The notes beneath the pieces are model-generated. The model was given only the letters and a program-made list of their open reading frames with translations. It had not been told where the DNA came from and made no database searches. From a virus: DNA of 38,378 nt. The first letter of the stretch is position 1. The number at the start of each line of letters is the position of its first letter. The position numbers and the translations under genes are program-made. Shown piece after piece: positions 1 through 38,378 of this stretch. The DNA is taken from positions 1 to 38,378 of IMG/VR virus record IMGVR_UViG_3300009161_000110. One strand, 5' to 3'.

Positions 1-591
1 GAATGGAACGGGTCAGGACTACACACAAACTTTTCAACTGATAAAATGAGAAACGAAGGTGGAGAGAGTTATTTCAACTCATTATTTAACGCATTAGAAT
101 CAAGAAGACATAAACATATTGAAGTTTATGGTTCGGATAATGAACTAAGACTTACAGGTAAATACGAAACACAAGCAATTGATAAATTCAGTTGGGGGAT
201 TAGTGATAGAGGTGCGTCTATCCGAGTACCAATGTCAACGGCAAAAGAATGGAAAGGATATATTGAAGATAGACGACCTGCATCAAATGCGAATCCTTAT
301 GAAATTATAAAAGTTATTTCTGAAACTCTCAAAATGGCGGATGAATTGTCCAATACTGTTCATAACATGTTTAGTAATGTTAGTATGAAAAATTTTGATG
401 AAGTGGCTAAAAAATACAACGGTGTATTATCAAGTGAGGAATTATTAAGTGAATACCAAAATGATGAATATGAAGTTAACCAGGAAACAGAAGTTACTAA
501 ATTTGATGCGGAATCATTAATAAAGAGTTCTTCATTACCTGAAGAACTTAAAAGGGTGATGATGGAAGCACGTAAAGTTGAAATAAAATGA
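1..591 (+). CDS. Glutamine synthetase, type II (eukaryote-like), C-terminal part
   Basis: The reading frame is open from base 1, so the gene begins upstream of the window; the first ATG, at base 46, is internal. The visible 196 residues hold the GSII active-site motifs in order: WNGSGLHTNFST (glutamate/ammonia side), H-K-H-I-x-x-Y-G, RLTGKYET, FSWG...RGASIRVP (ATP and phosphate contacts) and YIEDRRPASNANPY (metal site). GSII joins ammonia to glutamate using ATP. The usual H of RLTGxHET is Y here. After the catalytic core there are about 100 further residues rich in E, S and K (with a V-H-N-M-F segment) that I do not recognise. The stop overlaps the next start (ATGA). The family call is firm. 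Whether the enzyme is active depends on the part outside the window. Confidence 0.9.
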   Translation, partial: EWNGSGLHTNFSTDKMRNEGGESYFNSLFNALESRRHKHIEVYGSDNELRLTGKYETQAIDKFSWGISDRGASIRVPMSTAKEWKGYIEDRRPASNANPYEIIKVISETLKMADELSNTVHNMFSNVSMKNFDEVAKKYNGVLSSEELLSEYQNDEYEVNQETEVTKFDAESLIKSSSLPEELKRVMMEARKVEIK

Positions 592-806
592 GTGAACAAG
601 TAAATCATCCAGAACATTATGGGGGAGAGTCAAACCCATATGAAGCCATTAAGGTTATTGATGCTTGGGACTTAGGATTCTCACTTGGGAATACCGTGAA
701 ATATATCTCAAGAGCGGGAAAAAAAGAATCGGATAAAGAACTTCAGGACCTTAAAAAAGCCTTATGGTATCTACAACACCACATTGAAACATTAGAAAAG
801 AAATGA
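588..806 (+). CDS. DUF3310 family phage protein
   Basis: This 72-residue protein carries the DUF3310 pattern: NHPEHYGG near the N-terminus, then YEAIKVIDAW, then LGNTVKYISRAGKK, then DLKKALWYLQHHI at the end. The family is common in tailed phages and is sometimes labelled nucleotide-kinase-like, but its biochemical role is not settled. Its length is typical for a single-domain member. It overlaps the gene before it by ATGA and the methyltransferase after it by ATGA, so the three genes are probably translated from one message with coupled starts. Confidence 0.88.
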   Translation: MSEQVNHPEHYGGESNPYEAIKVIDAWDLGFSLGNTVKYISRAGKKESDKELQDLKKALWYLQHHIETLEKK

Positions 807-1669
807 TTGAAAATTATATAAATAAAATCACCATAGGTGATTGTAGAAATGTTATGTCGGAGATGCCGATAAACAGTGTTGACTTGATTGTAACATCGCC
901 ACCTTATGGTGTAGGGATTGCTTACGATGTTCACAACGATGATATGTATGTTGAGGAATACCTTCAGTTTACAAAAGAATGGTTGACTGAAGCATATCAA
1001 ATACTAAAGGATGATGGACGTATTGCTCTAAACATTCCATATGAGATTAACCGACAAGATAAAGGAGGACGAGTATTTTTTGTATCTGAAGTCTACCAAG
1101 TTATGAAAAGAATTGGGTATAAGTTCTTTGGTATTATTGACCTTGAGGAAGATAGTCCTCATAGAAGTAAGACAACTGCATGGGGTTCATGGATGAGTCC
1201 AAGTTCACCATACATCTATAACCCAAAAGAATGTGTTATTTTAGCTTACAAGAATAAACATATCAAAACAGTTAAAGGTGAACCACAATGGATTGGAACA
1301 CCTACAGAGATTGAACAAGAGGATGGTACTGTTAAAAAGAAAGTTGTTTACGCTGACGAGGATAAAAAAGAATTCATTAGTTTGGTTTACGGACAGTGGA
1401 AATACTTTGCGGACACTAGAACATTAACTAAAGCAACATTTTCAATGGATATCCCAACTAAGGCAATCAAAATTCTTTCATATAAGAATGATGTAATACT
1501 TGACCCATTTGCGGGTAGTGGAACTAGTTTAGTCGCTGCTGAGATATTAGACAGACGATGGATTGGGATTGAATTAAGTCCTGACTACACCAAAGTTGCT
1601 GAAGATAGGGTCCAAGCATTTGTTAATGAAAAGAAACAAACTAAAATGGAATTTGAAGAAGGGGTTTAA
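803..1669 (+). CDS. DNA methyltransferase, N6-adenine/N4-cytosine, beta-type motif order
   Basis: This 288-residue protein has catalytic motif IV first (TSPPYGVG, residues about 31-38) and the AdoMet-binding motif I near the C-terminus (DPFAGSGTSLVAAE), followed by RRWIGIELSPDY. That is the beta-class order of the N6/N4 methylase family. It transfers a methyl group from AdoMet to an exocyclic amino group of A or C. TSPPY is more often seen in N4-cytosine enzymes, but this does not decide the base. No restriction endonuclease lies next to it, so it is an orphan methylase, plausibly protecting phage DNA from host restriction. The stop codon lies inside a perfect terminator palindrome. Confidence 0.92.
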   Translation: MIENYINKITIGDCRNVMSEMPINSVDLIVTSPPYGVGIAYDVHNDDMYVEEYLQFTKEWLTEAYQILKDDGRIALNIPYEINRQDKGGRVFFVSEVYQVMKRIGYKFFGIIDLEEDSPHRSKTTAWGSWMSPSSPYIYNPKECVILAYKNKHIKTVKGEPQWIGTPTEIEQEDGTVKKKVVYADEDKKEFISLVYGQWKYFADTRTLTKATFSMDIPTKAIKILSYKNDVILDPFAGSGTSLVAAEILDRRWIGIELSPDYTKVAEDRVQAFVNEKKQTKMEFEEGV

Positions 1670-1686
1670 TTAAACCCTTTTTTTTA
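1661..1686 (+). terminator. Rho-independent terminator after the methyltransferase
   Basis: The perfect 16-base palindrome GGGTTTAATTAAACCC (1662-1677) is followed by a run of eight or more T. It contains the methyltransferase stop codon and ends the glutamine synthetase-DUF3310-methyltransferase unit. Confidence 0.85.
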
Positions 1687-1693
1687 TTCTTGT

Positions 1694-1701
1694 ATATTTA
1701 T
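1694..1701 (+). promoter_or_regulatory. ATATTTAT box (candidate late promoter), 4 bases before ATG
   Basis: ATATTTAT is followed by TGAT and then the ATG at 1706. The identical arrangement recurs before the genes at 14388 and, with GTATTTAT, 27064. A start of transcription 4-7 bases after the box would make the mRNA leaderless or nearly so. Confidence 0.6.
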
Positions 1702-1705
1702 TGAT

Positions 1706-2818
1706 ATGAAAATTTTAGTAACGGAAAGCCAATATTTTAAACTTATATTAGAACAACAGTCAGAAATAGAATTTCCTGAAGAAATTATTGTTAGATATAC
1801 TGATTTTAGACCTGACACTAATAACCAAAGAACTTTTGTTTATGTTAATGGGATTAATTCTAATGATTTAAAAACAATCAAAGAGTTAAAAGAAAGTGGT
1901 AAAGAGAATATAGTAGTGAAGTTAGCAAACGTCTACACAAATGAAGTCATTGATTTCTCAATCAACGAAATCAACCTTACTAAAGCATCAGGTGCCCCGT
2001 ATATAACGATAGATAAATTTAATTCAATTAAGGATGAACTTATTACTCACGAAATTAAGTTAGATGAAAATTTCCTAAAAAAATCGTCATCAGGTTTTCC
2101 AGAATTCATGACTAAAACCCTATACAATTTATATCCAAGTAATATCGGTAAAAATAGCTTTATCAATGGTAATGGGGTATGTAACAGTGAAGACGGATTA
2201 ATCAATATTCAAGGGACCAATGTTCCTGGACAAACTTGGTCCATATTAAATTATTTTGATACCAATCCTATGGTTATTAGAAAACTAATTGAGTGGTATA
2301 TGAATGGAGTCTTTGATAATAATCTAACACCCGCAGAAGTTACAATAGATGAATTTGGAAAATGGTTAACATTTAATTCTGACAATTTATTTAAACAAGG
2401 TAAGTATTTGCAGGAATTAGTGGACCTTAATCTTAAATCATATGATTCAGGGACTAAAACTGAAAATTTAACAATTAAAAAATTAACGGAATCACCACAT
2501 AATATTAATCCTAATGATATTAAACAATTCTGTTCTGGGTCTAAACAAGATAGATTTGATGGTAAAGACCTTGAAATTACATTACCAAGTGGAAAAAAAT
2601 ATGTACAAGTAAAACCATTAGGTAATGTCAAATATGATGAAATAGCTAAAACTTACACGGTTTATTCTTATCAAATGAAAAACTATAAGAATAAACCATT
2701 AGAATACATCATATTTACTAATACTAAAGAAATGTTAATTTTTGAAAACAAAAACTATAAGGTTGAGGGACAACACGTAGCAATTTTTAAATCACCACCA
2801 TTACCAACAGTCGGATAA
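1706..2818 (+). CDS. Tag A protein with possible PD-(D/E)xK-like nuclease domain
   Basis: This 370-residue protein starts MKILVTESQYFKLILEQ, a tag A peptide with V-T-E at residues 5-7. The body is not recognised overall. Near residues 282-305 there is F-D-G-K-D-L-E-I, then a short turn S-G-K-K, then Y-V-Q-V-K-P. This D...(E/Q)-x-K arrangement on two strands is what PD-(D/E)xK nucleases look like, with Q in place of the acidic residue. It is followed by alternating strands (YIIFTNTKEMLIF), as in that fold. The gene is monocistronic, with its own box upstream and terminator downstream. The nuclease idea is moderate to weak; the tag is clear. Confidence 0.8.
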   Translation: MKILVTESQYFKLILEQQSEIEFPEEIIVRYTDFRPDTNNQRTFVYVNGINSNDLKTIKELKESGKENIVVKLANVYTNEVIDFSINEINLTKASGAPYITIDKFNSIKDELITHEIKLDENFLKKSSSGFPEFMTKTLYNLYPSNIGKNSFINGNGVCNSEDGLINIQGTNVPGQTWSILNYFDTNPMVIRKLIEWYMNGVFDNNLTPAEVTIDEFGKWLTFNSDNLFKQGKYLQELVDLNLKSYDSGTKTENLTIKKLTESPHNINPNDIKQFCSGSKQDRFDGKDLEITLPSGKKYVQVKPLGNVKYDEIAKTYTVYSYQMKNYKNKPLEYIIFTNTKEMLIFENKNYKVEGQHVAIFKSPPLPTVG

Positions 2819-2826
2819 TATTAATA

Positions 2827-2850
2827 AAGAGGTTTAATACCTCTTTTTTT
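2827..2850 (+). terminator. Rho-independent terminator
   Basis: The stem AAGAGG/CCTCTT with loop TTTAATA is followed by a T run. It lies directly after the gene ending at 2818. Confidence 0.8.
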
Positions 2851-2859
2851 ATTTGTTAG

Positions 2860-2867
2860 ATATTTAT
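2860..2867 (+). promoter_or_regulatory. ATATTTAT box before the 379-residue protein
   Basis: ATATTTATA lies 16 bases before the ATG at 2884, directly after the preceding terminator. The spacing belongs to the second class (14-16 bases), also seen before 7883, 8529 and 13765(-). Confidence 0.55.
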
Positions 2868-2883
2868 AATAAAAACATTTCAA

Positions 2884-4023
2884 ATGAATAGATTATCACT
2901 TACTGAATCGGAATTGAAAAATAAGATGGTTCAAATATATAAAGAAGAACAAATTAAAATACTTGACGAAAAGTGGAATAAACTTTCAGGTGTTGATAGA
3001 CAATTTGTTCTTGAATTCTTAAAACTATTATATCCTGAAAAGGCTATCTTGGTTACTGAATCTCGTTGGTATAATACGTTGGGTGATATTGTTGGTATCT
3101 TTGACCCAACAGGTGTTGTTGATATTGTTAATGGTATTAGTTATTGGAGACAAGGAGATAAATTATTTGCAATATTATCATGGGTTTCTGCGGTTCCTTA
3201 TTTAGGGGATTTAATCGCTAAACCTGTTATTGGAGTTATGAAAATGGGTGGAGGTGCTGCGAAGGCGTTTAAAGCAGCAACTGTTGCAGGTGACGCTGCT
3301 AAGATGGCCGAGACTGCTAAAGTTGCGGGAGGACCAATCGCTAAATTGGTTGAGAACGCTCCGTCATGGGGAGGTAAACTAATGGATATGTTAAGAAGTT
3401 TAATTGGTAAAGTTCCATTCTTAGGTAGAGGATTAGTTAAAGTAATTGACGAATTTGTTGGTATCTTTACTAAGGCTGGAAAAGAGATGAAAACCTCAGG
3501 AGAAATGGCGACTAAGATGTTTGGTAAAGGTGAAGCTCAATTAAGTAAACTTGAGAAAGACCAACTAATGAAAGCCATGGAAAAACAAGGTAGTTTTAGA
3601 GGATTCAGAGATTATAAAGGTGAAAAACAATCATTCTCTAATAAATACGTTTCAGGTGGTATGGGAAGACTTTGGGGTAATAGAGCAACTAGGTCTTTAA
3701 TGAGAAGGACTAAATGGTATTTAGGATTATTAGATTTTATAGGTATCGCAAACTTTGTTGGACCTGATGAATTAGAACAAAAATACGGTGACTTACAAGC
3801 TAAAGTGGATGAATATAGTAAAACTGAAAAAGCACAAAAATACGCTGAAGAAGAATTTGGACAAACGGGTGGAGCGACTCCACCACCAATGCCGTCAACA
3901 CCAACAACACCAACGACATCATCTACAGGTGGTGGAGGAGGTATGGACGCAATATCAATGATATCATCATTATTAGGGGGTGGTAGTGGAACTGCTGGTA
4001 AAATTGCGGGGGCATTAATATAA
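2884..4023 (+). CDS. Tag A protein with hydrophobic central region and Gly/Pro/Thr-rich tail
   Basis: This 379-residue protein has the N-terminus MNRLSLTESELKNK (L-T-E at residues 6-8), a tag A variant. Residues about 60-120 contain LGDIVGIFDPTGVVDIVNG and a long hydrophobic stretch (FAILSWVSAVPYLGDLIAKP), reminiscent of the membrane-active or pretoxin linkers of polymorphic toxins. An Ala/Gly/Lys-rich amphipathic segment follows. The last 50 residues are low complexity, with TPTTPTT and GGGGG runs, ending in GAGALI-type hydrophobic residues. I cannot name a family. It may be a virion protein that meets the membrane at genome entry, but that is inference. The next gene starts 1 base after its stop. 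Confidence 0.82.
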   Translation: MNRLSLTESELKNKMVQIYKEEQIKILDEKWNKLSGVDRQFVLEFLKLLYPEKAILVTESRWYNTLGDIVGIFDPTGVVDIVNGISYWRQGDKLFAILSWVSAVPYLGDLIAKPVIGVMKMGGGAAKAFKAATVAGDAAKMAETAKVAGGPIAKLVENAPSWGGKLMDMLRSLIGKVPFLGRGLVKVIDEFVGIFTKAGKEMKTSGEMATKMFGKGEAQLSKLEKDQLMKAMEKQGSFRGFRDYKGEKQSFSNKYVSGGMGRLWGNRATRSLMRRTKWYLGLLDFIGIANFVGPDELEQKYGDLQAKVDEYSKTEKAQKYAEEEFGQTGGATPPPMPSTPTTPTTSSTGGGGGMDAISMISSLLGGGSGTAGKIAGALI

Positions 4024-4024
4024 T

Positions 4025-5461
4025 ATGAAGAAGTTAATTAAGGAAAGTGGTTTAAGAGAAATTAATAAACTCGCTAAACGATACCCAAAAGCGGAGATTT
4101 ATTTTCATCAAGATTTAGATGGTGTTACTACCGCAATTGCAATGAAAAAATATCTTGAGGATTATGGGATTAAAGTTGTTGATGCTCACGTCATCCAATA
4201 TGGGGACAAGGAATTTGCAGTTAAAAAAATTGACGCTAGAGGTGATACAATGCCCGTTCTTGTTGATTTTGCACATGGTAAACCAATGTTCATAATACAT
4301 ACTGACCACCACGATAGTCAGGCAGGAGCTGAAGAAACTAAATCAACATCGTTTAGACACTCAAGGTCAAACGTTGAAACAATATCACAAGTTGTATCAC
4401 CAAGTGATATATTCCCTGATAGAGACATTTTATTAATATCAACAGTAGATTCTGCAAATTTTGCAATGAATAATATCTCTATTGACCAAGTAATTAATTA
4501 TTTATTTAGTTTGGATAAAAATTCGTCAATTTCTAAAAATAAAATGGCTTTAGGATTAGTAGCCAATAAATTGTTATTAGCATTTAAAAACAAACCAGGG
4601 TTTCTTGAGGAACTTGTTATGAAATGTACTCCATCATTAATGAATATTTTACAGAATATTAAAAGAATAATGGAAGAAAAAGGATATGCAACTGTCCCAC
4701 AATTACAAAAAAACAAAGAAGGGTATATTCAACAAATGAAATCGCACCCTAATGTTAAAGTTGAAGGAAATATTATTGTTCAGTATGGTGGTGGTAATAT
4801 GATGAAACCAGGTTCTTACGATAGATATACACCATTTAAAAACAATCCTGAAGCTGATTTTATAGTTATTGCTTGGCCGTTAGGGTTGGTTCAAGCGTCT
4901 TGTAATCCTTTTAAGAAAGAAAGAGCGTTAAAAGGAATTGATTTAGGTCAAATCAAAGATGAGGTTTTATCTAAATGGGAATCTCAGTTAAAGGAAAAAG
5001 AAATTCCATTATCAACACTTAAATGGGTTTCTGAAATATCGGCAGGTCCTGAATCCGTTGGGTTTACATTTAAAGATTTTGCGGCAATTTATGGTAATAA
5101 ATTTGTTGAGATGGAAAACGGTAGAGAACTTTTGACTAAGTTAGGAGAGATTATGGAAAAACCTTATTCGAGTTTAAATAATGAGGAAAAAGAAATGTTG
5201 GAAAAATATACAGTTGATTCTTGGGAAGTTATTAAAGTAACAATTAAAGCTTGGGATGTTATTTTGGCGAATAGTGGAGGTCATAAATGTATTACAAATA
5301 TCTCAGGATTAAGTTATTTAGGTAGAGCATCACAAAAGAAAGAAAAATCTGGAAGTGGAGGTTATCAAAAAACTGACGAAGATGCTCCGTATGTTAAATT
5401 CACTAAGATGATACAAAGAGAGTTTGTTAGAGTATTACAGGAGAAAATTAATAACGGATAA
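4025..5461 (+). CDS. DHH/DHHA1-type phosphoesterase with tag-like N-terminus
   Basis: This 478-residue protein has the DHH family hallmarks. HQDLDGVTTAIAM (residues 28-40) gives the D-x-D metal ligands, V-D-F-A-H puts an aspartate at 81, TDHHD (93-97) is the signature, and VDSANFA follows. Near residues 418-421 SGGHK matches the substrate-binding GGH of a DHHA1 domain. Family members cut short RNA, single-stranded DNA, pAp or cyclic dinucleotides; I cannot say which applies here. The first residues, MKKLIKESGLREINK, contain I-K-E and L-R-E, resembling the other tags. Its 3' end overlaps the convergent DUF192 gene by 14 bases. With its tag it could be carried in the virion, perhaps to remove signalling nucleotides or nanoRNA (inference). 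Confidence 0.87.
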   Translation: MKKLIKESGLREINKLAKRYPKAEIYFHQDLDGVTTAIAMKKYLEDYGIKVVDAHVIQYGDKEFAVKKIDARGDTMPVLVDFAHGKPMFIIHTDHHDSQAGAEETKSTSFRHSRSNVETISQVVSPSDIFPDRDILLISTVDSANFAMNNISIDQVINYLFSLDKNSSISKNKMALGLVANKLLLAFKNKPGFLEELVMKCTPSLMNILQNIKRIMEEKGYATVPQLQKNKEGYIQQMKSHPNVKVEGNIIVQYGGGNMMKPGSYDRYTPFKNNPEADFIVIAWPLGLVQASCNPFKKERALKGIDLGQIKDEVLSKWESQLKEKEIPLSTLKWVSEISAGPESVGFTFKDFAAIYGNKFVEMENGRELLTKLGEIMEKPYSSLNNEEKEMLEKYTVDSWEVIKVTIKAWDVILANSGGHKCITNISGLSYLGRASQKKEKSGSGGYQKTDEDAPYVKFTKMIQREFVRVLQEKINNG

Positions 5462-5789
5462 AATCTCGGTCTTTAATTCCTAATTTTTTACAGGTCCCGC
5501 CTTTAAGTTCTAAGATGGAATCACCCTTACCAACATAACTTGGACAGTCTTTAGTCTCACATGGAGGACAGTTGTGATGAATTTTAGTAATCTCATTACC
5601 GTCTATAAAAATAATATCTAATGGGATTATACAGTTTTTCATCCAAAAACCATGTTGACCTTGGTCCATTAAAAATAACATACCGTTAAAAGTTGAATCA
5701 AAGTCACGACCCATCATACCCTTTTGAGTATCCTTTTTGGTAATCATGGTTTTAACTTTAAACTTATTATCGTTGATTTTTAATATCAT
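5448..5789 (-). CDS. DUF192 family protein
   Basis: This 113-residue protein has the DUF192 core: KGMMGRDF, GMLFLM, HGFWMKNCIIPLDIIFID, then Y-V-G-K-G-D-S-I-L-E-L-K-G-G. Family members are small beta-barrel proteins, often secreted in bacteria, with no firm function. Here there is no signal peptide, so it should be cytoplasmic. Two extra cysteines in PPCETKDCPSY are unusual. The start is fixed by the ATATTTAT box ending 4 bases before the ATG. It faces the DHH gene and overlaps its end. Confidence 0.88.
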   Translation of the reverse strand: MILKINDNKFKVKTMITKKDTQKGMMGRDFDSTFNGMLFLMDQGQHGFWMKNCIIPLDIIFIDGNEITKIHHNCPPCETKDCPSYVGKGDSILELKGGTCKKLGIKDRDFIRY

Positions 5790-5793
5790 AACT

Positions 5794-5801
5794 ATAAATA
5801 T
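5794..5801 (-). promoter_or_regulatory. ATATTTAT box (minus strand) before DUF192
   Basis: Read on the minus strand, the box is ATATTTAT-AGTT-ATG: 4 bases between box and start codon, the most common spacing in this window. Confidence 0.55.
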
Positions 5802-5856
5802 CTTAAGGTTTTGTAATAAAATCTGAAAAATAGTTTTTCTTTTTGAAAAGTTTAAT

Positions 5857-5945
5857 ATATTTATATCCTACAAAGCCCCAACGACCCCTTTCTTAGTTGG
5901 TAATTACTAAACCCTGATAAATGTAAAAATTTGTTAGGGTTTTTT
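5857..5945 (+). ncRNA. Candidate small RNA between a late box and a terminator
   Basis: An ATATTTAT box (5857-5864) is followed by no ATG. Instead there is about 80 bases of structured sequence: CCAAC...GTTGG (5878-5900) forms one hairpin with a pyrimidine-rich loop (CCCCTTTCTTA region), and a 14-bp stem with T run ends it at 5945. The same box elsewhere drives genes, so this looks like an independent transcript of about 75-80 bases. Alternatively it is a leader or orphan terminator from a decayed gene. It ends just upstream of the smpB promoter. I see no tRNA-like ends and no tag reading frame, so it is not a tmRNA. Confidence 0.4.
5909..5945 (+). terminator. Strong rho-independent terminator upstream of smpB
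   Basis: Bases 5909-5922 pair with 5929-5942 (14 bp including two G-T pairs, six-base loop GTAAAA), followed by a T run. It insulates smpB from upstream plus-strand transcription. Confidence 0.8.
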
Positions 5946-5957
5946 CATTTTTATTTA

Positions 5958-5965
5958 TATCTTTG
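5958..5965 (+). promoter_or_regulatory. Bacteroidota-type promoter (TAnnTTTG) for smpB
   Basis: TATCTTTG lies 5 bases before the ATG at 5971, so the message is likely leaderless. This matches the -7 element used by the primary sigma factor of Bacteroidota. No exact TTTG is seen 20 bases upstream (TTAG there). Confidence 0.6.
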
Positions 5966-5970
5966 TGGTT

Positions 5971-6396
5971 ATGAAGAATAAAGTTCACATAGAGAATCGT
6001 AAAGTTAAATTTGAATATTTCATAGAGGAGAAATTCTCTGCAGGTATTAAATTGACTGGTATTGAGGTAAAGAGAATCCGAGAAGGAAAGGTCTCTATGA
6101 CGGACTCATTCTGTTATTTTAATAATGGTGAGTTGTTTATGAAAGGAATCCTCATCCAAGGAATTGGTAACGACAACATTGGTAGAGATAGAAAGTTATT
6201 GTTAAAGAAGAAACAATTACGAAAACTTGAGTCAGAGTTAACTAAAGGATTTACTATTATACCTCATATTCTTTACGAGAATGATAGAGGATTGTTAAAA
6301 ATGGATATTGTATTAGCCAAGGGTAAAAAACTTTGGGATAAACGTAATACTATCAAAGAACGTGATATTGACAGACAAATAAATTTGGCCAATTAA
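5971..6396 (+). CDS. smpB: SmpB (tmRNA-binding protein) homologue
   Basis: This 141-residue protein matches SmpB along its length: NRKVKFEYFIEEKFSAGIKL, LTGIEVKRIREGK, RDRKLLLKKKQLRKLE, GFTIIPHILYEN, then AKGKKLWDKRNTIKERD. SmpB binds tmRNA and helps it enter stalled ribosomes, releasing them. The KGKK(x)DKR C-terminal tail that senses the empty mRNA channel is present. I prefer the ATG at 5971 over the in-frame GTG at 5965, which lies inside the promoter. A phage copy could supply ribosome rescue when mRNA is degraded during infection, or redirect the host system. No tmRNA gene is visible in this window. Confidence 0.93.
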   Translation: MKNKVHIENRKVKFEYFIEEKFSAGIKLTGIEVKRIREGKVSMTDSFCYFNNGELFMKGILIQGIGNDNIGRDRKLLLKKKQLRKLESELTKGFTIIPHILYENDRGLLKMDIVLAKGKKLWDKRNTIKERDIDRQINLAN

Positions 6397-6415
6397 AATA
6401 TTGTGCTTATATTTG
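6384..6415 (+). promoter_or_regulatory. Bacteroidota-type promoter, TTTG-20-TATATTTG
   Basis: TTTG at 6384-6387 and TATATTTG at 6408-6415 are separated by exactly 20 bases, the optimum for the Bacteroidota -33/-7 promoter. The upstream element lies inside the last codons of smpB. It serves the gene at 6441. Confidence 0.7.
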
Positions 6416-6440
6416 TAAAACAAACACGAAAACTTCCACC

Positions 6441-7211
6441 ATGACCCTAAAAGAACATCAACAAAAACACATCAAAGACTCAATCACCGCAATTCAAAAA
6501 AATGCGGGTACTTTCAAATCTGAACAGACGAAAATCGAGTCTGAGTGGGATAAATATTTCAAAGAAATTCAAAAACATTCCGATAAATTTGAGTTGGTTA
6601 AAACTCAATATACTCAAACTTGGCCTGTAAATGTTTATAAATTAGACACTCAAGGTAACCGTATTGGTTATGACAACGTTAAGATTGGTGAAATTTCCGA
6701 GAACTATAACGGGTCTAAAATTGTTTACAAGGGTGAACTACCTGAAGGTGAGTCTAACAATCGTATTACTGTTTCTGTTGAAGAGCACACAACTACTCCA
6801 AGAGGTGGATGGAGAAGTCAGAGTCATGGTTATAAGTTAAAAGTTAGAGTTGGTAATGATGAGACTAAGACCTATTACAAAACAGGTAAACCTGTTGTAA
6901 CAATTGTTGAGGACTATGTTAAAAGATTGTGGGATGTTCATAACCGAAGAATTAAAGATAACGAAGTTCGTATGAGTGCCTTTGGTGAAGCATTCAAACG
7001 TTACAGAAATTCTGACATTGATTTTGGTGGTAACAGAGTTAATAACATTAACACTACAAGAAACCAAATCGTGGTAAAAAACCCTAACGGAAGTGCGGTT
7101 ATCCTTAACTACTCAGAGGTTGATGGTAAAATTGTGTTCACTATTGCTCAAGTATCTATGGGAGAAAATAGTGCAGATTCTGTTATCGAGGCATTAGGAA
7201 ATATGAAATAG
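6441..7211 (+). CDS. Unknown protein with N-terminal coiled coil
   Basis: This 256-residue protein is not one I recognise. Residues 1-60 are strongly helical and charged (KEHQQKHIKDSITAIQKN and following), likely coiled coil. The middle (about 60-145) is strand-rich with Y/G/T content, and the C-terminal third alternates helix and strand. There is no signal peptide or membrane segment and no tag. It has its own host-type promoter and uses more C-ending codons than the neighbouring late genes, which suggests strong early expression. ACGAAAACTTCCACC precedes the start, without a Shine-Dalgarno site. Confidence 0.85.
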   Translation: MTLKEHQQKHIKDSITAIQKNAGTFKSEQTKIESEWDKYFKEIQKHSDKFELVKTQYTQTWPVNVYKLDTQGNRIGYDNVKIGEISENYNGSKIVYKGELPEGESNNRITVSVEEHTTTPRGGWRSQSHGYKLKVRVGNDETKTYYKTGKPVVTIVEDYVKRLWDVHNRRIKDNEVRMSAFGEAFKRYRNSDIDFGGNRVNNINTTRNQIVVKNPNGSAVILNYSEVDGKIVFTIAQVSMGENSADSVIEALGNMK

Positions 7212-7217
7212 TTTTTG

Positions 7218-7225
7218 TAAATTTG
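7218..7225 (+). promoter_or_regulatory. Bacteroidota-type -7 element TAAATTTG
   Basis: TAAATTTG lies 19 bases before the ATG at 7245. No clear TTTG lies 20 bases upstream, so the promoter is probably weaker or differs at -33. Confidence 0.5.
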
Positions 7226-7244
7226 TAGAATAAATCAAATAGAT

Positions 7245-7520
7245 ATGACAACTTCAACATACAACATCAGAATTGAGAACGAAAAATTTGGAAAATTGGT
7301 TGACGAAACATTCGTGGACGGGACACAGTTCAAATTGTTCCTTAAAATGGTCCACGGGTGTTTGGAACTGAAGAACGACTTGACATTCTTCAATGGAGTG
7401 GACTTCTTGGTTCACGTTCCATACAAATACTTGGTTGACTCAATCGTATTAACATCAGTAGACGCTTACGGACTGGCTGACCACATGAAAAGTAAAGTAG
7501 AGGCATTAGTAACAAAATAA
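7245..7520 (+). CDS. Small unknown protein, 91 residues
   Basis: This is a soluble mixed alpha/beta protein starting MTTSTYNIRIENEKFGKL, with no recognised motif. Codons are biased to C- and G-ending forms (AAC, GAC, TTC, TTG) compared with the tagged genes, like the genes at 6441 and 10979. This suggests a highly expressed early product. It is followed after 11 bases by a membrane protein gene, probably on the same message. Confidence 0.8.
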   Translation: MTTSTYNIRIENEKFGKLVDETFVDGTQFKLFLKMVHGCLELKNDLTFFNGVDFLVHVPYKYLVDSIVLTSVDAYGLADHMKSKVEALVTK

Positions 7521-7531
7521 ATTGACAAACT

Positions 7532-7765
7532 ATGGGATTTTTAATATTTTTAGGAGTGGCCCTATACTTCGGGTTTAAATATTGGAAAGAATTTGCCAAA
7601 TTTATTATCATCGGTGTTTTACTTATTTTTGCATACATCGTTGTAACCCTTAAAGACGCTTACGACTACGTAACAGAACCAACTAACACTGAACAGGTGG
7701 TAACACCAAAACCTGTTAAAGATGTCATTACAACAAAAGTAGATAGTGTTTATCTTGTAATATAA
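7532..7765 (+). CDS. Small membrane protein, two hydrophobic segments
   Basis: This 77-residue protein has hydrophobic stretches at residues about 2-16 (GFLIFLGVALYFGFKYW) and 23-40 (FIIIGVLLIFAYIVVTL), then a polar tail ending TKVDSVYLVI. It looks like a two-helix inner-membrane protein. No family is recognised. A holin is conceivable from size and topology, but no lysis gene lies beside it and its promoter context is early-type, so I do not claim that. Confidence 0.75.
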   Translation: MGFLIFLGVALYFGFKYWKEFAKFIIIGVLLIFAYIVVTLKDAYDYVTEPTNTEQVVTPKPVKDVITTKVDSVYLVI

Positions 7766-7773
7766 AATTGTTT

Positions 7774-7854
7774 CCTTGTGTCGTATAAACAAGGTGGTGG
7801 AACCCGATAAATCCTATCGGCCCTAAAGGAGACGTAACAGTCTCCTTTTCTTGT
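7774..7854 (+). other. Structured RNA region with alternative pairings, ending in a terminator
   Basis: CCTTGT (7774-7779) can pair with ACAAGG (7789-7794). The ACAAG of that same arm can instead pair with CTTGT at 7850-7854, enclosing two local hairpins: CCGATA/TATCGG (7804-7820) and AAGGAGAC/GTCTCCTT (7826-7847). The last hairpin plus TTTTCTTG acts as a terminator. It could be just the terminator of the 7245-7765 unit, or a switch or small RNA. Confidence 0.45.
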
Positions 7855-7860
7855 TTCATG

Positions 7861-7868
7861 ATATTTAT
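7861..7868 (+). promoter_or_regulatory. ATATTTAT box before the tagged gene at 7883
   Basis: ATATTTATATAAA lies 14 bases before the ATG, immediately downstream of the structured terminator region. Confidence 0.55.
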
Positions 7869-7882
7869 ATAAAAAGTCACAA

Positions 7883-8191
7883 ATGAAAAATATTATTATA
7901 TCTGAAAAACAATTAGACAAATTAGTTAACAGAGTTAACAAAAGTGTTAACGAGAATCACGAAGAAGGTTCTTATATGGCTAAACAACAATTATTCACTA
8001 TTGCGACTTTAGCATATAAGATGTGGGAGTCTATGGAGGAAGGAGAACAACTTGAAGATTGGATGGAGAGTAAGATTGCTCAGGCAGAACAAAGTGTCAC
8101 TACAGTGGTTAAAACATTCATGTATAAAGACATTACGAATAAAGGTGGGATGGGTAAATTAAATTACGATGAAATAATTATTGGGAATTAA
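7883..8191 (+). CDS. Tag A protein, 102 residues
   Basis: The N-terminus MKNIIISEKQLDKLVNRV is tag A with I-S-E at residues 6-8. The remainder is helical, with an acidic stretch (WESMEEGEQLEDWMESK) and a Gly/Lys loop near the end; no family is recognised. It stands alone between an ATATTTAT box and a strong terminator. Confidence 0.82.
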   Translation: MKNIIISEKQLDKLVNRVNKSVNENHEEGSYMAKQQLFTIATLAYKMWESMEEGEQLEDWMESKIAQAEQSVTTVVKTFMYKDITNKGGMGKLNYDEIIIGN

Positions 8192-8210
8192 AAAAATAAT
8201 TGATTAATGT

Positions 8211-8244
8211 TAATCCCTATCCTATCATTAGGGTGGGGATTTTT
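8211..8244 (+). terminator. Rho-independent terminator directly before the next start
   Basis: AATCCC/GGGATT (8212-8217 with 8236-8241) extended by an inner ATCCTA/TAGGGT stem and followed by TTTTT. Its T run ends 3 bases before the ATG at 8247. Confidence 0.8.
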
Positions 8245-8246
8245 AT

Positions 8247-8498
8247 ATGGAACAATTTATTAAATATTACAAAGACCGACCTATTCAGTTCAGTATTCCT
8301 TCTAATGGTGGGACCAAGTTATCTATAAAATTAATTGAATATGATTATACTACAAAAGTGGTAAACTTATTATTATTGAATCGGGAAGAGTATAAAGTGT
8401 TCACAGATGGGATGGTAAAACATTATATAACTAAGGAAATAGAAAATATTCTAAAACTGTTTTCAATCAAGGAAGATTTTATAATCAGTTTTTCCTAA
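8247..8498 (+). CDS. Unknown 83-residue protein
   Basis: The gene starts right after a terminator T run (TTTTTATATGG), with no promoter box in between. It must be read through from upstream, be controlled by termination, or use a different start. The sequence is a small alpha/beta protein (MEQFIKYYKDRPIQFSIP, ending in FSIKEDFIISFS) without a recognised motif or tag. Confidence 0.65.
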   Translation: MEQFIKYYKDRPIQFSIPSNGGTKLSIKLIEYDYTTKVVNLLLLNREEYKVFTDGMVKHYITKEIENILKLFSIKEDFIISFS

Positions 8499-8505
8499 TG
8501 TTTTA

Positions 8506-8513
8506 ATATTTAT
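8506..8513 (+). promoter_or_regulatory. ATATTTAT box before the gene at 8529
   Basis: ATATTTATACTAAAAG lies 15 bases before the ATG; the nearby AATTATTATGG start context is also found before the minus-strand DUF6915 gene. Confidence 0.55.
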
Positions 8514-8528
8514 ACTAAAAGAATTATT

Positions 8529-8969
8529 ATGGATAAACATTTAAAAGAAATATTGTTTGAAGAAGTGACCAAGAGAGGATTACTTTCAGAACAAAAAACA
8601 GGAACCAAAGATTTTGTTGAGATGGTTTCATTATTATTTCACTCAAGAACTCAATCCCATACATTACATCTACAAACTAAATCATTTGCCGAACATAGTG
8701 CGTTGAATACTTATTATGATGAGATTGGAGATATAGTTGACGGAATCATTGAATCATATCAAGGTAAATACAGTATCATCAAAGGTTATAAAAAATACGA
8801 TATTGAGGATTATAAAGATACTACAACAACTATTAACTACTTCAAAGAACTATATAGTAAAGTTGAAGATTTAAGAGACTGTTGCAAAGATTCATACATC
8901 CAAAATGAAATTGATAATGTTTGTAAATTATTAAACTCAACTTTATACAAGTTAAGATTCTTAAAGTAA
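8529..8969 (+). CDS. DUF5856-like ferritin/Dps-fold protein
   Basis: This 146-residue protein has the pattern H-x-x-H-L-x-T-x-S-F-A-E-H-x-A-L...Y-Y-D-E-I-G-D-I-V-D-G-I-I-E-S-Y-Q-G-K. It matches the four-helix, Dps-like arrangement of phage DUF5856 proteins: a helix with H/L/Q, then an E/D-rich helix ending YQGKY. The first 22 residues are a separate segment with F-E-E after I-L and L-L-S-E-Q, resembling a tag B-type targeting end. If the ferritin-like fold holds, a nucleoid-binding or metal-binding role in the virion or early infection is possible. I recognise the family with moderate confidence. Confidence 0.72.
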   Translation: MDKHLKEILFEEVTKRGLLSEQKTGTKDFVEMVSLLFHSRTQSHTLHLQTKSFAEHSALNTYYDEIGDIVDGIIESYQGKYSIIKGYKKYDIEDYKDTTTTINYFKELYSKVEDLRDCCKDSYIQNEIDNVCKLLNSTLYKLRFLK

Positions 8970-8987
8970 AAAACACAAAACATTTTT

Positions 8988-9018
8988 AAACCCTCACTAT
9001 TTTTAGTGGGGGTTTTTT
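8988..9018 (+). terminator. Rho-independent terminator
   Basis: AAACCCTCACTA (8988-8999) pairs with TAGTGGGGGTTT (9004-9015) over 12 bp with one G-T pair and a TTTT loop, followed by T6. Confidence 0.82.
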
Positions 9019-9032
9019 ATTATACTTCCGTT

Positions 9033-9377
9033 ATGAATGATAGAATACATCCAAAACGATTAATAATGTTTGTGGATGAAGTACGCAAAAACTATCCTGA
9101 GACGGAAAACAGTGAAAACTATCGGTTCTATTATTTATATACTGATTATCAAGAACCACAAGAATTTTTATTAGTTATTGTTAATCCAAATTCTATGGAA
9201 AGAGTGTCACGAAAACTTCATCATTCATTACAATTATGGAAAGGTTTATTTGGATTTACTGAATCATCCATCATGACGGAAGACGAATTCCAAAGAACTA
9301 TTGAAACTCAATTAAGAGAATTACAAAATATTGTGAGAGGAACTAAATACACTTCGGTTTTTTATGAGGTGTGGTGA
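9033..9377 (+). CDS. Unknown 114-residue protein
   Basis: The start is the ATG at 9033; the in-frame GTG at 9006 lies inside the terminator stem and is unlikely. The protein (MNDRIHPKRLIMFVDEVRKN...) is alpha/beta with aromatic-rich strands (RFYYLYTDY) and ends GTKYTSVFYEVW. No family is recognised and there is no tag. No ATATTTAT or TAnnTTTG box lies between the terminator and the start; only TTATACTTCC is present. Confidence 0.72.
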   Translation: MNDRIHPKRLIMFVDEVRKNYPETENSENYRFYYLYTDYQEPQEFLLVIVNPNSMERVSRKLHHSLQLWKGLFGFTESSIMTEDEFQRTIETQLRELQNIVRGTKYTSVFYEVW

Positions 9378-9394
9378 TAAATTCTTTTTCATGT

Positions 9395-9402
9395 ATATTT
9401 AT
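9395..9402 (+). promoter_or_regulatory. ATATTTAT box, 7 bases before ATG at 9410
   Basis: TATATTTATATGTAACATG: the box lies just after the stop of the preceding gene and supports 9410, not an upstream GTG, as the start. Confidence 0.55.
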
Positions 9403-9409
9403 ATGTAAC

Positions 9410-10375
9410 ATGAAAAACCTCATTAAAAAAATATTAAGAGAACAAACCGAAGGAAGTGAAAATAAACCTCTTTCGGAAAAGGAAATTAGACTGTTTAAGT
9501 ATCTTAATAAACATAAACATGATAACCCAACACAGGAGAAATTATTGGACCTAATCAAAACTATGATGCCAATGATTGGTAGAAATACAACTGATGCAAG
9601 ATTCTATTACGAAGTCTATACTGCGAACTATAGACCTGAGGGTGATTATGAAAACTTAGATGGGTCAAACTTTGTGGATTACAGAGGATTTAAACAAAAA
9701 AGAACGCCGAACAATGATGCTTACACTTATACTGCAGGTAAAATACCATTCAAAGGTTCCAACTTAGAAGGGTTTTGGAATGTTAACTCTAAAAACCAAT
9801 GGTATTATGTTGTTAAATCATATGAATGGTATCCAATCTATTTGTTCATTAATAATCAATGGTATGTTGTTAGTAACTCATATTCATCATCAACCTCTAA
9901 ACAAATATCACACTCTAATCCTAGAAGAGGTGGATACGATAATAATCTTAGAGATGAGGTAATTAGAGTTACTCCTGATGAGATGAAAACACTTATCAAT
10001 GGTAAACCTTTAGATGATGTAAAAACGGACAGAGTAACTCAATTTGCAAATGTTATTGGTAAAGACCTTAACAAGAGTCATCCGTCTCGTTTAATTAGTA
10101 TGGGATGGGGTAACGATAAGAAGAAAGTTAAGTTTACAATACAGAAAGTTGAAAAGAAAGGTGGTAAAATTCATATGACAATACTAATTGACAAAGCAGG
10201 AACAGTTGAAGGGACCAACAAGATGGTAGTTAACCCTGAAGGATATATAGTACCAAGTCCGTTCTCAGAAGATATTGAAAAGGGTATTGAACAAAGGTTG
10301 TTAAGTGATTATAGTATCTACCTTAACGGAGATAATACCAAGTTCAAATTTAATCACCCTAACAATAATGGATAA
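9410..10375 (+). CDS. Tag B-like protein, 321 residues
   Basis: The N-terminus MKNLIKKILREQTEG matches tag B (I-L-R-E at residues 8-11). A charged helical region follows (ENKPLSEKEIRLFKYLNKHK), then a domain rich in W, Y and N (FWNVNSKNQWYYVVKSY, WYPIYLFINNQWYVVS), strand-rich and reminiscent of binding modules but not identified. Beyond that is a lysine-rich region and a C-terminal strand domain. The start at 9410 is chosen because the box sits just before it and the tag begins exactly there. The gene overlaps the next one by 8 bases. Confidence 0.82.
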   Translation: MKNLIKKILREQTEGSENKPLSEKEIRLFKYLNKHKHDNPTQEKLLDLIKTMMPMIGRNTTDARFYYEVYTANYRPEGDYENLDGSNFVDYRGFKQKRTPNNDAYTYTAGKIPFKGSNLEGFWNVNSKNQWYYVVKSYEWYPIYLFINNQWYVVSNSYSSSTSKQISHSNPRRGGYDNNLRDEVIRVTPDEMKTLINGKPLDDVKTDRVTQFANVIGKDLNKSHPSRLISMGWGNDKKKVKFTIQKVEKKGGKIHMTILIDKAGTVEGTNKMVVNPEGYIVPSPFSEDIEKGIEQRLLSDYSIYLNGDNTKFKFNHPNNNG

Positions 10376-10910
10376 GATACCTGAAAAAGCAATACTTAGT
10401 TTTGCTCAATTACAATTACCTGGTGTTGAGTTTACAATTGAACCTCACCATGATAAGTATTATTTAATGTTAGTTGTTGACTGTGCAAAGTTTGATAAAA
10501 ACAGTGATAAATTTGATGAGTCATACAGAAACAAACTAATAACCAAAAGACCAAAAGATGCTCATATATGGATATCAAACCCACTTAATAAAATTGAAAA
10601 AGTTAATATAGAAATTGAGAAATTCTTTGGTATTCATTTACAAATTTCGTTCTCATTTAAAAACTATGATTACTTAGACCCGATTGATAATAAGATTAAA
10701 AATGCTATATCACAATCAAGTAATCCTGATGTAAACTTTGAATTTACGGGGGATGGAACAAGTCCTATGTTAAGAGTTAAGTTTACCAATTATCCGTTAA
10801 AACGAGATGGAAAAAGTAATACCAAAGAATATGTTGAGGAACTTGAGGAACTAATGAATGGTGAGGTTCTTATCACCGACAACTATGATTGGGCATTTAG
10901 TTTAAAATAA
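10368..10910 (+). CDS. Unknown 180-residue protein coupled to the tagged gene upstream
   Basis: The start is the ATG at 10368 (MDKIPEKAILSFAQLQL), overlapping the stop of the preceding gene, so translation is likely coupled. The sequence has two similar alpha/beta halves around GVEFTIEPHHDKYYLMLVV and NPDVNFEFTGDGTSPMLRVKF, each a strand pair after a helix. It may be an internal duplication. There is no tag, signal or catalytic motif. Confidence 0.75.
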   Translation: MDKIPEKAILSFAQLQLPGVEFTIEPHHDKYYLMLVVDCAKFDKNSDKFDESYRNKLITKRPKDAHIWISNPLNKIEKVNIEIEKFFGIHLQISFSFKNYDYLDPIDNKIKNAISQSSNPDVNFEFTGDGTSPMLRVKFTNYPLKRDGKSNTKEYVEELEELMNGEVLITDNYDWAFSLK

Positions 10911-10921
10911 TATCTTTTTTA

Positions 10922-10953
10922 TTTGGCCAAACCAAGAAAGTTATATATCTTTG
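10922..10953 (+). promoter_or_regulatory. Bacteroidota-type promoter, TTTG-20-TATCTTTG
   Basis: TTTG at 10922-10925 and TATCTTTG at 10946-10953 are separated by exactly 20 bases. It serves the gene at 10979, with a leader of about 20 bases. Confidence 0.75.
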
Positions 10954-10978
10954 TGAAACAAAACTAAAACAAGGACAT

Positions 10979-11719
10979 ATGACAACTACAGTAACAACAA
11001 CATCAAAAATCAGAAATTACCAAGGCTCTAACTCTTTCGTTCTTAAAATGAAGGACGCCTTATCTAAATACGGTCGTTTGACTGAGAAACAATTGGCAGC
11101 TGCTGAGAAAGCCCTAATGACCAAGTCCGAAGTTAAGGTGGACGAACTACCTGAGGACATGAAGAGAATCGCTAACTACACAGGTGAGAACTCTTTCGTA
11201 TTGGACATCAAAAACAAATTGATGACTTACGGAACTCTTACATTCCCACAGACTACTGCGGCGGTTAAACAAATCCAAAAAGAGGAGGACAAAGCGAACA
11301 CTCGCAAGATGAACATCCCTACTGTTGGTGAGACAGTTAAAGTTGGTCGTTCAATCGGACAGAAGATGAAAGAACAATACGGTCTTCAGTTCAATCCAAT
11401 CCTTTTGGACATCACTAAGGTGTTGGCAGTATCACCAAAAGCGGTTAAATTCGCAGGTAAGATGACTGTAAAACGTGGAGATGTTTGTGTGTGTTGTGCT
11501 AAAACACTTACTGACGAGTTCTCAATGTTGACTAAGATGGGTAAGACATGTGCTAAACACATGGGTGTTGAATACATCACTGACTCAAGTCAAGCAGAAC
11601 GTTTCCGTAACGAGTACTTGGCGAAAGTTGAGGAAATCGGGGAGATGGAGTTTTGGGTTCCTAAATCTAAAATCATCAAATGGGAAGGTAAGACCGAAAT
11701 CATCTTGAAGATGATTTAA
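10979..11719 (+). CDS. Protein with tandem N-terminal repeat and C4/H-type zinc site
   Basis: This 246-residue protein has an N-terminal repeat twice: YQGSNSFVLKMKDALSKYG with LTEKQ, and YTGENSFVLDIKNKLMTYG with LTFPQ, each about 45 residues. The C-terminal part has VCVCCAKTLTDEFSML, G-K-T-C-A-K-H, spacing cysteines and a histidine as in small zinc ribbons (DUF6011-like). Such repeat plus ribbon proteins may bind nucleic acid, but I cannot assign a function. Codon choice is clearly more C-ending than in the tagged genes, and the promoter is near-perfect, so high early expression is likely. Confidence 0.82.
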   Translation: MTTTVTTTSKIRNYQGSNSFVLKMKDALSKYGRLTEKQLAAAEKALMTKSEVKVDELPEDMKRIANYTGENSFVLDIKNKLMTYGTLTFPQTTAAVKQIQKEEDKANTRKMNIPTVGETVKVGRSIGQKMKEQYGLQFNPILLDITKVLAVSPKAVKFAGKMTVKRGDVCVCCAKTLTDEFSMLTKMGKTCAKHMGVEYITDSSQAERFRNEYLAKVEEIGEMEFWVPKSKIIKWEGKTEIILKMI

Positions 11720-11726
11720 TTCAAAC

Positions 11727-11747
11727 GGGGGGAGGTTGACTCTCCCC
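11727..11747 (+). terminator. GC-rich hairpin after the zinc-site gene
   Basis: GGGGGGAG pairs with CTCTCCCC over 8 bp with a GTTGA loop. It is followed by AATAATAT rather than a T run, so it may stabilise the 3' end or terminate inefficiently. Confidence 0.5.
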
Positions 11748-11781
11748 AATAATATCACTAACATTAAATAAAATAAAAAAT

Positions 11782-12018
11782 ATGAGCTCAATAAGAAATA
11801 TGCAAACATTAGTTTTCAATACAAAAGATAAAACAATTCAGTTAACAGAAGGACACAGAGGCCTGTCTACAATCATACAAAGAATGGATAACGTGAGTAC
11901 TGTGAAATGTTCGGAATTAGGTTTCTATGAGGTTATGCAAAAACCTAATGAGGACAGTAACGCGATTCCTGTTATGAGATTACCTATCGCGAATACAAAC
12001 ATGTTTATCGTTTCGTAA
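11782..12018 (+). CDS. Unknown 78-residue protein
   Basis: This small strand-rich protein (MSSIRNMQTLVFNTKDKTIQ...) has a single C and several short beta segments. It has no recognised family, tag or membrane segment. It lies between a GC hairpin and a coiled-coil gene, and no clear promoter box precedes it. The upstream region is A-rich (AAATAAAATAAAAAAT), as is typical before Bacteroidota starts. Confidence 0.7.
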   Translation: MSSIRNMQTLVFNTKDKTIQLTEGHRGLSTIIQRMDNVSTVKCSELGFYEVMQKPNEDSNAIPVMRLPIANTNMFIVS

Positions 12019-12071
12019 TTTGACTTTTAGGATTTATAACTTATCATTGAATAGTAAATAAAAAAACAAAT

Positions 12072-12509
12072 ATGACTGTAAAACAAGCATTAAAGTTGAA
12101 GAACAAATTGGTTAAAGAAATTACCGAAGAACTACAAAAGGCTCAGTCCTACAATAGTGTTGAGGTAACCTCTACAAGACCGTATTCCTCAACAGAATCA
12201 TTGGAGAGGGCTTCCAAACTTACCAATGAATTGATTGAATTGAAAACAAAGATTCATCAAGCAAATACATCAGTGTATGGTAAGATTTTCAGATTGTCTG
12301 AATTGAAATCATTGGTGTCAAAAATTAAAATGTTGAACTGTACTGAAGGTACGTCAACAGACTACTACTCAAGACGTAGTGAAAATGCACCTGTAATGAC
12401 CTCAGAAATCTCAATCGTAGAAAGAGATGGAATGGTAAAAATTATGGAGGATGAGATTGAGTCAATCCAAGAAGAATTGGATACTCACAATGCTCTAACC
12501 GAAATTTAA
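12072..12509 (+). CDS. Coiled-coil protein, DIP1984/DUF6847-like
   Basis: This 145-residue, almost entirely helical protein has the order seen in DIP1984-type (septicolysin-annotated) proteins: KQALKLKNKLVKEITEELQK, then a helix with E-L-I-E-L-K-T-K-I-H-Q-A-N-T-S, then L-S-E-L-K-S-L. After a loop with a YYSRRSE motif, a final acidic helix follows. The function of that family is not established despite the toxin-like name. There is no signal peptide. The family match is moderate; the coiled-coil nature is clear. Confidence 0.75.
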   Translation: MTVKQALKLKNKLVKEITEELQKAQSYNSVEVTSTRPYSSTESLERASKLTNELIELKTKIHQANTSVYGKIFRLSELKSLVSKIKMLNCTEGTSTDYYSRRSENAPVMTSEISIVERDGMVKIMEDEIESIQEELDTHNALTEI

Positions 12510-12528
12510 TATCTGGGAGAGTTGAGTG

Positions 12529-12606
12529 ATGATGTTATACTACAACTTGTTATTCAGAACTGATGTTAAGATATTGATGAAGTACGGTCCTTTAGTCAAG
12601 ATTTAA
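12529..12606 (+). CDS. Possible 25-residue peptide
   Basis: An ATG with GGAGAG 8 bases upstream, rare in this window, opens a short frame (MMLYYNLLFRTDVKILMKYG and on). It is the only candidate gene in the stretch 12510-12711, and it could equally be chance. The rest of that stretch shows only the terminator at its end. Confidence 0.25.
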   Translation: MMLYYNLLFRTDVKILMKYGPLVKI

Positions 12607-12680
12607 GCGTTCAACAGTTAACCAATCAAATCTTAAAATTCTTATAACTTTAACATTTTGACCTCACTTGAACAGATATA

Positions 12681-12706
12681 AAAAAACCCCTCTTCGGAGG
12701 GGTTTT
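12681..12706. terminator. Bidirectional terminator with TTCG tetraloop
   Basis: AAACCCCTC-TTCG-GAGGGGTTT is flanked by A runs on one side and T runs on the other, so it ends transcripts from both directions. It separates the plus-strand genes ending at 12509/12606 from the minus-strand gene ending at 12712. The C(TTCG)G loop is a very stable tetraloop. Confidence 0.88.
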
Positions 12707-12711
12707 TGATT

Positions 12712-13401
12712 TTAAAATTTTGTGAAGAATACTTGACCTATATTATATTCTTCCTCAAGGTTTTCTTCAAACTCTAATTGTAACAGTTCGTCATCCATAT
12801 TAAATACGAATCTACCTTGGGACCCTTCATTAATTTCCCAACCACCATAGAAGTTTTCTAACCATCCATATAAAAAATCCAATACTCCTCTGTTAACCTG
12901 TTCGGTGGAATTACTGTCATAGGTGATACCACTCTCAATTTCACCACTATCACCACCACCTGCGAATACGACAACACCTTCTGAATAACCTTCATTAGAC
13001 ATGTATTCAAATATCGATTTTAAGTCCTCATTTTCAATGTCGGGTAGTTCAAGTGCATCTTCCATTCCTCTTGTTTCATAAACCATCTCACTGGCACTTA
13101 TTTTTAAAGTTCTCTCAACGCAATCTATATTAATATGTAATGTTCCTCTATTATCACAATCACTAACTGAAGCAGCAATTAAATCGTTTTCAGTTATTAT
13201 GTCATCAATAACATTATCAATTGCGTCATAAGACTCAACTCTAGTATTACCATCTCCGTACCATTCGTGGTCTCTCCAATCTTCAGTACATTCTTGTGTG
13301 TATATTGAGGTATTAACTTCTTTTTTCCCATAACCTTGAGCGTAATAAGCGAATAGTTTTAATGATTTCGCTTGTTCTTCAGTGATATTTACATTTTCCA
13401 T
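12712..13401 (-). CDS. Tag A-like acidic protein, 229 residues
   Basis: The start at 13401 gives MENVNITEEQAKSLKLF, a tag A variant with I-T-E at residues 6-8. The upstream in-frame ATG overlaps the ATATTTAT box and is not preferred. The protein is acidic, with VVVFAGGGDSGEIESG in the middle and FLYGWLENFYGGWEINEG later, a glycine/aromatic-rich domain that I do not recognise. It is the second gene of a minus-strand pair but has its own box at the stop of the upstream gene. Confidence 0.8.
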   Translation of the reverse strand: MENVNITEEQAKSLKLFAYYAQGYGKKEVNTSIYTQECTEDWRDHEWYGDGNTRVESYDAIDNVIDDIITENDLIAASVSDCDNRGTLHINIDCVERTLKISASEMVYETRGMEDALELPDIENEDLKSIFEYMSNEGYSEGVVVFAGGGDSGEIESGITYDSNSTEQVNRGVLDFLYGWLENFYGGWEINEGSQGRFVFNMDDELLQLEFEENLEEEYNIGQVFFTKF

Positions 13402-13405
13402 AACA

Positions 13406-13413
13406 ATAAATAT
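13406..13413 (-). promoter_or_regulatory. ATATTTAT box (minus) before the gene starting at 13401
   Basis: On the minus strand the arrangement is ATATTTAT-TGTT-ATG, 4 bases to the start. The box ends one base from the stop codon of the upstream DUF6915 gene. Confidence 0.55.
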
Positions 13414-13414
13414 C

Positions 13415-13765
13415 TTAGTCAATGTTTAATTCTAATGTTCTCATCATCCACATTGGACGTTCTTTACCTTCTAACGCCATTAACCATTCTTTTGCCGATG
13501 GTAGATGATTATAACAATCTTCCCTTACGTGTTGTTCCCCCACATATCGTGTATAAACGGTTTTACCTTCACTATTGATAAAAGACATACCAAACTTCTG
13601 TTCCATCTCAAATATCCCCTCTGAGTGGTGTCTAAACATCCTGTGATTGGAATGACCATACCAAGCTTTGGTCTCGTCAAACCAATTGTGTATATCAATA
13701 TATTCTTCCCATGTTCCTCCGAACTTTTTAGCGGATGATTTTGCATGTATGATTGGGTGAGCCAT
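13415..13765 (-). CDS. DUF6915 family protein
   Basis: This 116-residue protein has the characteristic order MAHPIIHAKSSAKKFGG, D-I-H-N-W-F-D-E-T-K-A, HRMFRHHSEGIFEMEQKFG, RYVGEQHVREDC, then P-S-A-K-E-W-L. The many conserved histidines and acidic residues suggest metal binding, but the family has no assigned function. It is untagged and sits behind an ATATTTAT box. Confidence 0.85.
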   Translation of the reverse strand: MAHPIIHAKSSAKKFGGTWEEYIDIHNWFDETKAWYGHSNHRMFRHHSEGIFEMEQKFGMSFINSEGKTVYTRYVGEQHVREDCYNHLPSAKEWLMALEGKERPMWMMRTLELNID

Positions 13766-13779
13766 AATAATTCTTTTTC

Positions 13780-13787
13780 ATAAATAT
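13780..13787 (-). promoter_or_regulatory. ATATTTAT box (minus) before DUF6915
   Basis: On the minus strand ATATTTATGAAAAAGAATTATTATG places the box 14 bases before the start. Confidence 0.5.
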
Positions 13788-13802
13788 AATTTACAAAAAA
13801 GA

Positions 13803-13833
13803 TTGTTAAATAATTGGATTATTCTTATTTTTG
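13803..13833 (+). promoter_or_regulatory. Bacteroidota-type promoter for the HD hydrolase
   Basis: TTG at 13803-13805 and TATTTTTG at 13826-13833 are 20 bases apart. The ATG follows after 4 bases, so the message should be leaderless. Confidence 0.65.
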
Positions 13834-13837
13834 TATT

Positions 13838-14362
13838 ATGAAAACAATGAGAGAAAAAATAGATTGGATTATCTCACAACATAGAGATACCAATCATATG
13901 TACGATACTTACTTACCTTATGAGTTCCATTTAAGAATGGTTGTCGGAGTTTATGAACAGTTCAAACACTTGGTTGAGGACGTTAAACAAGAAGAAGTTA
14001 AGTTAGCCTGCTTTGCCCACGATACCATTGAAGATACTCGTGTTACTTACAACGATGTTAAAGAGATGTTAGGTTATGACGCTGCGGAATTGGTTTACGC
14101 ATTAACTAATGAGAAAGGTAAGAACCGTAAAGAACGAGGTAATGACAAGTACTACCAAGGAATACGTGATATTAAATACGGGACATTCGTTAAGATGTGT
14201 GACCGTATTGCAAACGTTCAATACTCTAAGATGTCAGGTAGTCGTATGTTTGAAATGTATCGTAAAGAAAACGATGACTTCATCAAAAAATTAGGGATTA
14301 CTGAACACCACATGTGTCATTCAATGAGACAATATTTGGATAAGGTATTTGAGGAGAACTAA
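13838..14362 (+). CDS. HD-domain (p)ppGpp hydrolase, MESH1/SpoT-hydrolase type
   Basis: This 174-residue protein has the metal-binding set expected for the RelA/SpoT hydrolase domain: H31 (EFHLRMVV), H61-D62 with E65-D66 (FAHDTIEDT) and D122 (VKMCDRIANVQ), plus VYALTNEKG-(K/R)-N-R. These positions are close to those in animal MESH1 (H35, H61-D62, D122). There is no synthetase domain, so it should only degrade. It probably removes the 3'-diphosphate of (p)ppGpp, or acts on NADPH as MESH1 also can. In infection this would switch off the stringent response. The start at 13838 is set by the promoter 4 bases upstream. Confidence 0.85.
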   Translation: MKTMREKIDWIISQHRDTNHMYDTYLPYEFHLRMVVGVYEQFKHLVEDVKQEEVKLACFAHDTIEDTRVTYNDVKEMLGYDAAELVYALTNEKGKNRKERGNDKYYQGIRDIKYGTFVKMCDRIANVQYSKMSGSRMFEMYRKENDDFIKKLGITEHHMCHSMRQYLDKVFEEN

Positions 14363-14375
14363 ACCTCAATACCTT

Positions 14376-14383
14376 ATATTTAT
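14376..14383 (+). promoter_or_regulatory. ATATTTAT box before the tagged gene at 14388
   Basis: TTATATTTAT-TGAT-ATG is identical in layout to the box at 1694. It lies 14 bases after the HD hydrolase stop. Confidence 0.6.
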
Positions 14384-14387
14384 TGAT

Positions 14388-14921
14388 ATGAGAATTAGAA
14401 TTACTGAGGACCAATTAGATAAGGTAAAAGAGTTAGAGTCGTATAAAAAGGCGGTATTTAAGTATTGGGACAAGTTTGGTCCTGGTATTAACAAAACTAT
14501 GACCGCAATGTTTGGTTTTGATAATAGAACTACACCTATTGGAATGACACAACTTCAGTCTTGGTTGAGAGAATATCTTGGTGAAAATAGTTCAGGTATT
14601 ATGAAAAAGTTTTTCAGTAAACCCGAATACAAAATAGATTGTGGTGGTTATGATTTCACATTTATTATTAATAATTATCACCGAGATGGACATCAATTTG
14701 AAATTTTCTTAACTGTTGACGATATAAAAGGAACTGTAATGTTAATAATGACTGATGGAACAATTCATAAGTTAAAAGACGCTCGTGATAATGAAGACTA
14801 CGGTTGGGAGGTTGAAAATGAAATTGAAGATTGTATTTATGATTACTTTATTGAACATATAGAAAATACAACAGGGTTTAGTTTTGTTGTTGGTAGAATA
14901 AATTATAAATCCGACATATAA
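14388..14921 (+). CDS. Tag A protein, 177 residues
   Basis: The N-terminus MRIRITEDQLDKVKELESY is tag A with I-T-E at residues 5-7. A helical part with WDKFGPGINKTMTAMFGF follows, then a strand-rich C-terminal half with CGGYDFTFIINNYH and FEIFLTVDDIKGTVMLIMTDG. No family is recognised. The C-terminal half resembles the small alpha/beta domain seen in several other tagged genes here. The stop overlaps the next start (TAATG). Confidence 0.82.
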   Translation: MRIRITEDQLDKVKELESYKKAVFKYWDKFGPGINKTMTAMFGFDNRTTPIGMTQLQSWLREYLGENSSGIMKKFFSKPEYKIDCGGYDFTFIINNYHRDGHQFEIFLTVDDIKGTVMLIMTDGTIHKLKDARDNEDYGWEVENEIEDCIYDYFIEHIENTTGFSFVVGRINYKSDI

Positions 14922-15541
14922 TGAATCCTGAAAGATACTTAGAACTTTATAAAAAATACATCAACGGTAAGGAAGATGTCTTTGGGATTTATTTAATTCC
15001 CGTTGATATAAGTGATGAATATGAAATTACTTATCACATGTCAAACCCAAAAAAAATCTCATATTCTAAATCGTCTATTAAAGGGTGGGTTAATGAAAAT
15101 AGGCATCAATTTAATAGAGCCTTAGGACTTGATGAACATGTGATGTCGTACTTTGATTGTAAAGAATTATATTTAAATAGTGATGTTGTTGATAAATTAA
15201 CAGAATACCTTACAACTGTTAAAAGTGTTCGTGTTGGGGGTTGGGAGATTCATGTTAGACATGGTTATTTTACTGCAGGGATTAGAAAAGAAGACAGTTT
15301 TGTTGTTACCAATTACGTTGAACCAATACGAGCATATCTAAATACGGCTAACGCTGGTCGGAAAGAAACCGATTTAAGTACTGCAATTGAGCATTATAAA
15401 AATTGGCAAAGACAAGGTGAATACGAAGAGACAGACCGTAGTTATCCAAAATTTGATGGAATTATAAATGAAAAACCTGCTTTAGTCGATAATGAATGGA
15501 TGGTCCAATACATCATCACTGATTTTATTACTCCCGATTAG
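14921..15541 (+). CDS. Unknown 206-residue protein, paralogue of the gene at 17423-18079
   Basis: The gene is translationally coupled to the tagged gene upstream (TAATG). FGIYLIPVDISDEYEITYHM corresponds to FYGVILIPSYDHKNDKIVWS in the protein encoded at 17423-18079(-). Both continue with S-x-(S/V)-x-x-I, a middle helical segment and a C-terminal D-N-E-(W/Y)-M, so they are diverged paralogues. The function is unknown. It overlaps the convergent gene by 14 bases. Confidence 0.78.
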   Translation: MNPERYLELYKKYINGKEDVFGIYLIPVDISDEYEITYHMSNPKKISYSKSSIKGWVNENRHQFNRALGLDEHVMSYFDCKELYLNSDVVDKLTEYLTTVKSVRVGGWEIHVRHGYFTAGIRKEDSFVVTNYVEPIRAYLNTANAGRKETDLSTAIEHYKNWQRQGEYEETDRSYPKFDGIINEKPALVDNEWMVQYIITDFITPD

Positions 15542-15920
15542 ACCTTCTTTCCCAATCCGTTCTACCTGTACTTCCAGGTTTCATTTGACTTAATCTATGT
15601 TCCCAATCAAAAATTGAAATACCTTTTCCATCGTAAATAATTACTTGATAATCATAACTTTTAAATGGTAAATGTTCAAAAGGAATTAATTTTGAAACGG
15701 TACTCATTATTTGATGGTCAATCAACCAAAGAACGTCAAGGTCATCCTCAACCTCTTCTATGGTTATATTTTCATCTTTCATATAAATTTTATAGATAAG
15801 ATATGGCTGACGTACCCCATGTAGAGACACATCAATATGGTCCACTTCAGGGTACGTTGATAGTATAAGACCTGAATTAACAATCTTGTTTAACGCTTGT
15901 ATTTCTTGGTCTTGAGTCAT
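15528..15920 (-). CDS. Unknown 130-residue protein
   Basis: This alpha/beta protein (MTQDQEIQALNKIVNSGLIL, then several strands, ending with a basic tail S-T-G-R-T-D-W-E-R-R-S-N-R-E) has no recognised family. It is coupled to the upstream L,D-transpeptidase-like gene by a one-base overlap. Its end overlaps the convergent gene by 14 bases. Confidence 0.72.
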   Translation of the reverse strand: MTQDQEIQALNKIVNSGLILSTYPEVDHIDVSLHGVRQPYLIYKIYMKDENITIEEVEDDLDVLWLIDHQIMSTVSKLIPFEHLPFKSYDYQVIIYDGKGISIFDWEHRLSQMKPGSTGRTDWERRSNRE

Positions 15921-16516
15921 TATTTAATATCGTTACTCCCGATTAAAGTATAACTGAATGAGTTACCATGGATATCTCTCGCTTTTCTACAGATTTTCAT
16001 GAACTCCTCAAAATCCGCGGCTTTCTTGAATACTTGACAACCTTCAGACCAATTCTCTACGTAAGTAGAATCAGCACCTGCTTTATGAATATTAATACCA
16101 TAAACACCTTCAGTGATTTTAGTTTCATCATATTTCATATCACGATTAGCGTCACGATAAACTTTAACATTCTTAGCTTGACCTAATGCTTCATATTTAC
16201 CTTGGTGTAATCTGATAGTGTGAGAACCACGGTACTGACCTTCAACTAATCTTGCAACCCCCGCAACATTATGGTATTCCATAACACCTTTTTTACCTGG
16301 GTCAGTTGTTGCTGGCCAACAATGAAATTTCCATTCACCATTTTCTTTATATGATAATGTAATAAAATCATCAAAGACATTCGTTACTTTATCACCTGTA
16401 GAATCATTTCTAACTCCTACAATGTTCACATCAAAACCTTTGTTGTTTGCATCCTCAAACCATACGTGACCTTTACCTTTAACCGATGATTCAATTTGCT
16501 CTCTTGTGTAAGACAT
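15920..16516 (-). CDS. L,D-transpeptidase-like protein (H...SxGC motif), possible cell-wall enzyme
   Basis: This 198-residue protein has GVYGINIHKAG (H144) and NWSEGCQVF (S157-E158-G159-C160). This is the spacing of the catalytic His and Cys of YkuD-type L,D-transpeptidases, although the usual HGC is EGC. Upstream strands (DFITLSYKENGEWKFHCWPATTDPG, residues 50-74) fit a beta-sandwich. It resembles proteins in Bacteroidota phages and prophages that I believe act at the cell wall; a lysis or entry role is inference. There is no signal peptide. I call the family by motif only. Confidence 0.7.
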   Translation of the reverse strand: MSYTREQIESSVKGKGHVWFEDANNKGFDVNIVGVRNDSTGDKVTNVFDDFITLSYKENGEWKFHCWPATTDPGKKGVMEYHNVAGVARLVEGQYRGSHTIRLHQGKYEALGQAKNVKVYRDANRDMKYDETKITEGVYGINIHKAGADSTYVENWSEGCQVFKKAADFEEFMKICRKARDIHGNSFSYTLIGSNDIK

Positions 16517-16545
16517 AATTTAATTTTTTAATTGTTTATTTAATA

Positions 16546-16553
16546 ATAAATAT
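16546..16553 (-). promoter_or_regulatory. ATATTTAT box (minus) before the L,D-transpeptidase-like gene
   Basis: On the minus strand ATATTTATTATTAAATAAAC lies 29 bases before the ATG at 16516, a longer leader than usual. The box touches the stop of the upstream gene. Confidence 0.5.
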
Positions 16554-16906
16554 TATATGAGTGTATTTACTTTATACCCATATGTGTCCTCAAACCAATC
16601 AATAACAATATCCGTTGATTCCTCACCAAATAATGATTTTAAAGTGTCTAAAAAATCAAAATTATTACTGTGTAATGCGGGAAGTAACTCTAAGAAACTT
16701 TTATCTTTATATTTTTTAGCATTACTTGGTATTTTGTAATATGTAAAAATAGGGTCCCACTCAACTTTACCAAACTCAATAGCTTCTACATTTTGACCAT
16801 TGTCCCAATCAAAGAAGTCACCATCAAACTCAGTTAAGTTCTCATAATCCTTTAGATAGTTATAAACTACTCTTTTTAATTTGGATTCGGTAATTAGATA
16901 TTTCAT
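16553..16906 (-). CDS. Tag A protein, 117 residues
   Basis: The start at 16906 gives MKYLITESKLKRVVYNYL, a close match to the tag A consensus with I-T-E at residues 5-7. A longer in-frame extension upstream overlaps the opposing gene and is not preferred. The rest is acidic, with DFFDWDNGQN and a final helix IVIDWFEDTYGY. No family is recognised. The start faces the gene at 16929 across 22 bases. Confidence 0.85.
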   Translation of the reverse strand: MKYLITESKLKRVVYNYLKDYENLTEFDGDFFDWDNGQNVEAIEFGKVEWDPIFTYYKIPSNAKKYKDKSFLELLPALHSNNFDFLDTLKSLFGEESTDIVIDWFEDTYGYKVNTLI

Positions 16907-16928
16907 ATTCAATAAATACTTATAGTAT
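16907..16928. promoter_or_regulatory. Very short divergent promoter region
   Basis: Only 22 bases separate two start codons. On the minus strand GTATTTAT (16912-16919) ends 5 bases before the ATG at 16906. On the plus strand the overlapping TACTTATAGTATATGG is a weaker version of the box. Both messages would be essentially leaderless. Confidence 0.5.
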
Positions 16929-17315
16929 ATGGAAATGGACAAAGTAACACAGAAAACATTAGACATGATACACAAATTGTTAAAAGATAAAAATCAATTT
17001 GATGATTGGTATTCTATGCCTTATTCAGATAGTGATGATGACCGAGTTGATGTTCACATTGAATATAAAATAAAAAAAGTTTTATTGAAAAAAGATAATG
17101 GTAGTACAGATTATTTATTTTTAGGGACGGTCATCATCCAACCAACAAAAGTCTCACTTGGTTTTAATGATGATTGGGAACACGGGTTTAAACAAGACGA
17201 TGTTTCCGAATATATGTGGGGTACATTAGGTGAGGAGGTTATTGAAGACATTGAAACTATATTACCACATGTCTATATAATACCCGAATTTGACTTTACG
17301 AAGATAAATTCTTGA
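16929..17315 (+). CDS. Unknown 128-residue protein
   Basis: This acidic protein starts MEMDKVTQKTLDMIHKLL. It has an N-terminal helix, aspartate-rich turns (SDSDDDRVDVHIEYK) and strands, then a helix with GEEVIEDIETILPHVYIIP. It resembles the small alpha/beta domain at the start of the 658-residue protein at 21641 (helix, V-x-V-H-(I/V)-x-Y strand, helix), but no family is known. Divergent from a tag A gene. Confidence 0.75.
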   Translation: MEMDKVTQKTLDMIHKLLKDKNQFDDWYSMPYSDSDDDRVDVHIEYKIKKVLLKKDNGSTDYLFLGTVIIQPTKVSLGFNDDWEHGFKQDDVSEYMWGTLGEEVIEDIETILPHVYIIPEFDFTKINS

Positions 17316-17342
17316 TTTATTATTAAGAATAAAATTAACGGT

Positions 17343-17426
17343 ATGGGGTTTTTAATGTGTTTAAGTTTTATAATACTGATGTTGGTCATTCACTTTGTTG
17401 TAAAGTGTAAACGTAAGATTAATTAG
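17343..17426 (+). CDS. Possible 27-residue membrane peptide
   Basis: An ATG frame encodes MGFLMCLSFIILMLVIHFVV followed by KCKRKIN: one hydrophobic helix and a positive end, a common layout for small phage membrane peptides. No promoter box is seen, and it overlaps the end of the opposing gene by 4 bases. Unproven. Confidence 0.35.
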   Translation: MGFLMCLSFIILMLVIHFVVKCKRKIN

Positions 17427-18079
17427 GGATATAATTTTATTGGTTTATTATCAGGAGTTTTCAATTCTATGGAGTTTGAGAAAAACATATATTCATTATC
17501 AAAAAATAAAGGATTAGACCTAAAAAACCCCAATATAGGTGAAAATAAATTATACTCATAACCATTAAAAAAGTCATCATCCTCAACAAGTTCAATCAAA
17601 GCATCATTTAAACTTTTGTCTGATAATGATTTACCTGTTTTTTTATTTGTTGGATTCATTAATTTCATACCAATCTCAACAGTGAAATCCTCCTGAGGCC
17701 AAATTTGAACATGAGTACAAACTACATCCGAGTAAAAATCTTTAAAATCAATATTAGTTATTTGTTTTAATCTATTATTTAATTCTCTTTCATCTGATGG
17801 GTTTATAAAATAATAGTTGTCTGGAATATCAAATTTACATGCGTTGTACAAGTTCTTTTTATAAAAATCATTATCCCCCATTAATTTTGTAAAATCATAA
17901 AACAATTCATGAGGTTTGTTTTGAATTGCTTCTACAGAAAATGATTTATCTTCAGGGTTATCTACACTCCAAACAATCTTATCATTTTTGTGGTCATAAC
18001 TAGGTATGAGAATTACCCCATAAAAATTATATGATTCTTTTAGAAACTTATTAAAAAAGAAATACATTTGGTTTTTCAT
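17423..18079 (-). CDS. Unknown 218-residue protein, paralogue of the gene at 14921
   Basis: The N-terminus MKNQMYFFFNKFLKESYNF has L-K-E at residues 13-15, which could be a processing site, but it is not a clear tag A or B. The following FYGVILIPSYDHKNDKIVWS and later segments align with the 206-residue protein at 14921-15541 (see that entry). No function is known. The ATATTTAT-type box is 4 bases before the start. Confidence 0.78.
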   Translation of the reverse strand: MKNQMYFFFNKFLKESYNFYGVILIPSYDHKNDKIVWSVDNPEDKSFSVEAIQNKPHELFYDFTKLMGDNDFYKKNLYNACKFDIPDNYYFINPSDERELNNRLKQITNIDFKDFYSDVVCTHVQIWPQEDFTVEIGMKLMNPTNKKTGKSLSDKSLNDALIELVEDDDFFNGYEYNLFSPILGFFRSNPLFFDNEYMFFSNSIELKTPDNKPIKLYP

Positions 18080-18106
18080 ATCTATAAATACTTATATTTA
18101 TTATTA
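18080..18106. promoter_or_regulatory. Divergent pair of (G/A)TATTTAT boxes
   Basis: Twenty-seven bases separate the two starts. The minus-strand box GTATTTAT (18084-18091) is 4 bases from ATG 18079, and the plus-strand box ATATTTAT (18094-18101) is 5 bases from ATG 18107. They are back to back with 2 bases between them. Confidence 0.6.
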
Positions 18107-18661
18107 ATGAAAGAGGAAAGAAAAAAACAATTAAGACAGTTAGTTGACGAACACGGATTACGTGGAGCGGCTAAACTTATAGGTTTAACCCAAGTTGAAT
18201 TAGTTGTTGAACTTAATTTACCAATTGATTATAAATTGGCGAATCAACTTTTATTTGATTTATTTATTTTAGGTAAGTTACCTGATGTATATAGAGAGTA
18301 TGAAATAATGGTTGATAAATATAACGGCACATTTGAATGGAGATTAGACTCAGAAACTGATTACTATGGTGATGAAAATGAATATAAAGAAGCGTTTGGT
18401 GCTTATGCAACTCCTTTTTGGGATGGTTCAGATGATACACCTGTTGAGGCAATTTTTTATGTATTAGTAAAAAATGGTGAAACAATAATAGACAAAGAAA
18501 TGATGGGTGATTATTTTGAATCACTTAAATCAGTAAAAGAGTTTAAAAATTTAGAACACTTATTGGTATGGTATAGAGATTTCTATCTACCAAATGTATA
18601 TTATATTTTAAATAGAGTTTTCCTAAGGGATATACGAGAAGAAAGTAAAGTGGGTCTTTAA
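18107..18661 (+). CDS. Putative HTH-containing protein, 184 residues
   Basis: The start at 18107 follows the box by 5 bases. Residues about 4-35, KKQLRQLVDEHGLRGAAKLI then GLTQVEL, read as a helix-turn-helix (A-A-K-L-I-G-L-T at the turn), so DNA binding is possible. A helical linker and an alpha/beta domain with TFEWRLDSETDYYGDENEY follow. No named family is recognised. The 3' end overlaps the opposing gene by 4 bases. Confidence 0.75.
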   Translation: MKEERKKQLRQLVDEHGLRGAAKLIGLTQVELVVELNLPIDYKLANQLLFDLFILGKLPDVYREYEIMVDKYNGTFEWRLDSETDYYGDENEYKEAFGAYATPFWDGSDDTPVEAIFYVLVKNGETIIDKEMMGDYFESLKSVKEFKNLEHLLVWYRDFYLPNVYYILNRVFLRDIREESKVGL

Positions 18662-19149
18662 CGAATCTTTTTAACCGAATCCTTATCTACCTTAACATCA
18701 TTTGTATCTGAGTCATAAATATCAGTATCTATGTGTTCACCATCCCACGGAGATATATCACCTTCGCTTCGCATTACCTCAGCAATTTGTAATAATGTTT
18801 TAGGGTTATAAGAGGTACTCGTATGTTTATAAGTTTGTCTCTGAGCAATACTTTCATGGACATCTATTTCATATGTGTACGTACCAACTTTTGGACGTTT
18901 ATTAACTATACCTTCACTGATAGATGGATTCATATCAATCAGGGTAACGATATAATCAATGTCAATCCAATCACATTGACCTAAACCAAATATTGTAGAT
19001 ACTGAATCGCAATCATCCCTGAACGATGAATCATCGGCTAATGGTGAGTAGTCCGAGTTCTCAAGGTCACCGTCATAAAGTTTACTTAGTTGAACAAAGA
19101 ACTGAGATAACATTCTATCACTTAACCCCTCTAATTTAGATTTTTCCAT
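18658..19149 (-). CDS. Unknown acidic protein, 163 residues
   Basis: The protein (MEKSKLEGLSDRMLSQFFVQL...) is acidic with many D/S residues: an N-terminal helical region, FGLGQCDWIDIDYIVTLID, a strand region YTYEIDVHES, and a low-complexity D/T/V tail. No family is recognised. The start is supported by GTATTTAT 4 bases upstream. Confidence 0.75.
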   Translation of the reverse strand: MEKSKLEGLSDRMLSQFFVQLSKLYDGDLENSDYSPLADDSSFRDDCDSVSTIFGLGQCDWIDIDYIVTLIDMNPSISEGIVNKRPKVGTYTYEIDVHESIAQRQTYKHTSTSYNPKTLLQIAEVMRSEGDISPWDGEHIDTDIYDSDTNDVKVDKDSVKKIR

Positions 19150-19153
19150 ATTA

Positions 19154-19161
19154 ATAAATAC
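19154..19161 (-). promoter_or_regulatory. GTATTTAT box (minus) before 19149
   Basis: GTATTTAT-TAAT-ATG on the minus strand. It adjoins, base to base, the plus-strand host-type promoter at 19162-19193. Confidence 0.55.
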
Positions 19162-19193
19162 TTTGTAAAATTAAAATATAATTCATACATTTG
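19162..19193 (+). promoter_or_regulatory. Bacteroidota-type promoter, TTTG-20-TACATTTG
   Basis: TTTG at 19162-19165 and TACATTTG at 19186-19193 are exactly 20 bases apart. The ATG at 19198 follows after 4 bases, so the transcript is likely leaderless. Confidence 0.75.
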
Positions 19194-19197
19194 CATT

Positions 19198-19803
19198 ATG
19201 AAGAATAATTTTAATCTTATTAGACCTATGTTGGATTTCCCAAGTCCTGACACATATTACTTCCTGCAGATTCTTAAACGCAGGAAAGATAATCCTGATT
19301 TGGGTAAAGATATGAAAGTTATTGGTGACTACTTTATTTATTCCATGGACCAATTCAACAGGATGGAGGATGAAATCATTCAAACATGTGTTGCTCACAA
19401 CGCAAGAGCGTATTTCCGTATTAACAAACGTAGTTCAAAGAAAACCGCAATGCAAATGTTAAAGAGAGTAACTGACCTCATCATTAGTGAAAACTATAAA
19501 GCGGTTAAGAACGCTTTCAGTTCTGTTAGTGGAGAGTTCCATGGTGACAATGATAAGAAATGGATTGTTGATATTGATAATGTTAGTATTGACGCATTCA
19601 ATCATTCCAAAGAACAAATTGAAATCAGAGAACTTGTTTATAATCTACAGTTAGAAACAGGTAGAGAACCTATGATGAAGTTTATTCCTACTAAGAGTGG
19701 TATACATATCATCACTAGACCGTTCAACCTACAAAAGTTCAAAGAGAAATATCCTGAAGTTGACGTTCACAAAGAAAATCCTGTAATCCTTTATTGTAAT
19801 TAA
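19198..19803 (+). CDS. Possible small archaeo-eukaryotic primase (PrimPol)-like protein
   Basis: This 201-residue protein has two features of the AEP primase core: a strand ending in D-x-D (KWIVDIDN, residues about 121-128) and, about 40 residues later, TKSGIHIITRPFN, like the (S/G)-x-H motif that contacts the nucleotide. RAYFRINKRS earlier also fits the family. It is shorter than a typical PrimPol, and I cannot place the third acidic motif with certainty. A replication or nucleic-acid repair role is inference. It heads an operon that also holds the CCA-adding-enzyme homologue. Confidence 0.6.
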   Translation: MKNNFNLIRPMLDFPSPDTYYFLQILKRRKDNPDLGKDMKVIGDYFIYSMDQFNRMEDEIIQTCVAHNARAYFRINKRSSKKTAMQMLKRVTDLIISENYKAVKNAFSSVSGEFHGDNDKKWIVDIDNVSIDAFNHSKEQIEIRELVYNLQLETGREPMMKFIPTKSGIHIITRPFNLQKFKEKYPEVDVHKENPVILYCN

Positions 19804-19805
19804 TC

Positions 19806-20390
19806 ATGGACTATAGACCAAAATTATATCAATACAGAAACGGTTTTTATCGGGACCGTAGAACTGACATTTTAAATGAAATCATTGACAGAGTAATACT
19901 ACCTGACGTTGGTAGTGCTTTACTTGATTTTTTAGTTATTAGAGAGATGGGTAAACGGGATTATGAAATGGTTTTTCTAACTAAACGATTTAATAGTAGA
20001 GATGTTTTGTTTCATGAAATCTATAATTTAGTTGAAGATTTGTTGATATGGTATGATATTTCAGAATTTGGAAATTTCAGAATTAGAATTGAGGGTGATG
20101 GTAATAACAGTGATTTAACTTTTTTTGACCTTTTAGGTTGGGTTTTACGTAACAATAGAGGTTTTCGTGATGCTCCTAATCATACTCATAGAAGATATCA
20201 CCAGGTTGTTGAATACATGAATCAACAGATGAAACAAGAACAACATGAGTATGATAAAAAGATGAAACTTGCTTTAAGTGGGGGAAGAGCATTTTATGAA
20301 AATACCGACTTAATTGTTATTCATAAACCTGAAAAGAAAAGTTTTATTAGGAATGTTAAAGATTATTTTTTAAATTTGTGGTATGTTTAA
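19806..20390 (+). CDS. Unknown 194-residue protein
   Basis: Basic N-terminus MDYRPKLYQYRNGFYRDRR, a largely helical middle (LFHEIYNLVEDLLIWYDI), a lysine/glutamine-rich helix and a hydrophobic end FLNLWYV. No family is recognised. It lies 2 bases after the primase-like gene and overlaps the next start, so it is co-transcribed with both. Confidence 0.75.
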   Translation: MDYRPKLYQYRNGFYRDRRTDILNEIIDRVILPDVGSALLDFLVIREMGKRDYEMVFLTKRFNSRDVLFHEIYNLVEDLLIWYDISEFGNFRIRIEGDGNNSDLTFFDLLGWVLRNNRGFRDAPNHTHRRYHQVVEYMNQQMKQEQHEYDKKMKLALSGGRAFYENTDLIVIHKPEKKSFIRNVKDYFLNLWYV

Positions 20391-21114
20391 AATGCTTGAA
20401 GTGGGGGGTAAGGTTAGAGACGAGATTTTAGGTCTCCAATCTAAAGATGTGGACTATGTTGTAGTTCCTAATGAATCACTCTTGGAGAAATACCAAGATG
20501 TTTATGAAATGTTTGTAATCTTGGAGACTTATTTAACAAATGAGAAGTTTGAAATCTTCTTATCAACACCTGATTGTTTTACCATTAGAGCAAAATTCCC
20601 TAAAGGACACAAGTACCAAGGGGTTGCAGACTTTGTTTTAGCTCGTAAAGAGATTGGTTACATTCCGAATACGAGAACACCAATTGTTAAACCTGGTACT
20701 CTATATGACGACTTGGAAAGACGTGACTTCACTCTAAACGCATTGGCGAAAGACGAAGACGGAACAATCATTGACTACTTCAACGGAATGGAGGATTTAA
20801 AGAATGGTATTCTTAGAACACCGCTCCCAACGAAAGTAACATTCAATGATGACCCACTTAGAATCTTGAGAGCGATTAGATTCTCCATCACCAAAGGTTT
20901 CACTATTCCCGCAACTATGGCTCTTACTATGGAGTCATACAACTACGATGAGAAGATGGTCGTTGTATCAACAGAAAGAATCCGTGAGGAACTATTCAAA
21001 TGTTTTAAACATGATACAATTGAGACCTTGAGAGTGTTGAATGAATTCCCTACACTTAGAAACTACGTATTCAAGAACAATATTTTATGGTTGAAACCAA
21101 CAATGGAACAATAA
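20383..21114 (+). CDS. tRNA nucleotidyltransferase (CCA-adding)/poly(A) polymerase family
   Basis: This 243-residue protein has class II nucleotidyltransferase motifs in order: VGGKVRD (7-13), KDVDYVVV with D22 and D24, a further D in the strand VADFVLA (D83), ERRDFTLNALA (112-122) and DDPLRILRAIRF (156-167). The family adds CCA to tRNA 3' ends; some members add only A or are poly(A) polymerases, and motif inspection cannot separate these. Bacterial members are usually 400 or more residues, so this is a compact version with a short C-terminal RNA-binding part. ATG 20383 overlaps the preceding stop; ATG 20392 is an alternative. It may keep tRNAs functional during infection. Confidence 0.9.
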   Translation: MFKMLEVGGKVRDEILGLQSKDVDYVVVPNESLLEKYQDVYEMFVILETYLTNEKFEIFLSTPDCFTIRAKFPKGHKYQGVADFVLARKEIGYIPNTRTPIVKPGTLYDDLERRDFTLNALAKDEDGTIIDYFNGMEDLKNGILRTPLPTKVTFNDDPLRILRAIRFSITKGFTIPATMALTMESYNYDEKMVVVSTERIREELFKCFKHDTIETLRVLNEFPTLRNYVFKNNILWLKPTMEQ

Positions 21115-21115
21115 T

Positions 21116-21388
21116 ATGCACACAAAACCAACAATACAGGATTTACAAGCGGTTGCCACATCAGATGAATGTGTAACAATAACAATTGATAAAGATTTAT
21201 CATTGGAAGGGTCCAAGTTATTAATCAAGGGACCTGAAAGGTTATTGATTATGTCGTTAATACCAACGTCACATGTTATTGATGTGTGTGTGTATACAGG
21301 TAAACCGATGTTCGTTGAATTAGAAACCCCGTCAGGAACTTCGGTACAATATGTAAAAAAATCGGGGTCTGACTTTTATAATAATTAA
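21116..21388 (+). CDS. Unknown 90-residue protein
   Basis: A small strand-rich protein (MHTKPTIQDLQAVATSDECV...; GPERLLIMSLIPTSHVIDVC in the middle), starting 1 base after the nucleotidyltransferase stop, so in the same operon. No family, tag or signal is recognised. Confidence 0.72.
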   Translation: MHTKPTIQDLQAVATSDECVTITIDKDLSLEGSKLLIKGPERLLIMSLIPTSHVIDVCVYTGKPMFVELETPSGTSVQYVKKSGSDFYNN

Positions 21389-21392
21389 AAAA

Positions 21393-21560
21393 ATGAAAAC
21401 AATTTTAAAGTATCTTTTATTAACTCTATTCGGAGTTAACTGTGTAATGTCATTCATTGCAAAGAATTATGCCTCAGGATTTGGATGGGCATGTGCCTTC
21501 ATGGCTGAAGTTGAATTACTATCTTTGAGAAAGAAAATGAAAGAACGAACCAATGGATGA
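21393..21560 (+). CDS. Small membrane protein, 55 residues
   Basis: MKTILKYLLLTLFGVNCVMS is hydrophobic, then a second less hydrophobic helix (FGWACAFMAEVELL) and a basic tail KKMKERTNG. It reads as a one- or two-helix membrane peptide; the first segment could alternatively be a signal peptide. It follows the preceding gene by 4 bases. No box lies directly upstream, so it belongs to the operon. The stretch 21561-21640 after it holds only the box for the next gene. Confidence 0.6.
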   Translation: MKTILKYLLLTLFGVNCVMSFIAKNYASGFGWACAFMAEVELLSLRKKMKERTNG

Positions 21561-21628
21561 GAAAGAATATATCTTATGTGCGGTGACTTTATAGCGAGGA
21601 CCTGTATTGATTTATTTTATTCTACTTA

Positions 21629-21636
21629 GTATTTAT
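21629..21636 (+). promoter_or_regulatory. GTATTTAT box, 4 bases before ATG at 21641
   Basis: AGTATTTAT-AAGT-ATG, with the most frequent box-to-start spacing in the window. Confidence 0.55.
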
Positions 21637-21640
21637 AAGT

Positions 21641-23617
21641 ATGAATTTATCCGTTTGGGAAAAAACCGCATCTAAGTTATTAACGTCTATGGTTGACAAA
21701 CCATCTGATAACTTCCATAGTGTTGTTGTGGATGTTATGTTTAATAAATATAATGGTTATGATGTACACGTAACATACCTATTTAAAACTTACTTTAGCA
21801 AGGACGATTCGGATATGGTTCATGGTTATAGAACTAAAATTGAGGGTTATTTAAAAGAATTTTTACCAACGTTAGGGGATAGAGTTCATATTGGACAAGG
21901 GTCTTCAACTATTGAAAGCTATGAGAGTAATAGTAAACCATGGTACGAAAAGATGAAGAATAAAAATATTGACGAATCAGTCCTTAACATTCTTAAAGAC
22001 TTCAACAAACAAATAATTACCGAAGCCTCAAAGAAGAAAGTCCTAATGAATAAAGTTGGGATGAATGAAGAAAATGCGGAATACTTGGACAGGATATGTG
22101 GTTCATTGTCTGTTTGGATGGCTAACAAACTTATTGACCTACAACTTAACAATATGAAAAGTTGGCAAAGTAGGGGTATTGAAATCGAACTTACTAAAGA
22201 AAATGCTTTAGAAAAATTAAACTCGGGTAATATTAAGAATTATTACAATCAAAAAATTACCGAGATAATGGACTGGGTTAGAGTTGGTTTGGATGGTAAT
22301 GTTAGTGAATATAAAAGTTTATCAATACCTGAGTTATTGGTTAAAGCTAAAGAATGGCACGACTCTTTAGATATTGGTGGTGGTGAGATTAACTATGTTG
22401 AAAAACACCCAATCGTAAAAGATTTCCGAAACAAAGATGATGAAGGTTTTTATTGGGCCGACCTTGAAACAAACGACTCACCTGAGGAATGCTCAAGAAT
22501 GGGTCACTGTGGTAGAACTGCTTATGGTAATAATATTTATTCATTAAGAGAAGTTAAGAAATTACCTGGTGGTAAATTCACTATTAACAAAAGTCATCTA
22601 ACTGCATCGGTGGGTAGAGATGGTACATTATATCAGTTAAAGGGACCTAAAAACTCAAAACCAAAAGAAGAGTTTCATGATTATATTCTTCCTTTATTCT
22701 TTGTTGAAGATGAGGATGAATACCTTATCCAAGGGTTTGGTTCTGAATATGCTTCGGACAGAGATTTTAAATTAACTGACTTACCAAATGAAGTTTTAAT
22801 AAAACTATATAATACTAGACCTGATTTATTTAATACAAGAAAGTTACAGAAAAAATTAATGGGGCTTGGGATTATTGAAAAACCTGAGATTGATTATAAT
22901 CTAACATTAAAAATTAATCCTGATGATGTCACGAATTATGTTAATGGTGATTGGGTTTTAAATAGAAGAAAAGTTAAAAATACAACACCTGCGGGTCATG
23001 AAATTGAAAGAACCGTTGAGACGTGGTTATTTGAAACCATATTAAGCGGTGACGCATATGAGTTATGGGAGAATTGGGATGTTGATTGGAAATCGTCTTT
23101 ACAGTATGATGTTGATAACACAAACGAACAAAGAATACGTGACTTAGTAAAACATATCGCACAAAAAAATAACCCTGATTTTGATGAGGAAACATTTAAC
23201 AATGAAGATATTGAGGAATTAATTGAAGATTGGGATGATGATAATGAAATACGTAGAGCAATTTCAAATGCAACATCTAACGCGGAGTCTGACGAATACG
23301 TTAATTATCTATATAACGAATTAAAAGGAAATTTAGAGGAGTATGGTCGAGTTGAACAAATGAATGATGAAGGAGTTATACTACATGTAAACATAGAACC
23401 ATATCTTGATGATTTAGATGAATCATGGTTTGATGATTATATGGAAAGATGTGGTGATGACTTTGAATGTGTGTTCTATGAAATGGTTAGGAATGATGAT
23501 ATTGACAAACCTAAATTTAGTATTGATGATAGATGGTATCCAAGTATTGATAGGGGAAACTTTAATGATATGTTATCAGATTATTTGAGTGAAGCAGAAT
23601 ATCACTACACTAAATAA
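21641..23617 (+). CDS. Large protein with internal I-T-E/A site and HCGRT motif, 658 residues
   Basis: Residues 1-120 form an alpha/beta domain. Then comes FNKQIITEASKKK, with I-T-E/A at 126-129, the same tripeptide as in tag A but internal. A helical region follows, then ECSRMGHCGRTAYGNNIYSL, HLTASVGRDGTLYQLKGPKN and SKP. The C-x-x-M-G-H-C-G-R-T...H-x-T...Q-x-K-G-x-x-N pattern resembles PcfJ-like proteins but is not a firm match. The C-terminal 200 residues are very acidic (EELIEDWDDDNEIRRA). The function is unknown. The internal site could separate an N-terminal carrier domain from the rest. Confidence 0.8.
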   Translation: MNLSVWEKTASKLLTSMVDKPSDNFHSVVVDVMFNKYNGYDVHVTYLFKTYFSKDDSDMVHGYRTKIEGYLKEFLPTLGDRVHIGQGSSTIESYESNSKPWYEKMKNKNIDESVLNILKDFNKQIITEASKKKVLMNKVGMNEENAEYLDRICGSLSVWMANKLIDLQLNNMKSWQSRGIEIELTKENALEKLNSGNIKNYYNQKITEIMDWVRVGLDGNVSEYKSLSIPELLVKAKEWHDSLDIGGGEINYVEKHPIVKDFRNKDDEGFYWADLETNDSPEECSRMGHCGRTAYGNNIYSLREVKKLPGGKFTINKSHLTASVGRDGTLYQLKGPKNSKPKEEFHDYILPLFFVEDEDEYLIQGFGSEYASDRDFKLTDLPNEVLIKLYNTRPDLFNTRKLQKKLMGLGIIEKPEIDYNLTLKINPDDVTNYVNGDWVLNRRKVKNTTPAGHEIERTVETWLFETILSGDAYELWENWDVDWKSSLQYDVDNTNEQRIRDLVKHIAQKNNPDFDEETFNNEDIEELIEDWDDDNEIRRAISNATSNAESDEYVNYLYNELKGNLEEYGRVEQMNDEGVILHVNIEPYLDDLDESWFDDYMERCGDDFECVFYEMVRNDDIDKPKFSIDDRWYPSIDRGNFNDMLSDYLSEAEYHYTK

Positions 23618-24118
23618 TTAAGAAATATCCCCCCAATATAAAATCATATTGTCAGTGTTAAATTCTCCTGAAATGTCTTCACTATTAGAAAATCTATGTT
23701 TGTCATTTTCATCCATAACAATTTCTATATTAGGTCTATATTCAGTAAAATGAACAACATACGATATACCTTCTTTACCTAAATAATCTAAGAAAGGTTC
23801 ATAAGTGTCGGTATTATAATGCTCCCACTTAAGATTAAAATAGGTATCACCATCATTAATAACATAAGGGATTAACGACTCAATATTTTCGGAATTGTCT
23901 TCCAATTCATTTATGTAATTAGTATATTCTTCAGAATGGTTCGGTGAGTCCTCCCAATATTTACCATGGTCCACAGTTATAAACATATTAACTGTGTATA
24001 CGATAGAATCAAAAAAATTAAAATCCTTATTGACCTTAATTTTAAAATTAACTTGGTCCTTAATCAACATAGTATTGATTAATTTATGAAGTGCTATCTC
24101 TAATTGTTCGGGTGACAT
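23618..24118 (-). CDS. Unknown 166-residue protein
   Basis: The start at 24118 (MSPEQLEIALHKLINTML) follows a perfect box by 4 bases. The protein is an alpha/beta fold with FKIKVNKDFNFFDSIVYTV and many D/N/Y residues; no family is recognised. It abuts the end of the 658-residue gene with no gap, and no terminator separates the two convergent genes. Confidence 0.76.
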   Translation of the reverse strand: MSPEQLEIALHKLINTMLIKDQVNFKIKVNKDFNFFDSIVYTVNMFITVDHGKYWEDSPNHSEEYTNYINELEDNSENIESLIPYVINDGDTYFNLKWEHYNTDTYEPFLDYLGKEGISYVVHFTEYRPNIEIVMDENDKHRFSNSEDISGEFNTDNMILYWGDIS

Positions 24119-24130
24119 ATTTATAAATAT
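24117..24130. promoter_or_regulatory. Palindromic bidirectional box ATATTTATAAATAT
   Basis: A 14-base perfect palindrome made of two overlapping boxes reads ATATTTAT on both strands. It is 4 bases from the minus-strand ATG core (24118) and 21 bases from the plus-strand ATG (24146). It also contains TATAAATA, the T4 late promoter sequence, on both strands. Confidence 0.6.
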
Positions 24131-24145
24131 AACGAACAACACAAT

Positions 24146-24646
24146 ATGAAATACATAATCAGTGAAAGACAATATAATCGTATCAAAGAAAGTCTTGATG
24201 ACGTTTTAGATATCTATTCTAAAAAAGGTAGAGGAGAAACAATTAGACCATCCGAGATGGATATGTTAAGAGCATTTGACAAACATCAAAAGAGTGGTGA
24301 AAGTCCTGAACACTTCACGTATAATCCTGAAGAAGATTATGATATTGATGAACGTGAAGGAACTCGTTTCACTTATAAGTTAAATGGACGACCATTAACT
24401 TTTGAATTCTCGGAAGAAATTGAAAAAGAAGATGAGGTAGAGTATTATGGTGAAATCAGATTTGATGGAGAAGAATTCTTAGGAGTTATTGCAACTGATA
24501 AAAGAGGTTACTTAACAGATTACGATTTCTTTAGTACATTGAGTGATGACGAGGTTAGACTACAGGATATTTTGAAAGATGAAGGTAATGAAGCGGAAGT
24601 CCAACACTTTTTTCAAGAAGAAGTTATCAATGGTTTGAAAAGATAA
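24146..24646 (+). CDS. Tag A protein, 166 residues
   Basis: The N-terminus MKYIISERQYNRIKESLDD is tag A with I-S-E at residues 5-7. The body is strongly acidic (NPEEDYDIDEREG; FSEEIEKEDEVEYYGEIRF), with a central strand-rich part and a final helix HFFQEEVINGLKR. No family is recognised. The acidic composition could suit a DNA mimic or charge-balancing cargo, which is speculation. Confidence 0.85.
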   Translation: MKYIISERQYNRIKESLDDVLDIYSKKGRGETIRPSEMDMLRAFDKHQKSGESPEHFTYNPEEDYDIDEREGTRFTYKLNGRPLTFEFSEEIEKEDEVEYYGEIRFDGEEFLGVIATDKRGYLTDYDFFSTLSDDEVRLQDILKDEGNEAEVQHFFQEEVINGLKR

Positions 24647-24665
24647 GATTTTATCCCTATATTTG
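24634..24665 (+). promoter_or_regulatory. Bacteroidota-type promoter, TTTG-20-TATATTTG
   Basis: TTTG at 24634-24637 (inside the end of the tagged gene) and TATATTTG at 24658-24665, exactly 20 bases apart. It drives the run of overlapping small genes from 24682. Confidence 0.72.
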
Positions 24666-24681
24666 TCTTAAAATATAATTT

Positions 24682-24849
24682 ATGGACAAATTTCAAATCA
24701 CAACATTAGTCGGTTGGATATTCCTTATCCTAACATGGACAATTCCTTATTTAATTAAAGACGATATTAAACAAAGACTGTTAGCATTGTTTTTTAATGG
24801 TGTAGCTTTAGGTGTGTTTATTGCTTACGGAATACTAAGATGGTGTTAA
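24682..24849 (+). CDS. Small membrane protein, 55 residues
   Basis: MDKFQITTLVGWIFLILTWT begins the first hydrophobic helix (to about residue 25). A charged turn KDDIKQR and a second helix LLALFFNGVALGVFIAYGIL follow, ending RWC. Two-helix inner-membrane topology. It is the first gene after a near-perfect host-type promoter and ends 1 base before the next start. The function is unknown; a holin-like role is possible only from topology. Confidence 0.68.
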   Translation: MDKFQITTLVGWIFLILTWTIPYLIKDDIKQRLLALFFNGVALGVFIAYGILRWC

Positions 24850-24850
24850 T

Positions 24851-25402
24851 ATGAGTGTTCAGAATAGAGTTCAGAGCGGTAAACTATTTGAACAATCATT
24901 AATCAAAGATGGTTGGATAGTCAAACCTAAATCACCTAAATTCAAGTGGTGTGGTGAGGGTAGAAGTTTCATTCAAAAAATGAGATACTGTAGATTCCTT
25001 CCTGAACTTTTTGTGTTAGATGAATCCTCAAATATGTGTAAGTATGATATTGTTCATCCTGAAACAGGTAGAGTTAGGGAAGCTAAAAAGTATAAGAAGA
25101 AAAACCTAACTAAATGGACACTTTACTCAGAACCATTCTTCAAGATTGCAACAAGAACACAACAAAAACAAATAGACGTTAGAGTTTATAATAAATTCGC
25201 AACTGAGTTTTACGAACATCATTTAGAGACAGGTCTATTTGATAGAGTCATTGAGAATATGACATCATGTAGTGAAGGAGTTATGGTTGAGGACGGGTTC
25301 ATCCAAGACACGGAATTAGAGTTCAGAACAGTATTAGTAGAAAATCATTGGGGTGGTTACCATAGAATAACTATACAATTTAGAATAAATGAGAACGTTT
25401 AA
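24851..25402 (+). CDS. Unknown 183-residue protein with possible nuclease-like ExK motif
   Basis: The N-terminal part (QSGKLFEQSLIKDGWIVKPK) and the segment CKYDIVHPETGRVREAKKYK (residues about 72-91) follow the PD-(D/E)xK layout: helix with E, strand with D, then E-x-K on the next strand. No fuller match is evident. The two cysteines CGEGRSF and CRF precede that segment. It is co-transcribed with its neighbours and overlaps the next gene by 14 bases. The nuclease idea is tentative. Confidence 0.72.
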   Translation: MSVQNRVQSGKLFEQSLIKDGWIVKPKSPKFKWCGEGRSFIQKMRYCRFLPELFVLDESSNMCKYDIVHPETGRVREAKKYKKKNLTKWTLYSEPFFKIATRTQQKQIDVRVYNKFATEFYEHHLETGLFDRVIENMTSCSEGVMVEDGFIQDTELEFRTVLVENHWGGYHRITIQFRINENV

Positions 25403-25733
25403 ATTTTATAAAGAGAACACTGGCAGGTGGTATGTTGACTTACCTGAATGGGAAGGCGAAAAGGCAGAATTAGAAATGGTTTCAGGAGCTGATACATTCC
25501 TTGAGATACTGTCGCAAGGGGAGCAAACGGTAAATGTTACATTATCTACCGTCCTGTTTAATGGGTCTGATGTATTAGAACTACAACGAGAAGACGAACA
25601 TATTGGTGGTGGATGGTATCTATTACTCAATTATGTTGGAATTCCTTACGAACTTGAAATGTGGTTATGTGAAGTAACGCGATTTGTATTTGGTGAATTA
25701 CCTAAAAACATATATTTTTGTAAAACAATTTAA
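25389..25733 (+). CDS. DUF6717-like protein
   Basis: This 114-residue protein has MRTFKFYKENTGRWYVDLPE followed by W-E-G-E-K-A-E-L-E-M-V-x-G-A-D-T, and near the end W-L-C-E-V-T-R-F-V-F-G-E-L-P-K-N-I-Y-F. This is the pattern I associate with the DUF6717 family, which has no known function. The 14-base overlap with the previous gene indicates coupled translation. Confidence 0.75.
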   Translation: MRTFKFYKENTGRWYVDLPEWEGEKAELEMVSGADTFLEILSQGEQTVNVTLSTVLFNGSDVLELQREDEHIGGGWYLLLNYVGIPYELEMWLCEVTRFVFGELPKNIYFCKTI

Positions 25734-25743
25734 AATTAAAGAT

Positions 25744-25965
25744 ATGACTTACGAAGAACAAGAAGAATTTGAAATGGTCCAATACCGAATGGATAACGAA
25801 GGTTTAGAATATTGTTTCATGAATTACAGTAGTTTCCCTGAGGTGAAGGATGAAAAATTCCATCAGTTGAGAAATGAATTGATTGATAAAATCAAAGAGA
25901 TGAGACAATACGTTGAGGATAAATGTAACGAAGAAATTGACGAAGATGATGACGAACTTTCCTAA
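25744..25965 (+). CDS. Unknown acidic 73-residue protein
   Basis: The start at 25744 (MTYEEQEEFEMVQYRMDNEG) is preferred over an upstream in-frame ATG that lies within the previous gene. The protein is helical and highly acidic, with a terminal D/E run (EEIDEDDDELS). The next gene starts inside its last codons. No family is recognised. Confidence 0.68.
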   Translation: MTYEEQEEFEMVQYRMDNEGLEYCFMNYSSFPEVKDEKFHQLRNELIDKIKEMRQYVEDKCNEEIDEDDDELS

Positions 25966-26218
25966 ATTTAAAACCTTGAAGGAGCAGTACGAAGAGTTTA
26001 TACTTTTCAAACTGTTTCCTGATAGGAAGATACATTTCATACGAGAAGAATTAACTGACAACGAAAAGATAATTCTTGAGTTGGGGTATGAGTTGTTCCA
26101 AGAAAAGTTGGATGATATAAAGATACTCCAAGATGAAATCAAAAGGATATCGGTTGAAAATGCCAATTTAAAGGCTTATAATGATGATAGAGATTACGAA
26201 TACGATGACGAAAAATAA
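25949..26218 (+). CDS. Unknown 89-residue protein with C-terminal coiled coil
   Basis: The ATG at 25949 overlaps the preceding gene by 17 bases (MTNFPKFKTLKEQYEEFILF). The second half is a coiled coil (ILQDEIKRISVENANLKAYN) with an acidic tail DDRDYEYDDEK. The end overlaps the next gene by 14 bases. No family is recognised. Confidence 0.66.
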   Translation: MTNFPKFKTLKEQYEEFILFKLFPDRKIHFIREELTDNEKIILELGYELFQEKLDDIKILQDEIKRISVENANLKAYNDDRDYEYDDEK

Positions 26219-26753
26219 TATACCGACCCATGACCCACAGACAGGGAAATTAAACCCTTTCTATGAAGAACTTACAGGACAATCAAATCCTTTGAGTTGT
26301 AACCCACATTTAATTTGGTGGAATGAACTTTCAAATGAAAAACGTTACACTTTAAATTATGGTTACTTTGGACAACCTGACTTAGGTGAAACAGATTTTT
26401 TAACCGAAGATGATATTAAAAAAATTTGGAAAAAAGAAATGGTTGAAAAGACAATCGTTGAGTATGTTAAGAACGGTAATCGTTTACATGGTATTCATAA
26501 TATAGACACGATGAGAGACGGTGGGACAATTATATTGGAGTCTTATATGAATCACCGACCTAAGTTTTATCTACACAAAGATAACCTTACTTTACATTCG
26601 GAATATCCTGTTAGTGATGATAATTTAATCACTGATAAACCAACTAAAGTTTATGTAATGGACTGTGTTAACAATCTATTGGAAAGAAAGAAAGACGAAA
26701 TAAAAAGAATTGAATTAATAACTGATAAAATAGAAGAAAAATGGAGAATGTAG
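26205..26753 (+). CDS. Unknown 182-residue protein
   Basis: The start at 26205 (MTKNNIPTHDPQTGKLNPF) is within the end of the preceding gene. An alpha/beta region with YGYFGQPDLGETDFLTEDDI follows, then TIILESYMNHRPKFYLH, and a C-terminal coiled coil (LLERKKDEIKRIELITDKIE). No family is recognised. It overlaps the next gene by 13 bases. Confidence 0.72.
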   Translation: MTKNNIPTHDPQTGKLNPFYEELTGQSNPLSCNPHLIWWNELSNEKRYTLNYGYFGQPDLGETDFLTEDDIKKIWKKEMVEKTIVEYVKNGNRLHGIHNIDTMRDGGTIILESYMNHRPKFYLHKDNLTLHSEYPVSDDNLITDKPTKVYVMDCVNNLLERKKDEIKRIELITDKIEEKWRM

Positions 26754-26887
26754 ATTGGATTAAACTATTGGTTGATTTGGTAAAAGAACAACCTAATGAT
26801 GCTGGTTTGGGTAAAGAAGTAAGAAGTATTGTTTTAGAATATAAAAAAACACAAAAGAAATTAGAAGTTGAAAAGAATAATTCTTAA
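26741..26887 (+). CDS. Unknown 48-residue protein
   Basis: MENVDWIKLLVDLVKEQPND starts inside the last codons of the preceding gene. It is helical and amphipathic with a lysine-rich end. The overlap chain and even composition support a real gene, but it is too short for a family call. Confidence 0.55.
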   Translation: MENVDWIKLLVDLVKEQPNDAGLGKEVRSIVLEYKKTQKKLEVEKNNS

Positions 26888-26891
26888 GTTC

Positions 26892-26954
26892 ATGTTATGG
26901 TTTGAACTCAGGAAGTTTGGACGTGAGAAACGAAAAAGTATTTGGAATCTTTAA
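26892..26954 (+). CDS. Possible 20-residue basic peptide
   Basis: An ATG 4 bases after the preceding stop opens MLWFELRKFGREKRKSIWNL. Its tight spacing and basic amphipathic character are the only support. It lies in the otherwise sparse stretch 26888-27063. Confidence 0.22.
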   Translation: MLWFELRKFGREKRKSIWNL

Positions 26955-26964
26955 AACTAAAGTT

Positions 26965-27027
26965 ATGGTAGTTTTTTTATTGTTAGTATTTTGGGTTCTT
27001 TTGATGAACCAAGATTTAGGTGAGTAA
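26965..27027 (+). CDS. Possible 20-residue membrane peptide
   Basis: MVVFLLLVFWVLLMNQDLGE: a single hydrophobic helix with an acidic end, 10 bases after the preceding frame. It resembles other small phage membrane peptides, but chance cannot be excluded. Confidence 0.28.
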   Translation: MVVFLLLVFWVLLMNQDLGE

Positions 27028-27051
27028 GTTTACCTTAAACAAAGATAGTGA

Positions 27052-27059
27052 GTATTTAT
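27052..27059 (+). promoter_or_regulatory. GTATTTAT box before the tagged gene at 27064
   Basis: AGTATTTAT-TGAT-ATG, 4-base spacing. The last 9 bases before the ATG match those before the genes at 1706 and 14388. Confidence 0.58.
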
Positions 27060-27063
27060 TGAT

Positions 27064-27411
27064 ATGAAATTCATTATCTCAGAATCACGTATCAATCAAA
27101 TTATTGACAACTATTTAGATATGGTTATCAATAATTTGTATGCGACCCTTAGTAATCACGGAGGTCACGGACGACTTGATTTGGAGGACAAAGAAGGTAA
27201 CCCACTTGTTGTTATTTTTTTTAATAGACATAAACAAGAGATGGAAGTCATGATGGACACCTCATTATATAATGAGATTTACCACATGTTCTCAATGAAT
27301 GGATTTGATGATATCCAGCAACATTTAATCAGATGGTTTAAGGATAATTATGATGGTTTAGACCATATAACAGAGGTTGTGACCTACGATAAAGACGATT
27401 ACGAATACTGA
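27064..27411 (+). CDS. Tag A protein, 115 residues
   Basis: The N-terminus MKFIISESRINQIIDNYLD is tag A with I-S-E at residues 5-7. Next comes a segment with SNHGGHGRLDLEDKEGNPLV, a strand, then a helical end (IQQHLIRWFKDNYDG). The layout (tag, helix, strands, closing helix with F/W) recurs in several other tagged genes here, but no family is recognised. It is coupled to the next tagged gene by TGATG. Confidence 0.85.
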   Translation: MKFIISESRINQIIDNYLDMVINNLYATLSNHGGHGRLDLEDKEGNPLVVIFFNRHKQEMEVMMDTSLYNEIYHMFSMNGFDDIQQHLIRWFKDNYDGLDHITEVVTYDKDDYEY

Positions 27412-28283
27412 TGAAATATCTTATAACCGAAAACCAACAAGAGAAAGTAGTTCAATCATTAATAGACAACTTCTTTAATAGAAGAAGAGATGAGATTAAT
27501 AGGTTGTGGGATAATATGACCGAAGAAGAACAAGAGGACCATTTTAGTTATTATCAGTCACTTAATCAAATTGAGAAACTTAAAATAGACGAACTTCAAA
27601 CAGACGACTATTATTCTTGGACACTTTATCTTGATGCGTACATGAAAAGTACTTGGGACCCGATGGACGATTCCTACGATTTTGACGATTTATTTGACGC
27701 TATAGGTGATGACCTATCTAAATTTTTAGGTGTTGAAGTATTTGTTCCGTTGAATCAAATAATAGAATATAAGGGAGGTCTTACTGAAATGATTAAACTT
27801 GACATCAAAGTCGGTGACACTATTATGGGTGGGAAATTTAAGAACAAGAAAGTTGTTGTTAAAACCATTGGTAAGAATGATAAAGGTGACATAACTATTA
27901 ACGGTAAACCTTTATTACGTTTCAGGATTTTAAAAGAAGATACTAAACAAGAATCCTTCCAAAAGTTAATAAACACTTCCTTATCTACTCTTAAAGAAAA
28001 ATGTGATGACCAAGAAGAAAGAGGTACAGATGCTGATGAGATAGTTAATTTTGAATCTTGTGAAGAAATGGCGTTTACCAAATCAGTTGATGTTGTTGAT
28101 TATAAAATTGATAAAGGTATTATCATATTGTTTTTAGATTTCCATACGGAAGGTGTAAAAAACGTAGGAATTGAAAATTTAATATGGGAACTTCAATATC
28201 AAATACAAACATTGACGGGTAAAGGAACCGTTAAGTTGGTTCATAACGATACTATATTTAATAAGATAGATTCAAATTGGTAA
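27411..28283 (+). CDS. Tag A protein with two alpha/beta domains, 290 residues
   Basis: The N-terminus MKYLITENQQEKVVQSLID is tag A with I-T-E at residues 5-7. The first half ends with a module YSWTLYLDAYMKSTW...FLGVEVFVP, like the small domain of other tagged genes. A strand-rich part follows (DIKVGDTIMGGKFKNKKVVV), like an SH3-type barrel. The C-terminal part repeats the alpha/beta pattern (VDYKIDKGIIILFLDF). No enzyme motif is seen. It has no box of its own and depends on coupling to the gene before it. Confidence 0.84.
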   Translation: MKYLITENQQEKVVQSLIDNFFNRRRDEINRLWDNMTEEEQEDHFSYYQSLNQIEKLKIDELQTDDYYSWTLYLDAYMKSTWDPMDDSYDFDDLFDAIGDDLSKFLGVEVFVPLNQIIEYKGGLTEMIKLDIKVGDTIMGGKFKNKKVVVKTIGKNDKGDITINGKPLLRFRILKEDTKQESFQKLINTSLSTLKEKCDDQEERGTDADEIVNFESCEEMAFTKSVDVVDYKIDKGIIILFLDFHTEGVKNVGIENLIWELQYQIQTLTGKGTVKLVHNDTIFNKIDSNW

Positions 28284-28306
28284 ACCCATCCGTTAAGATG
28301 GGATTT
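28283..28306 (+). terminator. Hairpin after the tagged gene
   Basis: AACCCATC (28283-28290) pairs with GATGGGAT; the loop is CGTTAA and a short TTTAATTA follows. Only a weak T run, between convergent genes. Confidence 0.5.
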
Positions 28307-28308
28307 AA

Positions 28309-28554
28309 TTAGTTATCTAAAGTATCTACTTCAACAGTAATCTCCTCACGAAATTCACGAATTTGTTTTCTTGATAATTTACCTTTGACTGCATCTCTTC
28401 CTGCCTTGTCAGCTGACTTAAATGCTTTGTTCAACATTTTATCGTATTGTTTCTGAGTTACCATATTACCATTAGCAAGTTCTACGGTTTTTTGTTGTGT
28501 TGCACATGAAGAAACTAATATAAGTAAAAACAATATTGAGATAACTTTATTCAT
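28309..28554 (-). CDS. Small lipoprotein, 81 residues
   Basis: MNKVISILFLLILVSSCATQ is a lipoprotein signal peptide: two-residue charged start, hydrophobic core and a lipobox L-V-S-S-C with the modified Cys at 17. The mature part is short, helical and lysine/arginine-rich (KMLNKAFKSADKAGRDAV). It would be exported and anchored by lipid, in the outer or inner membrane. Possible roles include lysis (spanin-like) or surface exclusion; nothing in the sequence decides. A host-type TATATTTG lies 23 bases upstream. Confidence 0.8.
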   Translation of the reverse strand: MNKVISILFLLILVSSCATQQKTVELANGNMVTQKQYDKMLNKAFKSADKAGRDAVKGKLSRKQIREFREEITVEVDTLDN

Positions 28555-28568
28555 TTTGATAGTTTTTT

Positions 28569-28585
28569 ATATTTATACAAATATA
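28569..28585. promoter_or_regulatory. Overlapping divergent promoters of two classes
   Basis: On the plus strand ATATTTAT (28569-28576) lies 41 bases before the ATG at 28618. On the minus strand TATATTTG (28578-28585 reversed) lies 23 bases before the lipoprotein ATG at 28554. The two elements are adjacent, so use of one could block the other. Confidence 0.5.
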
Positions 28586-28617
28586 GGAGTTTTTATCCGT
28601 ATAAAGAAATATTTTAC

Positions 28618-30414
28618 ATGAAAAGATTATTAATAACTGAAGACGATAGAAAACATATATTAAAGTTATACGGACTTTTAAATGAGTCAATTGACCCTAA
28701 TTCAGGTGGTACTATTACTATTAATAATTATTATCCTGCAGGTTGGTATTCATTGGATAATAAAGATACTAAGACAGGTAAAATTATTAAAAACCAATTA
28801 AATGAAGCGTTAGCTCAAGTAACTGAATTTGTTAAAAAACACCCTGACTCAATAGTGAGTGTTAAATTTATATCACAAGAATCTGCAATACCTAATAAAG
28901 ATAATGAAGGAAAGGCTGGTGGGACGTGGTTAGAAGTTGGTGGTTTGAGTGATTTGAGAAAACAATATTTGGAACCCGCCATTAAAGAATATTTTGATAA
29001 TTTAAAAGCTCAAGGAGTTATTGGACAAACAGTTGAAGTACCTCCGTTAGAATATGAAAAGAAAAAATTTGTAACTTCATGGGTTGGGACTCCTTTTTGT
29101 CCCGCAAACGCTACTATTAATCAACAAAGAAGTGAATGTGTTAATAAATATAGGGAAGGTGTTAAAACTAATAATGCTGACGTTATGTCGTTTAAATCTA
29201 AATATGATGATGAACAATCAAGTCAATTAGTGATTACTGTTAGATTAAAAAATACAACAATCGTAACAACAAACCCTAGTGGTAGTACGACTGATTATAC
29301 CCAATGTGCGGTTGAATTAAACGTTAGAGTATGGGTTGAAAGTCACAATTGTCAAAACGCTGAGTTTTTTATTTTTGCCAACAATTTACTTCTTTATAAC
29401 TCAAAAGGAGGTATGACGGCAAATTTAAATAACGCCGATACTACTAGAGGTATACCAAAAACACAATCAGAACCATTGTTCTCACCTGAATATTTAAACC
29501 CTGGATATGGTTATTTAAAGAATGGAGATGGTACAGGTTCGTATAGTTATGGTAGGATTGATGAAACAGGTGATGGTGGAGGTAGTAGGTCCGACTCCTT
29601 TAAAATAACCAAAGAACAATCGTTAGAACTAATGGATAAATCTAACGGTAAAATTAGTCTTTGGATGATTGCGACAACATCATCAGCTCACAAAGATATT
29701 CCAAATGTAACAATTACAAAAACTGATGGTACTGTGATTTACAATAAAGCTCCTAAAATAGTACAGGGTAAATTGTTAACATTAGATGGGTGTACTTATA
29801 AAGTAATTGAAGGTAATGATGAGACAGTTCCTGATGTTACAGGTTATGTTAATATAATCAGACAAGAAAGAATGAAAATGCAGTCACAATCAGAACTCGG
29901 TGCTGAAGCTCAGACAGGAAATAAAAAACAACAAAAGAAAAAACAAGCGGTATTAGATAGTAAATCGGTAATTTTAGATAGGTCTACTGAATTGGTTACT
30001 GAAATGACTAATTTTTTAAATTATTTAAAACCTGAGTTAGAAAATGCACAACCAAAAGACGCTAAGGGAGTTGTTACAGGTAAAAATGTTGGAACACCTG
30101 AAATCCAAACAGAAATTACTAAATATTATAAATCATTCTATAATAAGTTAACATATTCAGGAACACCTGGTAATCCTGAACCACAATTAATTAGAGATAA
30201 TGATGGTGATTATGTTAATAAAACGGTTAATAGTAATGATTTATTTGGTGATATTAGAATGTATATGAACCAATTCTATGAAGGGTTTGATGCGGTATAT
30301 AAAGATGTTGAAGGTAATATTGCACCTAACGGAATCCAAAGGAATAATTCTGGAGGTTTATTTGGGAATAAAATATTATCTAATATTAAAAAACTAACAC
30401 AATATACAATATAA
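28618..30414 (+). CDS. Tag A-type large protein with OmpA-like N-terminal region, 598 residues
   Basis: The N-terminus MKRLLITEDDRKHILKLYG has I-T-E at residues 6-8, then L-L-N-E-S at about 20-24. Residues about 45-140 (YYPAGWYSLDN, FVKKHPDSIVSVKFISQES, LSDLRKQYLEPAIKEYF) have the helix-strand spacing of an OmpA-like peptidoglycan-binding domain. The usual D-x-x-x-x-x-x-x-x-N/R contacts are not clear. A strand-rich middle with several Cys and a C-terminal helical part with a lysine/glutamine run (KKQQKKKQ) follow. It may be a virion protein acting at the envelope. It is the longest tagged protein here. Confidence 0.8.
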   Translation: MKRLLITEDDRKHILKLYGLLNESIDPNSGGTITINNYYPAGWYSLDNKDTKTGKIIKNQLNEALAQVTEFVKKHPDSIVSVKFISQESAIPNKDNEGKAGGTWLEVGGLSDLRKQYLEPAIKEYFDNLKAQGVIGQTVEVPPLEYEKKKFVTSWVGTPFCPANATINQQRSECVNKYREGVKTNNADVMSFKSKYDDEQSSQLVITVRLKNTTIVTTNPSGSTTDYTQCAVELNVRVWVESHNCQNAEFFIFANNLLLYNSKGGMTANLNNADTTRGIPKTQSEPLFSPEYLNPGYGYLKNGDGTGSYSYGRIDETGDGGGSRSDSFKITKEQSLELMDKSNGKISLWMIATTSSAHKDIPNVTITKTDGTVIYNKAPKIVQGKLLTLDGCTYKVIEGNDETVPDVTGYVNIIRQERMKMQSQSELGAEAQTGNKKQQKKKQAVLDSKSVILDRSTELVTEMTNFLNYLKPELENAQPKDAKGVVTGKNVGTPEIQTEITKYYKSFYNKLTYSGTPGNPEPQLIRDNDGDYVNKTVNSNDLFGDIRMYMNQFYEGFDAVYKDVEGNIAPNGIQRNNSGGLFGNKILSNIKKLTQYTI

Positions 30415-30505
30415 AATCATTAATACATAAGATTTCAAACAAGTAATTGAAAAATATAATTTAGATAGTTACCTAAATTAATTAGACAATTTAATTTTAA
30501 AAGTT

Positions 30506-30513
30506 TATCTTTG
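30506..30513 (+). promoter_or_regulatory. Bacteroidota-type -7 element TATCTTTG for the phosphoesterase
   Basis: TATCTTTG lies 16 bases before the ATG at 30530; the -33 position reads TTAG. It is in the 115-base gap after the 598-residue gene, which otherwise holds no feature I can see. Confidence 0.55.
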
Positions 30514-30529
30514 TCCTAAAACATTATAC

Positions 30530-31222
30530 ATGAAAATAGTTGCGGTGGGAGATACCCACGGAAGAAGTAAGTGGAAAGAAATAGTAGACGTAGAAAAAGA
30601 GTTTGATAAGTTCATATTCATTGGTGATTATTTTGATGCAAAAGATGGAGGTTATAGTGCAAACAGACAGATTGAAAACTTTAAGGATATCGTTGAGTTC
30701 AAACGAAGTAATCCTGACAAAGTAATCCTATTAATTGGGAACCATGATTTCCATTACCTAAAAGGAGTTAACGAAGAGTACTCCTCATTTCAATGGAGTT
30801 ACAGGAAAGATATTAACGATGCTCTACAACCTATTGTTGATGAAGGATTGATTCAGATGTGTTATCAATACAACAAGTATTTCTTTAGTCATGCGGGGAT
30901 TACAAAGACATGGTGTAAGAACAATAACATCAACTCAGACAACTTAGTGAATGATATAAATGACTTGTTTAGAGACGATGTGACGAAGTTTAGATTCACA
31001 ATGGGTGAGAACGGTAGTTATGGTGGAAATGATGTCACACAACCACCAATATGGGTCAGACCACAGTCTTTAGTTAAAGATATGGTTGACGATATTATCT
31101 GTATCGTTGGACACACTCAAGTTAAAGAAGTGACATTTATGAAAGAAGATAATCTAATTCTTATTGACTGTTTGGGAACAAATGACGATTATTTGGTAAT
31201 TGAAAATGATGAAATAATATAA
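30530..31222 (+). CDS. Calcineurin-like metallophosphoesterase (Ser/Thr phosphatase type)
   Basis: This 230-residue protein has all the metal and catalytic motifs: GDTHGR (7-12), GDYFD (32-36), GNHD (70-73), SHAG (120-123) and GHTQ (194-197). The order and spacing fit lambda-type protein phosphatases and related diadenosine tetraphosphatases or 2',3'-phosphodiesterases. The substrate cannot be told from sequence. The host-type promoter suggests early expression, so it may change host phosphoprotein or nucleotide signals. The lipoprotein gene follows after 2 bases. Confidence 0.9.
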   Translation: MKIVAVGDTHGRSKWKEIVDVEKEFDKFIFIGDYFDAKDGGYSANRQIENFKDIVEFKRSNPDKVILLIGNHDFHYLKGVNEEYSSFQWSYRKDINDALQPIVDEGLIQMCYQYNKYFFSHAGITKTWCKNNNINSDNLVNDINDLFRDDVTKFRFTMGENGSYGGNDVTQPPIWVRPQSLVKDMVDDIICIVGHTQVKEVTFMKEDNLILIDCLGTNDDYLVIENDEII

Positions 31223-31224
31223 CG

Positions 31225-31431
31225 ATGAAAAAACTACTGATAATTTTACCTCTCTTGTTTGCTTGTAAATCAAGTAAGAATACTGACTGTGACGCTTATG
31301 GTCAAACATTTATTGAAAAGGACACGATTGTGTTAACAACTGAACATATCAACTACGGTAACAAATGTTCCGAAGATACAACAATAATTACTTATTTAGT
31401 AGATAGTGTTTATATCCCTGAATTAAGATAA
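31225..31431 (+). CDS. Small lipoprotein, 68 residues
   Basis: MKKLLIILPLLFACKSSKNT is a lipoprotein signal with lipobox L-F-A-C (Cys 14). The mature part has two further cysteines (DCDAYG, KCSED) and ends TYLVDSVYIPELR. A membrane-anchored exported protein of unknown role, co-transcribed with the phosphoesterase. Confidence 0.75.
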   Translation: MKKLLIILPLLFACKSSKNTDCDAYGQTFIEKDTIVLTTEHINYGNKCSEDTTIITYLVDSVYIPELR

Positions 31432-31498
31432 AAATAATTACATCTTGTTATAGGATGTGTGGTAAATATTGGGGTATGACTTAAATAGAAATGTAAAG

Positions 31499-31630
31499 AT
31501 GACGGAAGAAGAAAAAGATATTAGAATAAAAGAACTTGAGGAATTTCTTGAAGATGTTATTGAACATCCTTATATGTATGGGTCAACAATATGGAAAGAA
31601 GGTTGTAAATTACTAAACAAAGATGAATAA
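31499..31630 (+). CDS. Unknown 43-residue protein
   Basis: The frame opens with MTEEEKDIRIKELEEFLEDV (acidic helix) and ends CKLLNKDE. Its last bases overlap the next start (ATGAATAA). No family is recognised; the overlap and composition support a real gene. Confidence 0.55.
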   Translation: MTEEEKDIRIKELEEFLEDVIEHPYMYGSTIWKEGCKLLNKDE

Positions 31631-31820
31631 GATTAAATTAATATATGACTTTTTCCGTTTATGGATTATATGGAAAGATTGGAGAGAAGCGTGGGAAGAC
31701 TCCAAATTTATTAACGATAAGGAAATTCAAAAAGAGTTGGAAGAAGAATTTGTTATGATAAAAGAAAGAGATACATCTTGGGATGACCCACAGTTATCTG
31801 ACGGAGACTTTCCGAGTTAA
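31623..31820 (+). CDS. Unknown 65-residue protein
   Basis: MNKIKLIYDFFRLWIIWKDW gives a partly hydrophobic, aromatic-rich N-terminal helix, perhaps membrane-associated. A charged helix and an acidic tail follow. It starts within the preceding gene and stops 1 base from the end of the opposing gene. Confidence 0.6.
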   Translation: MNKIKLIYDFFRLWIIWKDWREAWEDSKFINDKEIQKELEEEFVMIKERDTSWDDPQLSDGDFPS

Positions 31821-31821
31821 A

Positions 31822-32130
31822 TTACCAAATACGATTAAACTTACACCCATATGTTTTTTTAATGTAACGACCCATCGATTCATTAAACTCTTTACCATCA
31901 ATACTAAAGAACTGCCACATATCACTGAAATGTTGGCCATTTGTGAAGTAAGTGTCACTATCATGAGATGGATGACCAACCAACATTACATCGTCTTGAT
32001 TTAGAAAACCATACCATGTACCACCACCATAACTATCATCGTGTTCACCCCACTTCGCATGTTTAAATTCCTTATCAAAGAAAGGTTTAATTAATTTATC
32101 CAATTGTTCAGGTAATATACTATAATCCAT
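31822..32130 (-). CDS. Unknown 102-residue protein
   Basis: MDYSILPEQLDKLIKPFFDK, then a D/G/Y-rich middle (HDDSYGGGTWYGFLNQDDVM) and a helical end. Its first residues end in P-E-Q, not a tag. A box is 4 bases before the start. No family is recognised. Confidence 0.72.
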   Translation of the reverse strand: MDYSILPEQLDKLIKPFFDKEFKHAKWGEHDDSYGGGTWYGFLNQDDVMLVGHPSHDSDTYFTNGQHFSDMWQFFSIDGKEFNESMGRYIKKTYGCKFNRIW

Positions 32131-32134
32131 AATG

Positions 32135-32142
32135 ATAAATAT
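32135..32142 (-). promoter_or_regulatory. ATATTTAT box (minus) before 32130
   Basis: ATATTTAT-CATT-ATG on the minus strand, 4-base spacing. Confidence 0.55.
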
Positions 32143-32162
32143 AATAATAATCTAAAATATAG

Positions 32163-32193
32163 AACCCACACTTTAACAGGTTGTGGGTTTTTT
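32163..32193 (+). terminator. Rho-independent terminator
   Basis: AACCCACA (32163-32170) pairs with TGTGGGTT (32182-32189), followed by T6. The T run is on the plus strand, so it would stop a transcript coming from the plus-strand genes that end at 31820. Such a transcript would pass antisense through the gene 31822-32130. Confidence 0.75.
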
Positions 32194-32211
32194 ATTTAGT
32201 TCATATCTTTG
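32180..32211 (+). promoter_or_regulatory. Bacteroidota-type promoter inside/after the terminator
   Basis: GTTG (32180-32183), then 20 bases, then TATCTTTG (32204-32211). The -33 element lies within the terminator stem. It serves the gene at 32229. Confidence 0.6.
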
Positions 32212-32228
32212 TAGAAACAATAAGAGAT

Positions 32229-32450
32229 ATGAGAGCGACAGTATACATCAACAACAAAGATTATTACAAGAAAACATTTAGAATTCTATGTGATGTAAAA
32301 GGAAACAAAATCAAATGGGTTGGTCTTGATACATACGGGGAAGATTACCGATTCCGTTATATGACAATCAATGAAAATTCAAAAGGAAGATATGTAACAT
32401 CAAAATACTTTGGAGGTAAAGTTTATATTGAGGATATCTCTAATAATTAA
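32229..32450 (+). CDS. Unknown 73-residue protein
   Basis: The start at 32229 (MRATVYINNKDYYKKTFRIL) is set by the promoter 17 bases upstream; a longer frame extends into the promoter. A small, basic, strand-rich protein with many Y and K residues. No family is recognised. Confidence 0.68.
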   Translation: MRATVYINNKDYYKKTFRILCDVKGNKIKWVGLDTYGEDYRFRYMTINENSKGRYVTSKYFGGKVYIEDISNN

Positions 32451-32454
32451 GATT

Positions 32455-32569
32455 AAATATTTTCCATTATAACGGTAAAATAAACGGGAAATGGAGAATA
32501 TTTTCCACTAAGATGGATTAAATGAAAAATATTTTCCATTATAATACGAGTAGAATATTTTTACATTAA
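32455..32569 (+). repeat. Four irregular direct repeats, consensus AATATTTTCCATTA
   Basis: Copies start at 32456, 32497, 32528 and 32554. The first three share AATATTTTCCA followed by TTATAA, CTAAG or TTATAA; the last is AATATTTTTACATTAA. Steps are 41, 31 and 26 bases. The repeats occupy the gap between two convergent genes, and the last copy runs into the end of the minus-strand gene. No hairpin terminator is present. They could be protein-binding sites or a decayed repeat. Confidence 0.5.
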
Positions 32570-32866
32570 GTTGTGAGGGTTACAAGTGCGTTCATCTATA
32601 TTGAGGAACAAATCAATAGGAATGAAAGTCTTAATGAATCTACTTAATTTACCACTTAAATTGTGGGATGCGTAGTTGTTAAGTAATACAATGACTAAAT
32701 AATAATTTTCATCATGTTCCGAACACGTTACGGCAACATCACATATTTTTTCAGACCCTATATAATTAACAATCAATTTCTCAATCATATCTCCATATTT
32801 ACCAGGGATTAAACCTTGTTTGTTTAAGTAGTTATTAAGTTGAGATTCTGTTATAATATATTTCAT
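32561..32866 (-). CDS. Tag A protein, 101 residues
   Basis: The N-terminus MKYIITESQLNNYLNKQG matches the consensus tag A exactly over its first ten residues. The remaining 80 residues form one small alpha/beta unit: helix KYGDMIEKLIVNYI, strand CDVAVTCSEHDENYYLVIVL, helix and final strand with FIPIDLFLNI. It follows the next tagged gene by 3 bases and shares its promoter. Confidence 0.86.
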   Translation of the reverse strand: MKYIITESQLNNYLNKQGLIPGKYGDMIEKLIVNYIGSEKICDVAVTCSEHDENYYLVIVLLNNYASHNLSGKLSRFIKTFIPIDLFLNIDERTCNPHNLM

Positions 32867-32869
32867 GAC

Positions 32870-33718
32870 TTAAATGGAGACTCTAACTTTATTTTCTTTA
32901 TAACCCTCTTGTTCTAACATTTTATAAATTTCATCTCTAATATCATTTCTAACAGTGTAGTCATATCTCCATCCTCTGTCAAAACTTAAATTAATTGCGA
33001 CACGATTTTGGTTATAGTCTATTTTTATAGCACGAATTCTATTAGCATTCGGTAAAGATTTAATTTTTGTTTTAAGAAGTTTAATTGACTTAGGGTTAGT
33101 AAACGCTTCATTATTGGTAAGTTCTATATTGTCTTGTAGTTTTAAACCACCATGAGAAGGATTACCCACCTCAACACCCATAAAATCGGTTAAAAACTTT
33201 TGAAATTCATCAAAATACTCGGAAACAGTAGTACCATCACTTGATTTCAAAAACATGTCGTAATCCATGATAAAATCAACCTCTAAATCATAAATTTGTT
33301 CCTCAATAAAATTAATCTTTAACCATTCAGGTAATTTTAAAGATTTGACTACGTAGTCTAACTGTTTTGAGTATTTCTCAGTAAACTTAGATGACGGTCG
33401 TAGTGTAGGTAATTTGTGTTGTCTTGCAATAACAAATTGTCTACCTACTTCTACAAGTTGTCTTGTGGACCAATACTCATCATCATCATTAGTATCAAAA
33501 CCAACATACTTACAAAATTCAATAAAATACTTTTTCAAAAGATAAGACATTGGGTATCTACCAACATCTTCACCGTGAGTTGATTTAACCCAAGGTCTGA
33601 AGTATTCAAAAAAAACTTCAATGAAATCCTCATCATCATAATTATCTAATTCTTCTTCCTGTTCAGCAATGATACGAAGATAGTGATTGAGATGTGATTC
33701 TGTAATGATATATTTCAT
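32870..33718 (-). CDS. Tag A protein, 282 residues
   Basis: The N-terminus MKYIITESHLNHYLRIIAEQ is tag A. Next is an acidic linker (EEELDNYDDEDF) and a mostly helical domain of about 150 residues (YPMSYLLKKYFIEFCKYVGF). It ends in an alpha/beta unit NRIRAIKIDYNQNRVAINLS like those of other tagged genes. No enzyme motif is seen. First gene of its transcription unit. Confidence 0.86.
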   Translation of the reverse strand: MKYIITESHLNHYLRIIAEQEEELDNYDDEDFIEVFFEYFRPWVKSTHGEDVGRYPMSYLLKKYFIEFCKYVGFDTNDDDEYWSTRQLVEVGRQFVIARQHKLPTLRPSSKFTEKYSKQLDYVVKSLKLPEWLKINFIEEQIYDLEVDFIMDYDMFLKSSDGTTVSEYFDEFQKFLTDFMGVEVGNPSHGGLKLQDNIELTNNEAFTNPKSIKLLKTKIKSLPNANRIRAIKIDYNQNRVAINLSFDRGWRYDYTVRNDIRDEIYKMLEQEGYKENKVRVSI

Positions 33719-33722
33719 ACAA

Positions 33723-33730
33723 ATAAATAT
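33723..33730 (-). promoter_or_regulatory. ATATTTAT box (minus) before 33718
   Basis: ATATTTAT-TTGT-ATG on the minus strand, 4-base spacing; it serves the two tagged genes 32870-33718 and 32561-32866. Confidence 0.58.
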
Positions 33731-33773
33731 ACAAATACTTGTTATGGTATTAGATTAATCCAAAAAAAGATTG

Positions 33774-33781
33774 TATCTTTG
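33774..33781 (+). promoter_or_regulatory. Bacteroidota-type -7 element TATCTTTG
   Basis: TATCTTTG lies 5 bases before the ATG at 33787, giving a near-leaderless message; the -33 position reads TTAG. Confidence 0.58.
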
Positions 33782-33786
33782 TGAAT

Positions 33787-34158
33787 ATGAATATTACCGT
33801 TAAACATATTGAAGAACTTGTTAGTGTCCGAGAGAAAGAATTTCGTGTGGAAGAAGTTGACGGTAAGTTTATAATTACTATTATCCGAGACTATAAAAAT
33901 AAACATACTACATATCAATTACATAAATTGTTACATCAACATTCAAAACCTATAAAAAAGTTAACTGAACAACTAAGTAATTTTATCCCCAACTCTTTAT
34001 TCGTTATTAAAGAAGAAGAAATTAATATTCCTTTAAATATAGAAACTGATTATTATATCCCATTTAATGGAATTGTTAATAATAGTACATATGGAGTGGG
34101 TGTTGATTTGGCAATTGATGATTACTCAACGTATGTTAATATAAATCAGATGCCGTGA
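33787..34158 (+). CDS. Unknown 123-residue protein
   Basis: The start at 33787 is chosen over the in-frame GTG at 33781, which is part of the -7 element. MNITVKHIEELVSVREKEFR begins with a helix. A strand-helix unit (DGKFIITIIRDYKNKHTTY, then a helix ending SNFIPNSLFVI) resembles the small alpha/beta domain of the tagged genes, but there is no tag here. It is the untagged early-type counterpart in a region of tagged genes. Confidence 0.75.
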   Translation: MNITVKHIEELVSVREKEFRVEEVDGKFIITIIRDYKNKHTTYQLHKLLHQHSKPIKKLTEQLSNFIPNSLFVIKEEEINIPLNIETDYYIPFNGIVNNSTYGVGVDLAIDDYSTYVNINQMP

Positions 34159-34167
34159 GTGTCTGAT

Positions 34168-34614
34168 TTATATCCAATATCCTGATACGATGATATCTTT
34201 GGCGTGAGTTCCGTAACGTTGATTAATTAATTTCATTAAATCTTTCTTCCATAAAGATGGGTCGTTAAACATTGTCTCAAGTCTTTCAGCCATATCCTCA
34301 CCAACAACTATTGTATCAAACTTGGGGTCCTGTATGTCAGGTTGTTCATAACAAGGTTCAGGTAAGTCTCCCTGAAGTTCTTCAGGATAATCACCGTCAT
34401 CATCATAATGTTCACCATCAACAAGTTTAAACAGGTAGTTATCATACTCATCGGCTGGTAATGTAAAACCAACTGCATATTGGTCACAACAAACCCCCAT
34501 TCCACAATTAAAATCGGCCCAAGTATAATACATATTACCATATCCTTGGAACTCCATCTCCAAGAACTTTCTAAGGACACCACTTAATTTATTTTCTGTT
34601 ATAATGTATTTCAT
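34168..34614 (-). CDS. Tag A protein, 148 residues
   Basis: The start at 34614 gives MKYIITENKLSGVLRKFLEM, tag A; a longer frame from 34635 lies inside the preceding gene and would hide the tag. The body is acidic (DGEHYDDDGDYPEELQGDLP) with four cysteines (CGMGVCC; PCYEQP) that could bind metal. No family is recognised. Last of four tagged genes in one operon. Confidence 0.86.
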   Translation of the reverse strand: MKYIITENKLSGVLRKFLEMEFQGYGNMYYTWADFNCGMGVCCDQYAVGFTLPADEYDNYLFKLVDGEHYDDDGDYPEELQGDLPEPCYEQPDIQDPKFDTIVVGEDMAERLETMFNDPSLWKKDLMKLINQRYGTHAKDIIVSGYWI

Positions 34615-34615
34615 A

Positions 34616-34939
34616 TTATATTTCTTTTCTTTCAACTGAATAAACTACTAATTCCCATTCATTACCGTAACTTGTCAAATCAATCCCGAATAAATCTTCA
34701 AGGACACTCCAAAGACTTGATTTAATTTCTTTTAATTCGTTATATTTTTTCTCACTTTTAACGTTATTAATGTAGACCTCAACAACTTTCCTAACTATCT
34801 TTGTTTCCCCCTTTTCATTCGGGCCCGAACCCAAATGAACACGTTTAGTTTTAAAATCAACATCCATAGCGTCATAATTCTTAAGGATATACTCCTTAAT
34901 CATAGACTCAATTCTATTTTCTGTTATAATGTATTTCAT
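34616..34939 (-). CDS. Tag A protein, 107 residues
   Basis: The N-terminus MKYIITENRIESMIKEYILK is tag A. One alpha/beta unit follows: KIVRKVVEVYINNVKSEKKY, a helix SSLWSVLEDLFGIDL, then the strand EWELVVYSVERKEI. It overlaps the next-upstream gene by 4 bases and lies 1 base before the gene downstream. Confidence 0.86.
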   Translation of the reverse strand: MKYIITENRIESMIKEYILKNYDAMDVDFKTKRVHLGSGPNEKGETKIVRKVVEVYINNVKSEKKYNELKEIKSSLWSVLEDLFGIDLTSYGNEWELVVYSVERKEI

Positions 34940-35298
34940 TCCCGTTTTCTATTAATATATTCTCTAATGTAATCTTGGATTTTTACCTGTAATTTATCCA
35001 AGTAGTCATTCCAAAGTTCCTCACACAATTTTGGTGATTCATCCATATCAATACCAATAAATAGAAACCAATCCTTTAAATTGTATCTGCCAGGTGAAGT
35101 AAATGTAAAACTTTCAGGGTTGTTAAACGATAAACCATATGGATTATCAGCATAAGGAAACTTTATATGTGCGGCATATTCATACTTGTTATACTCATAA
35201 TACATTCCACCGAATATCTCAGTCTTGTCCACAAGCATATCAAGAAACTTACTGTAGACCTTAGAACGTAATTGTGATTCTGTTATTATATATTTCAT
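34936..35298 (-). CDS. Tag A protein, 120 residues
   Basis: The start at 35298 gives MKYIITESQLRSKVYSKFLD, tag A; the upstream in-frame ATG at 35316 would hide the tag inside the protein. After it comes a strand-rich segment with Y/F/N/P residues (YYEYNKYEYAAHIKFPY) and a C-terminal helix with a basic end. No family is recognised. Confidence 0.86.
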   Translation of the reverse strand: MKYIITESQLRSKVYSKFLDMLVDKTEIFGGMYYEYNKYEYAAHIKFPYADNPYGLSFNNPESFTFTSPGRYNLKDWFLFIGIDMDESPKLCEELWNDYLDKLQVKIQDYIREYINRKRE

Positions 35299-35299
35299 G

Positions 35300-35683
35300 T
35301 TAGGACATATTAGCACTTCTCACGCTCACAACTTTTTTATCAGGGAATAATGACTCAAATACATCTGACATCAGATACTTGTCATGAACATACCATAAAG
35401 GATGAGGTAACATCTTTTCAAAAACATCAGCAAAATCACGACTAAAAAATAATTCACCTCTATCACCACCTTTGTAAATAAGGAATGATATAATTCTATT
35501 ATCGTCAGAGTCATATAAATTTATTCTGTCATCATGTGTACTATAACCTTTAATTCTATTAATGATTAATGGAACCACCTTATCCTTTAATTTAGGATAT
35601 TCATCAGAATATTCGGAAGTTCTCCAATCCCTTTCAAGTTCGGATAACAATTCAAATTGAGATTCTGTGATAATGTATTTCAT
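35300..35683 (-). CDS. Tag A protein, 127 residues
   Basis: The N-terminus MKYIITESQFELLSELERDW is tag A. A segment with KVVPLIINRIKGYSTHDDRI follows, then RIISFLIYKGGDRGELFFSR and a C-terminal helix-strand. First gene of the four-gene operon running down to 34168; its promoter is shared back to back with the plus-strand operon at 35713. Confidence 0.86.
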   Translation of the reverse strand: MKYIITESQFELLSELERDWRTSEYSDEYPKLKDKVVPLIINRIKGYSTHDDRINLYDSDDNRIISFLIYKGGDRGELFFSRDFADVFEKMLPHPLWYVHDKYLMSDVFESLFPDKKVVSVRSANMS

Positions 35684-35689
35684 ATAATC

Positions 35690-35708
35690 ATAAATATACG
35701 ATATTTAT
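35690..35708. promoter_or_regulatory. Perfectly symmetric divergent promoter between tag A and tag B operons
   Basis: ATAAATAT-ACG-ATATTTAT: an exact inverted repeat of the box with a 3-base centre. The minus-strand box is 6 bases from ATG 35683; the plus-strand box is 4 bases from ATG 35713. This is the clearest bidirectional promoter in the window. Confidence 0.65.
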
Positions 35709-35712
35709 TAAT

Positions 35713-35739
35713 ATGAACTTACATGAAATAGAAGAATAA
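35713..35739 (+). CDS. Eight-codon leader frame that looks like a tag B stub
   Basis: M-N-L-H-E-I-E-E then stop, 4 bases after a perfect box, and its TAA overlaps the ATG of the next gene (TAATG). The first five residues match tag B (MNLHE). It is either a cut-down remnant of a tagged gene or a leader peptide that couples translation to the operon. Confidence 0.45.
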   Translation: MNLHEIEE

Positions 35740-36146
35740 TGAACCTACAGGAACAAATATCAAGAATACAATCAATGATGGGTGTTATCAATGAAGGATT
35801 ACACGACACATCTTGGGAAAATGAAGAAGGGGATAAAATAACCCTTATGGATTTATTAAACGCAACCAAAGATATTCCTGTGGAAAACATATCTGTGGAA
35901 GAATTAAAACCACACTTATTAACTTGGGATGGTGATGAAGATGAGGTTAAAAAAATAGATAGTGCTGACTTACAATACCCTATACTAATTTTTGTTAACG
36001 ATGATGGTAAGTTCATAACAATTATAGATGGGCACCACAGAGCACAGAAAGCAGCAAAACAAGGATTAGAAACAATCAAAGCAAAGGTGATACCAATAAA
36101 TTCATTATCGAAAGATATAAGAAAAGTGTTTAAACATATTAAATAA
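35739..36146 (+). CDS. Tag B protein with ParB/sulfiredoxin-like domain
   Basis: This 135-residue protein begins MNLQEQISRIQSMMGVINEG, tag B with an extra G-V-I-N-E-G. The second half has YPILIFVNDDGKFITIIDGH then HRAQKAAKQG, residues 97-101 being D-G-H-H-R, the signature strand-turn-helix of ParB N-terminal and related nucleotide-binding domains. Phage members include nucleases, kinase-like and CTP-binding forms; which applies here is unknown. First large gene of the tag B operon. Confidence 0.8.
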   Translation: MNLQEQISRIQSMMGVINEGLHDTSWENEEGDKITLMDLLNATKDIPVENISVEELKPHLLTWDGDEDEVKKIDSADLQYPILIFVNDDGKFITIIDGHHRAQKAAKQGLETIKAKVIPINSLSKDIRKVFKHIK

Positions 36147-36147
36147 T

Positions 36148-36792
36148 ATGGACTTACAAAAAAACATAAAAAGAATATTACGGGAAGAAGTTAACGAGAT
36201 GTATTCTAAACCATCAGAAAAGATGGATAGAATAATTGATGCTTGGTTAGAAAAACTTTTCTCAGGTGCCAAGATGTATTACAAAGAAACATATAAATCA
36301 AGACATGACTTTGATTGGTGTAATAACGGATTAGAGATTGCAAGTGTTATATTAAATTTCAACAATAATGAAGATGTGTATGATGATAAACGACCAACAA
36401 GTGAAAGAGATTTTGAAAAGGGTAGTGTAACAATTCCCAAGAGTCTTATTGATGATTTAGTTAACTATGTTCCGATAAGAAGAAACTACTTAAAATACAA
36501 AATTGAAGAATGGTTTGAGGATAATATACTCCCATCAGTGATTGATAAAATGGGAAGGACCGACATATATATCAATGAGATTATTGAGTACCCTAAAAAG
36601 GTAGAAGTTTGTGTCCCTCCTGTAGAAAAACCTGAAGGTGTAACTGAGGAGGACATGATAGAACTTATTCTTAAAACTACTTTATATAAAAGGGATGAAT
36701 TGTTAAAAAGAGAAGAAGAAGAACCTGGGTTTATAGAGAAAATTTATTTAGGTAAACTTCATAACGCCGAGATGGATAGATTAAGAGGATAA
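36148..36792 (+). CDS. Tag B protein, 214 residues
   Basis: The N-terminus MDLQKNIKRILREEVNEMY has L-R-E at residues 11-13, a close tag B. The body has a helical first half (IIDAWLEKLFSGAKMYYKET) and a second half with VNYVPIRRNYLKYKIEEWFE and P-rich VCVPPVEKPEG. No family is recognised. One base separates it from the genes on either side. Confidence 0.84.
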   Translation: MDLQKNIKRILREEVNEMYSKPSEKMDRIIDAWLEKLFSGAKMYYKETYKSRHDFDWCNNGLEIASVILNFNNNEDVYDDKRPTSERDFEKGSVTIPKSLIDDLVNYVPIRRNYLKYKIEEWFEDNILPSVIDKMGRTDIYINEIIEYPKKVEVCVPPVEKPEGVTEEDMIELILKTTLYKRDELLKREEEEPGFIEKIYLGKLHNAEMDRLRG

Positions 36793-36793
36793 A

Positions 36794-37174
36794 ATGAATA
36801 TACAAGAGAACATAAGAAGAATTAGAGAAATGATGGGGGTGGATGACTACGAGTTAATCCCAACAGACCTACTTAGGAGACCAAATGGACATATTGGTAC
36901 ACAGGGGTTTACTAGTGAGTTTTTATTTAATTTAATAAAACATATATCAAAAGTTAAAGAATTTGAATTACCAAAATACGACTCACTAAAAGAACTGATT
37001 AATAAATTAAAAGACTCACAAGAAAAAATTGATATGATATTTGATTATGTGAAATCAGACCCAATAGAAGCGTATAAACTACCCGATGAGTCTTATAGTA
37101 TTAAAGATGGTAATCATAGGGCTAATTTATTAAACTTACTTGGGGTAGATAAATTACCAATTAAATTATTATGA
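36794..37174 (+). CDS. Tag B protein with second ParB/sulfiredoxin-like domain
   Basis: The N-terminus MNIQENIRRIREMMGVDDYE is tag B with I-R-E at residues 10-12. The C-terminus YSIKDGNHRANLLNLLGVDK contains D-G-N-H-R (105-109), the ParB-like motif. It is not a simple duplicate of the 35739 gene: lengths and the middle region differ. It overlaps the next gene by ATGA. Confidence 0.8.
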   Translation: MNIQENIRRIREMMGVDDYELIPTDLLRRPNGHIGTQGFTSEFLFNLIKHISKVKEFELPKYDSLKELINKLKDSQEKIDMIFDYVKSDPIEAYKLPDESYSIKDGNHRANLLNLLGVDKLPIKLL

Positions 37175-37764
37175 ACCTACACGAGAACATAAGAAGAATA
37201 TTAAAAGAAGAAACTGAAGGTATTGACAATTTCTTAAATGAAATAACCCAAGTCCATGATATGTCAGATGAACTCAAAGACTTTGTTAAACAATTTATTG
37301 AGGAATCAAATTGTAAAAGGATAAACTTTTCAAAGTTCAATATCCCTGCCATGGGACTTGCATTAGAGAGCGGTGTGTTAATTAACTCAATGTCCCTAAG
37401 ACAACCATTACCATTTTTATTGTTTTTAATCTTTCATGAAGTGGCTCATCAATACCAATTTAAAAAGTATGGTGAGGAGATGATGTATAATTGTTATCTT
37501 GGTGAAATTCCTGAAAGTGAAGCGGCTGAGTTTATGAAACACACAGAAGAGGTTGCTGACGATTTTGCTTATAGAAAAATAAGACAATTACAGAAGTTAA
37601 AATTGGTTGGACCATATACACCTCCACAAATGTATAAAAACGTTCCTATACAACAGATTACCATGATGGTTAATAATTATAGAAATGACATGAGAAGAAA
37701 GAATATTGACTCACCAAAGAAAGTGAGTGAATATTTTTATAACATGGTTAAAAGTGAGTTATGA
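37171..37764 (+). CDS. Tag B zinc metallopeptidase (HExxH)
   Basis: This 197-residue protein starts MNLHENIRRILKEETEG, tag B with L-K-E at residues 11-13. FLIFHEVAHQYQF gives the zinc-binding and catalytic H89-E90-x-x-H93, and TEEVADDFAYRK about 33 residues later supplies the third ligand E126 or E127 and a stabilising acid, as in gluzincin or IrrE-like peptidases. A hydrophobic helix precedes the motif. The substrate is unknown. It could act in the head, on the cell wall or on a host protein after injection. Confidence 0.84.
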   Translation: MNLHENIRRILKEETEGIDNFLNEITQVHDMSDELKDFVKQFIEESNCKRINFSKFNIPAMGLALESGVLINSMSLRQPLPFLLFLIFHEVAHQYQFKKYGEEMMYNCYLGEIPESEAAEFMKHTEEVADDFAYRKIRQLQKLKLVGPYTPPQMYKNVPIQQITMMVNNYRNDMRRKNIDSPKKVSEYFYNMVKSEL

Positions 37765-37882
37765 ATATAAACTTGGGTGGGAAGATTTACCCGAACAAGA
37801 AGAAATAGAATTCGTAACTAAGATTTCCGACACGTTAGAAAAAAAAATTAATCAGTTATATGAATTTTGTAATAACAAATAA
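37754..37882 (+). CDS. Probable 42-residue protein with GTG start
   Basis: A GTG inside the end of the peptidase gene opens MSYEYKLGWEDLPEQEEIEF (M from GTG), then a helical tail ending LYEFCNNK. It fills the gap exactly to the next tagged gene (1 base between). Acidic, untagged and without a recognised family. An alternative ATG frame of 15 codons in the same place is less convincing. Confidence 0.48.
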   Translation: MSYEYKLGWEDLPEQEEIEFVTKISDTLEKKINQLYEFCNNK

Positions 37883-37883
37883 C

Positions 37884-38231
37884 ATGAACCTACAAGAGAG
37901 TATACATAGAATTAAAGAAATGATGGGGGTTAATAATGAAGAAACCGAACAACCAATACTAAATGAGTTGGGGGAAAAATATTACATTGATTGGGATGAA
38001 AACTATGGTAAGTCGTTTAAATTGGTTCATACACCTGAAGGTGCTCAAAGTGGTGTAGAATGGACCCCTGATTTAATATCAATTGTTACACCTGAAAATA
38101 CAAATGCGTGGTATGAATGGGAAGAATTACCTGTAGAAAAATTAATGAGATGGAAAGGAAATTGGAATGATATCCAAAAAACGGCATTAGCGGTTCACAA
38201 ATATAATCAAATAGTTAGAAGTATGTCATAA
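37884..38231 (+). CDS. Tag B protein, 115 residues
   Basis: The start at 37884 gives MNLQESIHRIKEMMGVNNEE, tag B with I-K-E at residues 10-12; an upstream in-frame ATG would add eight residues and hide the tag. The body is W/Y/E-rich (DWDENYGKSFKLVH; NAWYEWEELPVEKLMRW) with no recognised family. Confidence 0.83.
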   Translation: MNLQESIHRIKEMMGVNNEETEQPILNELGEKYYIDWDENYGKSFKLVHTPEGAQSGVEWTPDLISIVTPENTNAWYEWEELPVEKLMRWKGNWNDIQKTALAVHKYNQIVRSMS

Positions 38232-38232
38232 T

Positions 38233-38378
38233 ATGAACTTACAAGAGAACATAAGAAGAATATTAAGGGAAGAAAAAGACCGTACAAAGTTAATTAAAAA
38301 AATAATTGATTATTCTAATATTTTTGAATATGAACATTTTTGTGGGGTTGATATAATAAACCCTGAAGAAAGAACCGA
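38233..38378 (+). CDS. Tag B protein, N-terminal part, runs off the window
   Basis: It opens MNLQENIRRILREEKDRTKL, the most regular tag B here with L-R-E at residues 11-13, and is still open at the last base. A helix and F-E-Y-E-H-F-C-G-V-D follow. One base after the previous stop, so the tag B operon continues beyond the window. Confidence 0.82.
   Translation, partial: MNLQENIRRILREEKDRTKLIKKIIDYSNIFEYEHFCGVDIINPEERT

Follow-up and report, generated by a model that had tools for sequence, protein, structure and literature searches.

What does a short N-terminal sequence do when it is common to a whole operon of otherwise unrelated proteins? The question is raised by the end of the IMG/VR record IMGVR_UViG_3300009161_000110. 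Its 38,378 bases, analysed as a whole and called the window here, are probably a fragment of a larger phage.

A common start in the last operon of the window

From position 35739 to the contig end all six main genes begin, as read from the sequence, with MN(L/I)(Q/H)ExIxRI..., a start that we call tag B (Table 1). The first-pass annotation had claimed this common start for 35739, 36148, 36794, 37171, 37884 and 38233, and all six read as claimed; the start at 37884 is an internal ATG of an ORF listed from 37860. It had also placed the tag on every large gene of the operon, which holds for the six main genes, while an ORF of 51 aa within the operon (37727-37882) is untagged. Tag B has a short sub-form, MNLQENIRRILRE↓E, and a long sub-form, MNLQENIQRIKEMMGLINE↓. 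A tripeptide (I/L)-(R/K)-E, proposed to lie at residues 10–13 throughout, is found there in part: among the six starts only 36148, 37171 and 38233 have L-(R/K)-E ending at residue 13. In 36794 and 37884 I-(R/K)-E ends at residue 12, ahead of MMG, and these leaders are long-like without the final motif. The E at residue 13 is missing from 35739, whose motif is INE at residues 17–19. Of the cargoes behind the tags, 36794-37174 has an IKDGNHRA motif, as in its ParB-like neighbour, and 37171-37764 is by sequence a HEVAHQ zinc-metallopeptidase-like protein.

Table 1. Leaders and related features of the window. An arrow marks the predicted end of a leader or a junction between cargo modules.
Feature	Position	Strand	Leader or motif	Gene start	Gene or remark
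Minimal leader	4025..4045	+	MKKLIKE↓SGLR		DHH-family protein
Possible leader	8529..8591	+	MDKHLKEILFEEVTKRGLLSE		DUF5856 protein, conserved domain from residue 47
Short-form leader	9410..9442	+	MKNLIKKILRE↓Q	MKNLIKKILREQ	gene 9410-10375
Tag-A-led gene, two fused cargo modules	27411..28283	+	GGLTE↓MIKLDIKVGD		junction at codon 126 (27786-27788)
Tag-A operon	34168..35683	-	MKYIITE(N/S)		four genes with this start, divergent from tag-B operon
Divergent intergenic stretch	35684..35738	.	ATAAATA		on both strands
Tag-B leader, long form	35739..35795	+	MNLQEQISRIQSMMGVINE↓GLHDTSW		cargo 35739-36146, ParB-like domain
Tag-B leader, short form	36148..36186	+	MDLQKNIKRILRE↓E	MDLQKNIKRILREE	cargo 36148-36792
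Tag-B leader, exact end uncertain	36794..36829	+	MNIQENIRRIRE↓MMG	MNIQENIRRIREMMG	cargo 36794-37174
Tag-B leader, short form	37171..37209	+	MNLHENIRRILKE↓E	MNLHENIRRILKEE	cargo 37171-37764
Tag-B leader	37884..37919	+	MNLQESIHRIKE↓MMG	MNLQESIHRIKEMMG	cargo 37884-38231
Tag-B leader, short form	38233..38271	+	MNLQENIRRILRE↓E	MNLQENIRRILREE	gene truncated by contig end

Leader-like starts are also found elsewhere in the window. The gene at 9410 had been noted to begin MKNLIKKILRE and, read so, carries a leader of the same general kind; its relative in L046 begins MKDIIKKILK. Two looser starts had been named as possible members. The one at 4025 does belong, the leaders of its DHH relatives all ending phi-x-E, and the one at 8529 is plausible in view of the position of its conserved domain. 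Further leader-like starts are those of 2884-4023 (MNRLSLTESELKNKMVQIYKEE), 7883-8191 (MKNIIISEKQLDKLVNRVNKSVNE) and 28618-30414 (MKRLLITEDDRKHILKLYGLLNE). The window also encodes a DNA methylase (803-1669), an SmpB homologue (5965-6396, + strand; Pfam E 2.8e-42) with relatives in Lak and other huge phages, a poly(A) polymerase/CCA-adding head domain (20383-21114) and a calcineurin-like phosphoesterase (30530-31222).

The ATAAATA between the two divergent operons resembles the T4 late-promoter core and is, by this sequence resemblance, a candidate promoter. Motifs of the TATAAATA/ATATTTATA type occur several-fold over shuffles upstream of genes in G006, G007, G008, G011 and the window; the enrichment holds for genes generally, and the tagged operons do not stand out for TATAAATA-like upstream motifs. 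In the upstream regions of G006 TATCTTTG was found 16 times compared to 0.4 expected, and it resembles the Bacteroidota promoter element TAnnTTTG. These upstream motifs suggest a Bacteroidota host for these phages.

Spread and specificity of tag B

A degenerate DNA pattern of the tag matched at least 119 stretches of viral contigs, and many of these belong to records of 100–335 kb. Among the matches listed there are about 200 distinct tag-B ORFs, whose cargoes represent 79 domain families by clustering. As in a capsid targeting sequence (CTS) of the T4 type, a short N-terminal leader is thus common to otherwise unrelated proteins. A strict DNA pattern of the long form matched in 40 of 320 loci examined, all of them tag-bearing viral loci, and had no match in 84,980 bacterial and archaeal genomes (257 Gb). 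When a tag-B score matrix was applied to four large phage records, clear N-terminal copies reached about 23–35 bits, the highest scores of the matrix, and nearly all matches inside proteins stayed below about 18 bits. No isolates carrying tag B were found. We also considered tag B as a copy of the propeptide helix of the capsid protein, in which LKENVAQLYENQASHLINE is similar, and rejected this; the segment is not among the best matches of the matrix.

A protease motif at the end of the leader

The annotation had seen a T4-type cleavage tripeptide in the leader. Among 134 distinct long-form leaders 87% have (I/L/V/M)-x-E within residues 15–22, compared to 14% after permuting residues 15–46 and 6–10% in downstream windows. 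For the short form, a motif ending at residue 13 is part of the class definition. Some leaders are without it at the expected place, as are the ends of 36794 and 37884 and a leader with MMGIGSKN in G006. The prohead protease motif (L/I-x-E) that marks the end of a CTS leader is therefore present, though not in every leader. Leaders in this group are 7–24 residues long and end (I/L/V)-x-E, and the position of this putative cleavage site at the leader/domain boundary of unrelated leaders agrees with the claim. Across whole proteomes the N-terminal excess of (L/I)xE was modest and, in one of four phages, at about the level of random contigs. We rejected it as an estimate of cargo number because random contigs have too high an N-terminal background.

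Leader swapping on the same cargo

Orthologous cargoes exchange whole leaders, and the swap point lies at (I/L/V)-x-E. The metallopeptidase family of 37171, in which HEVAHQY is conserved, bears tag B in the window and in L321, a near relative of tag B in L322, an LTESDL-type leader in L323 and tag A in L324-L338, and is leaderless in L339 and L341. In the ParB-like family of 35739 the leader is tag B, tag A (L390, L410) or of the LTESEL type (L386); the motif lies at most 8 residues from the domain start in 12 of 14 distinct junctions, and an E directly precedes the domain in all 14. Unrelated or diverged leaders of the DHH family of 4025 end phi-x-E in 8 of 8 cases, two of them with a T4-like YxxFIxE, and DHH homologues in two phages of 635-642 kb begin MISKYNQFINE and MLRKYGQFINE, close to the T4 leader. 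Conversely, the families of the tag-A genes 34168 and 35300 of the window bear tag B in other phages. Beside the head operon, a protein with RYMFFSNLEQM has a different leader in each of four phages, and all four leaders contain LxE. Of 183 pairs of homologues that differ in their leaders, 24% have the boundary motif in both members, compared to 5.8% at control positions.

We regard leader swapping on orthologues as the strongest evidence that these sequences act as targeting leaders. Since the same cargo families bear tag A, tag B and the LTESDL type in different phages, the three would do the same job, and judged by sequence they are interchangeable. The earlier proposal that the two tags define two cargo classes or two entry routes does not fit this distribution, in which tags A, B and a third family occur on the same cargo families.

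Protease and head genes

A gp21-type protease (Peptidase_S77) is encoded by all 11 tag-B records above 200 kb and by 8 of 12 further tag-bearing records of that size. This amounts to 19 of 23 tag-bearing records >200 kb above the cut-off, with no S77 match above it in the other 4, and is in keeping with the view of the annotation that the leader has a T4-type cleavage site. The window itself, a 38-kb fragment, has no protease match, so that the link between leader and protease rests on related records. S77 was also found in 5 of 18 random AT-rich viral contigs and in 3 of 5 of those >147 kb; because this base rate is not low, the co-occurrence of tag and S77 is supportive, not decisive. In G006, G007, G008 and G011, where head genes were named by resemblance and order, the protease lies between the portal and major capsid genes and adjoins an acidic scaffold-like protein. 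The N-terminus of the major capsid protein contains ENQAS(H/F)LINE↓A where T4 gp23 has FLTE↓A.

Two observations on head genes stand apart. In G008 (269 kb; L149-L162) the S77 protease, the portal and the gp23-like capsid protein are each encoded twice, at about 26.7-35 kb and 230-238 kb. One set resembles Flavobacterium phage immuto and the other the tag-B group; the record might hold two capsid systems or be a chimeric assembly. In L420 and L421 (LR756502, LR745206; 635-642 kb) other N-termini recur, MKHLKLYEYF, MKYLKYFE and MKHLNRFDE, which resemble the T4 leader; ORFs of about 700-730 aa in these huge phages contain a divergent S77 match.

Codon pattern and structure models

The first seven codons of tag B are unusually conserved as DNA. 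Codons 2, 3 and 7 deviate from genome usage (AAC 79% versus 30%, CTA 51% versus 8%, ATA 97% versus 33%), and tags within a contig share more synonymous codons than tags of different contigs (0.70 versus 0.60; 0 of 500 permutations). The 5' ends coding for the tag have probably been copied within genomes, and since the first seven codons are conserved as DNA, such recombination would explain part of the tag sharing. AlphaFold models of 37171 and 36148 show a confident domain and a helical leader of lower confidence. Fold searches with both models gave no significant match; 37171 has a weak resemblance to small metallopeptidases (abylysin, 4jiu), and a profile search weakly suggests the same.

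Fused cargo modules

Cargo modules that follow a leader singly are found within longer ORFs as well. Of 89 internal junctions, some of them overlapping, 62 (70%) have the motif within 3 residues, compared to 17% in the control for the same window of residues, and 38 have it exactly at the junction. The second module of 27411-28283 follows DINE↓ in L325; in G007, where the leader is tag A, it comes after QLTE↓, and in L339 it is found by itself. An ORF of 664 aa in L074 (1656, + strand) runs on from a tag-B start, with several modules that stand alone elsewhere, and an ORF of 531 aa in L175 (4713, - strand) is a further multi-module example. The protease motif at the module junctions suggests cargo polyproteins cut in the head: one leader would target a chain of effectors into the prohead, and the head protease would cut at (I/L/V)-x-E junctions to give separate injected proteins. 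We give this reading slightly less than an even chance.

A probable targeting leader and its alternatives

The leader pattern can be read directly from the sequence, and a large group of T4-like phages likely has several interchangeable capsid-targeting leaders, tag B among them. Packaging, cleavage, core binding, ejection and the roles of the cargoes are what we infer from the pattern. The amphipathic leader of 12–20 residues would bind the prohead core or scaffold during head assembly and the attached protein would end up inside. A gp21-type (S77) protease would then cut after (I/L/V)-x-E, freeing the cargo and destroying the leader, and the freed cargo would be injected together with the DNA and act early on the host.

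Amphipathic N-terminal helices often serve as localisation signals, and the leader is helical in the AlphaFold models, at a confidence below that of the domain. The leaders might accordingly be tags for localisation or assembly within the infected cell, directed to a replication compartment, membrane or scaffold, with no routing into the head. We consider this unlikely, as it leaves unexplained both the T4 prohead protease motif at the domain boundary of unrelated leaders and the swapped leaders of the same design on a protein of the head cluster. If the leaders were instead propeptides of ordinary inner-head structural proteins (scaffold or inner body), no injected effectors would be involved. 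T4 gp22, gp24 and gp67 do have the same kind of sites, and the head gene cluster includes one tagged protein. However, among the cargoes are P-loop proteins, a ParB-like domain and a HExxH metallopeptidase-like protein, and from phage to phage the cargo content differs strongly, as that of structural genes does not, which makes this explanation very improbable.

The biased codons and the synonymous sharing within contigs would also be expected of recombination handles or translation-start sequences, conserved as DNA for gene exchange or expression. Against this, the amino-acid chemistry is retained while codons vary at other positions, and orthologues exchange tag B for the sequence-unrelated tag A or LTESDL type with the phi-x-E end retained; copying within genomes fits the targeting model too. 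There is little chance, in our estimate, that the shared starts are handles of this kind.

If tag B is a capsid-targeting leader, a leader with a protease motif at a domain boundary would allow candidate injected proteins to be read from sequence. Candidate early effectors, many of them of unknown fold, could then be catalogued for phages without a cultured member. It would further suggest that head targeting depends on a loosely defined helix and a protease site, met by many unrelated sequences, and genes could therefore be recruited as cargo by a short added cassette.

Comparison with known systems

In T4, leaders of 10-19 residues direct internal proteins to the core; the 10 N-terminal residues of IPIII are enough for packaging, and L/I-x-E is the motif behind which gp21 cleaves (PMC9026906). 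Ip1-3 have the leader alone in common and differ in the GmrSD restriction enzyme that they block; at least 10 internal proteins of this kind are encoded by T-even relatives (PMC12373910). Read from the genome, the T4 leaders are MKTYQEFIAE (IPIII), MAKINELLRE (gp24) and MELITE (Alt). The phages studied here resemble T4 IPI-III and Alt in the short leader on dissimilar proteins, its L/I-x-E end, the S77 protease and the variable, clustered cargo genes. They differ in their leader sequences, YxxF being absent from tag B, in the several leader families per phage, in leader swapping on the same cargo, in the fused multi-cargo ORFs and in the number of leader-bearing genes per phage, roughly 20 or more compared to about four in T4. 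Tag B shows no sequence similarity to the T4 leader MKTYQEFIAE, which is resembled only by the DHH homologues of the 635-642 kb phages. Tag B would resemble a T4-type CTS in its working, not in its sequence.

In phiKZ and SPN3US, inner-head propeptides are cut after glutamate by the S77 relatives gp175 and gp245; phiKZ has the motif (S/A)-x-E, and in SPN3US several propeptides are longer than 100 residues (PMC5694885, PMC9026906). These are giant phages too, with many inner-head proteins that bear N-terminal propeptides and with two diverged paralogues whose N-termini are identical. The leaders here are not of the phiKZ type, which has (S/A)-x-E and propeptides often >100 residues. The cultured Flavobacterium phage vB_FspM_immuto (Bacteroidota host) has a related major capsid protein and an S77 protease. 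It has its own repeated leaders, MENFDLKKFLVENKLTxNSKxLKE and MKKQILSEQFRRMQKLAGIITE; these are other sequences, and tag B is absent. A search of the open-access literature found no paper describing the leaders reported here. In summary, the leaders point to a new variant of the T4 capsid-targeting system, one in which several interchangeable leaders would be used within one phage group.
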